Positions 1-53,895 of a DNA stretch of 53,895 bases are shown here, piece by piece. The first letter of the stretch is position 1; each line of letters opens with the position of its first letter. Made by a program: the position numbers and the translations under genes. Where the stretch lies: NCBI RefSeq assembly GCF_014654725.1, contig NZ_JACVZV010000018.1, positions 313,699 through 367,593 on the forward strand. Direction: 5' to 3'. This DNA comes from Vulcanococcus sp. Clear-D1 (GTDB taxonomy: Bacteria; Cyanobacteriota; Cyanobacteriia; PCC-6307; Cyanobiaceae). The notes below the pieces were generated by a model. The model searched no databases, had not been told where the DNA came from, and saw only the letters and a program-made list of their open reading frames with translations.

Positions 1-1
1 T

Positions 2-2425
2 GGTTCAAGCACTGATGCCTCCACTCTTGGTATCAGCGTCACGGCGGTTGACGATCCTCCGGAAATTATTCTCTCTGGTGATGAGTTAACTGTTTATGAG
101 CGTAATCTGGATGAGGGTACAGATCCTGATCCCTTAGGGCTGACTTGCTCGGGCACCTTTACCCCTAGTGCGCCTGATGGCTTTGTTTCACTCCTTGTCA
201 ATGGCGAGCCAGCTATAGCTATCGACGAGAATGGCGACATTGTCGAATCTGGTCCGTTTAATTCCTCTTCTGGGCAGTTAACTATTGTCGGCTATGACAA
301 GATTAGCGGCGTTGTTGACTATCTTTATTCTCTCGACAAAAGCTCCGGCCATCCTGATGACGGCATAGATAGCCTCATTGATTCTTTCGAGCTCACGCTT
401 GAAGACGCGTCGGGTAATACCGCTACTGAGTCTTCGGAGATCACTGTAGTCGATGATATTCCTCTTGATAGCGGTGGTAATATTGAGGTGAGCTCCGGAA
501 ATCGCAACGGTGCTCTTGATCCAGCCATCATTTATGACTGGGAGCCTGGTGCGGATCGTGATCCCATTGCCTCGCTGGAAAGCCTGAAGCTGACTGTGGA
601 TGGAGTGTTCTTGGATCTGGTGCGTGTGCAGGGCGCCGAGAATCGTTGGATGGCTGATGCTGGGGATGTCGATTGCTTTCTCGAGCTTTCCAGTGACTTG
701 CTGAATGATGGCCGGCTCACGTTTGCCCTTTATCAGGTTGCAACTGGGGCCCCGGTTAATGATTCCAGTCGTGTTGATGTAGCCACGATCAAGCTCGATG
801 CTGATGGCGAGGACTCCGTTGAGATCAAGGCGCGTGCATTTGATTTCACCAAGTTGGATACAGTTAGCGATGAAACCACGCCAGGTGCTCCAGTTGGCTC
901 TATTTATTTGCCTGCTGGTGACTCCGCCGATGTGCTTGTTACGGCTCTGATTGGAGAAGACCCTGCCGGTGTGAACACGTCAGGGCAGGGCTGGGGTGTC
1001 AAATCCTCTACTGGTGGTGGTAATCCGGCCCAGACCGTGGATTCTGGTGAATCCATCATGATCCGCTTTTATCAGAATAATTCTCTTGGTGGTGAATCTC
1101 TTCCAGGTGAAGACAAGCTTGGCGGTGTCCAGGATTTCCGCTTTGTGCCTTCGGGTTTTACCGGCGGTATGCAAACGGCAAGCCTGTTTGTCACCGTTGT
1201 TGTCGTGAATGAATCGGGAGAATCGCAAACCTGCGATTTCGCGCTTTCCGATTTGCTCGAGGATATCCCTGTCGTGCTTTCTGACTATTTGGATCAGATT
1301 GACTTCGGATTCGCCGATGGTTATTTGATCCAGTCAGTCGTGATACTAAACGATGCTTCTTCTGGTGGCCTTCGGATTGATCAGCCTGCTTATCCCGAAT
1401 ATTTGGGCGATGTTCCGCCAGCTCTTGAAGCCTCCTTCACGTTGTCTATTGCCGATCGCGATGGTGATTTCGTGTCCACTGATTTTCAGCTAAGTGTTGC
1501 CGGTGAGGTGGGGGATGATCTCGATGTCGTTGTTATTCCGGATTCTTCAGCTCAGGTTCCAGAGGGATCTGTTGCCATCGCGCCCATCGTGGTCGATCTT
1601 GATGGTGACGGCTTCGGCTTCCTCTCTCGTGAAGCCGGTGTTCAATTTGATTACACCGGCTCGGGAGAATGTCAGGCCACTGCCTGGGCTGGCGCTGCAG
1701 TTGGTCTCTTGGCCTATGACCTCAATCAAGACGGGGCGATCACCCTTTCTAGGGAGTTTGTGTTCACCCAATGGGCGCCACAGGCTTCGACTGATCTTGA
1801 AGCGCTTGCGCTTGCCTTTGACTCCAACGGAGATGGCTTGTTGAGCTCGCTTGATTCCGAGTGGGGTAAGTTCGGTCTCTGGTCGGATGCCAACAGCAAT
1901 GGAATCAGTGATCAAGGGGAGTTTCTTTCTCTTGACGATCTGGGGATTGCCAGTATCAGCCTTGGCTATCAGGTAGGCAGCTCCTCAGTCGTTGGGGCCG
2001 ATGGTGATGTGATCGTTGCAGGCACATCCCTTGTCACCTGGGATGACGGCAGGGTGACCCAGGCTGCTGACGCCAGCTTTATGGCCGATGCTCCAGTTAT
2101 GTCGGATGGACCTTCCCAGAAGGATCCCTTGACTGGTATCCCCGAGGATTGCTCTGTTCCCATGGTCAACCCAGATGGGTGGGGGTTCTCACTCCCAGGC
2201 CTTCTTGGTGACTGCGATTCCTCACCGGTTTCGCTTCAGGATATGTTGTCCAGTCTCCCCTTCGATGCTGATTGGCTGGCCATCCTCGGTGATCAGTGGT
2301 GTCTGGGTTCGTGTGACGCAACCGGCCTGATGGTTAAAGCTCCTCCGGAGCTTCTATCGATGACGTGTTTCACCTCTGGTGATGGTAGTCGGGTGATTCA
2401 CGACGAGATGTCGCTCATCCCATGA
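2..2425 (+). CDS. Large calcium-binding adhesin-like exoprotein, C-terminal part (5' end outside window)
   Basis: The reading frame is open from base 2 to the TGA at 2425 (807 visible residues), so the gene begins upstream of the window; the GTG near 488 is internal. The visible N-terminal part is made of Asp/Gly/Ser-rich beta-type segments that end in V-D-D-x-P linkers, as in cadherin-like or VCBS-like repeat proteins. From about residue 531 several EF-hand/dockerin-like calcium loops appear (DLDGDGF at about 531, DLNQDGAITLSREF at about 573, DSNGDG at about 607, DANSNGISDQGEF at about 629). Such an arrangement is known near the C-termini of giant surface adhesins. The tail carries three closely spaced Cys residues and no RTX nonapeptides. 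A role in surface attachment is inferred; family assignment below the level of repeat adhesin is not possible here. Confidence 0.8.
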   Translation, partial: GSSTDASTLGISVTAVDDPPEIILSGDELTVYERNLDEGTDPDPLGLTCSGTFTPSAPDGFVSLLVNGEPAIAIDENGDIVESGPFNSSSGQLTIVGYDKISGVVDYLYSLDKSSGHPDDGIDSLIDSFELTLEDASGNTATESSEITVVDDIPLDSGGNIEVSSGNRNGALDPAIIYDWEPGADRDPIASLESLKLTVDGVFLDLVRVQGAENRWMADAGDVDCFLELSSDLLNDGRLTFALYQVATGAPVNDSSRVDVATIKLDADGEDSVEIKARAFDFTKLDTVSDETTPGAPVGSIYLPAGDSADVLVTALIGEDPAGVNTSGQGWGVKSSTGGGNPAQTVDSGESIMIRFYQNNSLGGESLPGEDKLGGVQDFRFVPSGFTGGMQTASLFVTVVVVNESGESQTCDFALSDLLEDIPVVLSDYLDQIDFGFADGYLIQSVVILNDASSGGLRIDQPAYPEYLGDVPPALEASFTLSIADRDGDFVSTDFQLSVAGEVGDDLDVVVIPDSSAQVPEGSVAIAPIVVDLDGDGFGFLSREAGVQFDYTGSGECQATAWAGAAVGLLAYDLNQDGAITLSREFVFTQWAPQASTDLEALALAFDSNGDGLLSSLDSEWGKFGLWSDANSNGISDQGEFLSLDDLGIASISLGYQVGSSSVVGADGDVIVAGTSLVTWDDGRVTQAADASFMADAPVMSDGPSQKDPLTGIPEDCSVPMVNPDGWGFSLPGLLGDCDSSPVSLQDMLSSLPFDADWLAILGDQWCLGSCDATGLMVKAPPELLSMTCFTSGDGSRVIHDEMSLIP

Positions 2426-2458
2426 GCGCTTAATTCGCTTGACAACAGTGGGTTGCGG

Positions 2459-2490
2459 AAACCGCTCGTCTACGTGGCGAGCGGTTTTTT
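2459..2490 (+). terminator. Rho-independent terminator of the adhesin-like gene
   Basis: A perfect 10-bp inverted repeat (AAACCGCTCG at 2459-2468 and CGAGCGGTTT at 2478-2487) closes a 9-nt loop and runs into a stretch of six T (2485-2490). It lies 34 bp after the stop of the plus-strand gene and 7 bp from the convergent pyrG stop. On the minus strand only three T follow the stem, so it probably acts mainly on the plus strand. Confidence 0.85.
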
Positions 2491-2496
2491 ATGCGC

Positions 2497-4155
<1,659 letters not shown>

Positions 4156-4191
4156 TCAATTTACCGGCCGGCTCGGGGCGCCTCCAGGCCG

Positions 4192-5364
4192 CTAGCTCGA
4201 GGGTTGGTCGTTGTCGAGGCTGCGCATGTAGTCCTGCACGCGGCAGCGGCGTTGAGGTTGGCGCAGCTTGAGCAGGGCGCGCGATTCGATCTGGCGCACC
4301 CGCTCCCGCGACAGGTGCAGGTCTTCGCCGATCTGGGAGAGGGTCTGGGGGGTGTCGTCTTCCAGGCCATAGCGCAGCCGGATCACGGCGGCTTCCCGGG
4401 CGGTGAGCTCCTCCAGGAGCGACTCGAGGTCATCGTGCAGGGACTCGCGGGTGAGCTCCTGCTCCGGGGTGGCGTGGCTGTCTTCGAGCAGATCGCCGAG
4501 TTGGGTGTCCTGGTCGCGGCCCACCCGCGTATCGAGTGACACCGAGCGCGGCACCCGCATCAGGGTGAGCCGCACCACCTCCTCGCTGAGGCCCAGCTCG
4601 CGGGCCAGGTCGCTCACCGAAGCCAGGCGGCCATGTTCGGTGGCGATCTGGCGCTGCGCCTTTTTGATGCGGTTGAGCTTCTCGGTCACATGCACCGGCA
4701 GCCGGATCGTGCGGCTCTGGGTGGCGATGGCGCGGGTGATGCCCTGGCGAATCCACCAATAGGCGTAGGTGCTGAAGCGGAAGCCGCGGGTGGGGTCGTA
4801 TTTCTCCACGGCCCGCTCCAGGCCGAGGGTGCCCTCCTGCACCAGATCGAGCAGCTCCATGCCCCGCTGTTTGTATTTCTTGGCTACGGCCACCACCAGG
4901 CGGAGGTTGGCTTGGATCATGCGGTCGCGGGCGCGGCGGCCGTGATGCAGCGCTTGCTTCAGCTCGGCCACGCTGAGGTTGCTGTGCTCGGCCCAGGCCT
5001 GTTGCTTCTGGCGGATCTGTTCCCGTAGCTCGCTCACCGTGCACCGCTGCTGTTCAGCCCACTGCTGCACGGCTGGCCAGTGGCCCAGCTGCGACGCCAG
5101 GCGCTGTTGGTCGTCTTCCAGATTGATCAGCTCTTGCAGCGCTGGATGCGTTGCCGCAAGGCGCCGCCGCTCCCGCAGCAGCCGTTCCCGCCGCTGCACC
5201 TGGCGCGCCAGGGTGAGTTCCTCCTCATGGCTGAGCAGATCCACCCGGCCGATGTCCTGCAGGTAGAGGCGCACCAGATCCGTGCTGCCGCGCCGGCTGC
5301 CGGTTGAGGGCTTGGGGCTGGGAGGGCCCTTAGACACAGGCTTCGCCCGCAACAGCACCCTCAC
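4192..5364 (-). CDS. RpoD-related group 2 sigma factor
   Basis: A 390-residue sigma-70 protein directing RNA polymerase to promoters. Region 1.2 is seen at about 29-50 (DLVRLYLQDIGRVDLLSHEEE), region 2 at about 145-215 with the core-binding DLVQEGTLGLERAVEKYDP and promoter-melting FRFSTYAYWWIRQGITRAI, and region 4 at about 315-375 with the helix-turn-helix LSRERVRQIE. It lacks the long acidic N-terminal region expected in the principal sigma factor. A Gln/Arg/His-rich stretch (about 55-140) separates regions 1.2 and 2. Cyanobacteria carry several such non-essential group 2 factors; which one this is cannot be told from the window. Confidence 0.93.
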   Translation of the reverse strand: MRVLLRAKPVSKGPPSPKPSTGSRRGSTDLVRLYLQDIGRVDLLSHEEELTLARQVQRRERLLRERRRLAATHPALQELINLEDDQQRLASQLGHWPAVQQWAEQQRCTVSELREQIRQKQQAWAEHSNLSVAELKQALHHGRRARDRMIQANLRLVVAVAKKYKQRGMELLDLVQEGTLGLERAVEKYDPTRGFRFSTYAYWWIRQGITRAIATQSRTIRLPVHVTEKLNRIKKAQRQIATEHGRLASVSDLARELGLSEEVVRLTLMRVPRSVSLDTRVGRDQDTQLGDLLEDSHATPEQELTRESLHDDLESLLEELTAREAAVIRLRYGLEDDTPQTLSQIGEDLHLSRERVRQIESRALLKLRQPQRRCRVQDYMRSLDNDQPSS

Positions 5365-5430
5365 GATCGAGTCTCAATTGAGATCGACCCTCAAATCACG
5401 CGTTTCTGTTCGGGATTGCCGGCGAGGAGC

Positions 5431-7260
5431 TCAGCCTTCGGCCTCCTCCTCCACCCAGGTGCTGGCCACGTGCAGCTCCTCGAGCTGCTTGGTGGCCACA
5501 CCGCCAGGGGCGCCGGTCATCAGGCAGCGGGCTTGTTGGGTCTTGGGGAAGGCGATGGTGTCGCGGATGGATTCCTCACCGGCCAGCAGCATCACCATGC
5601 GATCGAGACCAAAGGCCAGGCCGCCGTGGGGCGGGGCGCCCATGTCGAGCGCTTCCATCAGGAAGCCGAACTGCTGATTGGCTTCCTCCAGGGGGAGGCC
5701 AACGGTTTGGAGCACCTGGCGCTGCAGGGCGGAATCGTGGATGCGCAGGGAGCCGCCGCCCAGCTCCAGGCCGTTGAGCACCAGGTCGTAGGCCTGGGCG
5801 CGGGCGCCCGGCAGGGTGTCGGCCCAGGCGGCCGGGTCGTTGCCCAGGTCGCCTGCGTTGGGGGCGCAGAAGGGGTGGTGCAGCGCCTCATAGCGGTTCT
5901 CGTCTTCGTTGAACTCGAACATCGGGAAATCCACCACCCAGAGGAAGTTCCAGCTGTCGTTCTCGCTGTCGGGCTTCACCATGTCCAGCTCGCGGGCCAG
6001 GTACTGGCGCACCCGATCGAGGGCCTTGTTCACCGTGGCGGTGTCGCCGGCGCCAAACAGGATCAAGGTGCCGGGCTCGGCGCCGGTGCGCTGCAGCAGC
6101 TCGGCCTTCTTCTCGTCTGTGAGGTTGTCTTTGATGGCGCCGATCGTGTCGATCTCGCCGCCCTCGCGCACGCGGATGAAGGCCAGGCCACCGGCACCAG
6201 CTTTCTGGGCCTCGCTGAACACATCACCGCCGGGCTTGATGCGCACGTTGCTCACCGCATCGTTGCCGCCGGGCACGGCGATGCACTTCACCGAACCGCC
6301 GGCGGCCACGGCGCCGCTGAACACCTTGAAGCCCATGTCAGCCACCAGGTCGCTCACGTTGGTGAGCTCCATGCCGTAGCGGGTGTCGGGGCGGTCGGTG
6401 CCGTAGCGCTCCATGGCGTCATGCCAGGTGAGGCGCGGGAAGGGGCGGGGCAGCTCCACGCCCTTCACGGTTTTCCAGATGGAAGCGATCAGGGATTCGT
6501 TGAGCTCGAGGATCTGCTCCTGGTCCATGAAGCTCATCTCCATGTCCAGCTGGGTGAATTCCGGCTGGCGATCGGCGCGCAGGTCTTCGTCGCGGAAGCA
6601 GCGGGCCACCTGGTAGTAGCGCTCGATGCCGCCCACCATCAGCAGCTGCTTGAACAGCTGGGGGGATTGGGGCAGGGCGAACCATTCACCGCCGCAGACG
6701 CGGGACGGCACCAGGTAGTCGCGGGCGCCCTCGGGGGTGGAGCGGGTGAGCACCGGGGTCTCCACCTCGATGAAGCCCTGGTCTTCGAGGAAGCGGCGCG
6801 CCGCCTGGATGGTTTGGGCCCGCAGGCGCAGATTGCTGTTCATGCGCTCGCGGCGCAGGTCGAGGTAGCGGTGGCGCAGCCGCAGCTCTTCGCGGGTGTT
6901 CTCCTCGTCGTGCACCGACACGGCGAAGGGCAGGTTGCCCTTCACGCTGTTGAGCACCGTGATGGCGCTGGCCAGCACTTCCACCCGGCCCGTGGCCAGC
7001 TTCTCGTTGATGGCATCGGCGGGGCGCTCGCGCACCTTGCCCTCAACCTGGATCACCGTTTCGTTGCGCAGGTGCTCCGCCACGGCGAACATCTCGGCGC
7101 CGTTGTCGGGGTCCACGGTGATCTGCACCGTGCCGCTGCGGTCGCGCAGGTCGATGAAGATCACACCGCCGTGATCACGGCTGCGGTCCACCCAGCCGCA
7201 CAGTTGCACGGCCTGGCCGGTGGCATCGGGGCGCAGGTCGCCGCATCCGTGGCTGCGCAT
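5431..7260 (-). CDS. aspS: Aspartyl-tRNA synthetase
   Basis: Class II aminoacyl-tRNA synthetase charging tRNA-Asp (bacterial long type, often able to charge tRNA-Asn as well). The 609 residues fit the bacterial family. An OB-fold anticodon-binding domain is N-terminal ([19 protein letters not shown]). Motif 2 is seen in [19 protein letters not shown] and motif 3 in [11 protein letters not shown] near the C-terminus; the bacterial GAD insertion lies between them. The start is the ATG before [11 protein letters not shown]. The 129-bp gap to gcvT upstream suggests its own promoter. Confidence 0.98.
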
Positions 7261-7389
7261 GCTGAGGAGGGAAACGCAATCGGCGATTGTCCCATTAGGG
7301 CGCCTGGATCAGTGGCCGCGCCGCAGCTAAAGGGGTCCAGGGTTCTGTACAGCTTGTACGGGATCTTGGATCGTGTCCGGGCCGATTGA

Positions 7390-8529
7390 TTAGCCCCGAT
7401 AGAACGGTCGCTTCACCACCTGGGCGGGTTCGGCTTTGCCGCGGATCTCCACTGACAGCTGGCTGCCGAGCTTGGCGGCAGCGGTATCCACCAGCGCCAG
7501 CGCAATGCCGGCCTCAAGGCTGGGGGACCAGCCGCCGCTGGTGACCGTGCCGATCGGAGTGCTTCCCGCGTCGGCGCCGCGCGCCAGTACCGGATAGCCG
7601 TGGCGGGGGATGGCACGGCCCTGCAGCTGAAGGCCCACCAGGCGTCGCTCTACGCCGGCACTCGTCTGCTGCTCCAGCACCTCACGCCCCACAAAGGGCT
7701 TGGGCATCTCCAGATGCACCAGCCAGCCCAGGCCCACTTCCAGCGGTGAGGTGGAGCTATCCATATCGCTTCCATACAGATGCATGGCTGCTTCCAGGCG
7801 CAGCGTGTCGCGGGCACCAAGGCCGCAGGGCTGGAGGCCGCGTTCCTGGCAGAGGTTCCAGAAGCTCAGCCCGGCTTCACGCCCCAGCAGTAACTCGAAA
7901 CCGTCTTCCCCGGTGTAGCCGGTGCGGGCCACGAAGGCCTCGCCGATGCCCGGCAGGATGAGGTTGCGATGGCCGAAGCGGGGCAGGCCGGCCAGGGAGG
8001 TGCCGCTGATGGCCTCCAGTTGGGCTGCGGCTTCCGGCCCCTGCAGGGCCAGCAGCACCCCATCGCCTTTGTGGTCGGCCACGCGGATCCCCGCGGGCTC
8101 CAGCTGGCTGCGAATCCAGGCGGTGTCGGCCTCGGCGCAGGCGGCATTGATCACCAGCAGCAGCTCGTGGGCCTGGGTGGTTTCATCCCAGCCACGGTCG
8201 TAGACGATCAGGTCATCGCGGATGCCGCCCTGCTCGTTGAGCAGCACCGTGTAGCAGGCCTCCCCCGGGCCAATCCGAAACAGATCGGTCGGCACGAGGC
8301 CCTGCAGCACGTCTTTGGCGCCGGGACCGCTGAGGCGCAGCACCCCCATGTGGGAGATGTCGAACAGGCCGCAGCGCTCCCGCACGGCTTTGTGTTCTTG
8401 AAGGAGGCCGGCGTACTGCACCGCCATCTCCCAGCCCGCAAAGGGCACCATGCGCCCGCCGGTGCTGCGTGCAGCCTCAAAGAGTGGCGTGCGACGCAGG
8501 GGTTCAGCGTGGAGCGAAGGGGCCCCCAT
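7390..8529 (-). CDS. gcvT: Aminomethyltransferase, T-protein of the glycine cleavage system
   Basis: Transfers the methylene group from the lipoylated H-protein to tetrahydrofolate with release of ammonia; in cyanobacteria the glycine cleavage system serves photorespiratory glycine. The 379 residues carry the signature GRMVPFAGWEM near the N-terminus, LFDISHMGVL, the folate-site region ARTGYTGEDGFELLL, and the C-terminal GIALAL segment. The other gcv genes are not in the window. It is transcribed toward aspS and diverges from the small Cys-rich gene at 8685. No glycine riboswitch could be recognised in the 155-bp leader. Confidence 0.96.
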   Translation of the reverse strand: MGAPSLHAEPLRRTPLFEAARSTGGRMVPFAGWEMAVQYAGLLQEHKAVRERCGLFDISHMGVLRLSGPGAKDVLQGLVPTDLFRIGPGEACYTVLLNEQGGIRDDLIVYDRGWDETTQAHELLLVINAACAEADTAWIRSQLEPAGIRVADHKGDGVLLALQGPEAAAQLEAISGTSLAGLPRFGHRNLILPGIGEAFVARTGYTGEDGFELLLGREAGLSFWNLCQERGLQPCGLGARDTLRLEAAMHLYGSDMDSSTSPLEVGLGWLVHLEMPKPFVGREVLEQQTSAGVERRLVGLQLQGRAIPRHGYPVLARGADAGSTPIGTVTSGGWSPSLEAGIALALVDTAAAKLGSQLSVEIRGKAEPAQVVKRPFYRG

Positions 8530-8684
8530 GGCGGCTTGGCATCGATCTGGATCCTATGGAGCGCGAATCGAGGCGGTGTGATCCACCGCTGGGCTTCAAC
8601 AGTCCGAAGAGAACCCGGAGGTTCGGTTTCTGCACTGGCCACAGCCTCTGGAGCTGCCTACGTTGAGCCCCCTTGCAGGCCCCC

Positions 8685-8921
8685 ATGGGCAACCGCCCCT
8701 GCTGCCGCAGCTGTCGCCACTGCACGCTGTCCAGCGGCGCGGAAATGGGCTGGTGTCAGCTGCGCAAGCTGCCGATTGATCAGGAGCTTGCGGCAGAGCT
8801 GTGGTGCCATCACTGGACGGCGCGTCCACCGCGGTTGCCGGTGATGGGCGACAGCCCGGCGGAGCTGCTGCCTCAGCACGGAGAGCGGCAGCTGGCCCTC
8901 GCGGACGTGCTGGAAAGCTGA
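8685..8921 (+). CDS. Small Cys-rich conserved protein of unknown function
   Basis: A 78-residue protein starting at the ATG of MGNRPCC (a TTG 12 bp upstream is also in frame). The first 20 residues hold CCRSCRHC, and two further Cys follow at WCQLRKLP and ELWCHHW, a pattern able to bind zinc or an iron-sulfur cluster. The remainder is plausible globular sequence followed by an acidic tail. It diverges from gcvT and precedes the cNMP-domain gene by about 110 bp. I recall similar short proteins in picocyanobacteria but know no function. Confidence 0.6.
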   Translation: MGNRPCCRSCRHCTLSSGAEMGWCQLRKLPIDQELAAELWCHHWTARPPRLPVMGDSPAELLPQHGERQLALADVLES

Positions 8922-9031
8922 AGAGAAAGGGAAGATTCGGGTCTTGGTGGTGGTGAATGTGTTCCAGCACGCCAATGCACTTGTTGGGCGGTGCCAAGCT
9001 GGATCCACACGGCTTCATGGGGACATCGTTG

Positions 9032-9427
9032 ATGGCTGTTGCCGCCGTTGCCAGTCCGATCGAATTGATGGCCACCCAGGTGGACAGCGAGACGGTGTCG
9101 TTTGCGACGGGCGCGGTGATCTTCAGCCGCGGTCAGGCGGCGGATGCCATCTACGGCGTGCGCCGCGGCATCGTTGAGGTGATCAACTCTCAAGGCGACA
9201 AGCTCTGCTATCGCCCCGGCGAGCTGTTCAGCTACGAAGACATCGTCTGGAACGAGGACGTGCGCCACAACGATGCGGTGGCTCGCACGCCTGTTGAGCT
9301 GGTACGGCTCGATCGGCTGCGCTTTCTCAACCTGCTGCACAACCACCCCACCATGGCGATCCTGTTGATCGGCCAGCAGCACGAACGCCTGCGGGAGCAG
9401 CGTTCCAGCGGCACCTGCGCCTACTGA
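9032..9427 (+). CDS. Single-domain cyclic-nucleotide-binding (Crp-like sensor) protein
   Basis: About 131 residues that consist essentially of one cNMP-binding beta-roll (VSFATGAVIFSRGQAADAIYGV, then RRGIVEVIN, YRPGELFSYEDIVW). There is no C-terminal HTH, so it cannot bind DNA as Crp/NtcA does. The phosphate-binding cassette Arg typical of cAMP binders is not obvious, so a ligand cannot be assigned. The ATG at 9032 is preferred because GGGGA lies about 8 nt upstream; ATGs at 9017 and an upstream frame extension to 8957 are alternatives. It converges on the agmatinase gene. Confidence 0.75.
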   Translation: MAVAAVASPIELMATQVDSETVSFATGAVIFSRGQAADAIYGVRRGIVEVINSQGDKLCYRPGELFSYEDIVWNEDVRHNDAVARTPVELVRLDRLRFLNLLHNHPTMAILLIGQQHERLREQRSSGTCAY

Positions 9428-9441
9428 ATCGCGCCCTGCGC

Positions 9442-10302
9442 TCAGCGATCCAGCAGGAACAGCAGGCTCCGAACCACTTTTGAGGCGAGCACGCTGCTCA
9501 CGCCGGTGGGATCGAGCATCGGTGCCAGCTCCACCACATCGGCAGCCACCAGATTGTGGTGGCGCAGCTCATCCACAAGGGCAGCGAAATCGCTCCAGAG
9601 GAATCCCCCGGGTTCGGGGGTGCCGGTGCCGGCCATCACGGCCGGGTCGAACCAGTCGAGGTCCACGGTGAGATAGAGCGGCTTGCCGCGCAGGGGCTTG
9701 AGCGCCTCGGCCATCCGTTCGATCGCCACCAGCCGGCCCGTCTGCCGCAGTTCGGAGAATTCCTCGCGGGTGCCGCTGCGGATCGCGATCTGCAGCAGCT
9801 GTTGGCTCGGCAGCACCTCCAGGCAGCGGCGCATCGCGCAGGCATGGCTGTGGTGCGCGCCGAGCCATTCATGGCGGAGATCGGCGTGGGCATCGAGCTG
9901 CACCAGCACCAGATCCGGGTGCTTCTCGGCGACAGCCGCCACGGCACCAGAGCTGATCGAGTGTTCCCCGCCGAGCATCAAGGGTTTGAGCCCCAGGGCC
10001 AGCACGGTTTCGGTGGCCTGCTTCACGGCCGCCACCACCGGTTCCGGTGCTCCAAAGGGAATGTCCACGGCGCCGAGGTCGGCGATGGCGAGCTCCTCCA
10101 GGTCGCGATCGAGCTGGGGGCAGTAGCTCTCCAGCCCCGGGCTCACCTCCCGGATCGCGGCCGGGCCGAAGCGGGTGCCCGGTCGAAAGGAGGTGGTGCC
10201 GTCGTAGGGCACACCAAAGACGCCAACACGGCAACCGGCGGGATCGCGCTGGCTGCCCATGTAGATGGCGCCGTCGGTATCGAAGAGAGAGAGGTCGGAC
10301 AT
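9442..10302 (-). CDS. speB: Agmatinase / ureohydrolase family enzyme
   Basis: Probably hydrolyses agmatine to putrescine and urea. The 286-residue protein (start at MSDLSLFDT, 10302; the frame is open further upstream but runs through the next gene) shows the arginase-family manganese ligands: GGEHS, DAHADLR, HSHA and TVDLDWFDPA. The gene follows spermidine synthase with a 4-bp gap on the same strand, so putrescine production and its conversion to spermidine are likely co-expressed. Substrate choice between agmatine and other guanidino compounds cannot be settled from motifs. Confidence 0.93.
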   Translation of the reverse strand: MSDLSLFDTDGAIYMGSQRDPAGCRVGVFGVPYDGTTSFRPGTRFGPAAIREVSPGLESYCPQLDRDLEELAIADLGAVDIPFGAPEPVVAAVKQATETVLALGLKPLMLGGEHSISSGAVAAVAEKHPDLVLVQLDAHADLRHEWLGAHHSHACAMRRCLEVLPSQQLLQIAIRSGTREEFSELRQTGRLVAIERMAEALKPLRGKPLYLTVDLDWFDPAVMAGTGTPEPGGFLWSDFAALVDELRHHNLVAADVVELAPMLDPTGVSSVLASKVVRSLLFLLDR

Positions 10303-10306
10303 GGCT

Positions 10307-11170
10307 TCAGGCGCGGAGGGCGCGTTCGATGGCGGCGGGGATGGCGTCGAAGGCGCCGCGCTGCCAGCGGGGGCTCCAGATCTCGCAGCCCTCGGCCACG
10401 GCGGCGGCACGGGTGGGGTCAGGCTGCAGATAGCGGGGGGCATCGGTGGCGGCGAAGGTCCAGCTCCACCAACCGCTTGGATACATCGGCACCCAGCCAT
10501 ACATCGGATCGGCGTGGCCGAACACCTCGCGGATCACCTTCACCGTGTCGATGTGCACCTGGCGGAAGGCCTCGGGTGATTCGCTCTGGGTGGCGAACAC
10601 GCCGCCGGGTTTGAGGATGCGCCGGCACTGCTCGAAGAAGGCGCGGTTGAACAGGCCCTCAGCCGGGCCGGCCGGATCGGAGCCATCCACGATCACCACG
10701 TCATAGCTTGCATCTGGAGCGTTCGCGGCCCATGCGATGCCATCGCCCACGGTGAGGTGGAAGCGCGGATCACTCCAGCAGCCAGCGCCGATGCTCGGCA
10801 GGTGCTTTTGGCTCCACTCCACCACCAGCCCGTCGATCTCCACCATGTCGAGGTGCTGCACGCCGGCGTGGCGTAGGCACTCCCGGGCGGTGCCGCCATC
10901 GCCGCCGCCGATCACCAGCACCCGCTCCACCTGTGCCGCACCGCAGAGGGCCGGATGCACGATCGATTCGTGGTATTGCCGCTCCTGGCGCTCCGCGGTC
11001 ATCCAGCAGCCATCGAGCAGCAGACCCTTGCCGTAGCGCTCGCTCTCGATGATCGTGACCCGCTGGAAGGGCGACTGCTCCTCCGCGATGACGCGGCCGG
11101 CCAGGCCGTAGCGCACGCCATCAAAGACTTCATCTACCCAGCCGGAGGTGGGGGCGGGTGCGCTGCTCAC
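10307..11170 (-). CDS. speE: Spermidine synthase (polyamine aminopropyltransferase)
   Basis: Transfers the aminopropyl group of decarboxylated S-adenosylmethionine to putrescine. The core motif [14 protein letters not shown] and the catalytic-region [14 protein letters not shown] are intact, with QSESPE and a Trp-rich C-terminal segment ([10 protein letters not shown]). The GTG at 11170 ([15 protein letters not shown]) is preferred because family members start just before GW-D-E; an in-frame GTG at 11209 would overlap the preceding gene. The tight coupling to speB indicates a polyamine operon. Confidence 0.94.
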
Positions 11171-11196
11171 AGGCCTGGGCTGATCGATCCTTCCAG

Positions 11197-12906
11197 CTAA
11201 GCCTCCCACCCGCCGGTTAGGGCTGCGTTAGGGAAGCCCACGCTGTAGAAGGCCACGCCATCGTTACGCCAACCCTGTTCGAGCCAGTGGCGCCGCTCCT
11301 GCCGGGAGGCCGTGGTGGCGTGCTGGCCATCGGGCGAGACCAGCTGCCACACCGGATCAAGGCCCCGCAGGGGCTCTCCATACGCCGTGAACACGCTGCC
11401 TTGATTGCGGTAGCCGGCCTGTTCCAGCCGGCTGATCTGGCGTGGATTAGCGGTGTACACCGAGTCGTTGCGCTGGCTGTTGCGCAGCTCCACCACATCG
11501 GTTGTGTAACTGTCGTTGGGGTTGGCCGCAAAGGGCACGTCCACCAACGTCCAGTCGCCGGAGCTCACCCAGCGGCTGGCCTGGCTGGAGCTGCTGGTCA
11601 GGCGCCATTCGCCGGTGATCGGATCCCGCAGGCGAAAGGCCACCGCCAGGTCGTCGGCGTTGTCGTAGCTGGCCAGGCTCTGATCGGCCCAGCTCACCGT
11701 GGCGGGGTCCTTCAGGGCGAACTCCACAGCGAGGGTCTGCCCCGGGGAAGGCTGGGTGTAGCGATAGGCGGGCAGGGGCGCGGTGCCGGGGCCGCCGGGG
11801 TTGTAGATGGGGCTGTGGGTGCCCAGGCGTGGATCGGGCAGCACCACGCTCTCCAGGGCCCGGATCGCCTTGGGGCTGGAGGCCTTGATGATGATGTCGA
11901 ACTGGTTGTCGTGGTCTTCCGCATAGGTGTAATCCGGATCGGCGGAAAGCCCGTTGCCCAGATCGGCGATGCCCTTCACCTTGAGGGTGCCGCCCTTCAC
12001 CTTCACGGAGCTGCCGGCTTGTTCGATGGTGATCGCCTCGCCAGCAGGGCCTTGGGCAGTGAGCTGGAAGAAACGCGCGAACTCCTGGGGCAGAAAGCCG
12101 CTCACGCCATCGGGTGAGAAGCCGCCGGAGGTGAACAGCCGCAGCCGGTAGAGCTTGTCGCTGGTGCCGTAGTACTCCACCCCATGGTTCGCCACCGAGT
12201 TGGGGAAGGCCGGTGCGGGGTAATCCCCGGCCAACGACAGCCGGCTGAGCTTGGCGCCCACCAGGGTGGGGCCGTTGAAGGGGTCGTAGGGGTTGTTGCT
12301 GGTCTGGCTGAGGCCGGTGCCATCCACGAGACCCTTGGGGGTGATCAGCTGAACAGGGGTGCCATTACCGTTCACCACCTCGAAGCGCACTGGATGCACG
12401 GCGTTGGGGTCGCCAGTTGGCAGGCGGTTGGCGAAGTAGCCAAAGGCCACCACGGTCTGGCGCTCGTTCAAGTCGAGGTTGGGGTTCTGGGCCACGTAGA
12501 GGGGCGTGACCACCTCACCGGTGTTCAGGTGGATGCGGAAGTTCTCGGGCAGCACCGTGCTCGGCAGCAGCGGGTGGCTGAATTCGATCGGCATCGCATC
12601 CATGAAGGTCTGCGTGGCCGTGCTGTTGCTGAAACCAGCAATCTGCACGCCTGCCGGCGAAACGCCTGAGGTGATGTTGCGCAGTGGTGCGGCGGGATCC
12701 AGGCCCAGTAGCTCCTGCACCACCCCCGCGCCTGCTGTTTCCGCCAGGCCGATCTGGTTTTCACTCAGCAGGCCAGGGATTCCGGTGATGCCCTCGAAGC
12801 CCAGTCCCGCCGCCAGGATCCGTGGTGTGCTGTTGGCGCCGCCATAGATGTCGGCTCGGATCACGATGTTGCGATGGAGCTGGTCGTAGCTCGAGCCCTG
12901 GCCCAT
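11197..12906 (-). CDS. Large protein of unknown function with DUF5648-like C-terminus
   Basis: A 569-residue protein with no recognisable signal peptide or membrane segment. The middle region is rich in Asn, Pro and Gly, typical of extracellular beta-structured proteins. The last about 110 residues contain two copies of a motif of the type T-x-x-x-[EQ]-x-x-x-L-E-Q-[AG]-[WY]-R-N-x-G, as in DUF5648-type repeats often found at the ends of secreted enzymes. It may leave the cell by a non-Sec route; this is inference. It lies 26 bp upstream of speE on the same strand, though a shared role is not apparent. Confidence 0.75.
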
Positions 12907-12965
12907 GACGATCGCTGCAGTGATTGCACTGCAGGCATGCTTGTGGCTGGGCTTGATTTCGGCAA

Positions 12966-13397
12966 CTGGATCTGCGACTGAGTGAGCGCTGGGTGATTCC
13001 TGCCTCGGAGCTGCGCTGGCGTTTCTCCCGATCCAGTGGGCCTGGCGGCCAGAACGTGAACACCACCGATTCGCGGGTGGAGCTGCTGTTCGATCTGGCG
13101 GCGACGCCGTCGCTGCCGCCCCATCTGCTGGCGCGGGCGTTGCGCCGTCTGGAGGCGCGGCTGGTGGAGGGTTGCGTGGTGATTGCTGCCAGTGAGCACC
13201 GCTCCCAATGGCAGAACCGCGTGGCCGCCCAGCGGCGTTTGGTGGAGCTGCTGCAGGAGGCGATCAAGCCACCGCCGCCGCCGAGGCGGGCTACCAAGCC
13301 CACGCGTGGCTCGGTGCAACGGCGACTGGAAGCCAAGAAGCAGCGCAGCGCTGTGAAGCAGCAGCGGCGCGGGCGGATTCAGCCGCCGGACGACTGA
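12966..13397 (+). CDS. arfB: ArfB-type alternative ribosome-rescue peptidyl-tRNA hydrolase
   Basis: Hydrolyses peptidyl-tRNA on stalled ribosomes. The GGQ motif is present (RSSGPGGQNVNTTDSRVEL), and the C-terminal tail is basic (RRLEAKKQRSAVKQQRRGR), as needed to enter the mRNA channel. The GTG at 12993 would remove the first strand, while the in-frame sequence upstream (LDLRLSERWVIP) matches the N-terminus expected of the family; it is preceded by a stop at 12954. The only start there is CTG at 12966, which I give, with GTG 12993 as alternative. The 3' end overlaps the convergent mazG by 19 bp. Confidence 0.85.
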   Translation: MDLRLSERWVIPASELRWRFSRSSGPGGQNVNTTDSRVELLFDLAATPSLPPHLLARALRRLEARLVEGCVVIAASEHRSQWQNRVAAQRRLVELLQEAIKPPPPPRRATKPTRGSVQRRLEAKKQRSAVKQQRRGRIQPPDD

Positions 13398-14215
13398 GCG
13401 GCCCGAATCTCAGCTTTTGCTTGCTGCCACAGGCCCTCCAGTTCGCGGATGCTGCGGCTCTGCAGGTTTCCGCCCAGCGCTGCCTCCACGCGGGAGAAGC
13501 GATCGAGGAAGCGGCGGTTGGTGCCGGCTAGGCCGGCCTCTGGATCAATGCCGCACCAGCGGGCCACGTTCACCAGGGTGAACAGCACATCGCCGAGTTC
13601 CTCCTGGGCGTGGGCCTTGTTGCCGCTGGCCACCGCTTCCTTGAGCTCATCGAGTTCCTCGTGCACTTTCTCCCACACACCGGCCATGTCGTCCCACTCG
13701 AAGCCGGCTGCGGCGGCTTTCTTGGAGATGGTCATCGCGCCGGCGAGGGCGGGCTGGCCGCGCACCTTGCCGGCGAGGCGATCGCTGAGGGGGCTGGCGG
13801 AGGGCTCACCAGCGGGATTCGCGGCCTTCTCCGCCGCCTTGATCGCTTCCCAACTGGCTTTCACCGCGGCGCTGTCGGCGGCCTCGGCGTCAGCGAACAC
13901 ATGGGGGTGGCGACGAACCAGTTTCTCGCTGATGCCTGCGGCGATCTCGGCCAGATCGAACCGCCGGTCTTCCTGGGCAATCTGCGCATGCAGCACCACC
14001 TGCAGGAGTAGATCGCCCAGTTCTTCTTTGAGATGGGCGTCATCGCCATGGCGGATCGCATCGGCCACCTCATGGGCTTCCTCCAGCACATAGGGCACCA
14101 GGGAGGCGTGGGTCTGCTCCAGATCCCAGGGGCAGCCGCCCTCCGGGTTGCGCAGCTGGGCCACCACGGCGATCAACTCGCTCAACGCTGCGGTGGTTTC
14201 GGGCGTGGCGGCCAT
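13379..14215 (-). CDS. mazG: MazG-type nucleoside triphosphate pyrophosphohydrolase
   Basis: Hydrolyses (d)NTPs to the monophosphate and pyrophosphate; known to act in nucleotide-pool sanitation and to influence (p)ppGpp levels. The 278-residue form has two MazG domains. The first has CPWDLEQTHASL and EEAHEVADAI, then LKEELGDLLLQVV. The second has EELDELKEA and AQEELGDVLFTLVN. Both E-E-L-G-D metal-binding motifs are intact. The start is MAATPETT (14215). It lies 11 bp downstream of the methyltransferase gene on the same strand. Confidence 0.95.
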   Translation of the reverse strand: MAATPETTAALSELIAVVAQLRNPEGGCPWDLEQTHASLVPYVLEEAHEVADAIRHGDDAHLKEELGDLLLQVVLHAQIAQEDRRFDLAEIAAGISEKLVRRHPHVFADAEAADSAAVKASWEAIKAAEKAANPAGEPSASPLSDRLAGKVRGQPALAGAMTISKKAAAAGFEWDDMAGVWEKVHEELDELKEAVASGNKAHAQEELGDVLFTLVNVARWCGIDPEAGLAGTNRRFLDRFSRVEAALGGNLQSRSIRELEGLWQQAKAEIRAAQSSGG

Positions 14216-14226
14216 CGGTTTGCTGC

Positions 14227-14937
14227 TCAGGCGTCGGCGCCACCCTCGCACTCCCGGACCAACCGCCGGCTCAGCCAAAGGTGGTTGAACAGGGCCTGCA
14301 GCAGCTGGATCGGCGGCTCCAGCCCGGCCTTGGTGAGCTGCTGCTCGAGCCGCTCCGCATCCATCGAGAACACCTTGCTGTTGCGGGATGCCATCACCGC
14401 TTCGATCGTGGCGCTATCCATGCCCAGGGCTGCAAAGCGGGTGCGGCCGATGGCCAGGCCCAGGTCCAAGCCCGGTGGTCCTGATTCGCTGTAGCTACTC
14501 AGCAGCAGGCAGCCACCTGGTGCCACATGCGCCGCCATCTGCCTGAGCAACTGCTCTTGCGCTGCCGGGGCCAGAACGTGCATCACGTTGTGGCTGATCA
14601 CCACCTCGAAGGCGCGATGGGCGGCGGCATCGAGATGGTCGGGGCCCCACGCCACCCGTGCGGTGGCGCCGATGCCAGCGAGCAGATCGCTGCAGAAACC
14701 GCGCATCTGCTCGCTCGGTTCCACCAAGGTGAACGTGGCCTGAGGCAGTGCCTCCAGCAGCGCCGGTAATTCCGTGCCCGTGCCGGCCCCTACCACCAGC
14801 ACCCGTTGCGCCTGGGGCTGTAAGGCCGCCGCGGTTGCGGCCGCGAGCTCGAAGATCGCGTCGTAGGCGGGGATCAGCCGGCGGATGCGCGCGTTGTAGG
14901 TGCGGCCGTAGTCACCGTCGAAGTCGAGCAGGGCCAT
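14227..14937 (-). CDS. Class I SAM-dependent methyltransferase
   Basis: A 236-residue protein with the Rossmann motif I VLVVGAGTGTELPALL, an acidic motif II (FTLVEPSEQM) and a post-motif region ISHNVMHVLAP. The N-terminus (DFDGDYGRTYNARIRRLIPAYD) resembles small-molecule methyltransferases of the UbiE/Methyltransf_25 kind. The substrate is unknown. It sits between mazG (11 bp) and the DUF2227 gene (18 bp) on one strand, so the three may be co-transcribed. Confidence 0.85.
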   Translation of the reverse strand: MALLDFDGDYGRTYNARIRRLIPAYDAIFELAAATAAALQPQAQRVLVVGAGTGTELPALLEALPQATFTLVEPSEQMRGFCSDLLAGIGATARVAWGPDHLDAAAHRAFEVVISHNVMHVLAPAAQEQLLRQMAAHVAPGGCLLLSSYSESGPPGLDLGLAIGRTRFAALGMDSATIEAVMASRNSKVFSMDAERLEQQLTKAGLEPPIQLLQALFNHLWLSRRLVRECEGGADA

Positions 14938-14955
14938 GGGCTGCGAGGGATCCGC

Positions 14956-15471
14956 TCAGCGGAGTCTGCGGCGGCGGCGTCGCTTGCGCTGCAGCAGCCT
15001 TGGCAGGCGCGGCAGGGGATCACCGTCTTGGATCAGATGCAGCCAGGCGCTGGCTTCCACGCCGATCAGCACCGCCAGGCTCAACCCGCGCTGCTCCTGC
15101 CAGAGCATCTGCAGGCCCCGGCCCAGTTGCAGCGGGCTCGGTGCACCCCAGGGCTGCAGCAGCCAACACGCCAGCCCCACCAGCACGGCCAGATAGACCA
15201 GCCGGCCTGCACTGCCCAGAAGCGGTGAATGCGAGATCAGCGAGCGATGGCGCAGCAGCCGCCGGTAGGGCCACCACAGCAGGCGCAGCGGTCCCCAGCG
15301 GTGACTGGGGTTGGAGCGCGTGTCGAGATCGGGAGAGAGCCACAGCCCACCGATCAAAAAGGCCAGCCCGGCGGCGCTGATCCCCGCGAGCCCCAGCCAG
15401 GGCCCCCACAGCAGCCCGAAGGGCAGGGCCAGGATCCAAGTGGCGCGGTCGTGCTGCTGGCCGCTGGCCAT
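14956..15471 (-). CDS. DUF2227-type putative metal-binding membrane protein
   Basis: 171 residues. The N-terminus SGQQHDRATW and the sequences LSPDLDTRS, RWGPLRLLWWPYR and HRSLISHSPLLG are the conserved His/Asp signatures of the DUF2227 family, which has sequence like PAP2/metal-binding hydrolases. Two to four hydrophobic segments are visible, and the C-terminus is a run of Arg. The activity is unknown. It is the last chromosomal gene before tRNA-Val and diverges from it. Confidence 0.8.
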   Translation of the reverse strand: MASGQQHDRATWILALPFGLLWGPWLGLAGISAAGLAFLIGGLWLSPDLDTRSNPSHRWGPLRLLWWPYRRLLRHRSLISHSPLLGSAGRLVYLAVLVGLACWLLQPWGAPSPLQLGRGLQMLWQEQRGLSLAVLIGVEASAWLHLIQDGDPLPRLPRLLQRKRRRRRRLR

Positions 15472-15508
15472 ACCGGCTGTAGGTGCTGCATTGCAGAATG
15501 GCGCAGCC

Positions 15509-15581
<73 letters not shown>

Positions 15582-15908
15582 TGGTTTGAGGGTCGAAGCT
15601 GATCGATCAGCGCGCAAAAAGCGCGCAAAACACTCTGTTGCTGGTGTTGTTCGGGAAGCCCTACCGCTACATCTGGCGCTGACTTGCCCTAGTTTGACTT
15701 GGTCAACCGACGACCACAGCTTCTGATCAGGGCGTGCTCCCAAGCCCCAGAGGTTTACAAGCGATGGATACGGCCTTGCTGCAGGACCATCGGCTCAAGG
15801 GAAGAGTGACTCAGCAAGGTTCTTCGGGGTTGGCAAGCCGAGGGGAGACGCCGAACGGAAGACAAGCGCCGGGAGTGGAAAGACCGGCAGCCCTCCTGTT
15901 TGTTCGGT
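15582..15908. other. Island left end, non-coding
   Basis: 327 bp between attL and the HTH gene. It contains the tandem 11-bp repeats at 15611-15631 and GC-rich sequence with short open frames (for example 15734-15970) that look non-coding and overlap the HTH gene in another frame. It probably holds recombination-protein binding sites and the promoter of the plus-strand operon. Confidence 0.6.
15611..15631 (+). repeat. Tandem 11-bp repeats inside attL (putative arm-type sites)
   Basis: Two tandem units, CGCGCAAAAAG and CGCGCAAAAC, begin 30 bp inside attL. The same pair of units in the same orientation occurs at 23602-23620 near attR. A spacing of 11 bp places them on one face of the helix, as for arm-type Int or Xis binding sites. 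Confidence 0.6.
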
Positions 15909-16151
15909 ATGAACTATTCGACTTCCTGGGCGCCTCAGCCAGAGGCCGCGGCCAAGTTGCACGTATCTGAGCGCACGCTCGTTCGTTGGCGTGCGTCTAA
16001 TTTTCTTAAGCAAGGGAAGCATTGGCGCCGTGCCTTGCCTTCCGCTCGGGCTCGTGTGCTTTACAACATTGAGCAATGCGAGAAAGACGTAGTAAAAGCA
16101 TGCTCTCGTGATGCATCATTGCTTGAGCGGGATTTGCATCTTGTTCGTTAG
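15909..16151 (+). CDS. Small HTH protein, putative excisionase/regulator
   Basis: 80 residues from the ATG at 15909 (MNYSTSW); an in-frame TTG at 15900 is less likely. Residues 12-40 (EAAAKLHVSERTLVRWRASNFLKQGKHW) form a winged-helix/MerR-like HTH of the kind found in excisionases and in small picocyanobacterial island proteins. A Cys and acidic residues follow in the C-terminal helix. As the first gene inside attL it is placed to control excision or the operon behind it. Confidence 0.75.
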   Translation: MNYSTSWAPQPEAAAKLHVSERTLVRWRASNFLKQGKHWRRALPSARARVLYNIEQCEKDVVKACSRDASLLERDLHLVR

Positions 16152-16173
16152 CATATTTGTGCACGCTTAAGCG

Positions 16174-16362
16174 ATGCATGGCTATGGCAATAACGGCATG
16201 AAAGACAATCTTGGTGAACCTATTGGTACTCGCTATCTTCCTGAGCAGCTAAAGCTCATTGAAGAGGCGGCCGTGGCCTTGAAAATCCAACGCTGCGAAA
16301 TCATCAGGACTGGCGCCGCCATCTACGCCAAGCAGCTTTTAGGCAAGATTTATAGCAACTAA
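16174..16362 (+). CDS. Small ribbon-helix-helix-like protein
   Basis: 62 residues (or 54 from ATG 16198, MKDNLGEP). The pattern of a short strand (GTRYLPEQLKLIEEAA) followed by two helices (EIIRTGAAIYAKQLL) resembles RHH DNA-binding proteins such as plasmid copy-control or antitoxin proteins. It lies between the HTH gene (22 bp) and the helicase gene, so it may repress the replication operon. Function is inferred from shape only. Confidence 0.6.
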   Translation: MHGYGNNGMKDNLGEPIGTRYLPEQLKLIEEAAVALKIQRCEIIRTGAAIYAKQLLGKIYSN

Positions 16363-16368
16363 AAAGCC

Positions 16369-16399
16369 CTTCTCCATGGAGAAGAGCCCAAGTTCTTTT
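16369..16399 (+). terminator. Hairpin between the RHH-like and helicase genes (possible attenuator)
   Basis: CTTCTC at 16369-16374 pairs with GAGAAG at 16379-16384 around a 4-nt loop, followed after 8 nt by TTCTTTTTCTT. The stem is short and the T-run is displaced, so termination may be weak or absent; it would allow separate control of the helicase gene. Confidence 0.3.
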
Positions 16400-16424
16400 T
16401 CTTACTTACCATCCCATCATAACA

Positions 16425-17837
16425 ATGGAAGATTCAGCATTTGACCTAGATGAAATGATGGCCTCTTTCCAAGCCTCCGAGCCCTCCGAACCCTCCTTGC
16501 CAGAGTCAGTGAGGGAAGGACAGATTGCAATTGAGGCTTTCAAAAAGGATGTAGAGGCTGTAGTCAGTAACGACAGCCTTAAGCAATTAGACAGGCTTCC
16601 AATCCTGCGTCAGTTAAAGGACAAATACAACCTTAGGCTTCATGACAGCGACCTGCGCAAGATGATGCACGATGCGCGACGTAAAGGCCGCGCAGCTTAT
16701 GAGCCAATTACAAGCGGACGTAAGCTGAAACGTGCCAAAAGCAAGTGGCTATGGGAAGGTCTGATTATGGACGGACAAATTAATATCTTCATGGCTCTTG
16801 CCAAAACTGGTAAAACACTGCTTGTTCTGCAGTTTATGGCTGCATTGATGAATGGAGAGGAAAGTTTCCTTGGGAGGAAACTTTCTGAGCAGAATCGTCG
16901 TCGCCATATTTTGATTTGTGGTCCAGATATGAATGAAGCTGACTGGGCTGAATGCTTAGATACGTCCGGCCTTCTCATTGATGATGAATTAGTAGGTGAT
17001 GAGCGGATTGAGCTTTTGACTGCCGAAGATGTTTTTAGTTTGGATGATGATGGCATTGACTTTATTGCTCGCAAAGCGCAGCAGTACCCAGGGCTAATTG
17101 TTTTGCTTGATAGCTACACCAAGGCCATGGAAGGCATGGGCTATCAAGATAAAGACACGAGTTATGGCGATCCTTTGTCTGCTTTAGCTGATGCTGTGGC
17201 TCCCCATGGGGCCACAGTCATAGTCATTCATCATGTGAGTAAAGGTAATCGCAACGCCAGTCCCGTGTTGGCGGGTCGCGGATCAATGCGTATGGCCGAA
17301 ATTGCTTCTTGGCTGGTCAAGCTTCAATTCTTAAAAGAGGAATCTGAAGATTCCTCTTCTGACGGTTTAATTACTGGCCCTCGCAAAATGACTGCTATTG
17401 GCCGTGGCCGTTCAAATGAGCTTGTAGCTGAAATGGATGGCAATGGACAGTGGACGAATGGTCAAGCCTTAGATTTAGTACTTCGGCAAATGGAAGAAGA
17501 GCAGCAGAAGGCTGCTCTTCTTAACAGCCTCAATGATCGTCAAAAAGAAGTATTGAAGATCTTGAAGGCTGAATGGTGCGATGGAGAAAAGTCCACTGTT
17601 GAGATGGTCGCCGGGAGGTTGTTTGGGGGGCCTCCAAATGAAGACAGCAAGCGGAAAGCTCGGGCAACACTCGATCAGTTGAAGGAGAAGGGTTTGGTCG
17701 ACAAGGAAATTCTCATTGAAGAGTGTAGGCAATTCACTGTGTATTGGCCAATTGAGGATGTTCAGGCGGAGGCTTCGGAGGGTCCGGAGGCTTCCAGGCT
17801 AAAAGCTATCGACGAGGACTCTGACTGTCCTTTCTGA
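16425..17837 (+). CDS. RepA-like hexameric helicase (AAA_25/RecA-fold) of the island
   Basis: 470 residues. The RecA-fold core has a Walker A variant ALAKTGKT (124-131), Walker B LIVLLDS (224-230, Asp229), paired His269-His270 in IHHVSKG, and GRGS at 284-287 at the sensor position. This is the pattern of the plasmid RepA/AAA_25 helicases that start replication of plasmids, satellites and prophage remnants. The N-terminal about 110 residues are a charged linker and a small helical domain; residues 375-455 look like a winged helix (EVLKILKAEW...VDKEILIEECRQF). No primase domain is present. Its codon use is AT-rich. Periodic CGGAGG repeats encode ASEPSEPSLP at the start and AEASEGPEASR at the end. 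Confidence 0.8.
   Translation: MEDSAFDLDEMMASFQASEPSEPSLPESVREGQIAIEAFKKDVEAVVSNDSLKQLDRLPILRQLKDKYNLRLHDSDLRKMMHDARRKGRAAYEPITSGRKLKRAKSKWLWEGLIMDGQINIFMALAKTGKTLLVLQFMAALMNGEESFLGRKLSEQNRRRHILICGPDMNEADWAECLDTSGLLIDDELVGDERIELLTAEDVFSLDDDGIDFIARKAQQYPGLIVLLDSYTKAMEGMGYQDKDTSYGDPLSALADAVAPHGATVIVIHHVSKGNRNASPVLAGRGSMRMAEIASWLVKLQFLKEESEDSSSDGLITGPRKMTAIGRGRSNELVAEMDGNGQWTNGQALDLVLRQMEEEQQKAALLNSLNDRQKEVLKILKAEWCDGEKSTVEMVAGRLFGGPPNEDSKRKARATLDQLKEKGLVDKEILIEECRQFTVYWPIEDVQAEASEGPEASRLKAIDEDSDCPF
16473..16499 (-). repeat. CGGAGG 9-bp-period repeats, cluster 1 (inverted)
   Basis: Three tandem 9-mers GCCTCCGAG, CCCTCCGAA and CCCTCCTTG, read on the minus strand as CGGAGG-type units. They lie inside the first 75 bases of the helicase gene and have the opposite orientation to clusters 2 and 3. 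Confidence 0.6.
17766..17797 (+). repeat. CGGAGG 9-bp-period repeats, cluster 2
   Basis: Tandem units CGGAGGCTT, CGGAGGGTC and CGGAGGCTT at the 3' end of the helicase gene, where they encode EASEGPEAS. Same orientation as cluster 3. Confidence 0.6.
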
Positions 17838-17919
17838 AGACGATCAAGTAGGTGGTGATAGTGGTGTCGATGATTACGACTCCACTATCAGGGATAAGAA
17901 CAGCTTAAAGATAGTTGGG

Positions 17920-17958
17920 GGGCTTCAGGATGCTTCGGAGGGTGGTGCGGAGGGTTTT
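17920..17958 (+). repeat. CGGAGG repeats, cluster 3 (non-coding)
   Basis: GGGCTTCAGGATGCTTCGGAGGGT followed by TGCGGAGGGT and a T-run, in the 220-bp gap after the helicase gene. Because it lies outside coding sequence, the repeat is not kept only for its peptide product. Confidence 0.5.
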
Positions 17959-17975
17959 TCTGACTGCACGACAGA

Positions 17976-17995
17976 TGACAACACTTGTCAGTTTT
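17976..17995 (+). terminator. Possible weak terminator between helicase and HNH genes
   Basis: TGACAA (17976-17981) and TTGTCA (17985-17990) form a 6-bp hairpin with a 3-nt loop followed by GTTTT. The stem is AT-rich and the T-run short, so it may instead be an operator. Confidence 0.3.
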
Positions 17996-18057
17996 AGCTG
18001 TGAGTCACTAGGACATTGTATTTTCAAGAAAATCTAATCTCATTTTGGCCTTGAATT

Positions 18058-19449
18058 ATGCACTCTCCGCATAGCAAATGGATTCACGACGAGATAGAGC
18101 TTCCTTGCCTTTCAGGAGGCCTGGACCCAAATTCGGGACCTTGGGCCTACCGAGGAGAAGAACATACTTATTCGCCAATAGACGCTCCCGGCGGCATCTG
18201 GCACTACGATAATCGTGGAATAAGAGTAGTTGATAAAGGGCCAGATTTTATCCATCTCGAGACCATTTTCCTCAAGAATGAAATCTCGCGTCGAATTAGG
18301 CTTGAGGATATTGCCGCTTTCGATGTATCTTCGGATCAAGGCGAATACATTCAGAGATCCGTCGTCAGCGAGAACTGCCCCATCTGGCTTTCGCGAGTCA
18401 ACCCTTATCCGACTCTCTTTCTAAGTTTTTATATTTCATACCTCGTACGCGACATAGGCAGAGCCATAGTTGATTTGCATCCTGAAGTTTTAACGGGAGA
18501 AAAGTTTGTAGACGGAAGCAGTTGGTCTTCTCGCGAGACAATATGGATCAACAGACGAAAAAGAGGGGTTGTTGTGCAGCCCGGACCCGAGTGGTTTTCC
18601 GTTGATCGCCCCGAAGAGCCATATTCAGATCTCGGCATGACTGGGGAGCTGGCGTCCGGGGTGTCACGCATAGTTGCCAAGCTCATCAGAGATTCATCCG
18701 TTCCTGGACTAAAGTCTAAGCTTTTTGAGCTATTTCCGGAGTACTGGGAGAAACTTGCTTATAACTTGAGGATCTACAGCATTCGCGATCAGCATCTACC
18801 GCAAGGTGCGCCGTGGTTTTCTCTTGGTGCAACCAACTGCTTTGAAACAGTTAGATTCCATGCCTTTCATGCTAAGGATCTTTATTTGTCAGCAGAAGCT
18901 GCTTTCGACAGGGAGCTAATTCATCAATATGCAGATGCCTCTTGGGAATTAGCAGAAAAGCTTCTGGTGCTAAAAGAAGTTATCCAAAAGACCAAGGAAG
19001 AAAACTGTCTCGACAAGACTAAGGTGGGCAGATTTGCGATAGCCTGTCGCTTTGCACAAGGCGCAAGGGAGCGCATAAGGAAAGTTCAAGGAAAGGAGTA
19101 TCGCGAGTCTTTTGATAGCGCTTCGTGGATCCAAGCCTATGGAGATATCATTGCTGACAAAATTCTAGAATTTCAAAACAATAATCATGGAGCTCTCTTT
19201 CATGTAGACCATATTGTTCCTCTTGCCGCGTTGCCGCGGGAGAGCTGGAGGACCCATGAATCTCTTGCATGGCATCCATCTAATCTTCAGATCTTGACTG
19301 CAGAAGAGAATGTAAGCAAGAGTTCCTCGTATCTAGGCAGGCGTCTTACTTATAAGAATTATGATGAGTCAATTGGCGCGCAAGCCCTTGAAGACTTGAT
19401 TCGGCGCCATCGTTTATACATGCAGGATTCAGAGGGAGGCAGTGCCTAG
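18058..19449 (+). CDS. Island cargo protein with C-terminal HNH/HNN nuclease motif
   Basis: 463 residues of AT-rich coding sequence. The last 85 residues hold an HNH-like core: HVDHIVPLA (Asp384-His385), then HPSNLQIL (Asn409) and EENVSKS (Asn418, Lys421). The final His of the classical motif is Asn, as in HNN variants. No Cys knuckle is visible. The first about 300 residues match no family I recognise; they contain beta-rich sequence (residues 30-110) and a helical part (230-350). The gene is in the usual cargo position of such islands, after the replication gene. A role in defence or in competition with other mobile DNA is plausible but unproven. Confidence 0.75.
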   Translation: MHSPHSKWIHDEIELPCLSGGLDPNSGPWAYRGEEHTYSPIDAPGGIWHYDNRGIRVVDKGPDFIHLETIFLKNEISRRIRLEDIAAFDVSSDQGEYIQRSVVSENCPIWLSRVNPYPTLFLSFYISYLVRDIGRAIVDLHPEVLTGEKFVDGSSWSSRETIWINRRKRGVVVQPGPEWFSVDRPEEPYSDLGMTGELASGVSRIVAKLIRDSSVPGLKSKLFELFPEYWEKLAYNLRIYSIRDQHLPQGAPWFSLGATNCFETVRFHAFHAKDLYLSAEAAFDRELIHQYADASWELAEKLLVLKEVIQKTKEENCLDKTKVGRFAIACRFAQGARERIRKVQGKEYRESFDSASWIQAYGDIIADKILEFQNNNHGALFHVDHIVPLAALPRESWRTHESLAWHPSNLQILTAEENVSKSSSYLGRRLTYKNYDESIGAQALEDLIRRHRLYMQDSEGGSA

Positions 19450-19658
19450 TAATGACTGCTTGCATGTTTAGTGCATGCAGAGCCTCCTCTCGGGCGCACT
19501 TCTGAATTGTGCGACTCGCCCTCACGGCGGCAATACAGGCAAGTCTTCGTCGTTGCGATGTGCACATTTAGGCCAGTATCATGAAGTCGCATTCCAATTG
19601 AAAGAGGTTATGCATCATCTCGCTTAGGTGCTATTCCGTGTTATTGCTCTGGAAGCGC

Positions 19659-20342
19659 TTAGCTAATGCCGAGGCGGGTGATCATCCTTTTGATCTGAGT
19701 TGGGCTCAGTGGCTGACCATTACGCGTAAGGAATCCGGCACCAGCAAGGCCACTTGCCATTTCACGCAAGGTGCTGCCCTTAATTACCATTGCTTCCAGA
19801 ATTGGACGGACGCGCTCAGCACTATCTGTGGCCCGTTGCTTGGCCGCTTCATTGCTTTTGATGGTGCCGGGCCTCACGCCACCCAGTTGCACGCCACGGG
19901 CCTTTGCAACGGCCAGACCGGCCTTTGTGCGCTGACTGATCCGTCGGGCCTCAAATTGGGCGAAGGCGGCCATTTGATTGATGAACAGCTCGCCTTCAGC
20001 GGTGGCGGGATCGACGTCGGGGAAGTCAGCGAACAGCAGCCCCCCAAAGCCGTTGCGCTCGGTTTCCTTCACCAAGCCGGCGATCAGCTCCACGTCACGG
20101 GCCAGGCGATCCAGCTTTGCCACGCATAACACCGCCTTGCGCCTGCGGGCTTCAGCCAGCGCCGCCTTGAGCTGCGGGCGATCCGCCCTGCGCCCCGATT
20201 CAACCTCGGTGAACTGGCCCACCAGGTTGTGACCCAGGCGCTGCAGCAGGGCCTCCACCGCCACCTGTTGAGCTTCCAGCCCGTAGCCACTCTCACCCTG
20301 GCGACTGGTTGAAACCCGGAAATAAGCGACCACCTCAGCCAT
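19659..20342 (-). CDS. Small serine recombinase (resolvase/invertase family)
   Basis: 227 residues. The catalytic domain starts with AYFRVSTSRQGESGYGLEAQ (nucleophile Ser11) and has the YFRVST, AKLDRLARDV and AAFAQFEARRISQRTKAGL motifs; a C-terminal HTH follows (TLREMASGLAGAGFLTRNG, then PTQIKRMITRLG). It catalyses DNA inversion or resolution through a Ser-DNA intermediate. Its GC content is clearly higher than that of its island neighbours and like the chromosome, which suggests a different history from the HNH and helicase genes. Candidate recombination sites lie in the 476-bp gap upstream. Confidence 0.92.
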   Translation of the reverse strand: MAEVVAYFRVSTSRQGESGYGLEAQQVAVEALLQRLGHNLVGQFTEVESGRRADRPQLKAALAEARRRKAVLCVAKLDRLARDVELIAGLVKETERNGFGGLLFADFPDVDPATAEGELFINQMAAFAQFEARRISQRTKAGLAVAKARGVQLGGVRPGTIKSNEAAKQRATDSAERVRPILEAMVIKGSTLREMASGLAGAGFLTRNGQPLSPTQIKRMITRLGIS

Positions 20343-20818
20343 GACACCAGCCCAGATCGCAACAGACTACGATCGTTGTGGGTGGTACTGTTAGCGGCTT
20401 GCCTAGTCAGTGCTGGCTAGTTTCCGCGTGAGCCGTTGGCTTGAGACCGCGAGATTGGACAAATGTCCAACGCTTATTGCGAATTGCCCATAGCGCCATC
20501 GTGCCGTGTTGTCGCTCAGATCGCAGGCGAGCAGGTGACTGATCTCTCTATGTCTTCAGAACGGCTGCAGAAGTTAGACCAGACTTGCATCATGGACAAC
20601 AACCGGAAACATCAGCCTACTAGCCCCATGCAAGATCTAATCAAGATGCACTAGACAATGCAAGCAGATGAATCACTGAGCGGTAATCGACTCGGAAGAC
20701 GGACAAGTACTAAGGTCTCCAATGCTCATTTCTCTGTTAGGGCAGTTTGGATTAAAGCTGGCATTGACATAGTCATTACCCCAAGCAAGAGTACCTCGAC
20801 CCCACATGATTCCCTGAT
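20343..20818. other. Island intergenic region with palindromes, no convincing gene
   Basis: 476 bp between the divergent end of the serine recombinase and the stop of the secreted Cys-rich gene. It holds a 16-bp palindrome TTGGACA-AA-TGTCCAA (20455-20470), an inverted pair CTTGCAT/ATGCAAG (20584-20590 and 20628-20634) and a third ATGCAAG at 20658-20664. Open frames at 20463-20654 and 20658-20852 have no coding character. The palindromes could be recombinase sites or operators. Confidence 0.45.
20455..20470. promoter_or_regulatory. 16-bp palindrome upstream of the serine recombinase
   Basis: TTGGACA and TGTCCAA are perfect 7-bp arms about a 2-bp centre, 113 bp before the recombinase start codon. 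The symmetry about a dinucleotide centre is that of a serine-recombinase crossover half-site pair or of an operator; which one is unknown. Confidence 0.4.
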
Positions 20819-21187
20819 TCAAGGCCTCAGCTCCCCCCCCCCGCATCGGTGACCCTTACCGCCTAGTTCTTTCTGATTTCTTCCAAATATGCCAAGACCC
20901 TTGCAAACAACAGAACGGCATCTGCCGCCACCTGCATAACCGTATCCAGCGGGGCACTGATTACCAACCTCGGACAGCAAGCCAGGCCTATTTGTCTGGT
21001 CGATCCGTATGTTAGTTGTATTCTCCTTTGATGCTTCTCCAGAGAGCGTCTTGACGCACCCCGCATAGTCAACAGCCTTAAGGCATGAATCGTGATATGG
21101 AGGTAGAGGAGTTGCGGTGCTCGCTGGAAGAGAGACAGTAATCAAAAAAGGAACGAGAAAAAGCCCTTTTGCATTGAGGAGTTTCAT
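20819..21187 (-). CDS. Secreted small Cys-rich protein of the island
   Basis: 122 residues. The first about 25 residues (MKLLNAKGLFLVPFLITVSLPASTA) are a typical Sec signal peptide ending at an A-x-A-like site. The mature part has six Cys (DSCLKA, AGCVKT, NQCPAGYGYAGGGRC, VVCKG, HRC), so disulfide bonds are likely. It resembles short secreted picocyanobacterial proteins with C-L-K-A...C-V-K-T, whose function I do not know. The last codons contain a run of ten G (20833-20842), so slippage would change the C-terminus. Confidence 0.65.
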   Translation of the reverse strand: MKLLNAKGLFLVPFLITVSLPASTATPLPPYHDSCLKAVDYAGCVKTLSGEASKENTTNIRIDQTNRPGLLSEVGNQCPAGYGYAGGGRCRSVVCKGLGIFGRNQKELGGKGHRCGGGELRP

Positions 21188-21482
21188 AAAGAGAAGATCA
21201 GAAGAAACGGATTAGGCGAGAGGGTATCAGCCAACATCAGCGGCATTTCCACTAAAGCATGCTTGGCTGTCAGGATAGCAGCACCACGATATCGCATCTA
21301 TACACATTTGGACCTAAAAACAATAGTTACGTATAGCTTGTTTTAATTCGATGGAATGAAATCAGTATAGTCTGTGTGCGAATGAACCGCTTCACCCAAA
21401 AAAACATCGGCAGTTTAATGTGGCTGCTCACAGTGCGATAAGCCGCTTCAATGGCACTAGCAAAGCCCACGGGCGCAGCCTT

Positions 21483-21926
21483 TCAGTGGGGCTTCCATTG
21501 ACCACATATATCTGTTGCTAATGTTGTCGGCCACAGCCCTTTCTTGTACGTAACTTGTTCGGATCTGATTACAAACATATCCTGTTCGGCAATTTCTCTC
21601 CTGATTGCGGCCACTTGCTCCTCCACGCTTCTGATCTCCTGTTGGATTGCCTTGATTTCATCAAAGCACTTGCCTGTATTCCCGGGGTAGCGATTTAATC
21701 TCTGTAGTTCTTCTAAGAAACTTGTAGCATTTTCCAGGCTCCTGCGAAGATCTAAAAGCGCTGGATTCTCAACTTGAACCGGCACGAGAGCGATGGCATC
21801 TTCTGAGCCAATGGGTGGATTGAAATGACACGTGCCATTAGCGTATTCTCCTCTACTGCTCTCATCAGAGTGCCAGAAGGCACAATCTGCACATGGCGCC
21901 AAAGTACTATGTGATATTGAGTCCAT
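21483..21926 (-). CDS. Small protein with split Cys pairs and a coiled coil
   Basis: 147 residues. CADCAFWH and GTCHFNPP near the N-terminus and the C-terminal WPTTLATDICGQWKPH form the Cys pattern of small phage and mobile-element proteins of the type C-x-x-C...G-x-C-x-x-x-P...W-P...D-x-C-G-x-[FW]. Between the Cys regions lies a long coiled-coil segment (about residues 55-115). Metal binding is likely and function unknown. It is the last gene of a minus-strand group that begins with the integrase. Confidence 0.65.
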   Translation of the reverse strand: MDSISHSTLAPCADCAFWHSDESSRGEYANGTCHFNPPIGSEDAIALVPVQVENPALLDLRRSLENATSFLEELQRLNRYPGNTGKCFDEIKAIQQEIRSVEEQVAAIRREIAEQDMFVIRSEQVTYKKGLWPTTLATDICGQWKPH

Positions 21927-21955
21927 ATCATACCCGAGTGCGACCGATAGGCCCT

Positions 21956-22324
21956 TTAGCGCGGATCGTCTATGTATTGATCAATCTTTTTCGCAGTCTC
22001 TATGTAATTCTGGATGTCGTCTGCCAAGTCGACTATCTTTCTGAACGCATTTCGATTTTCAATAAAGAAAGAAAACTCGATATTGCCAAAAAACCGTTCG
22101 CTAAAATCAGGATTCATGGCGTATCTCTTGGCTAGCTTCTCTATGACTTCGTCTGATAGATAATCGCTTGCAGCTTCCTCGGTGTATGGAGGCTGAAAAA
22201 ACTCTTTCGGCTTGGGTTCAGCGCAGAGGTGCTCTACTGCCTCGATTGAGAGTTCATGGTCTCGGCATTCTTCTTCGGTATTGAATTCGCGATTGTCTCT
22301 ATCCGAGTAATAGCGTTTGTACAT
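21956..22324 (-). CDS. Small acidic island protein of unknown function
   Basis: 122 residues, charged and Tyr/Phe-rich, without signal peptide or membrane segment. The start YYSDRDNREFNTEEECRDHE has the F-x-T-x-x-x-C-x-x-H-E pattern seen in small phage-type proteins. It lies 72 bp after the integrase stop and 29 bp before the next gene on the same strand. Not recognised. Confidence 0.6.
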   Translation of the reverse strand: MYKRYYSDRDNREFNTEEECRDHELSIEAVEHLCAEPKPKEFFQPPYTEEAASDYLSDEVIEKLAKRYAMNPDFSERFFGNIEFSFFIENRNAFRKIVDLADDIQNYIETAKKIDQYIDDPR

Positions 22325-22396
22325 CTCTTGTGTGATGTGGTAGGTGGACGGTTATTGTACGGGCCTGCAGAAGTGCCATCTGTATTGCGGGTTCTG

Positions 22397-23608
22397 CTAG
22401 TCGTCGTATGGAGTCTCTTCTGAGGCCCATGCGTAATGCTGTTGATGAGTGGTTATTGAGTGCCCCATTGCAAGGCAGATAGTATTAAGGCGTAGGCCCC
22501 TTCTGTGTGCGCGAAAACTGTAAGTATCCCGAAGCGCACCCGGCTTGAGACTTAGCCTCATCTTTGTTTCGTATTTCTCGTTAAGACTCTGCCAGTAGCT
22601 CATCCGGGCGAGTCTATTGTTCCAAGCCTGCGGGTTTGTATTTGGAAGTGGTAGCTTCCCTTGGCGCATAGCTTCGACCAGGTCTCCCCACAATGCTGAG
22701 GATCCTTCGGGTGGCAACGCCCTCAGCCACCGGGGTTTTGTTCGGTCATTGCCTGATATTTTCTCGTATGCGCAGTACATCTGCCATCCTTTTGTTGGGT
22801 GTTCTCGCGGCTCGCAGTGCCAGGGTTCCTCCCTTCGGAGACCATAGGTGGCCACTAGAGCCACGTAGTTTGCCCATTCCGCACCATTCCTTCCTTTCCT
22901 GTTCTCTTCGAAAAGTCGTAGAACTTCCTCTTCTTCAAGATGAGCAAGGCTCTTCTTTTTGGCCGGTCTTCCTCTGATCTCTTTTAGTCTTTCTCTGGAC
23001 AGGAGCCAGCTTTTTGCTGGCGCTCCATGGTGTTCTGTTGCATACTCAAGAAAACGATTAATCGCAATACAGCATTTTTCTAGGGCTCTTGGCTTCTCTC
23101 GCCATTTTTCCGCTGTTTGTTCGGCTAGCTCGCCACCGTTTCTCGGTGGCTTTTTGCTGGAGAGTAGTTCAATGGCATAGTCGATGTAAGCCGCGTAATC
23201 TTCGCGGTATGTCTGTTCTTTGATCCTGTTTCCGGAGGAGAGTAGTCTGGCTCGGAATGCTGTTGCTGCTGCTTCCCATTGAATCCTTTCCAGCCTGTGG
23301 TTGTTGTTGGCAATTAGAGCTGCATCCCGCAGTTCGTACCCGTCGGTCACCAATGCAAATATGTTTCTAGTGCGAGCAAGGATGTCGCCGACATTTCCTC
23401 GCGACCAGTCGAAGGGCAGCGTGATTGTTCCCTTCGTGGCCTCTGTGCGGGCTTCGAGCCGCGCTTTCCCGCGATCTTCGCGAACTGTCCAGCCACTGCC
23501 CAGTGAGCTGCGCACGGAGGCTCTGAGCCCCCTCTCCCAGTCCGCTGCATTGGTGATTCGGGGCAGGGTAGTAGGTCTTGCGCTCGCTTCAGATTGGCAT
23601 TCGCGCAA
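22397..23608 (-). CDS. int: Tyrosine recombinase (island integrase)
   Basis: 403 residues. An N-terminal arm-binding part, a SAM-like core-binding domain (about 115-205) and a catalytic domain (from about 220) are visible. Catalytic residues: Arg258 in ATYGLRREE, Lys291 or nearby, Arg360 in GALRDTY, His383 in MGHS and Tyr392 in HYAW. The His of the H-x-x-R motif is replaced by Gly, which is tolerated in many cyanobacterial integrases. Translation starts at TTG 23608, or ATT 23611; an in-frame stop lies a few codons upstream. This start falls within the tandem 11-bp repeats, so Int binding there could repress its own gene. It lies about 105 bp from attR. Confidence 0.93.
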   Translation of the reverse strand: MRECQSEASARPTTLPRITNAADWERGLRASVRSSLGSGWTVREDRGKARLEARTEATKGTITLPFDWSRGNVGDILARTRNIFALVTDGYELRDAALIANNNHRLERIQWEAAATAFRARLLSSGNRIKEQTYREDYAAYIDYAIELLSSKKPPRNGGELAEQTAEKWREKPRALEKCCIAINRFLEYATEHHGAPAKSWLLSRERLKEIRGRPAKKKSLAHLEEEEVLRLFEENRKGRNGAEWANYVALVATYGLRREEPWHCEPREHPTKGWQMYCAYEKISGNDRTKPRWLRALPPEGSSALWGDLVEAMRQGKLPLPNTNPQAWNNRLARMSYWQSLNEKYETKMRLSLKPGALRDTYSFRAHRRGLRLNTICLAMGHSITTHQQHYAWASEETPYDD

Positions 23609-23620
23609 AATGCGCGCAAG
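23602..23620 (+). repeat. Tandem 11-bp repeats inside attR, overlapping the int start
   Basis: CGCGCAAAATG followed by CGCGCAAG, matching the units at 15611-15631 in sequence, tandem order and orientation. They cover the integrase start codon. Confidence 0.6.
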
Positions 23621-23713
23621 GGTGGCCTAGTAGGTCATGGCGCGTCGCTCATGGTCATGGCACAAGCCTTGCTACAACTGAATTATGCATGCAGGGGCCT
23701 AGCCGCAGACTTC

Positions 23714-23757
23714 CCTTACAAGCAGGATGTCGCTGGTTCGAACCCGGCACCGGGCAT
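23714..23757 (+). repeat. attR core: 3' tRNA-Val fragment (44 bp)
   Basis: Identical to 15538-15581. It is the displaced 3' part of tRNA-Val from the anticodon loop onward; the 5' half is absent, so it is not a functional tRNA. The last base is the first base of the stop codon of the thioredoxin-like gene, read in antisense. Confidence 0.92.
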
Positions 23758-24062
23758 CAGGGAATCAGACCGCTGAGGCGATTTCGGAAATCGCCTTTGG
23801 GCATGCCGCCCTTCAGTTCGCCGTGGATGGTGAAGTCACCTTCTGGATCACTCACCACCAGATAGGTGGGCCAGCCCATGCCTTGTTTATCGGGGTATTG
23901 GGCCAGAAGGACGCGGCGGTAGCGGCGATAGGCCTCGATGTCCTGCAGCATCACGCTCACGAAGCTGCAGCCCAGTTCGCTGCACACCGCGGCGTCGTAA
24001 TGACTCATGCGGTGGCAGGTACCGCAATCTTCTGAGCTGAACTTGAGAACGGTGTAGCTCAT
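23757..24062 (-). CDS. Thioredoxin-like protein
   Basis: 101 residues with a thioredoxin fold: the redox motif CGTC at residues 13-16 after KFSSED, and the cis-Pro segment GMGWPTYLV. No signal peptide, so it is cytoplasmic. Partners are unknown. It is the first chromosomal gene after the island, and its TGA stop overlaps the last base of attR. Before integration it would have ended directly at the 3' end of tRNA-Val, convergent with it. Confidence 0.88.
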   Translation of the reverse strand: MSYTVLKFSSEDCGTCHRMSHYDAAVCSELGCSFVSVMLQDIEAYRRYRRVLLAQYPDKQGMGWPTYLVVSDPEGDFTIHGELKGGMPKGDFRNRLSGLIP

Positions 24063-24093
24063 GCTTCGGGCTGCACTGCCCGGAAGCTAGCGA

Positions 24094-24900
24094 TCAGGGG
24101 TGGATCTGGCTTCGCCTGTAGAGCCGTCGTTCACACAGCTCCAGCTGTTGGTGTGCACCAAATACCAGGCTGATCTGTTGGAAGGCATCGGCGCTGGTGC
24201 GGCAGCCGATCTGGAGGCGGAAGGCTCCCTCGGGTAGCCATTCGGGCACGGAGCAGATCAAGCCATCCACGAAGCTGGCTGTGAGCGGGTGAATCGCAAA
24301 CTGATCTGCGCTGAAGGGTTCGCACGGGGTGAGCCGCTCGTGAGGCCAGCATTCCTGCTCACCGGGCCACCCCTCCAGATCCCTCAGCAGTTGCTCGGGG
24401 GTCTGCTCGGGCCGCGCAGGATCCTGCTCCTTGGCATGCGCACAACGAAAGGCGACGGCTCCGATCGCATCCAGGCTCCAGCCACAGGGTTCAACTTCGG
24501 GATGCTGTCCCCAGAGCAGCACCAGCATTGAGCGGGCGCGTCCGGCAAACAGGTTCACCTCATGGCCGAAGCGTTCGGTAGTGGCGTCGACGCGGAGACT
24601 CGATTGCCCCCCAGCACCGCTGAACTGCCAGCAGTTGCCGCCGTTGTTGTAGCTGGTGCGGCTCAAGGCCAAGCGGCGCCGCCCCTCTGGTGCGAAGAGC
24701 AAGCCACGGCCATCCCAGACGCCGTGATCTGGATCGCTGAACTGAATGTCGTAGCAGGTGTCATCGATGACGCGGCTGGGATGCAGGGGGTCGAGGGCTT
24801 CGCTGCGGAGGTACCAGTGGCTGCGGCCCTGCCAGCAGCCTTCGAAGTTGAGGCGGTTCAGGTCCCATTGGCGCTGCTGCTGATCCAACACACGCCTCAT
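24094..24900 (-). CDS. DUF3598-like cyanobacterial protein (calycin-type)
   Basis: 268 residues, rich in Trp, Arg and Gly, with alternating beta-type sequence. N-terminal NFEGCWQGRSHWYLR and central FGHEVNLFAGRARSMLVLLWG resemble the DUF3598 family of cyanobacteria, related in fold to lipocalins and chromophore lyases. No catalytic residues can be named. It lies 31 bp upstream of the thioredoxin-like gene on the same strand and diverges from the epimerase-like gene. Confidence 0.6.
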   Translation of the reverse strand: MRRVLDQQQRQWDLNRLNFEGCWQGRSHWYLRSEALDPLHPSRVIDDTCYDIQFSDPDHGVWDGRGLLFAPEGRRRLALSRTSYNNGGNCWQFSGAGGQSSLRVDATTERFGHEVNLFAGRARSMLVLLWGQHPEVEPCGWSLDAIGAVAFRCAHAKEQDPARPEQTPEQLLRDLEGWPGEQECWPHERLTPCEPFSADQFAIHPLTASFVDGLICSVPEWLPEGAFRLQIGCRTSADAFQQISLVFGAHQQLELCERRLYRRSQIHP

Positions 24901-24939
24901 CGGCTCTCCCTAGCCTCCACCCTGCGCGGGGTCTTGTCG

Positions 24940-25785
24940 ATGCGGGTCACCATCGTGGGCTGCGGCTATGTGGGTGAGGCCTTGGCGCGGCTCTTGGGAG
25001 CTCAAGCTCAGAGCCATCTCACCCTCACCACCACGAGGGAGCAGCGCCGTGCTGAGCTCGAACCTCTCGGTCATCGGGTGCTGGCGCTCAAGGCCAGTGA
25101 CGCTCCGGCTTTGAAGCAGGCCCTGGAGGCTGCGGATGCGGCTGTGCTTTGCATGGCACCGGGAGGAGATCGCCAGGTGGATGCGGGCGTGTACGCCGCC
25201 ACGTATCGCGACAGCATCACCACGCTGTTGGCGCTGTTGCCCGATCTGCCGCAACTGCGGCAGATCGTGTACACGAGCAGTTGTGGCGTCTATGGCGATG
25301 CTGCAGGGGGCTGGGTGGATGAGAGCGCCCCGGTGGTGCCGCGTGATGCCCATGCCGAGGTGCTTGTGGAGAGCGAACAGTTGTTGGCGCAGGCCCGCAG
25401 CGAGCAGCGGCGGGTGTGTGTGCTGCGTCTCGGCGCGATCTATGGCCCTGGCCGTGATTGGAGCCCTCGTTTCAAGGCACTCGCTGGTACCACCAGGCCC
25501 GGCGATGGCCAGAGCCACAGCCATTGGATCCATCGCGATGATGTGGCCGGTGCCATGGCAGCCGCGCTGGCCGGAGCCTGGGATCAGACCGTGAATGTGG
25601 TGGACGATCAGCCCTGGCGTGTGGCCGAGCTGCTCGACCGAATTTGCGCCGCCGCCGAGCTGCCACCCGTGCAATGGAGCGGTGCCTCGCCGGAGGCCAC
25701 GCCGATGGTGGATCGTCGGATCAGCAATCGCCGGCTGCGCAGCCTGGGTTACGAGCTGCTGCACCCCACCCTCTCCGGCTTTTGA
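24940..25785 (+). CDS. NAD(P)-binding epimerase/dehydratase-like protein (extended SDR)
   Basis: 281 residues from the ATG of MRVTIVGCGYVGEALARLL; the longer open frame upstream is antisense to the neighbouring gene. The dinucleotide-binding motif is G-x-G-x-x-G (GCGYVG). YTSSCGVYGD holds the Ser/Tyr region of extended SDRs, although the usual Y-x-x-x-K is not clear. RLGAIYGPGRD and HWIHRDDVAGAM are typical of sugar-nucleotide epimerases and YeeZ-like proteins. Substrate unknown. Confidence 0.85.
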   Translation: MRVTIVGCGYVGEALARLLGAQAQSHLTLTTTREQRRAELEPLGHRVLALKASDAPALKQALEAADAAVLCMAPGGDRQVDAGVYAATYRDSITTLLALLPDLPQLRQIVYTSSCGVYGDAAGGWVDESAPVVPRDAHAEVLVESEQLLAQARSEQRRVCVLRLGAIYGPGRDWSPRFKALAGTTRPGDGQSHSHWIHRDDVAGAMAAALAGAWDQTVNVVDDQPWRVAELLDRICAAAELPPVQWSGASPEATPMVDRRISNRRLRSLGYELLHPTLSGF

Positions 25786-25800
25786 GCCTGCTGGGGCCGG

Positions 25801-27378
25801 TTATGGCTTGACCCGGCTGGCTAGGCCAAACACCACGGCCATCAGCAAATAGCCCAGGGCCCAGCTGCTGCCCACGCCCCAGCCCAGCTGCAGCACCGTG
25901 TCTGAGGTGGTGAAACGCCAGGCGTGCATCACCCCGAGCCAGGCGCAGCCGGAGGCCACCACGGCACAGAGGCTGGCGGCCAGGAAGCGGCGCTCAATCA
26001 CGTACACCACCATCGCCGCCAGCAACATCGCCGTGATGATCTGGCCCTGCTCCAGGGCAAACGCACCTGCGGCCCACACATCGGCCTGTTGCAGCGGCCG
26101 GATCAGGGCGGCGGAAAACGGCTGCTCGGTGCTGCCGGCACCCCCAGCCCGCAGGCCGGCTTTCAGCAGCATGGCGCCCCAGCCGGCCAGGCCGGGCAGC
26201 AGTCCCAAGGCCACGGCGGGTGCATGGGCGCTGGGGGTGGCCTGAAAGGCCTGCGCGGCTATCACCAGGCCGATGTAGAGCACGATCGCCATCCCGGCCT
26301 CGATCGGCACCAGCTGGGCGATCAGCCCGAACAATCCGAGCAAACAGGCGCCGCCCATCACCAGGCCGTTGAGCCAGGAGTAGCCGATGCGGGCCCCCAT
26401 GGCTTTCCAGGCGGGATGACCGATGTAGAGGGTGGTGGGGAAACAGCCCCCCAGCGCAGCCGCGGCGATGGTGCCGAGCCCATTGATCAGCAGCGAACTG
26501 CGCACCGGGTAGCGATCGCCGGCGGCTTCAGCGCTTTCGATGTTCTGCAGGGAGCCCAGCAGGTTGAACAGGCCCATCGGCACGATCACGCCCAACCAGG
26601 GCAGCAGCTGGCCGCGGGCCTGCCACAGCGCCACCAGTTCCAGATGGGGGGGGCGCAGCCCCACCTGACCCAGTTGCTGCTGCCAGAGCACAGGGTCGAG
26701 GCGGATTAGGCCCAGGCCCCAGGCCAGGGCCATGCCCACCAGCACGGCCAGCAGTCCACCGGGGATCGGCAGGCGCAGCTGTCCGTAGTAGGTGACCAGG
26801 ATCAACGCCAGCACCGTGAGGCCCACCACGGGTTGGGCGTAGGTGCGCAGCAGGAATCCCAAGGCGATGTAGCCCAGGGCAATGCCCGCCAGGGTGGAGA
26901 GAAGCGCAGCTCGCGGCAGCCAGCGCCGCAGCAGCTGGGCGCTGAAGGCTCCCGCCGCCTCGATCAGGCCGGAGCCGAGGCAAGCCACCATGCCTGCCTG
27001 CCACGAAAGCCGCACCGCAGCCGCTGGACCCAGGCCGGCACTGAGGGCGCCCAGCTTCACCGGCAGCATCACCAGAAACACGTAGGCGAACAGGCTCACC
27101 GTGTTGATGCCGTAGGGGAGCGCTGTGCGATCGCTGCGCCCCTCCGCCTGCGCCAGCTGGTAGGCCTGCCAGGCATAGGCAAGGTTGCCCAGCAGCAGGC
27201 TGATGCCCGTTGCAGGCAAGATCGTGCCCAGCAACAGCTCACTGGGGTAGCCGAGTACGCCAGCGCAGAGCCCCATGATCAACAGGATCTGGATCAGGTT
27301 GTCGAGCGCCAGGCCGAGAAAGCCGTCGAGGTCGCCGGCGACAAACCAGCGGGGGCCGGTGGCCAGAGGAGTGGTCAT
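25801..27378 (-). CDS. NCS2-type (xanthine/uracil/AzgA-like) permease
   Basis: 525 residues with about 12-14 hydrophobic segments; start at MTTPLATGPRWF (27378). The N-terminal GDLDGFLGLALDNLIQILLI and TALPYGINTVSLFAYVF match the NCS2 fold, and the motif LLGSLQNIESAEAAGDRYP is at the position of the substrate-binding Glu segment in this superfamily. It would be a proton- or sodium-coupled inner-membrane transporter. Substrate (purine, pyrimidine or an anion) is not predictable. It converges on the epimerase-like gene. Confidence 0.85.
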   Translation of the reverse strand: MTTPLATGPRWFVAGDLDGFLGLALDNLIQILLIMGLCAGVLGYPSELLLGTILPATGISLLLGNLAYAWQAYQLAQAEGRSDRTALPYGINTVSLFAYVFLVMLPVKLGALSAGLGPAAAVRLSWQAGMVACLGSGLIEAAGAFSAQLLRRWLPRAALLSTLAGIALGYIALGFLLRTYAQPVVGLTVLALILVTYYGQLRLPIPGGLLAVLVGMALAWGLGLIRLDPVLWQQQLGQVGLRPPHLELVALWQARGQLLPWLGVIVPMGLFNLLGSLQNIESAEAAGDRYPVRSSLLINGLGTIAAAALGGCFPTTLYIGHPAWKAMGARIGYSWLNGLVMGGACLLGLFGLIAQLVPIEAGMAIVLYIGLVIAAQAFQATPSAHAPAVALGLLPGLAGWGAMLLKAGLRAGGAGSTEQPFSAALIRPLQQADVWAAGAFALEQGQIITAMLLAAMVVYVIERRFLAASLCAVVASGCAWLGVMHAWRFTTSDTVLQLGWGVGSSWALGYLLMAVVFGLASRVKP

Positions 27379-27404
27379 GGCTCCACCATGGCTGTGCTGC
27401 GCCC

Positions 27405-27557
27405 CTAACGCTGCAGCTGCCGCCAAGCGTCTTGGGGATCGATGCCGCGCTGGCAGAGGTTCACCCAGGGGCGCAGCGGGCCGAGCCAGTCTTCGGGGTC
27501 AGGGCGGCGCAGCAGTGCAAGCACCGAGGGCGGGGTGGGGTTGAGACGCGGGGGCAT
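27405..27557 (-). CDS. Small 50-aa protein upstream of the permease
   Basis: An open frame of 50 residues (ATG at 27557, TAG at 27405) with a coherent composition: an N-terminal [20 protein letters not shown], then [14 protein letters not shown] and a C-terminal helix. It lies 26 bp before the permease start on the same strand, in the otherwise empty 226-bp gap to the SDR gene. Product unknown; coding status is inferred from composition and position. Confidence 0.5.
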
Positions 27558-27604
27558 GGCGGGCAGTGGCGCACTGCATGGAGCATTCCCCGTGGCTCCA
27601 CGCT

Positions 27605-28504
27605 TCAGCCGCGGCAGAGCTCCTCACTCACGTCCCAGAGCCGTGTGCAGGCCGCGGCATCGAGTGCCGCCGGTGCGATGCGGCAGGCCTTGGGATAGCC
27701 CTTGAGGTTGCCCAGACCGCCGGGGCCGTAGAAGCCGCCGGGTTTGGCTGCAGGTGCCGTGGCGGCAAACAGCTGGGGTAGGGCGCCCATGGCGGCGCTC
27801 TGGAACAGCGGGTCCATCAGGCGGTAGGCCAGGGCTTCCACCCGGGAGCCGCGGGCCGCCACAGAGGTGGGCTGCAGGTTGGTGCGGGCCAGGCCGGGAT
27901 GAGCCGCGATCGAACGCACCTCTGCACCCTGGGCATCCAGCCGGCGCTGCAGCTCGAGGGCCGTCATCACGTTGGCCAGCTTGCTCTGGGCGTAGGCGGC
28001 CCAGGCGTCGTAGCGCTGTTCGCCCTGCAGATCATCGAAGGCGATGCGGCCGAAGTAGCTCGCCCCGGAGCTCACATGCACCACCCGGGCCCCCGGCCGC
28101 AGCACGGGCAGGAGCTGCTGGGTGAGAGCGAAGTGCCCCAGGTGATTCACGGCGAACTGCAGCTCGAACCCCTGGGCGCTCAGCTGGCGAGGCGGGGCCA
28201 TGACCCCGGCGTTGTTGATCAGCAGATCGATGGCGCTCCAGCGCGCGGCGATCTCGGCAGCTCCATGGCGCACGCTGGCTAGATCGGCGAGGTTGAGCTC
28301 GAGTGGGATCAGCTCGCCTCCGCCATCGCCGGCCAGGTCCTGACAGGTGGCTTCCGCTTTGGTCAGGCTGCGGCAGGCCACCACCACACGCGCCCCTCGC
28401 TGGGCCAGTGCCCGGGCTGTTTCAAGCCCCAGGCCGCTGTTGGCGCCCGTGATCAGGGCGGTGCGGCCGCTCTGATCGGGGATGTCGGCGCAGGTCCAGG
28501 GCAT
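27605..28504 (-). CDS. Short-chain dehydrogenase (retinol-dehydrogenase/POR-like)
   Basis: 299 residues. The cofactor motif [12 protein letters not shown] ([10 protein letters not shown]), the catalytic Ser in HVSSGASY and Y-x-x-x-K in YAQSKLAN are all intact. Sequence such as [14 protein letters not shown] puts it with the retinol dehydrogenase/protochlorophyllide-reductase-like branch; it is not POR itself, as the insertions of that enzyme are absent. Substrate unknown. It is 12 bp downstream of the methyltransferase gene on the same strand. Confidence 0.9.
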
Positions 28505-28516
28505 GGCGGCGGAAGT

Positions 28517-29335
28517 TCAGCTCGCCAATCGTGTCGCCCTCACTTCCAGCAGTGTGGGCCCCACCCAAAAGCTGCCGGGATCAGCGGCGGCTGCAGCGAT
28601 CTCCTCGCTGGCGTCGGCGGCATCACCGCTGTTCCACAACGCCAGTTCCTGCAGGCGCGCGCCGTACACCTCCACAAAGCGCTGCATCCACTGGCCTGCC
28701 ATCGAGTGGCTGTCGCCGGCAACGGGCAAGGGCTGCAGCGCTTCGATGCGCCAGCCCCGGGCTGCCAGCAGCGCGGGTAGCCGCCGGTTCACATCGGGAT
28801 CGCCGCCGGCCTCGCGGAAACTGCGCTGGCAGGCCTGGCCGAAGCGAGCGATGGCGCGGCCACCGGGGTGAAGCCCGAAGCTGTCCCAATGGACGTATTC
28901 GTGCAGCACCAGCTGGCCGCCGAGGCGGAGGCTGTGCTCCAGCCCCGTGATCAGGGGATCCAGATCGGGAAGGAACATCGCGACCCAGCGGCACCAGGCC
29001 AGATCGAAGCCTTCAGCTGGCCACGGATCGCGCAACAGATGGTGTTGACGCAGCTCCAGTTGGGGCAGCTGGTCGCTGCGGGCCATGGCTTGTCCGGCAG
29101 CCACATACGCATCGCTGAGTTCCAGTCCCAGCACCCGGCCCGTGGGTCCCACGATCCGTGCCAGATCCATGGCCGCAAAACCAGGGCCGGCGCCCACATC
29201 GAGGACCCGCAGCCCTGGGGCGAGGCCGGCGCGCTGCCAGGCCGCCCGGGCCGCGGGCAGCCAGAGCTCGTGCTGGAACCGAAGGCGCTCCAGCTCCTCG
29301 GTGTGGGTACCGAGCAGGTAGCTGGAGTCGCCCAT
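28517..29335 (-). CDS. SAM-dependent methyltransferase
   Basis: 272 residues. Motif I is VLDVGAGPGFAAMDLA, motif II GLELSDAYV, and FDLAWCRWVAMFLPD matches the post-III region of UbiE/COQ5-like enzymes. The C-terminal domain (RRLPALLAARGWRIEALQPLPV) resembles small-molecule methyltransferases. Substrate unknown. Together with the SDR downstream it may form a two-gene unit modifying a lipid or pigment; this is inference. Confidence 0.85.
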   Translation of the reverse strand: MGDSSYLLGTHTEELERLRFQHELWLPAARAAWQRAGLAPGLRVLDVGAGPGFAAMDLARIVGPTGRVLGLELSDAYVAAGQAMARSDQLPQLELRQHHLLRDPWPAEGFDLAWCRWVAMFLPDLDPLITGLEHSLRLGGQLVLHEYVHWDSFGLHPGGRAIARFGQACQRSFREAGGDPDVNRRLPALLAARGWRIEALQPLPVAGDSHSMAGQWMQRFVEVYGARLQELALWNSGDAADASEEIAAAAADPGSFWVGPTLLEVRATRLAS

Positions 29336-29349
29336 CAGGGTGGTGGAGC

Positions 29350-29604
29350 TCAGTCCTCAGGGAACAGCAGACCGGCCAGTTCGTCGGGATCTACGTCGTA
29401 AACGCGGGCCAGGCTGGTTTCAATCGCCGCGGTCACCTCACCGGGCAGGAAGCGCATGGCGCTGAGGGCGTCGTCGGTGATTTCGTCGCTGAGCAGCTTC
29501 TCGCCCTCGAGCTTTTCATCGTTGATCACCGCCATCACCCAGCTCTGGTAGGCGTACACCAGATCGGAGAACTCCAGATCGGGATCGTTGAAGTCCAGGG
29601 CCAT
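29350..29604 (-). CDS. Small acidic conserved cyanobacterial protein
   Basis: 84 residues, strongly acidic (FNDPDLEFSDLVYAYQSWVMAVIND at the start, DPDELAGLLFPED at the end), all-helical by appearance and without signal or membrane segment. It lies 14 bp before the methyltransferase on the same strand and diverges from the gene at 29661. I recall such proteins in picocyanobacteria, function unknown. Confidence 0.7.
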   Translation of the reverse strand: MALDFNDPDLEFSDLVYAYQSWVMAVINDEKLEGEKLLSDEITDDALSAMRFLPGEVTAAIETSLARVYDVDPDELAGLLFPED

Positions 29605-29660
29605 CGCAGATGCGGGCGCAGCTCCCTGCAGTCTGCCGGCCAGTGGGGAGGATGGGCACT

Positions 29661-30119
29661 ATGACGATGCAATCCCCTGACCCTGTGGCCCTCCAGGCCA
29701 CCCTGGTGGACTTCGCCCTGGCGGAACTGGTGCGTCAGCACCGGGAGAGCTTTCCGCCGCTCTGGAGCCAGGAGAGCTGGGCCAAGCTGCTGATCTGGCT
29801 GGCCCTCAATTGCGGCTGCAGCGGAGATGAGGCGGGTTTGAAGGCCTTCGCCGAAGCGATCGGCTCACTGCAGATGGGTCGTCTGCGGCGGGTGTTTTTT
29901 GAACGGGAGCTGGGAGACCTTGAGCTGCAGCTCATGGCCGACCCGGCAGAGCAGCAGGTGCTGGTGCTTCCGCAGGGCCCGGCAGAGGAGGTGCTGCAGA
30001 ACCAGCGCATTGCCCAGGCGTTTGAGCGGGTGGGTCTGACCACCCACCTGCCAGCCGATCAGGCCCGCTGGCAGCAGCTGGATGCGGTGGTGGTGGTGCC
30101 TTGGTTGGAGAGCCGCTGA
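29661..30119 (+). CDS. Conserved protein of unknown function paired with the 2OG oxygenase
   Basis: 152 residues. The ATG at 29661 is chosen because GGGAGG (29645-29650) lies 10 nt upstream; the ATG at 29652 is too close to it. The sequence is mostly helical (DFALAELVRQHRESFPPLW, SWAKLLIWLALNCGCSGDE), then a short beta-type half ending in LDAVVVVPWLESR. Its stop overlaps the start of the oxygenase gene (TGATG), so the two are translationally coupled. Not recognised. Confidence 0.75.
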   Translation: MTMQSPDPVALQATLVDFALAELVRQHRESFPPLWSQESWAKLLIWLALNCGCSGDEAGLKAFAEAIGSLQMGRLRRVFFERELGDLELQLMADPAEQQVLVLPQGPAEEVLQNQRIAQAFERVGLTTHLPADQARWQQLDAVVVVPWLESR

Positions 30120-30742
30120 TGGAGCTGATCGCCCGATATCGCAATGGCGGCTTTGAAGCACTGGCTGATGGCGTGATGGCCTTCTTTGAGCGCCGCGCTG
30201 ATCTGCAACGCCCCGGTGTGGCCTTCGGACCGGACGGCGGCGAGCCCGCCAAGGTGTCGACGGATATCAGCCTGGTGGCGCTTGATCGCAGCGACCCTGA
30301 GGCCTTCGCCTTGGCCGAGGTGATCCTGCGCGGCGTCAGCGCTGGTTTGGAGCGCTACCTGCAAGAGCGGCCCCTGTTTCGCGACTGCTGCCCTGAGCAG
30401 CAGTTGTTTGTGAATCCGATCTTCAATCTGCAGCGCTATGCCCCGGGCGAAGGGTTCAAGCGTTGGCACTGCGACTGGACCATGAGCGACGAGGCCACGG
30501 AGCCTGTGCACCGGGTGTTGGCCTGGATTCTCTATTGCAACAGCGTGGACGACGCGGGCACAGAGTTTCACTGGCAGGGCCATCACGAAGCGGCGGAGCG
30601 GGGCAAGCTCGTGATCTTTCCCGCCGGCCCCTCTCACATCCACCGCGGCCGGGTGAATCACAGCCACAGCAAAACGATTGCCACGGGTTGGATCAATGCC
30701 GGCAGCCGCGACGCATACCTTGCGCGCCTGGCCAGCGGTTAG
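30119..30742 (+). CDS. 2-oxoglutarate/Fe(II)-dependent oxygenase-like protein
   Basis: 207 residues from the ATG in the TGATG overlap. The iron facial triad is visible as His117 and Asp119 (RWHCDW) and His173 or His175 (PSHIHRGRV). A Lys or nearby Arg after it (KTIATGWIN) takes the 2-oxoglutarate-binding place. Such cupin-fold enzymes hydroxylate proteins, lipids or small molecules; this one resembles the picocyanobacterial P4H-like group. Substrate unknown. It overlaps the convergent MscS gene by 4 bp. Confidence 0.85.
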   Translation: MELIARYRNGGFEALADGVMAFFERRADLQRPGVAFGPDGGEPAKVSTDISLVALDRSDPEAFALAEVILRGVSAGLERYLQERPLFRDCCPEQQLFVNPIFNLQRYAPGEGFKRWHCDWTMSDEATEPVHRVLAWILYCNSVDDAGTEFHWQGHHEAAERGKLVIFPAGPSHIHRGRVNHSHSKTIATGWINAGSRDAYLARLASG

Positions 30743-31995
30743 CGGTGTTCGGTGTTGGGTTTGTGTTGCTCCGGCGGCCACACCATCGAATACTCCACCT
30801 GCTGCGGGAATGGGATCTCGATGTTGTGGGCCTTGAAGGCATGCCAGATGGCCTGGTTTACCTCACTGCAGATTCCTACGTTGTCCATCGGGTTGGCGAT
30901 CCAGAAGCGCAGGGCGTAGTTGATTGCTGAATCGCCGTAGCTGAGCAGCAGTGCTTTGGGGGCCGGGTTGGCCAGCACCCGCGGCACCTGTTGGGCGGTG
31001 GCTTCCAGCAGGGCGATCACCTCGGCAGGCTCGTGGTGATAAGCGGCGCCCACGCTCACCTGGCTGCGCCGCATTCGGTCGCTGGCGGTGTAGCTGGTGG
31101 CGGCCTCGGTGAAAAAGGTCTGGTTGGGGATCAGCAGCTCGGCGTTGTCACGGTCGCGCCAGAGCAGCGTGGCCCGCAGCCCCAGGTGGCGCACCTCACA
31201 GGGGTCCCCATCGAGCATCAGCACCTCTCCAGGCCGCACGGAGCCCTCAAACAACAGCCAGATCCCGCTCACGAAGTTGGAGAACACTTCTTTGATGCCG
31301 AAGCCCAGGCCCACGGACAGCCCCCCGGCGACCGCGATCAGGGCTGTGGTGTTGAGCCCTAGTTGCACCGCAACGGCGACCAGCCCGATCCCCACGACCG
31401 CGTAGCGCAGCATCAGTTCCATCGCCTTACGGCTGCCATCGCTCAGACCCACGGCCCGCTGCACCAGCCAGGCCAGGGCTGCTGCTGGTGGCCCACAGCC
31501 CACCAGCACCAGGTAGATCACCACGACCGCCTTGAACAGTTCTCCAGTGCTGATCGAAACGCCGAACACGTCTCCGAGGCGCGTGACGGCCAAATCGTTC
31601 ACGCTGTCCACCTCTTTGATCAGAGCCAGGGCCGACACCAGGAGAAACCCTGGCCGAAGCAGTCGGCTTTCGAGTTGATGCACCCGCTCCTCCGGCAGCC
31701 AACGCAACAGGAGCGGGTGCAGCAGATGCAGGCCATACCAGCCCAGCCAGATGATGCCCAGCTGCCGGCAGAGGCCATAGGGCTGGCCGAAGGCCGCCAG
31801 CGCCAGCGTGACTACCCCCAGCGCGCTGAGCCCCAGAGGCGCATAGGCCAGTGATGGCCAACCGGGAATCAGCCGGCGTCGACGGGCCAGGCGGGTCCCC
31901 AGCATCAGCCCAACCACCAACACCAGCTGAAGCAGCACCTCAGGCCGCTCTAGGTAGCCAAGCCAGCCGAAGACCTCCAGCAGTAGTTGTCTCAT
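30739..31995 (-). CDS. MscS-family mechanosensitive channel
   Basis: 418 residues. Several hydrophobic segments occupy the first about 230 residues. The pore helix and beta domain are clear: VAGGLSVGLGFGIKEVFSNFVSGIWLLFEGSVRPGE, then LRATLLWRDRDNAELLIPNQTFF. The C-terminal about 100 residues form the cytoplasmic vestibule. The channel would release solutes on osmotic downshift. Its start codon overlaps the stop of the solute-binding lipoprotein gene by 4 bp (ATGA), which implies joint translation. Confidence 0.93.
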   Translation of the reverse strand: MRQLLLEVFGWLGYLERPEVLLQLVLVVGLMLGTRLARRRRLIPGWPSLAYAPLGLSALGVVTLALAAFGQPYGLCRQLGIIWLGWYGLHLLHPLLLRWLPEERVHQLESRLLRPGFLLVSALALIKEVDSVNDLAVTRLGDVFGVSISTGELFKAVVVIYLVLVGCGPPAAALAWLVQRAVGLSDGSRKAMELMLRYAVVGIGLVAVAVQLGLNTTALIAVAGGLSVGLGFGIKEVFSNFVSGIWLLFEGSVRPGEVLMLDGDPCEVRHLGLRATLLWRDRDNAELLIPNQTFFTEAATSYTASDRMRRSQVSVGAAYHHEPAEVIALLEATAQQVPRVLANPAPKALLLSYGDSAINYALRFWIANPMDNVGICSEVNQAIWHAFKAHNIEIPFPQQVEYSMVWPPEQHKPNTEHR

Positions 31996-33251
31996 TGGGA
32001 CCTCTGAAAGGCGGTCACCAGGGTTGCCGCCACCTCCTCAGGACTGCGTTCGCCGAACAGCAAGATGGTGAGTTCAGCCTGAACCTTGTTCATCCTGGAA
32101 TCCCCGGCATGGATCGATTCCAGGAACGACGAGATCACATGGCTCTCCTGCTGCGACGTCTCCATGGCCTCCAGCACCTCGGAGCTCTGAACGGGCACCT
32201 TGACGAAGCGGTTGGCCGGTAAAACGGTTTGGGATCCGAGGGTCAGCACACGCTGGACCATGGGATTGGTGCTGAAACGGCTGAATGCCAGGGCTCGGGC
32301 GCGTCCGGCGCTGCTCGAGCTGCGGCCCAGGGCCAGCACCCGCAAGCGGTTCACCGGACTCGCTGCTCCTCCCACGCCATCGGGAAGGGGGCTAACCCCA
32401 AGATGGGGCCCCAGTCGCTGGCGTAGCCGCGGCAGGCTGACTGAGTTGCAGGGAATCCAATCCAGGCGACCAGTCAGAAACTCTGAGATCACGGTCTGCT
32501 GGTTGGGATAAAAAGTGACCCTTAGCTGATTGTTGGCGTTTTGCAACCAGGCCAGCCAGCGGATCAGCGTGTTCAGCTCCTGCTGCTCGATAGGGTTCCC
32601 TTTCACCACGTTGGTGATGCTCTCCACGGCTCCGAGACTGCCGGCCGTCCAGAAGAGATTGATCACATCGGCGCTCAGGCCGATCCGACGACCCTTCGCG
32701 CTGGCAGCCAGCAGCTCATCGAGCGTTGCGGGCGGTGTGGCCAGTTGTTTGCGGTTGAAGCAGGCCACCTGCGTCTGCACCAGCACCGGGATACCCGCCA
32801 GTCGGCCGCGACGGTCGCGGATGCGGTCGAGGTCCCCTGGGTTGAACTGGGCGGTGTCCCGCGCGTTGGCGGGGTAGGGGTCCACCAGGCCGTCGTCCAA
32901 GAGTTTCAGTGCCGTTGCCCCGTTCAAGAACAGCAGATCGGGGCCGAGGCCTGATTGGGTGCGATCGCGAATCGTTTTGCCGAGGTCGGTTTCGGGATAC
33001 AGGCTGAACTGAAAACGTGTGGAGGGGTGCAGTTGGCGGTAGCCCTGCTCCAGCGGCGCGAGGCGATCCTGCACCTCTTGATGGGCTTCCCCATCAATCG
33101 CCTGATCGGCGCTCATCCCAATCGCCAGGTAGAGCACGTTGGGGAGCTGAGGCACTGCGCTGCAGCCCGCCAGCGCTGCACTGCTGATCAGGCTGGCCCA
33201 CAGGCCGAGGTGACGGCTTCGCCGGGATCGCAGCGCGGAGAGCAGGCCCAT
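31992..33251 (-). CDS. Solute-binding lipoprotein (ABC-type family 1 SBP)
   Basis: About 419 residues. A lipoprotein signal precedes the lipobox LAGC ([26 protein letters not shown]). The mature protein has the two-lobe periplasmic binding fold of family 1 SBPs, for example [42 protein letters not shown]. ATGs at 33272 and 33275 are alternatives; the one at 33251 gives a normal n-region. There is no ABC permease or ATPase nearby. Instead it overlaps the MscS gene, an unusual pairing. Confidence 0.85.
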
Positions 33252-33310
33252 GGAACCCTGTAGCGCGCCCATCATCCTGGCTCTGGGCCGTTTTGCGAGC
33301 ATGGCCGGAC

Positions 33311-36136
33311 ATGCCATCACGCACCACTGTGACCGAGGCCGCCGCTGCTGCACCTGCCACCGCTGCGGAGGCCCTGCCCAAGACCTACGACCCGGTGGGC
33401 ACCGAAGCGCGCTGGCAGCAGGCCTGGGAAACCAGCGGCGCCTTTCACCCGGATCCCAGTGCACCCGGTGAACCGTTCTCGGTGGTGATCCCGCCGCCGA
33501 ACGTCACCGGCAGCCTGCACATGGGCCATGCCTTCAACACGGCCCTGATCGACACGATCGTGCGCTTCCAGCGCCTGCGCGGCAAGAACGTTCTGTGTTT
33601 GCCCGGCACGGATCACGCTTCGATCGCCGTGCAGACGATCCTCGAAAAGCAGCTCAAGGCTGACGGCAAGCGCAAAGAAGATCTGGGCCGAGAGGCGTTC
33701 CTCGAGAAGGCCTGGGAATGGAAGGCCCAGAGCGGCGGCACGATCGTGGGCCAGCTGCGCCGCCTGGGTTATTCCGTTGATTGGCAGCGCGAGCGCTTCA
33801 CCCTCGACGCCGGCTGCAGCGAAGCGGTGATTGAGGCCTTCAACCGGCTGCATGAGCAGGGGTTGATCTACCGGGGTGAATACCTGGTGAACTGGTGCCC
33901 CGCCTCGGGCTCCGCGGTGAGTGATCTGGAGGTGGAGATGAAGGAGGTGGATGGTCACCTCTGGCATTTCCGCTATCCGCTCACGGCCGGCGGCGGCTTC
34001 CTGGAAGTGGCCACCACCCGCCCCGAAACCCTGCTGGGTGATACAGCCGTGGCGGTGAATCCCAAAGACCCGCGCTACGCGGCGTTGGTGGGCCAGACCC
34101 TCACCCTGCCCCTGGTGGGCCGCGAGATCCCGATCGTGGCCGACGACCACGTGGACGCCGAGTTCGGCACCGGCTGCGTGAAGGTGACCCCCGCCCACGA
34201 CCCCAACGACTTCGCGATTGGGCAGCGCCATGCGCTGCCTTTGATCACGGTGATGGCCAAGGACGGCTCGATGAACGAAGCCGCCGGCCGCTTCCAGGGG
34301 CTCGATCGCTTCGAGGCTCGCAAGGCCGTGGTGGCCGCGATGGAGGAGGAAGGCTTCCTGGTGAAGGTGGAGGACTATCGCCACAGCGTGCCCTTCTCCG
34401 ATCGCGGCAAGGTGCCGGTGGAGCCGCTGCTCTCCACCCAGTGGTTCGTGAAGACCGAGCCCCTGGCGGCCCGTTGCCGCGAGGCTCTGGAGAACGCCGA
34501 TCCGCGCTTCGTGCCGGAGCGTTGGAGCAAGGTCTACCGCGACTGGCTCACCGACATCCGCGACTGGTGCATCTCCCGCCAGCTCTGGTGGGGGCACCGC
34601 ATCCCGGCCTGGTTTGTGGTGAGCGAAACCGGCGGTGCCATCACCGACACCACGCCCTACGTGGTGGCCCGCAACGCAGCTGAAGCCCGCCAGAAGGCTG
34701 AAGCCCAATTCAGTGGCGGCACCCATGCCCATCCCGTGGTGCTCGAGCAGGATCCCGACGCCCTCGACACCTGGTTCTCCAGCGGCCTTTGGCCCTTCTC
34801 CACCCTGGGCTGGCCCAACGCTGAGGCCGCCGATCTGCAGCGCTGGTACCCCACCAGCGTGCTGGTGACGGGCTTCGACATCATCTTTTTCTGGGTGGCC
34901 CGGATGACGATGATGGCCGGCGCCTTCACCGGCCAGATGCCCTTCCAGGACGTGTACATCCACGGCCTGGTGCGCGATGAGAACAACCGCAAGATGAGCA
35001 AATCGGCGGGCAATGGCATCGACCCGCTGCTGCTGATCGATCGCTACGGCGCTGATGCCCTGCGCTTCGCCCTGGTGCGCGAGGTGGCTGGCGCGGGTCA
35101 GGACATTCGCCTGGACTACGACCGCAAGTCCGACACCTCCGCCACGGTGGAGGCCTCCCGCAATTTCGCCAACAAGCTGTGGAATGTCACGCGCTTTGCG
35201 CTGATGAACCTCGATGGCGAAACGCCGGCGAGCCTGGGGGAACCGGATCCCGCCGCGTTGCAGCTGGCCGATCGCTGGATTCTCTCCCGCCTGGCGCGCG
35301 TGAACCGCGAAACGGCCGAGCGCTACGGCAACTACGGCCTCGGCGAAGCCGCCAAGGGTCTGTATGAGTTCGCCTGGAACGAGGTGTGCGATTGGTACGT
35401 GGAGCTGATCAAGCGGCGCTTGCAGGTGCCGGTTGAGTTGGAGGGCGCTGCCCGCGAGGCGGCACTGGCCGATCAGCGCACCGCCCGCCAGGTGCTGGCC
35501 AAGGCGCTCAACGAGTTGCTGGTGATGCTCCAGCCGCTGATGCCGCACCTCACCGAAGAGCTCTGGCACGGTCTCACCGGCGCCAGTGAGGAAACCTTCC
35601 TCGCTCTTCAGCCCTGGCCGCAACTCGATGAAGCCGCCCTCAACGACGAGCTCGAGTCGTCGTTCGCCGATCTGATCGAGGCGATCCGCGTGGTGCGCAA
35701 CCTGCGGGCCGTGGCAGGCCTCAAGCCAAGCCAGAGCGTGCCCGTGCGCTTCGTGACCGGTCGCAGCGCGCTTGCTGGGGTGCTCAGCGCCGCCACCGCT
35801 GACATCACGGCTCTCACCCGCGCCGAACGGGTGGAGGTGCTGGATCCGGCCGCGGCGGAGGCCAATCCCGCCACCAAGGCGCTGGCGGGCGTGAGCGGCG
35901 AGCTGCAGGTGCTGCTGCCGATCGAAGGCCTGGTGGACCTGGAGGCCCTGCGCGCCCGCCTTGAGAAAGACATCGCCAAGGCCGACAAGGAGATCAAGGG
36001 CCTCGCTGGCCGCCTCGCCAACCCCAACTTTGCGGACAAAGCTCCGCCGGAGGTGGTGGCGGAGTGCAAGGCCAACCTGGCTGAGGCGGAGGCCCAGGCG
36101 GAGTTGGCCCGCAAGCGCCTGGCGGATCTGGGTTGA
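33311..36136 (+). CDS. valS: Valyl-tRNA synthetase
   Basis: Class I synthetase charging tRNA-Val. 941 residues from the ATG at 33311 (an in-frame TTG at 33293 lies upstream). HIGH-type motif [14 protein letters not shown] near the N-terminus and KMSKS ([15 protein letters not shown]) in the middle are intact; the editing (CP1) domain and a C-terminal coiled-coil arm ([23 protein letters not shown]) are present. Diverges from the SBP gene. The cognate tRNA-Val(UAC) lies at 15509. Confidence 0.98.
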
Positions 36137-36142
36137 GCCTGG

Positions 36143-37648
36143 TCAGTTGGGCGTGATCATCACCTTGAAGATCTCGCCCGAAGCCTGGGTCCAGTTGGTG
36201 CTGCCGTAGGTGGTGGGGTCATTGAAGTCGTCGGCTAGTTGCGACTTGATGCCTCCCACCGCGTAGCCGATCAGCACTGATTCCCCGGGGTCGCTCCGCC
36301 GGCGCAAGCGGTCGAGATCAACAACACCATCGGCGAGATAGCGAACCCGTGGGTCTTGCCCCTTCGCGAGCGGGATAAAGGCCGAGGAGGCGCCGAAGGT
36401 CAGCGGTTCACCGCTCGCGGTGCTGAGGGCTGGATAGCTACCTGGGATGGATTGCGACCATTCGCCTTTGGCATTGCGCTTGATCGCGGCGATCTGAGAG
36501 GTGAAGGGGTAGGGGTTCTCGCTGTTGAAGAAGGGATCGCCATTGGGATCGAGGGTGAGCGCTGAGATCCCGCCAAAGACCAGATTCGTTTGGCTGTTCT
36601 CTTGGCGCGAGAACAGTCCCACATTGGCGGCGGTGTATTGGTTGATTCCCTGCCGGAAGGTGGCGGCATCATCGGGGTTGGCCATGGTCGGCTGCCCCGT
36701 GATCAGGTCGATCTGGGCGGGAACGGTGTAGACCCCTGCACCGCCATAGAACACGCCGCCGATCGCTTCACCCTGTTGTTTGATTTGTTGCTTCTGATTC
36801 AGGGACAGCTGCGTGACGACATTGCCATCTCGCCGGTTGTACTTGCTCTGGTTGGGATCAGAAACGCCATTGTTTGTATAGCCAAGTTTTCGTTGGTCGC
36901 GGTCGTAGTGGATGGTGAAGTTGCGCACCTGCTGCGTATAGATCTGCACAGTTGTTGCTTCATCGCCGTAGCCTGTCTGGAAGTCTTGGCCGAAGATCAG
37001 CTGCGCCTGGTTGCTGTTCTCCCCTGCCAGCAGATCTCCACCTGTTACCGCGAAGTAATGCGTGTCCTGACCGTTCACCTGCATCGGCTTGCCTGCAGTG
37101 GAGAGCACGGCGTTGCCGGGTAGCTGTTTGGTCTTTCCCTTCACCCAGGCGCTCAGGGCGCTGAGGTCGATGGCGCTGAGGCGATTGCGTGTCTGGAAGC
37201 TGTCGTTGGCTTTGTCGTAGACGTAGCCGCCCACGTGGAACAGCACATCACCCTGTTGGAGGTCTTCGGCGTTGGTTGTGGAGAGCGACAGTTGTTTGCC
37301 GGCGCTCAGGCCTGATTTGGAGAGGGGTTTGGACCAGCTGCGATCACGCTGCGGGTCATAGACCCAGACCCGCTCGTTCTGGTAGGCGGGAGGGAAGGCG
37401 GTTTTGCCGTTGTCGGACTGGCTCGCCTCCGGAAAGTTGTGCAAGCCATTGGTGCGGCCGCCGAACAGCACCCACTCTCCGCGGCGCGTTTGGGCAGCAC
37501 TGAACGACTGCAGGGTTGGGAACGGCGCACGTCGACCCGTGAGCTGCTGCAGCGTGACCCCATAGTTTTCACTCCAGCTTTGGATCGGGCTGGAGGTGGG
37601 TGTCTGATCACTTGAGCTCAACGGGATGTCGTTGCCGGAGCTGGCCAT
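36143..37648 (-). CDS. Kelch-like beta-propeller protein
   Basis: 501 residues. Segments such as VLFGGRTNGLHNF, VWVYDPQRDRSWSKPL, VLFHVGGYVYD, NLVFGGISAL and VLIGYAVGGIKS have the hydrophobic-Gly-Gly blades of Kelch/galactose-oxidase propellers, about five to six by eye. There is no signal peptide, and the N-terminus is Ser/Thr-rich (SSGNDIPLSSSDQTPTSS), a type often exported through non-Sec routes. Function unknown. It converges on valS with a 6-bp gap. Confidence 0.75.
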   Translation of the reverse strand: MASSGNDIPLSSSDQTPTSSPIQSWSENYGVTLQQLTGRRAPFPTLQSFSAAQTRRGEWVLFGGRTNGLHNFPEASQSDNGKTAFPPAYQNERVWVYDPQRDRSWSKPLSKSGLSAGKQLSLSTTNAEDLQQGDVLFHVGGYVYDKANDSFQTRNRLSAIDLSALSAWVKGKTKQLPGNAVLSTAGKPMQVNGQDTHYFAVTGGDLLAGENSNQAQLIFGQDFQTGYGDEATTVQIYTQQVRNFTIHYDRDQRKLGYTNNGVSDPNQSKYNRRDGNVVTQLSLNQKQQIKQQGEAIGGVFYGGAGVYTVPAQIDLITGQPTMANPDDAATFRQGINQYTAANVGLFSRQENSQTNLVFGGISALTLDPNGDPFFNSENPYPFTSQIAAIKRNAKGEWSQSIPGSYPALSTASGEPLTFGASSAFIPLAKGQDPRVRYLADGVVDLDRLRRRSDPGESVLIGYAVGGIKSQLADDFNDPTTYGSTNWTQASGEIFKVMITPN

Positions 37649-37737
37649 GGCTGCACGGGTGATGCCTGGCTCTCAATCTGGGAAGGCTCGACTGTCTTGT
37701 CAGCGCGTCATGCTGCAGTCGCCCAAGTTGTTCACAG

Positions 37738-38355
37738 GTGATCCCCGGCATCGATCTCCACGGTCATCTGTCGGCGTTGCAATCCCCCGCCGGGGCCATC
37801 GCCTTCGTGCCGCTCTATGCCCTCTGGGTAACGCTGCTGCTGCCGGGGGTCTGGGCCTCGATGCTGGCCGGAGCCCTCTACGGCACCTGGTGGGGCAGCC
37901 TGATCGTGTTTGTAGGGGCCTGCCTTGGGGCGGAGGCGGCGTTTCTGCTGGGTCGCACGTGGTTGCGTAGCTGGGCTCAGCAACGCTTGGCGGCGCTGCC
38001 AAAACTGCAGGCCGTGGAGCGAGCCGTGAGCCGTGAGGGCCTGAAGCTGGTGTTGCTCACCCGCCTCTCACCCGCCTTTCCCTTCTCGCTGCTCAACCTC
38101 GCCTATGGCCTCAGCGAGGTGAGCCTGCGCGATTACACGATCGGCTTGATCGGCATCCTGCCGGGCACGATCCTGTTCTGCGGACTTGGCGCGCTGGCGG
38201 GCGACGTGGCTCGCTTCGGCGACGTGCTGAGCGGTGAGGCTGATCCGGCCACCTGGACCCTGCGCATCGTGGGCATCGTTGCCACGGTGGCGGTCGTGTG
38301 GCTCGTGGGTCGGGCGGCCCGCCAGGCGCTTCAGGACGCGGAGCCGCCGGGCTGA
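37738..38355 (+). CDS. TVP38/TMEM64 (DedA-like) membrane protein
   Basis: 205 residues from a GTG, with about five hydrophobic helices. The conserved motif region GALYGTWWGSLIVFVGACLGAEAAFLLGR and RLSPAFPFSLLNLAYGLSEVSLRDY are typical of the VTT domain (SNARE-associated Golgi protein/DedA superfamily). Such proteins are implicated in lipid scrambling or transport. Its 3' end overlaps the small minus-strand gene by 25 bp. Confidence 0.9.
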   Translation: MIPGIDLHGHLSALQSPAGAIAFVPLYALWVTLLLPGVWASMLAGALYGTWWGSLIVFVGACLGAEAAFLLGRTWLRSWAQQRLAALPKLQAVERAVSREGLKLVLLTRLSPAFPFSLLNLAYGLSEVSLRDYTIGLIGILPGTILFCGLGALAGDVARFGDVLSGEADPATWTLRIVGIVATVAVVWLVGRAARQALQDAEPPG

Positions 38356-38543
38356 TTCGGCAGCGGCCAGTCGCGCAAGGCGGCGATCAGCACAAACCAC
38401 CCCAGGCGCAAGCGGGCCAGCGCCCCGCGCCGCGTGGCCAGCTCGGCGTATTTGGCGCGGCCGCATTCGGTTTTGATCCAGCGGTGGATGGCAGGAGATG
38501 TCATCGCAGCGTTGCCCTGGCACCACTCCAGGATGGCGCTCAC
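38331..38543 (-). CDS. Small conserved protein of unknown function
   Basis: 70 residues from a GTG at 38543. Sequence SAILEWCQGNAAMTSPAIHRWIKTECGRAKYAEL has the composition of a folded basic helical domain rather than an antisense shadow, and continues to a hydrophobic segment (LRLGWFVLIAAL). It overlaps the TVP38-like gene tail to tail. Not recognised. Confidence 0.55.
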   Translation of the reverse strand: MSAILEWCQGNAAMTSPAIHRWIKTECGRAKYAELATRRGALARLRLGWFVLIAALRDWPLPNQPGGSAS

Positions 38544-38584
38544 CCGCAGCCGCTGGCAGGATCAAGGCTCTGAGGCCATCCGCC

Positions 38585-38890
38585 ATGGGACGTCGTCTGC
38601 TGCATCGCTGGCTCACCAACGCGGGCGCTCTGGCCGCAACTGCCCTCACCGCCGGTGCCGTGCAGGCCGCTGTGGTGTGCACCGGCCCTGGTTATCCGCC
38701 TGGTTGTGTGGAGGTGGAGGCGGCTCCGGTTCGGGTTTACGGCCGCCCGGTGGCGGCCCCTGGTGGTCCGGTGGTGAATCCCACGCCGGGCGTTGGCTAC
38801 GGCGCCCCTGGTGCTGGTGTTCGTCCGGCGGCTGGCCCGGGGGTGGGCCCCAACGCCGGCGGCCCTGTGAACCGGGCCGGCTTCCGTTGA
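38585..38890 (+). CDS. Small secreted Gly/Pro-rich protein
   Basis: 101 residues from MGRRLLHRW (38585). A Sec signal peptide (LLHRWLTNAGALAATALTAGAVQA) is followed by a short Cys-containing segment (VVCTGPGYPPGC) and a low-complexity tail of Gly, Pro, Ala and Val. It could be an envelope or cell-surface structural protein. An in-frame extension to 38498 has no coding character. Confidence 0.7.
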   Translation: MGRRLLHRWLTNAGALAATALTAGAVQAAVVCTGPGYPPGCVEVEAAPVRVYGRPVAAPGGPVVNPTPGVGYGAPGAGVRPAAGPGVGPNAGGPVNRAGFR

Positions 38891-38910
38891 GCGCCTGCAG
38901 CGGAGCCTGA

Positions 38911-41419
<2,509 letters not shown>

Positions 41420-41499
41420 GGGCGCGCGGAAAGGAGTGGGGGTGATTCTGCAGGACCAGCCAACGGCTGCAGTGGTGCGGGTAACAGCACCAACCGCAG

Positions 41500-42084
41500 G
41501 TGTCAGCCAAACTGCCCCTGCTGCAGTCAGCCCTGAGCGTGCCCCTTGTTCCGCTGCTGCCGCTGTTTCATCGCCTGAACCGCGAGCATTTCGAGGGATC
41601 GCTGGCCAGCCCCGATGGCCAGGCTCTGGTGAACGTGCGCTGGAGTGACGGCCGCATGCGCCGCAGTGCCGGGTTGTACCGCTTCGGGCATGACCGCCAG
41701 GGCCGGCCCATCAGCGAGATCGTGCTGTCGCGGCCGCTGCTGGAGCCCTTGCCCCAGGAGGCCACCCTCAGCACCCTCTGCCACGAAATGATTCACGCCT
41801 GGGTGCACCGGGTGGTGCGGGCCGATGAGGTGCATGGCACCCATTTCCGGGCGCGGATGGCGGCGATCAACGCTGCGCAACAGACGTTTGAGGTGAGCGT
41901 GCGCCACCGCTTCCCGGTGCCCAGCGAACCGGCCCGTTGGTTGGCGTCGTGCCCCAGCTGCGGATTGACCTCGCCCTATCGCCGCCGTCGGCCTGGTGTG
42001 GCCTGCCGCTTGTGCTGCGAGCGCTTCCACGGTGGTCGCTGGCATGCCAGCTGCCAGCTGGTGTTCACGCCAACGGCCGCCTAG
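41500..42084 (+). CDS. SprT-like zinc metalloprotease domain protein
   Basis: 194 residues from GTG. The zinc motif H-E-x-x-H is seen in TLCHEMIHAWVHR with a further His in VHGTHFRARM. A C-terminal zinc ribbon (CPSCG and CRLCCERF) follows. The SprT/Spartan domain family cleaves DNA-protein crosslinks in eukaryotes; the bacterial role is less clear. Diverges from the membrane-anchored protein gene. Confidence 0.85.
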   Translation: MSAKLPLLQSALSVPLVPLLPLFHRLNREHFEGSLASPDGQALVNVRWSDGRMRRSAGLYRFGHDRQGRPISEIVLSRPLLEPLPQEATLSTLCHEMIHAWVHRVVRADEVHGTHFRARMAAINAAQQTFEVSVRHRFPVPSEPARWLASCPSCGLTSPYRRRRPGVACRLCCERFHGGRWHASCQLVFTPTAA

Positions 42085-42093
42085 GTTGCCGCC

Positions 42094-42195
42094 ATGGGCA
42101 CCGCGTTGTGGGCACTGCAGTGGAGCGGGGTGACCATCGCCTTGGTTGGGCTGGCGCGGGAGCGCTGGCTGCGGGCCCGCCGGTTGCAGCGCTGA
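42094..42195 (+). CDS. Possible 33-aa small membrane protein
   Basis: ATG 42094 to TGA 42195. A hydrophobic stretch (ALWALQWSGVTIALVGLA) is followed by a basic tail (RERWLRARRLQR), the design of a one-helix membrane protein. It starts 9 bp after the SprT-like gene. No homologue is known to me. Confidence 0.35.
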   Translation: MGTALWALQWSGVTIALVGLARERWLRARRLQR

Positions 42196-42226
42196 TCGCC
42201 CCGGGCGGCGCCTCTAGCCTGGCGTG

Positions 42227-42796
42227 ATGGTGGATGCCTACAACGACTGGCGTGATGAGCGCCCCGATGACCGCACCGAGCGCCGTGGCGCCCGCCGGGT
42301 TGAGCCCCGCAACGAACCGCGCCTTGAGCAGCGCCTCGATCAGTGGGTTTCCGCCGGCCGGCAGCTGGTGGATGGCGTCTCCGGTGCACGGCCCGGCTCA
42401 CGGCCGGGGGGGCGCGCCAGCGGTCTGAAGCTCGACCACCTCGGCCGCTGGGTGGAAGACAAGCTCGATTGGCTCTTGGAAGACGAGGAGGGCTGGCGTG
42501 AATCCTGGGAACAGCCCCAGCCCAGGCCGTCATCCAAATCGCAACCGCGTCCGACGCGGCGCGAACCGCTCCAGGCGATCTCCCGCCGGCAGCCTGCCCG
42601 CCCCGAACCAGTGCTCGAACGCGCGTCCGCGGCGGTTGACGGGGAGGGCTGGCCGGATGACGACAGCTTCAGCGTCAGCCGCTGGCAGCGCCGCGATTCG
42701 GGTGTTGGGGCTTCCTTTGATCAGCCCGTCGAGCCCGCACCGCGGGTTCAGAGCAGCCGTGCTGTGCCGCGCTCGTCGCGCCGCCGTTCCGGCTGA
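42227..42796 (+). CDS. Arg-rich, largely disordered protein of unknown function
   Basis: 189 residues from ATG 42227 (a GTG just before is possible). Highly charged, with a helical core GLKLDHLGRWVEDKLDWLLEDEEGW at the centre and disordered Arg/Pro/Ser-rich flanks. The plain composition suggests nucleic-acid or membrane interaction. The 3' end overlaps the convergent gene by 49 bp. I recall similar proteins in picocyanobacteria. Confidence 0.6.
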   Translation: MVDAYNDWRDERPDDRTERRGARRVEPRNEPRLEQRLDQWVSAGRQLVDGVSGARPGSRPGGRASGLKLDHLGRWVEDKLDWLLEDEEGWRESWEQPQPRPSSKSQPRPTRREPLQAISRRQPARPEPVLERASAAVDGEGWPDDDSFSVSRWQRRDSGVGASFDQPVEPAPRVQSSRAVPRSSRRRSG

Positions 42797-43272
42797 TGGT
42801 GATGGCGGGCGTGGCCGCGCTCGGCCACTTGAAAGCTGCAGCCGATGTGGCGCAGTTCCGCGTTCACCGGTTCCACTAGCTCACCGGGCAGGTCTGCGGC
42901 CATGTCAGCGGCGCTGGTGCTGATCGAGGGTGAGCCTTCGGTGAGGGCGCTGAGCAACTCGGCCCATTGCTGCACCAGGGTGGTGCGCTCGATGGGCTCG
43001 AGCCCCGCCCGTTGGAACACGGCCTGGCAATGGCTGCGATGCCACTGCGTGGGTCCATGGGCATGGGGTTGATGGCCCCGGATGGCACAACCGCTGCGCA
43101 AGGCATGGCGGCTGGGTTGGCCGCTCGCATCGCGCAGGCCCGCTTCGCTGAGCAGGCGTCCGCAATGCACAGCTGAGATGCCGTAGATGCGCCCCAGGTC
43201 GGTGAGGGACAGCCATTGGGGTTCGCTTGCCGCCGATGGCGGCGGCTGGCTGCCGCGGATCAGATGAAGCAT
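42748..43272 (-). CDS. Conserved protein with an HTH-like N-terminus
   Basis: 174 residues. Residues 20-50 (WLSLTDLGRIYGISAVHCGRLLSEAGLR) look like a helix-turn-helix that reads D-L-G-x-x-Y-G-I. Two His/Cys clusters follow (CAIRGHQPHAHGPTQWHRSHC), perhaps a metal site. The last about 16 residues are antisense to the neighbouring gene and low in complexity. Its ATG lies inside a hairpin (43269-43297). Confidence 0.6.
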   Translation of the reverse strand: MLHLIRGSQPPPSAASEPQWLSLTDLGRIYGISAVHCGRLLSEAGLRDASGQPSRHALRSGCAIRGHQPHAHGPTQWHRSHCQAVFQRAGLEPIERTTLVQQWAELLSALTEGSPSISTSAADMAADLPGELVEPVNAELRHIGCSFQVAERGHARHHHQPERRRDERGTARLL

Positions 43273-43297
43273 GGGTCCTTGAGAAGTAAACCCATGC
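43269..43297 (-). promoter_or_regulatory. Hairpin enclosing the RBS and start codon of the 43272 gene
   Basis: On the minus strand GCATGGGT (43297-43290) and ACCCATGC (43276-43269) are perfect 8-bp arms around a 13-nt loop. The downstream arm contains the ATG, and the loop holds AAGGA, a Shine-Dalgarno-like sequence 3 nt before it. In RNA this would hide the start codon. Confidence 0.5.
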
Positions 43298-43368
43298 TCG
43301 GTGGATCACATACCCGCGCAACCTGTCAAGTTGTTTTTGTAGCCACTCGTAGCCTTTGTTGGGAAACG

Positions 43369-43971
43369 TTATGAAGGTGTGTGTTGCGCTGGCCCCAGCC
43401 AACGCTCGAGTTCCGGTGAGAACACCTCGCGGATCACGGTGAGTTCGCGCCCTCCCCGGAAAAAGCGGTAGTGGCGGCTCCAGTAGGGCCCTGGGCGGCC
43501 GAAGCCCGCCACGAGCGCCGGAGCCTCCACAAGTGCCAGGCCATCCACTTCGCGATAGAGCTCGGCCCGTTTGGCGGTGAGGCTTCGCCAGATCGGCTGG
43601 TTGCGTTCCTGAAGGTGGCGCTCGGCTTCAGCCTGGTTCCACCAGCTCTCCGCCCAGGCCAGGGTCTTGTCGCCGCAGCGCAGCCACACCTGGCGGCGGA
43701 GCAAGGGCAGATCCAGCTCGCTCACTTCCTTTGGGGCCTCATGGGCGAGGTCGGCATCAGCCTCCATGGCAATCACCTCCACGTCCACCGCCACACCGGT
43801 GAGTGATTGGAGGTGACGGGTGGGGCTGCCGTCCCCCAGGAGCAGCAGCCGCCAGGGGCCGCTCAGCACGCTGGGATCCCCTTCGCGCTCGCCGCACAGC
43901 CCAGCGGCGACGGCCTCAGGGGCTGCCTGCCATAACGGAATCGGGGACGGCCAGAGCTCAGAGGGGGGCAT
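43369..43971 (-). CDS. Chorismate lyase-like protein (UbiC/DUF98)
   Basis: 200 residues. Conserved UbiC-like regions are LPLLRRQVWLRCGDKTLAWAESWWN and the C-terminal WSRHYRFFRGGRELTVIREVFSPEL; both Arg and Glu of the active-site region are present. In cyanobacteria this enzyme makes 4-hydroxybenzoate from chorismate, the precursor of the plastoquinone head group. Lies 29 bp downstream of the PilP-like gene. Confidence 0.85.
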   Translation of the reverse strand: MPPSELWPSPIPLWQAAPEAVAAGLCGEREGDPSVLSGPWRLLLLGDGSPTRHLQSLTGVAVDVEVIAMEADADLAHEAPKEVSELDLPLLRRQVWLRCGDKTLAWAESWWNQAEAERHLQERNQPIWRSLTAKRAELYREVDGLALVEAPALVAGFGRPGPYWSRHYRFFRGGRELTVIREVFSPELERWLGPAQHTPS

Positions 43972-44000
43972 CGGCGCAGGGTTGAGGACCCGCCGGCCCC

Positions 44001-44786
44001 CTAGAAACCACTGCTGATGCTGACGCGGCGGCTGGCTCCACCGCGTTCGATCACGGCGCTATCGCCGCTGGTGGACACCAGCTTCCAGCCGCTGCCGCCG
44101 ATCATTTCGCCCACCAGCGCATTGGTGGAGCTGCCGCCGAGCTGGAAGATCGCGGAGCCTGGTTTGCCCGGGATCTGCACCACCCCTAGGAGTTCGGGTG
44201 TTGCCGCAGCGGCGCTGGCGGGTGCTGCAGCACTGGCCGTGGCCGGAGGTGCTGGTGCCTGCAGGGTGCCGTTGAGGGGAACCTGCAGCGGCGCTACGGC
44301 GGTGGGAGATCCCCCTTCCAGCTGGCCGAGTTCCTCAATCCAGGGTTCGCTCGGCGGTGGAGGCGGCAGGCCGTCGCCGGTGGGGTTGGGCGCCGCTGCA
44401 TCCGTGATGGTGGGTGCGCTCTCGAGGCTGCGGATGCCTTCCAGCAGGCGCAGATTGCGCTCCTGGCGCAGGTCGTTGCGGGCTTCGCTCCAGCCGTACC
44501 AGAGCCCCATGCTCCCCAGCAGGACGAAGCCGGCAAAGGCGGTCGCGGCCAGTTGCCAGGGCCGCAGTTGCTGCCCTGGCCAGCGCCAGCGCGCTTCGCG
44601 CACCTCCACCTCGATCGGCTCCTGCTCTACCGCGCTGGGTGGCTGTGGCTGAGTGGGCGCGCTGCGCTGGCTATGGAGGGGAGCTGTACTGGTGCGGCCG
44701 GCGTTCTCAAACACCCGATCCATCACCTGCTCCGCCTTGAGCTCCCAGTAGGCCCGTGAGGTGTGGGTGGGACGAGACGGGCTCAA
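44001..44786 (-). CDS. Single-pass protein with PilP/GspC-like C-terminal domain
   Basis: 261 residues. The conserved N-terminus (SRAYWELKAEQVMDRVFENA) is cytoplasmic, a hydrophobic helix (LAATAFAGFVLLGSMGLWYG) follows at about 78-97, then an Ala/Pro-rich linker. The last about 60 residues (LLGVVQIPGKPGSAIFQLGGSS...WKLVSTSGDSAVIERGG) have the beta pattern of the PilP/GspC periplasmic homology domain. A link to pilus or secretion assembly is inferred; no pil gene is nearby. Confidence 0.75.
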   Translation of the reverse strand: MSPSRPTHTSRAYWELKAEQVMDRVFENAGRTSTAPLHSQRSAPTQPQPPSAVEQEPIEVEVREARWRWPGQQLRPWQLAATAFAGFVLLGSMGLWYGWSEARNDLRQERNLRLLEGIRSLESAPTITDAAAPNPTGDGLPPPPPSEPWIEELGQLEGGSPTAVAPLQVPLNGTLQAPAPPATASAAAPASAAAATPELLGVVQIPGKPGSAIFQLGGSSTNALVGEMIGGSGWKLVSTSGDSAVIERGGASRRVSISSGF

Positions 44787-44865
44787 GGCTTTGGGTTGGA
44801 TCTGTACAAGCAGTCCGGAATCGCAGCGTCAGGACAGGGTGACGCGTTGAGCTGTGAGCCGCACC

Positions 44866-46797
44866 TTATCGATCCTGGCCGCTGTTGACGAGCTTCTGGC
44901 GCCGCGCTTCCAGCTCCAGCCACAGCATCAGAGCGGTCACATCGGCGGGGCTCACCCCCGGTACCCGCGAGGCTTGCCCGAGATTCACCGGTTGCACCGC
45001 GGCGAGCTTCTCGCGGGCTTCGCGCGAGAGGGTGCCGATGGCGGCGTAATCGATGCCTGCGGGAATCGCTTTGTGCTCCTGCTTCTTCACCTGATCGATC
45101 TGTTGCTGCTGGCGGGCCAGGTAGCCGCTGTATTTGATGTCGATCTCGGCGCCCTCGCGCACGTCGATCGGTAAGTCGGCAGCGGCCAGGCCATGGCGCA
45201 CCAGATCGGCACTGTGGAATCCGGGACGGCGCAGCAGGTCCGCCAGGGTGATCGAGCCCTTGATCGCGGCGCCCGTCTGCGCCACCACGGCGTCGGCAGC
45301 TGGATCGCTCACCTTGAGCCGCACCGTTTCGAGGCGCTGGGTTTCAGCGGCAATCGCCTCCTGTTTGCGGGTGTAGATCTCCCAGCGGCGATCGTCGATC
45401 AGGCCGAGCTCACGGCCCAGGGGCGTGAGCCGCCGGTCGGCGTTGTCGCCCCGCAGCACCAGCCGGTATTCGCTGCGGCTGGTGAGCACCCGGTAGGGCT
45501 CCCGTAGGTCTTTGGTGATCAGGTCGTCGATCATCGTGCCGATGTAGCTGCCTTCCCGGGGGAAGTGCACCGGCTCCTGGCCGCGCAGCTGGCGCACCGC
45601 GTTGAGGCCCGCCACCAAACCCTGAGCCGCGGCTTCCTCATAGCCGGTGGTGCCGTTGAGCTGGCCGGCGGAATACAGCCCCTGCACCCGCTTGGTTTCC
45701 AGCGATGGCCTGAGCTGGGTGGCGGGCAGGTAGTCGTAGTCCACGGCGTAGGCGGGGCGCAGCATCACGCACTGCTCCAGGCCGGGCAGAGTGCGCAGCA
45801 GCTCCAGCTGCAGCCGCTCCGGCAGGCCGGTGGAGAAGCCCTGCACGTAGATCTCCGGGGTGTCGCGCCCCTCCGGCTCCAGGAAGATTTGGTGCGACTC
45901 TTTGTCGGCGAAGCGCACGATCTTGTCTTCGATCGAGGGGCAATAGCGCGGGCCTTTGCTGTCGATGAAGCCGCCGTAGATCGGCGTGAGGTGCAGGTTG
46001 TCGCGGATCAGCTGGTGGGTGGCCGCGGTGGTGCGGGTGATGTGGCAGCTCATCGGCTCGCCGCTCACCCAGCTGGCGGGGTCGAAGGAGAAGTAGCGCT
46101 CGTGGGCATCGCTGGGTTGTTCCTCCAGTTGATCGAGGGCGATGCTGCGCCGATCCACCCGGGCGGGGGTGCCGGTTTTGAGGCGCCCCATCTGGAAGCC
46201 CAGAGCTTCGAGGGCTTCGGTGAGGCCTTCGGCGGCCTGTTCACCGGCGCGCCCAGCACTCATCGATTGGTTGCCCACCCAGATCTGGCCGCCCAGGAAG
46301 GTGCCGGCGGTGAGGATCACGGCGCTGGCGCTGTAAGTGCTGCCGAAGTAGGTGCGCACGCCGGCGATGCGGGCGTCATCGCCGGGCGTTCCCTCCAGCT
46401 CGAGGCCCGTCACCATCGCCTCGCGCAGGGCCAGGTTGGGGGTGTGCTGCAGCAGCTGCAGCATCTGGCGGGCATATTGGCGCTTGTCGGTCTGGGCGCG
46501 CAGGGCCCACACAGCCGGGCCGCGGCTGGCGTTGAGGATGCGCTTCTGCAGGGCGGTGGCATCGGCCAGGCGGCCGATCACGCCGCCGAGGGCGTCCACC
46601 TCATGCACCAGTTGGCTCTTGGCCGGACCGCCCACAGCGGGGTTGCAGGGTTGCCAGGCGATCCGGTCGAGGTTGAGCGAAAAGAGAGCTGTGGAGCAGC
46701 CCAGCCGCGCCGCCGTGATCGCCGCCTCACAGCCAGCATGGCCCCCCCCCACGACGATCACGTCGAAGTGCTCGGTGGGCGGGGTTGAAAACGGCAT
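44866..46797 (-). CDS. mnmG: tRNA uridine 5-carboxymethylaminomethyl modification enzyme
   Basis: With MnmE it makes the cmnm5 modification at U34 of certain tRNAs. 643 residues. The FAD motif [12 protein letters not shown] is at the N-terminus, with AGTFLGG, the second dinucleotide region and the C-terminal GidA-associated helical domain ([20 protein letters not shown]). The gene holds a run of nine G (46742-46750) within the codons of the FAD motif. Confidence 0.98.
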
Positions 46798-46823
46798 GAG
46801 CTGATTCTTAATGCTCGTGGGGA

Positions 46824-47252
46824 TCAGCCGAGCGCGACGCGCTGGAAGGGTTCGCGGCGGAAGCGTCGGTAGATCTCGAAGTCGCTGTCGAGCGTCAGGA
46901 TCTCAGCGATGTCCAACCGCTCGGACAGGCAGATCAGCGTGAGATCAGCAAAATCGCCGGGCAGGTCGGCGTAGCGCTCGTTCAGCTCCGCCACCCGGGC
47001 GTAGTCCTCGGATAGCAGAGGAGTGGATGCAATGCCGCCGCCACTCACGGCGCGCAGCAAGTGGTTCTGAGCGGTCAAAACCCTGGCATCCCCGGGGTCG
47101 CCCAGCAGCCAGAGCACTTCGGCCACGCAGATCGGCGAGGTGATCAGCTGAGCGGCGGTCTGATCGAAGAACGCCACGACCGCCTCATGCAGGGGCTCGC
47201 GCTCCTGGTAGTAGCTCAGCAGCACGCCTGAATCCACCAGGATTCGCCTCAT
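46824..47252 (-). CDS. vapC: PIN-domain toxin (VapC-type)
   Basis: 142 residues. The acidic PIN residues are visible: Asp7 (RILVDSGVL), a Glu in CVAEVLWLL, and Asp residues in [15 protein letters not shown] and [12 protein letters not shown]. Such proteins are RNases. The gene lies 5 bp after the RHH protein gene on the same strand, as in VapBC modules. The order antitoxin-toxin fits. Confidence 0.85.
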
Positions 47253-47257
47253 GGCTT

Positions 47258-47509
47258 CTATTTCCTGGCGAGGCGTTCCATCAGTAACCGGCGCCGCAGC
47301 GGCCGCTCGGCTCCGCCCTTGGGCAGGGTGTTGAGGAAGTGGCTGGGGTGGCCGCCGATCCGTTCGGTGATCGAGGGAGCGCTCTGGAGCTGCTGCCAGC
47401 GTTGGCGAATCAGTTCGCGCACCAGTGCGCTTTTGTCCTGGCCGGTGTCGGCTACTAGCTCATCCAGGCAGTGCTGGGTTTCGGGATCAAGCCGGACCGT
47501 GAGCGCCAT
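47258..47509 (-). CDS. vapB: Ribbon-helix-helix antitoxin (VapB/CopG-type)
   Basis: 83 residues. The N-terminal strand LTVRLDPETQHCLDEL and the helices after it (DKSALVRELIRQRWQQL) are a CopG/RHH fold. The C-terminal part (PSHFLNTLPKGGAERPLRRRL) is probably the toxin-wrapping region. It would repress its own operon together with the PIN protein. Confidence 0.85.
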   Translation of the reverse strand: MALTVRLDPETQHCLDELVADTGQDKSALVRELIRQRWQQLQSAPSITERIGGHPSHFLNTLPKGGAERPLRRRLLMERLARK

Positions 47510-47579
47510 GGCTCGAAAAGGTGGGCGTATTACGGATTGACCTCACTGTAATGCGACTGGTCGGCTCAGCCGCTCTGTG

Positions 47580-47771
47580 TCAGTCGTCGCTCAGATCAGT
47601 CCAGCAGCTCAGGTTGGCCTGGCTCACCAGCTCTTCCCCTGCGGCCAGTTCGCGATCGATCCGTTGTTGCAGCTGTTGCCGTTCACAGAGCAACTGCCGT
47701 TGTAACCGTCTGAGCGCTTCGTTCACCGCCTGCCCCAGCGGCAATCGGACTGTGATGCTTGATTCGTCCAT
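47580..47771 (-). CDS. Small coiled-coil protein of unknown function
   Basis: 63 residues from MDESSITVRL (47771). A short strand (SITVRLPLGQ) is followed by a long Arg/Gln-rich helix (VNEALRRLQRQLLCERQQLQQRIDREL). An antitoxin-like role is conceivable from shape, but the frame has no toxin partner next to it; it lies between the VapBC-type genes and dnaB. Confidence 0.5.
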   Translation of the reverse strand: MDESSITVRLPLGQAVNEALRRLQRQLLCERQQLQQRIDRELAAGEELVSQANLSCWTDLSDD

Positions 47772-47784
47772 CTCCCGTCTCGGG

Positions 47785-49203
47785 TTAAAGCGCCGCCAGA
47801 TTGCGGAAGCGGGTGAACTGCGGCTCAAACAGCAGCTTCACCGTGCCCACCGGGCCGTTGCGGTGCTTGGTCACGATGATTTCGGTGATGCCGCGATCAG
47901 GGGTATCGGGGTTGTAGTACTCGTCGCGGTAGATCATCAGCACCAGGTCGGCGTCCTGCTCGATCGAGCCCGATTCCCGCAGGTCGGAGAGCATCGGCCG
48001 CTTGTTGGTGCGGGCCTCCACGCCCCGGCTGAGCTGGGAGAGGGCAATCACCGGCACGTTGAGTTCGCGGGCCATCTGCTTGAGGCCGCGGGTGATGCGT
48101 GAGAGCTCCTGCACGCGGTTGTCGGAGCCGCCGCCTTCCATCAGCTGCAGGTAGTCGATCACCACCAGCCCCAGCTCTTTGCCGGATTCGGCCATCAGGC
48201 GCCGGCAGAGCGAGCGCATCTCGAGCACACCGGCGTTGGGTTTGTCGTCGATGTAGATCGGCATCTGGCCAAGGGTGCTGATGCCCTGGCCGAGCAGCGG
48301 CCATTCCTCCGGTTGCAGCCGTCCCGTGCGCAGGCGGCCGCTTTCGATCCCCACCTCCATGGCCAGCAGGCGGTAGGTGAGCTGCTCTTTGCTCATCTCC
48401 AGGGAGAACACGCACACCGGCAGCTGGTGGAGCTGAGCCACGTTCTTGGCCAGGTTGAGCGTGATCGCGGTTTTGCCCATGGCAGGGCGGCCGGCAATGA
48501 TGATCAGGTCGCTGCGCTGCAGGCCCTGGGTCATCGCATCAAGGTCGTAGAAGTTCACCGGGATGCCCGCCACGGCGGTGCCTAACGAGCGGCTCTCGAT
48601 CTCGTTGAAGGTGGCGGTGAGGATCTCGGCGGTGGGGGTGAGGCCGACACTCGGCTTCTCCTGGCTGATCGCGAAGATCTTCTGCTCCGCCTCATCGAGC
48701 ACCTGCTCCATCGGCTTGCTCTGATCGAAGCCCAGCTGGATCACCTCGTTGCCCGAGCGGATCAGCTGGCGGCGGAGGAACTTGTCCATCACCAGGCGCG
48801 CCACCTGGTCGATCGAGGCGGTGGAAAGGGTGCGCTCCACGAGCTCCACCAGCCGGCCGCTGCCGCCAACCTTCTCCAGGGCACCGGTATCCGCCAGCCA
48901 GGCGGTCATGGCGGTGAGGTCGGTGGGTTTTCCCTGGCCGTGCAGCATCAGGGCTGTGCGATAGATCTCGCGGTGGGCCGTGAGATAGAAGGCCTCGGGC
49001 TGCAGCACATCCGCCACCCGGCCGATGGCGTCGGGATCCAGCAGGATGCCGCCCAGCACCGCTTCCTCGGCTTCGAGGTTTTGCGGCGGCACGCCATCCG
49101 GCATCGCCTCGAAGCTGGCCTCGTCGCGGGGCCGCCCCCGTGAGCCCGGCCGGCGGCCCTGACCCTCCTCGGGATCGAGGTTGCTGAGGGGAACGCTCAC
49201 CAT
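47785..49203 (-). CDS. dnaB: Replicative DNA helicase
   Basis: 472 residues. An N-terminal helical domain (PQNLEAEEAVLGGILLDPDAI) leads into the RecA-type C-terminal domain with Walker A AGRPAMGKTAITL, Walker B LGLVVIDYLQLM and the conserved SRGVEARTNKRPMLSDLRESGSIEQDADLV. No intein is present. It follows rplI on the same strand, the usual bacterial pairing, but with a terminator between. Confidence 0.98.
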   Translation of the reverse strand: MVSVPLSNLDPEEGQGRRPGSRGRPRDEASFEAMPDGVPPQNLEAEEAVLGGILLDPDAIGRVADVLQPEAFYLTAHREIYRTALMLHGQGKPTDLTAMTAWLADTGALEKVGGSGRLVELVERTLSTASIDQVARLVMDKFLRRQLIRSGNEVIQLGFDQSKPMEQVLDEAEQKIFAISQEKPSVGLTPTAEILTATFNEIESRSLGTAVAGIPVNFYDLDAMTQGLQRSDLIIIAGRPAMGKTAITLNLAKNVAQLHQLPVCVFSLEMSKEQLTYRLLAMEVGIESGRLRTGRLQPEEWPLLGQGISTLGQMPIYIDDKPNAGVLEMRSLCRRLMAESGKELGLVVIDYLQLMEGGGSDNRVQELSRITRGLKQMARELNVPVIALSQLSRGVEARTNKRPMLSDLRESGSIEQDADLVLMIYRDEYYNPDTPDRGITEIIVTKHRNGPVGTVKLLFEPQFTRFRNLAAL

Positions 49204-49238
49204 GGCCGGGGTGCTGCCGAAGAGGGGTGGTATGGAAC

Positions 49239-49271
49239 AAAAAACCGCCAGACCCTGTAGGGCCTGACGGC
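49239..49271 (-). terminator. Rho-independent terminator after rplI
   Basis: On the minus strand GCCGTCAG (49270-49263) pairs with CTGGCGGT (49252-49245, with G-T pairs) around GCCCTACAGGGT, itself able to pair, and runs into six T (49244-49239). It lies between the rplI stop (49334) and the dnaB start (49203), so dnaB would need read-through or its own promoter. Confidence 0.8.
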
Positions 49272-49333
49272 AAAGGGGATCACCATTGTCCCGCGAGGAA
49301 TGCGGGGCGCAATTGCTTGCTTGGTGGACTGGA

Positions 49334-49792
49334 TCAGTGGCTCACCACTTCCAGGTTGATTTCAGCGGTCACTTCGCTGTGCAGCTTCACCTGCACCTTG
49401 TAGGTGCCGGTGCGGTGGATTTCGGGAACGATGATGTCGCGGCGATCCACTTCCTTCTTGGTGGCGGCTTCGATGGCCTCGGCCACATCGCCATTGGTCA
49501 CGGTGCCGAACAGCACGTCGTCGCCGCCGGTTTGCTTCTTCACGGTGAAGCGACCGATGGTGTCGAGGGCGGTGCGGAAGGCCACGGCCTCAGCCTTGAG
49601 GGCGGCTTGACGCTCGGCTTCCTTGGCGCGGCGGTGCTCCACCTGACGCATCACGGCGGGGGTAAGGGGCACAGCCTTGCCCTGGGGCAGCAGGAAGTTG
49701 CGGGCGTAGCCAGGGGCTACTTCCACCAGATCGCCGTCCTTACCCAGGCTGAGGACGTCCTCGCTGAGGACCACGGAAACGCGCTTGGCCAT
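49334..49792 (-). CDS. rplI: 50S ribosomal protein L9
   Basis: 152 residues. The N-terminal rRNA-binding domain ([28 protein letters not shown]), the long central helix ([22 protein letters not shown]) and the C-terminal domain ([36 protein letters not shown]) are all complete. Confidence 0.98.
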
Positions 49793-49835
49793 GGGATCTA
49801 CGAGCTAACGATCAACGGATGGGCGATGGGTCAGC

Positions 49836-50765
49836 CTACGCCACAGGTGCCTCAGCACTTTGGCTGAGCGGCGCGGGCAGGCGCACCTGGGTGGCCAGGC
49901 CGAGGCGTTGCATGGCGCGGATGTGCAGCCAGGTGAGATCGGGTTCGTGGCGGCCCCAGCCGTGGCGGGCGGAGTGGGGGTAGGCGTGGTGGGTGTTGTG
50001 CCAGCCCTCGCCGAAGGTCACGGCTGCTACCCAGGGGTTGTTGCGGGAGCCATCACCGCTGTCGTGCAGCACATAGCCCCAGCGGTGGGTGGCGGAGTTC
50101 ACCAGCCAGGTGGCGTGATACACGAGCACCAGGCGTAGGGGAATGCCCCAGAGCACCAGGGCCCAGCCGCCGGCTCCGGTGATGGTGCCGAGCCAGAAGA
50201 GCAGACCGGCCAGGGGCAGCTGCAGCAGCAGGAAATTGTTGTTCAGCCAGTGGTAATAGGGATCGGTGGCCAGATCGCCCGTGAGGCGCGGGATGGCTCC
50301 CTTGGCAGGGATCGGACGGAACATCCAGCCCATGTGGCTCCACCAGAAGCCGCGGTGGCTGTTGTGGTGATCCGGATCCGTATCGGAAAACTTGTGGTGA
50401 TGGCGGTGCAGGCCCACCCAGTCGATCGGGCCGTGCTGGCAGCTGAGGGCGCCGCAGGTGGCGAAGAAGCGCTCCAGCCAGCGGGGCACTCGGAAGGCGC
50501 GGTGGCTGAGCAGGCGGTGGTATCCGATGGTCACCCCCAGACAGGCCGTGACCCAATAGAGAACCGCCAGGGTGCCGATGGCGGTGAGGCTCCAGAACTG
50601 GGGCAGCAGGGCCACCAGAGCGAGCACGTGGAGGGCGGCCATGAACAGGATCACGGCCCAGTCGCGCCCCTGGGGTTCAGGGGTGAGTGGGGTGATGCCG
50701 TGGTGCGCGCCACGCGGGCGGTGCAGATGCTGCACGCCGCCGGGGCTGGTGATGGTGGCGGTCAT
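49836..50765 (-). CDS. Acyl-lipid/acyl-CoA delta-9-type desaturase
   Basis: 309 residues from MTATITSPGG (50765); the longer frame upstream runs through the promoter and the divergent gene. The three His boxes of membrane desaturases are present: GYHRLLSHRAF, HRHHHKFSD and HNTHHAYPHSARHG. About four membrane helices are visible. It introduces a double bond into membrane fatty acids, usually cold-induced in cyanobacteria. GGAGGG lies just 5' of the ATG. Confidence 0.95.
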   Translation of the reverse strand: MTATITSPGGVQHLHRPRGAHHGITPLTPEPQGRDWAVILFMAALHVLALVALLPQFWSLTAIGTLAVLYWVTACLGVTIGYHRLLSHRAFRVPRWLERFFATCGALSCQHGPIDWVGLHRHHHKFSDTDPDHHNSHRGFWWSHMGWMFRPIPAKGAIPRLTGDLATDPYYHWLNNNFLLLQLPLAGLLFWLGTITGAGGWALVLWGIPLRLVLVYHATWLVNSATHRWGYVLHDSGDGSRNNPWVAAVTFGEGWHNTHHAYPHSARHGWGRHEPDLTWLHIRAMQRLGLATQVRLPAPLSQSAEAPVA

Positions 50766-50800
50766 GGGCCCTCCGGATGTGTCCGATAAAATGGTAGCAG

Positions 50801-50812
50801 TACGGATCCGTA
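50801..50812. promoter_or_regulatory. 12-bp palindrome between the desaturase and the divergent HTH-like gene
   Basis: TACGGATCCGTA is a perfect palindrome 5 bp before the ATG of the 50817 gene and 36 bp before the desaturase start. On the desaturase strand the AT-rich ACCATTTTAT (about 50788-50797) follows it and could be a -10 region, which would put the palindrome near -35. It could be an operator of either gene. Confidence 0.45.
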
Positions 50813-50816
50813 TCAG

Positions 50817-51593
50817 ATGGATTATCGAAGCGAACTCGAAGCGGGTCGTGATGCGTTCGGTCATCTGATCAAGGTGTGGCATGAGCGCAACGGTTGGAGC
50901 CAGCGGGTGTTGCCGGCGCTGGCGGATGCTCTTGATCTCGGCCGGGTGCACAACTCGCAGCTCTCCAACCTGCGCAACCGCAAGCTCGCCTCCCCCGGGC
51001 CGGAGCTGTTTGTGGCGCTGGGGCGGATCAACCAGCTGCTGGCGGAGGCTGCTGCTCAAGGCTTCGCGGGTGACTGGGCCGAGCCGCTGGCTGATCAGCC
51101 GGAGCTGCTCTCTGCCCTGCAGGCTTCGGCCCTGCCACTCCTGGCTGATGACGGTTCGGCCCTGGGCCCAGCCCAGCTGTTCGAGATTTTCGTGGGACTG
51201 CGAGCCTTGCCCGCCGGCTTCGATCTGCGCATCCAGGCGGCCGAAGCGGCGGGCTTGAGCGCTGCCCTGGCGGAGTTGTTCACAGCCGGCCGGCCCTGGC
51301 GGCTATGCCGCGAGCCTGTGATGGCGGCGTACCCAGTGGAGAAACGGCAGCGCCGCGAGCGTTTCGCCGAGGTGATGGCCGGCCAGCGCGACTTCAGCGC
51401 TGAGGAGTTGGATGCGGAGCTGAACGAATTGCGCCTCACCCTGGCGGCGCTGGGTGCCACCCAGAAGGAGGAGCTCAGCGCCGATCAGTTTCTGGAGCTG
51501 CTGCGCCAAAAGGCCCGGCTGCTGGAGCAACCGGGCCAGGAGGGTGAGGGGGTGGACTTAGCGGAGGCGATTCGCCAGGTGCTGCTGCGATAG
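50817..51593 (+). CDS. Conserved cyanobacterial protein with HTH-like N-terminus
   Basis: 258 residues. Residues about 15-65 (HLIKVWHERNGWSQRVLPALADAL...NSQLSNLRNRKLASPG) look like a helix-turn-helix of XRE-like length. The remainder is helical and charged, ending in a coil (DQFLELLRQKARLLEQ). No enzyme motif is seen. Divergent from the desaturase across 51 bp containing a palindrome, so it may regulate that gene or itself; this is inferred from position. Confidence 0.7.
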   Translation: MDYRSELEAGRDAFGHLIKVWHERNGWSQRVLPALADALDLGRVHNSQLSNLRNRKLASPGPELFVALGRINQLLAEAAAQGFAGDWAEPLADQPELLSALQASALPLLADDGSALGPAQLFEIFVGLRALPAGFDLRIQAAEAAGLSAALAELFTAGRPWRLCREPVMAAYPVEKRQRRERFAEVMAGQRDFSAEELDAELNELRLTLAALGATQKEELSADQFLELLRQKARLLEQPGQEGEGVDLAEAIRQVLLR

Positions 51594-51606
51594 CCGCAGA
51601 AGCTCA

Positions 51607-52401
51607 CTACCAGAGGCCGCGAACGGCAGGCTCGTTTGTGGGTTGCGGGGCTGGATCGGGCTGCACCTCTGGTGCAGGAGCTGCGGCGGTCGTGGCCCTT
51701 GGGGAACCTCCAAAGCCCTGACGCCAGCCAAGAAACACACGCCAGCTACTGAAGTTGCCGAAACTCACGTCGTCGATCGTGCCGCTGGTGGATCCGAGAT
51801 AACCGGTTTCCACAAAGGCTTGGCCGCGATCGCTAACGCGATAAGAGAGACCCACATTGCCTTGATAGGCAAACCCGCCGGTGCTGCCACCGCTGAAGCA
51901 ACTGTCAGCGCTGCAGCTCGGAACGTTCAAGTTGGCATAGCCAACGCCGGCCCCGATGTAGGGGCTCCAGCGAGAGCGCGAACCGTCTTTGTTGGTGATG
52001 GGGAAGTCGTAATAGCCGTTGACCATCACCGTTGTGAGGTTCATTGAGCCATTGCTCGAACTAGTGAATGAGCCGTAGCGGTTTGAGCTGAAGGTTTGGT
52101 TGTTGACGCCATAGTTGCCATAGCCAACAGCCAACTCGGCACGGGCTTGATTGAACTTATAACCAAGGGCCAGTTCCCCGGTGAAGCCTCCATTTAGTTT
52201 GAGGGAGGTATCAACTGAGCTTCCCGGGACATCAAAACTACCATCATAATTCCAAGGAAAGCCGGCGCCAACTTTGATGCTGGCGTAGGGATACGTGGAA
52301 GAAGTTTCGGTCTGTTGTTCGTTGGTAGGGGCTTGTGCAATCTTTGGCATTTGAGCCGTTGGCACGGGCTCGAGTGCCATGGCGAGCAAGAACGGAATCA
52401 T
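51607..52401 (-). CDS. OmpA-like outer-membrane beta-barrel protein
   Basis: 264 residues from MIPFLLAMALEP (52401). A short hydrophobic N-terminus ends near APTNE and probably acts as a signal peptide. The mature part is an 8-strand-type barrel with alternating aromatic and Gly residues (SIKVGAGFPWNY, GELALGYKF, AELAVGYGNYG, YIGAGVGYANL, FAYQGNVGLSYRV, AFVETGYLG, WRVFLGWRQGFGG). The tail is Pro/Ala-rich. Probable location is the outer membrane; function unknown. Confidence 0.8.
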   Translation of the reverse strand: MIPFLLAMALEPVPTAQMPKIAQAPTNEQQTETSSTYPYASIKVGAGFPWNYDGSFDVPGSSVDTSLKLNGGFTGELALGYKFNQARAELAVGYGNYGVNNQTFSSNRYGSFTSSSNGSMNLTTVMVNGYYDFPITNKDGSRSRWSPYIGAGVGYANLNVPSCSADSCFSGGSTGGFAYQGNVGLSYRVSDRGQAFVETGYLGSTSGTIDDVSFGNFSSWRVFLGWRQGFGGSPRATTAAAPAPEVQPDPAPQPTNEPAVRGLW

Positions 52402-52441
52402 GTTTAGGTTGATGTTTGAGTGGATTCTAAGCGGGGTTTGG

Positions 52442-53893
52442 TCAGATGAATAACACCTGATCGGTGTTGTTGAGGGCAATCGACTGGGCGGCCTTGCCTT
52501 GTAACAAGGCGACTAAGTCGGTGCCTTGATAGATGCCCAGGCCGGTCTGGCCATCAATGCGGACTTGCTTGTGGGAGTAGCCCGCTGGGCTGCCACTGAG
52601 CAAGAGGCGATCTCCGTCTTGGAAGTCGGTGATGCGTGCATAGTCTTTATACCTATTCCCGACGTAGTAGCTGCCCGCAATGTCGCCCAACTGGAAATAG
52701 TCGTGGCCGTTACCACCGGTCAGCACATCACGCTGATTGCGATGGGGATTGAGCTTCAGGCTCGGGCTGTCGAGGCGATCGCCAAATCCGTTGATTAGGT
52801 CGCTCCCACGGCGACCATCGATTCTGTCCCTGATTTCATCGCCAATGATTGAATCATCTCCATTTGTGCCGTGGATGCTCTCGATTCGGTGCCCATAAAG
52901 AAGTGACTTGAAGTCCCCCCGCTCATCAAGCCCAGCAAGGCAAGCAATACGCTCTTGCTGGCCCAACTTGGACGTTTTGATCTCGAGTGAACCGGCGGCG
53001 ACGTCGTTCAGCAAGATCGTATACGTGCCATCCGAAGTTGATGTGGTATTGCGTGTCTTTTTGCCTTGGTAATAGTTGCCGTAGGGTTGATTGCCTTCTT
53101 CGTCAGTGCGGGCATCTATCAGGTCAACGGCATATACCGACTTGCTGGGGTCGATGCTAATCTCCCTTGCGCTGTAATGCAATCCTTTGCGCAGTGCTGA
53201 CCCGTCGACACTAATTAGCTTGAATGAATTGCTTTGGTTCGGCGAGGCTATGATGTAAGTAGATGGGAAGTTGTTGGCGGTTACCCTGTCTCCTATGGTG
53301 AGTGAGTCTGTGTCGAGGTAGAAAGGTGTATCAATGTCTTTTGTGGCATCCTTTAGGTTTTTGCCGGGTTCATTCGTGGTTTTGTCATCAATCGGATTGG
53401 TGATTGCTCCTTGGCCGTCATCAAAGAGAGAGACGAAAGCGGAGGACTCGTTGGGCTTGCCTGGGTTGACAACGAGTTGGAATTGCTCTTCGCCTTCAAA
53501 GACATCATCGTGTTCACCAGAGATGTCAGCGGCGACGAGGACAGGCAGGTTGCCAGCGACAACGGGAGTGCCGTCGTAGAGAGCCCAATTATCGCCACCA
53601 TCTAGCGAGTAGTAGAGGGGAGCGTTGTTGAGACTGTCGCCTTGAGGGCGATCAGCTTCGTTATCGCCAGTGGGCTGGTTGTTGCCGTCGGCGTTATCAC
53701 GGACGTCAAAGGTTAGAAGTTGACCAGGATTGGCATCAATAGTGAAGACTGCGCGAGGAGAGGCTTCGTTGTAGTTGCCACCGGTGACGTCAATCGGTCG
53801 ATCATCGTCGCGTCTGGACTTGCGCAGATTCTTGCCGGGGTCATTCGTGGTTTTGTCATCAATCGGATTGGTGATTGCTCCTTGGCCGTCATC
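52442..53893 (-). CDS. Large RTX/Calx-beta-like exoprotein, C-terminal part (5' end outside window)
   Basis: The frame is open from the right edge to the stop at 52442 (483 visible residues); the start lies beyond the window. Toward the edge a Calx-beta-like domain is visible (DDVFEGEEQFQLVV, then FVSLFDDGQGAITNP), with a linker of the type DDKTTN-[DE]-PGKNL seen twice 471 bp apart. Further on are RTX-type glycine-rich calcium repeats (GTNGDDSIIGDE, RGSDLINGFG, LTGGNGHDYFQLG) and the C-terminal DFQDGDRLLLSG of type I-secreted proteins. It would be exported by an ABC/HlyD/TolC route. Confidence 0.85.
   Translation of the reverse strand, partial: DDGQGAITNPIDDKTTNDPGKNLRKSRRDDDRPIDVTGGNYNEASPRAVFTIDANPGQLLTFDVRDNADGNNQPTGDNEADRPQGDSLNNAPLYYSLDGGDNWALYDGTPVVAGNLPVLVAADISGEHDDVFEGEEQFQLVVNPGKPNESSAFVSLFDDGQGAITNPIDDKTTNEPGKNLKDATKDIDTPFYLDTDSLTIGDRVTANNFPSTYIIASPNQSNSFKLISVDGSALRKGLHYSAREISIDPSKSVYAVDLIDARTDEEGNQPYGNYYQGKKTRNTTSTSDGTYTILLNDVAAGSLEIKTSKLGQQERIACLAGLDERGDFKSLLYGHRIESIHGTNGDDSIIGDEIRDRIDGRRGSDLINGFGDRLDSPSLKLNPHRNQRDVLTGGNGHDYFQLGDIAGSYYVGNRYKDYARITDFQDGDRLLLSGSPAGYSHKQVRIDGQTGLGIYQGTDLVALLQGKAAQSIALNNTDQVLFI
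53361..53424 (-). repeat. Repeat of the exoprotein gene, copy 1
   Basis: 64 bp that are repeated at 53832-53895 with one mismatch. It encodes DDGQGAITNPIDDKTTN and the following PGKN. The copies lie 471 bp (157 codons) apart. Confidence 0.85.
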
Positions 53894-53895
53894 AA
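53832..53895 (-). repeat. Repeat of the exoprotein gene, copy 2 (at window edge)
   Basis: Second copy of the 64-bp block, cut by the window edge. Offset from copy 1 is 471 bp, an integer number of codons, so it marks a tandem domain repeat of about 157 residues. Confidence 0.85.

Follow-up and report, generated by a model that had tools for sequence, protein, structure and literature searches.

The 463-aa protein encoded at positions 18058-19449 of the analysed DNA (a stretch of 53,895 nucleotides, hereafter the window) carries a C-terminal HNH nuclease domain behind a long N-terminal part without recognised family, and its gene is cargo of a mobile island integrated at a tRNA-Val gene. We regard a single-protein defence nuclease as the likeliest reading, which is held tentatively. 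Defence is the first guess because the nuclease domain, the variable cargo slot and the defence-type cargo in sister elements come together. The gene, its two parts and its surroundings in the window are as follows (evidence in brackets):

15509..15580, forward strand: tRNA-Val (TAC), integration site (ARAGORN; Rfam 72.2 bits)
15538..15581, forward strand: left att copy, 44 bp, 3' part of tRNA-Val (perfect direct repeat; empty sites in relatives)
15909..16151, forward strand: HTH protein, 80 aa, excisionase-like (HTH_17 1.4e-4, below its cut-off; phrog_539 excisionase 0.018; scanned from the start at 15900)
16174..16362, forward strand: small ORF, 62 aa (no Pfam match)
16425..17837, forward strand: AAA_25 ATPase, replication-helicase-like, element backbone (Pfam PF13481 5.5e-17; phrog_30286 1.3e-54)
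18058..19449, forward strand: gene of the 463-aa protein (ORF list and translation)
18058..19047, forward strand: residues 1-330, no recognised family and no confident fold (profile, homologue and structure searches)
19174..19365, forward strand: HNH nuclease domain, residues 373-436, with D384, H385, N409, N418 and K421 (Pfam PF07510 3.5e-5)
19659..20342, reverse strand: small serine recombinase, 227 aa (Pfam Resolvase 7e-32)
20819..21187, reverse strand: 122-aa ORF, possible signal peptide by eye (ORF list; Pfam and PHROGs scans)
21483..21926, reverse strand: 147-aa ORF (ORF list; Pfam and PHROGs scans)
21956..22324, reverse strand: second 122-aa ORF (ORF list; Pfam and PHROGs scans)
22397..23608, reverse strand: tyrosine recombinase (integrase), 403 aa (weak profile matches, NF040815 1.8e-4, far below its cut-off, and Phage_integrase 0.16; adjoins the att copy)
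23714..23757, forward strand: right att copy, 44 bp (perfect direct repeat; empty sites in relatives)

At each border of the island stands a perfect 44-bp copy of the 3' end of tRNA-Val; the two copies are 8,176 bp apart, and no such repeat is expected by chance. Its G+C content, determined by windows, is 0.46-0.59 compared to 0.64-0.71 outside. The tRNA-Val locus was matched in 22 of the 25 genus genomes (own genome included), and among nine relatives' loci tested, three (L163, L164, L167) represent the empty site, in which both window flanks are joined over one repeat copy. In L168 part of the right flank is found about 1.4 kb away, and in the other five loci the repeat alone was matched within the sequence examined. 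Moreover, in one relative (G102) the same tRNA-Val holds another element, of 17 kb, which is likewise flanked by the 44-bp repeat. The island is thereby confirmed as a mobile element at an integration hotspot with the 463-aa gene in it as cargo; the cargo position proposed by the initial annotation is borne out by the perfect repeats, the empty sites and the exchangeable cargo. Two further repeats were seen inside the island. A 16-nt GGAGGCTTCGGAGGGT-like repeat occurs in three copies at window positions 17768-17943, covering the 3' terminus of the ATPase gene together with the gap behind it, and a 17-nt inverted repeat (94%), which may be due to chance, surrounds the serine recombinase region (19528-19544 and 21668-21684).

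The open reading frame itself begins with ATG, is intact and is present as it had been annotated. In 300 mononucleotide shuffles of the island the longest stop-free stretch comprised 325 codons (mean 153), which makes an ORF of 463 codons unlikely to occur by chance. Its G+C content at the three codon positions (0.554/0.409/0.450) parallels that of the adjacent AAA gene (0.584/0.382/0.461). Hence, length and codon-position composition speak for a real coding sequence. The numbers of promoter-like sites (5 found, 7.6 in shuffles) and terminator-like sites (9 found, 9.1 in shuffles) are not above chance.

The nuclease core claimed for the C-terminus finds support in two profile collections. In Pfam, residues 373-436 match GmrSD_C (PF07510), the HNH domain of GmrD, with 24.1 bits against a cut-off of 23 (3.5e-5), and in PHROGs residues 336-425 match endonuclease VII (phrog_1035, 1e-7); the HNH family phrog_144 also matches the protein (8.4e-4). 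The protein displays the D-H...N...N active-site motif of HNH / His-Me finger nucleases with D384, H385, N409 and N418. When viral contigs were scanned with residues 367-453, using octamers such as FHVDHIVP and QILTAEEN for recruitment, 101 HNH relatives were found and 80 loci kept. A filter for the DH pattern and for redundancy was passed by 55 of these loci, and 48 were aligned, leaving out six short or truncated ones (L087, L123, L134, L138, L141, L144) as well as L124. Residues H382, D384, H385, I386, P388, N409, N418 and K421 are invariant in all 48 aligned relatives, whereby the identity of D384 and H385 is given by construction, since the row pattern contains DH, and that of N418 partly so through the search octamers. 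All five residues named in the initial annotation, including K421, are found at their positions. One departure is A404, where 47 of the 48 relatives have G. With this alignment AlphaFold2 predicted strands at residues 381-385 and 410-414 and a helix at 415-421 with moderate confidence (block pLDDT 54-88 over 381-420), an order that would be the one expected for a beta-beta-alpha core. Altogether, the assignment of the C-terminal approximately 100 residues to the HNH nucleases, and here to the phage endonuclease VII-like/GmrD type, is well supported, and judged from its active site the domain probably cuts DNA with the help of a metal ion. However, the HNH domain alone gives no pointer to defence, because the recruited relatives are viral-contig proteins without assigned role, whose frames were read as 120-350 aa in 74 out of 80 cases. 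The 463-aa protein exceeds 79 of the 80 recruited frames in length, and the single exception is a frame that was read past a stop.

Much less can be said about the N-terminal part. That the first 300 residues match nothing recognisable agrees with the profile searches: Pfam, PHROGs and NCBIfam gave nothing within residues 1-330 at E<=1, and the best match to PDB sequences for this part reached only E=1.1 (residues 167-252). None of the defence models of PADLOC-DB 2.0.0 was recognised in the protein, the best being PDC-M01B with 0.033 (residues 307-431), and the Walker A, DGQ, DGN and CxxC motifs looked for are absent. Five of the 80 HNH relatives show a short alignment that starts N-terminal of residue 223, in each case at an E value of 1.2 or above, and two alignments that span the HNH domain extend back to residues 223 and 262. 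Structure prediction and structure search, which were done with the whole protein, likewise gave no confident fold. Without alignment the mean pLDDT was 35; with the 48-relative alignment it was 53.5, with no residue at or above 90 and 112 residues at 70-90, and the values are below 50 at residues 24-121 and mostly below 70 up to about residue 290. The search of this model against the PDB returned no match at E<=0.001. Two matches in BFVD (about 1.7e-4) are regarded as artefacts in view of TM scores of 0.08-0.20 and an rmsd above 40. A further structure search found helical arrangements only, at about residues 253-347 with Z up to 9.3, which is unspecific for helical bundles; no nuclease appeared among the 50 structure matches listed, which excludes nothing. 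Any recognition domain in the N-terminal part would escape a model of such low quality.

Relatives of the entire protein were searched for in overlapping samples of 299, 386 and 368 genomes. In the own genome the whole protein matches only itself, without a second copy. Among the 299 genomes of the order (E<=1e-3), three gave a match, namely the protein itself and two that are HNH-only, and among the 386 genomes of the phylum (E<=0.1) there were 13, i.e. itself, eight at the HNH domain and four weak ones elsewhere. With residues 1-336 as query, the 368 genomes of the class yielded only the protein itself. From the phylum search, the HNH-region matches L002, L003 and L005 turned out to be HNH proteins on reading; L008 and L011 look like chance (low complexity or wrong frame). 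The matches outside the HNH domain (L006, L009, L012, L013, L014; tblastn on both strands) were judged as chance as well, being short segments within unrelated or stop-ridden frames, with L012 and L013 reaching about 1e-4 when each locus was the sole subject. Furthermore, two scans of genome contigs gave no convincing relative of the whole protein or its N-terminal part, nor did viral contigs give a convincing N-terminal relative when queried with the whole protein and residues 1-100, 101-200, 201-300 and 258-366. Phages gave one match only (0.2, residues 335-426) and plasmids none. The contig scans require exact octapeptides and detect close relatives only; given this insensitivity, the N-terminal part without identified relative is absence of evidence. 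In the accessible parts of the literature on HNH proteins and defence (including PMC10803314, PMC13092281, PMC4619093), compared by words and not by sequence, nothing evidently corresponds to the 463-aa protein. As far as the searches made can tell, the combination of the HNH domain with this N-terminal part is found nowhere else. The suggestion of a new family therefore finds no support, since no second member was found in the genomes, viral contigs, phages and plasmids searched, and a family of one member allows no conservation or neighbourhood test.

The element that carries the gene can be compared much more broadly. Integrase homologues occur in 132 of 251 family genomes (E<=1e-6) and ATPase homologues in 41 of 251 (E<=1e-12; own genome included in both cases). 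Of 22 fetched related regions, 19 contain the ATPase, 16 the integrase and 12 the HTH by tblastn, and 13 a tRNA by ARAGORN; these counts are not frequencies, because the regions were picked for holding integrase or ATPase. Some of the regions share one genome, and L060 overlaps L172. The 463-aa protein is absent from all 22 regions (tblastn, E<=1e-3), hence its gene does not belong to the backbone. The ORFs of at least 100 aa within 4.5 kb behind the ATPase were tallied mechanically, which gave 79 cargo ORFs from 18 elements (L077 left out), including spurious ORFs and probably host genes such as one glutamine synthetase. Element borders are fixed for the window and G102 only, and only in G102 (L172) is the cargo placed inside its element.

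This cargo is diverse. Behind the ATPase there is a SIR2-domain protein in L076 (5835-7601) that matches the PADLOC candidate family PDC-S65 with 2.5e-197, and a GIY-YIG (T5orf172) protein in L070 (5115-5726) that matches the candidate family PDC-S57 with 9.6e-72. Other elements carry an ArdC-like antirestriction protein (L063), GAPDH and MFS genes (L064, matched to the tally by eye) or a prohead protease-capsid protein (L059, 7724-9418) behind the ATPase, and a CRISPR-like array with a 29-nt repeat, about 62-nt spacing and dozens of units lies behind ATPase and integrase in L066 (2749-5091). A prohead protease-capsid protein is also present in L178 (4796-6448) and a capsid protein in L175 (29-688). 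The G102 element (L172, 682-17742) contains a phosphonate-type ABC transporter, a 2-hydroxyacid dehydrogenase which we take to be phosphite-dehydrogenase-like, an AAA ATPase and a small phrog_34910 protein. ATPase relatives exist on four viral contigs, one of which, L178, unites tRNA-Arg, HTH, ATPase, capsid and integrase. The varying cargo and such capsid-bearing relatives point to a phage-satellite-like backbone in which the slot behind the ATPase is a true cargo slot, and suggest that some relatives of the element are capsid-carrying satellites. Two kinds of matches were set aside: the PADLOC mad3/mad8 matches among the cargo represent an ABC transporter ATPase (L060), and a match to type I specificity proteins (1.9e-28), given by one of the 79 ORFs, was not counted as evidence, since those of the ORFs that were scanned singly did not show it. 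Beside another ATPase element, in L075 (3158-3841), there is a serine recombinase that shares 46% identity with the one in the window.

Comparisons with described systems place the protein and the island near several of them. With phage endonuclease VII-like / HNH proteins (phrog_1035) the protein shares the match over residues 336-425 and the core HVDHIVPL ... NLQILTAEEN; in contrast to it, the recruited relatives mostly read as 120-350 aa and give no convincing alignment to the N-terminal part. For GmrD the quartet D113, H114, N169 and N178 was predicted in the part of PMC4619093 available to us, and the C-terminal HNH domain of the GmrSD Type IV restriction enzymes (PF07510, DUF1524) shows the same E/D-H-N-N order. 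Membership in GmrSD was rejected, because there is no GmrS half, with neither DUF262 (Pfam up to E=1) nor the DGQQR motif as given in that part of the source. Regarding the island, the accessible part of PMC10872708 characterises tycheposons as elements of 4-200 kb that carry cargo, sit at tRNAs and have a tyrosine recombinase, and the island has this size, a border tRNA, cargo and a tyrosine recombinase, the latter via weak profile matches. What is accessible of PMC10187409 describes picocyanobacterial islands whose tyrosine integrase is unusual, lies upstream of tRNA-Phe or tRNA-Cys and often has a small serine recombinase in its vicinity. Compared by description, the island resembles the marine picocyanobacterial tRNA islands and tycheposons in its tyrosine recombinase, tRNA integration, variable cargo and nearby small serine recombinase, whereas its tRNA is tRNA-Val. 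Judged by these similarities, the host is probably a picocyanobacterium. Capsid-encoding phage satellites, named cfPICI in the part of PMC11389934 at hand, are resembled by L059 and L178 with integrase, HTH, AAA ATPase, capsid gene and a tRNA in the region; unlike them, the window copy has no recognised capsid gene, and neither capsid nor terminase genes were recognised by Pfam and PHROGs among its eight proteins scanned. According to the accessible part of PMC10803314, the small marine satellites called PICMIs have a hotspot in which defence systems are found.

How could the protein act? As accessory cargo of a small, tRNA-Val-integrated, phage-satellite-like element, it would act alone as a barrier against phage or other mobile DNA entering the cell: the N-terminal approximately 330 residues may recognise DNA or an infection signal, and the C-terminal HNH nuclease would then cut DNA with a metal ion. 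The target could be modified DNA, as in Type IV systems, or the nuclease might be switched on by infection. Scans of 7 to 8 island proteins recognised no methyltransferase, and this speaks more for a nuclease that depends on modification or is triggered by infection than for a classical restriction enzyme. The defence role put forward initially stands as circumstantial. It is backed by the SIR2 and GIY-YIG proteins that match PADLOC candidates among the 79 ORFs of 18 elements, and against it speak the weak PADLOC match of the protein itself (0.033) and the related elements that also carry cargo without defence match, such as the phosphonate-type transporter and capsid. As the whole protein has no homologue, no statistical link to defence islands can be drawn. 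The more far-reaching version, in which a new single-gene anti-phage family with a sensor or target-recognition region of approximately 330 residues controlling an endonuclease VII-like HNH domain would be spread by capsid-related tRNA satellites in cyanobacteria, appears doubtful to us.

Among the alternatives, the nuclease might serve the element itself, by helping to pack or mature its DNA or by cutting the genome of a helper phage. Some phage HNH proteins adjoin terminase and act in packaging, the HNH relatives are plentiful in viral contigs, with 101 found and 80 loci retained, and L059, L178 and L175 encode capsid proteins. However, no capsid or terminase was recognised among the eight island proteins scanned, the gene is missing from 22 of 22 related regions and the protein is longer than 79 of 80 recruited HNH frames, which makes us consider this role improbable. 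A selfish, free-standing homing-type endonuclease that spreads by cutting a target in other replicons would fit the fact that HNH endonucleases of the endonuclease VII-like sort are common in phage genomes and have relatives in viral contigs; but the gene interrupts no recognised gene, has no second copy in the own genome and none over its whole length in the overlapping samples of 299, 386 and 368 genomes, and we see it as quite unlikely.

Restriction enzymes typically have a recognition part fused to their nuclease, and a Type II enzyme whose partner methyltransferase resides elsewhere in the genome or was lost has likewise to be weighed. It gains some ground from methyltransferase-like matches in the own genome (PF01555 in two places, PF02384 in one), which are partial, weak and located in long frames, and on whose account an orphan Type II enzyme keeps a place among the explanations. 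These matches, however, lie at a great distance from the gene or on a different contig, PF00145 was not matched anywhere in the own genome, and the island is without recognised methyltransferase, so that we rate this explanation as very unlikely.

If the preferred reading as a defence nuclease is true, the protein adds a cyanobacterial example of a nuclease barrier that consists of one protein, genes for defence travel on this family of tRNA elements next to genes for nutrients, and the slot behind the AAA gene is a place to seek further systems. If it is false, the element family, of which capsid-carrying as well as cargo-carrying members occur within a single host family, is still a useful case of satellite-like islands.

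A minor observation concerns contig C18 of the own genome. A methyltransferase-like match (97016-97369 and 153109-153462) and an integrase homologue (139048-140268 and 195141-196361) each occur there twice with identical scores, and both pairs are 56,093 bp apart. Identical scores and equal spacing suggest a large duplication in the own genome or in its assembly.
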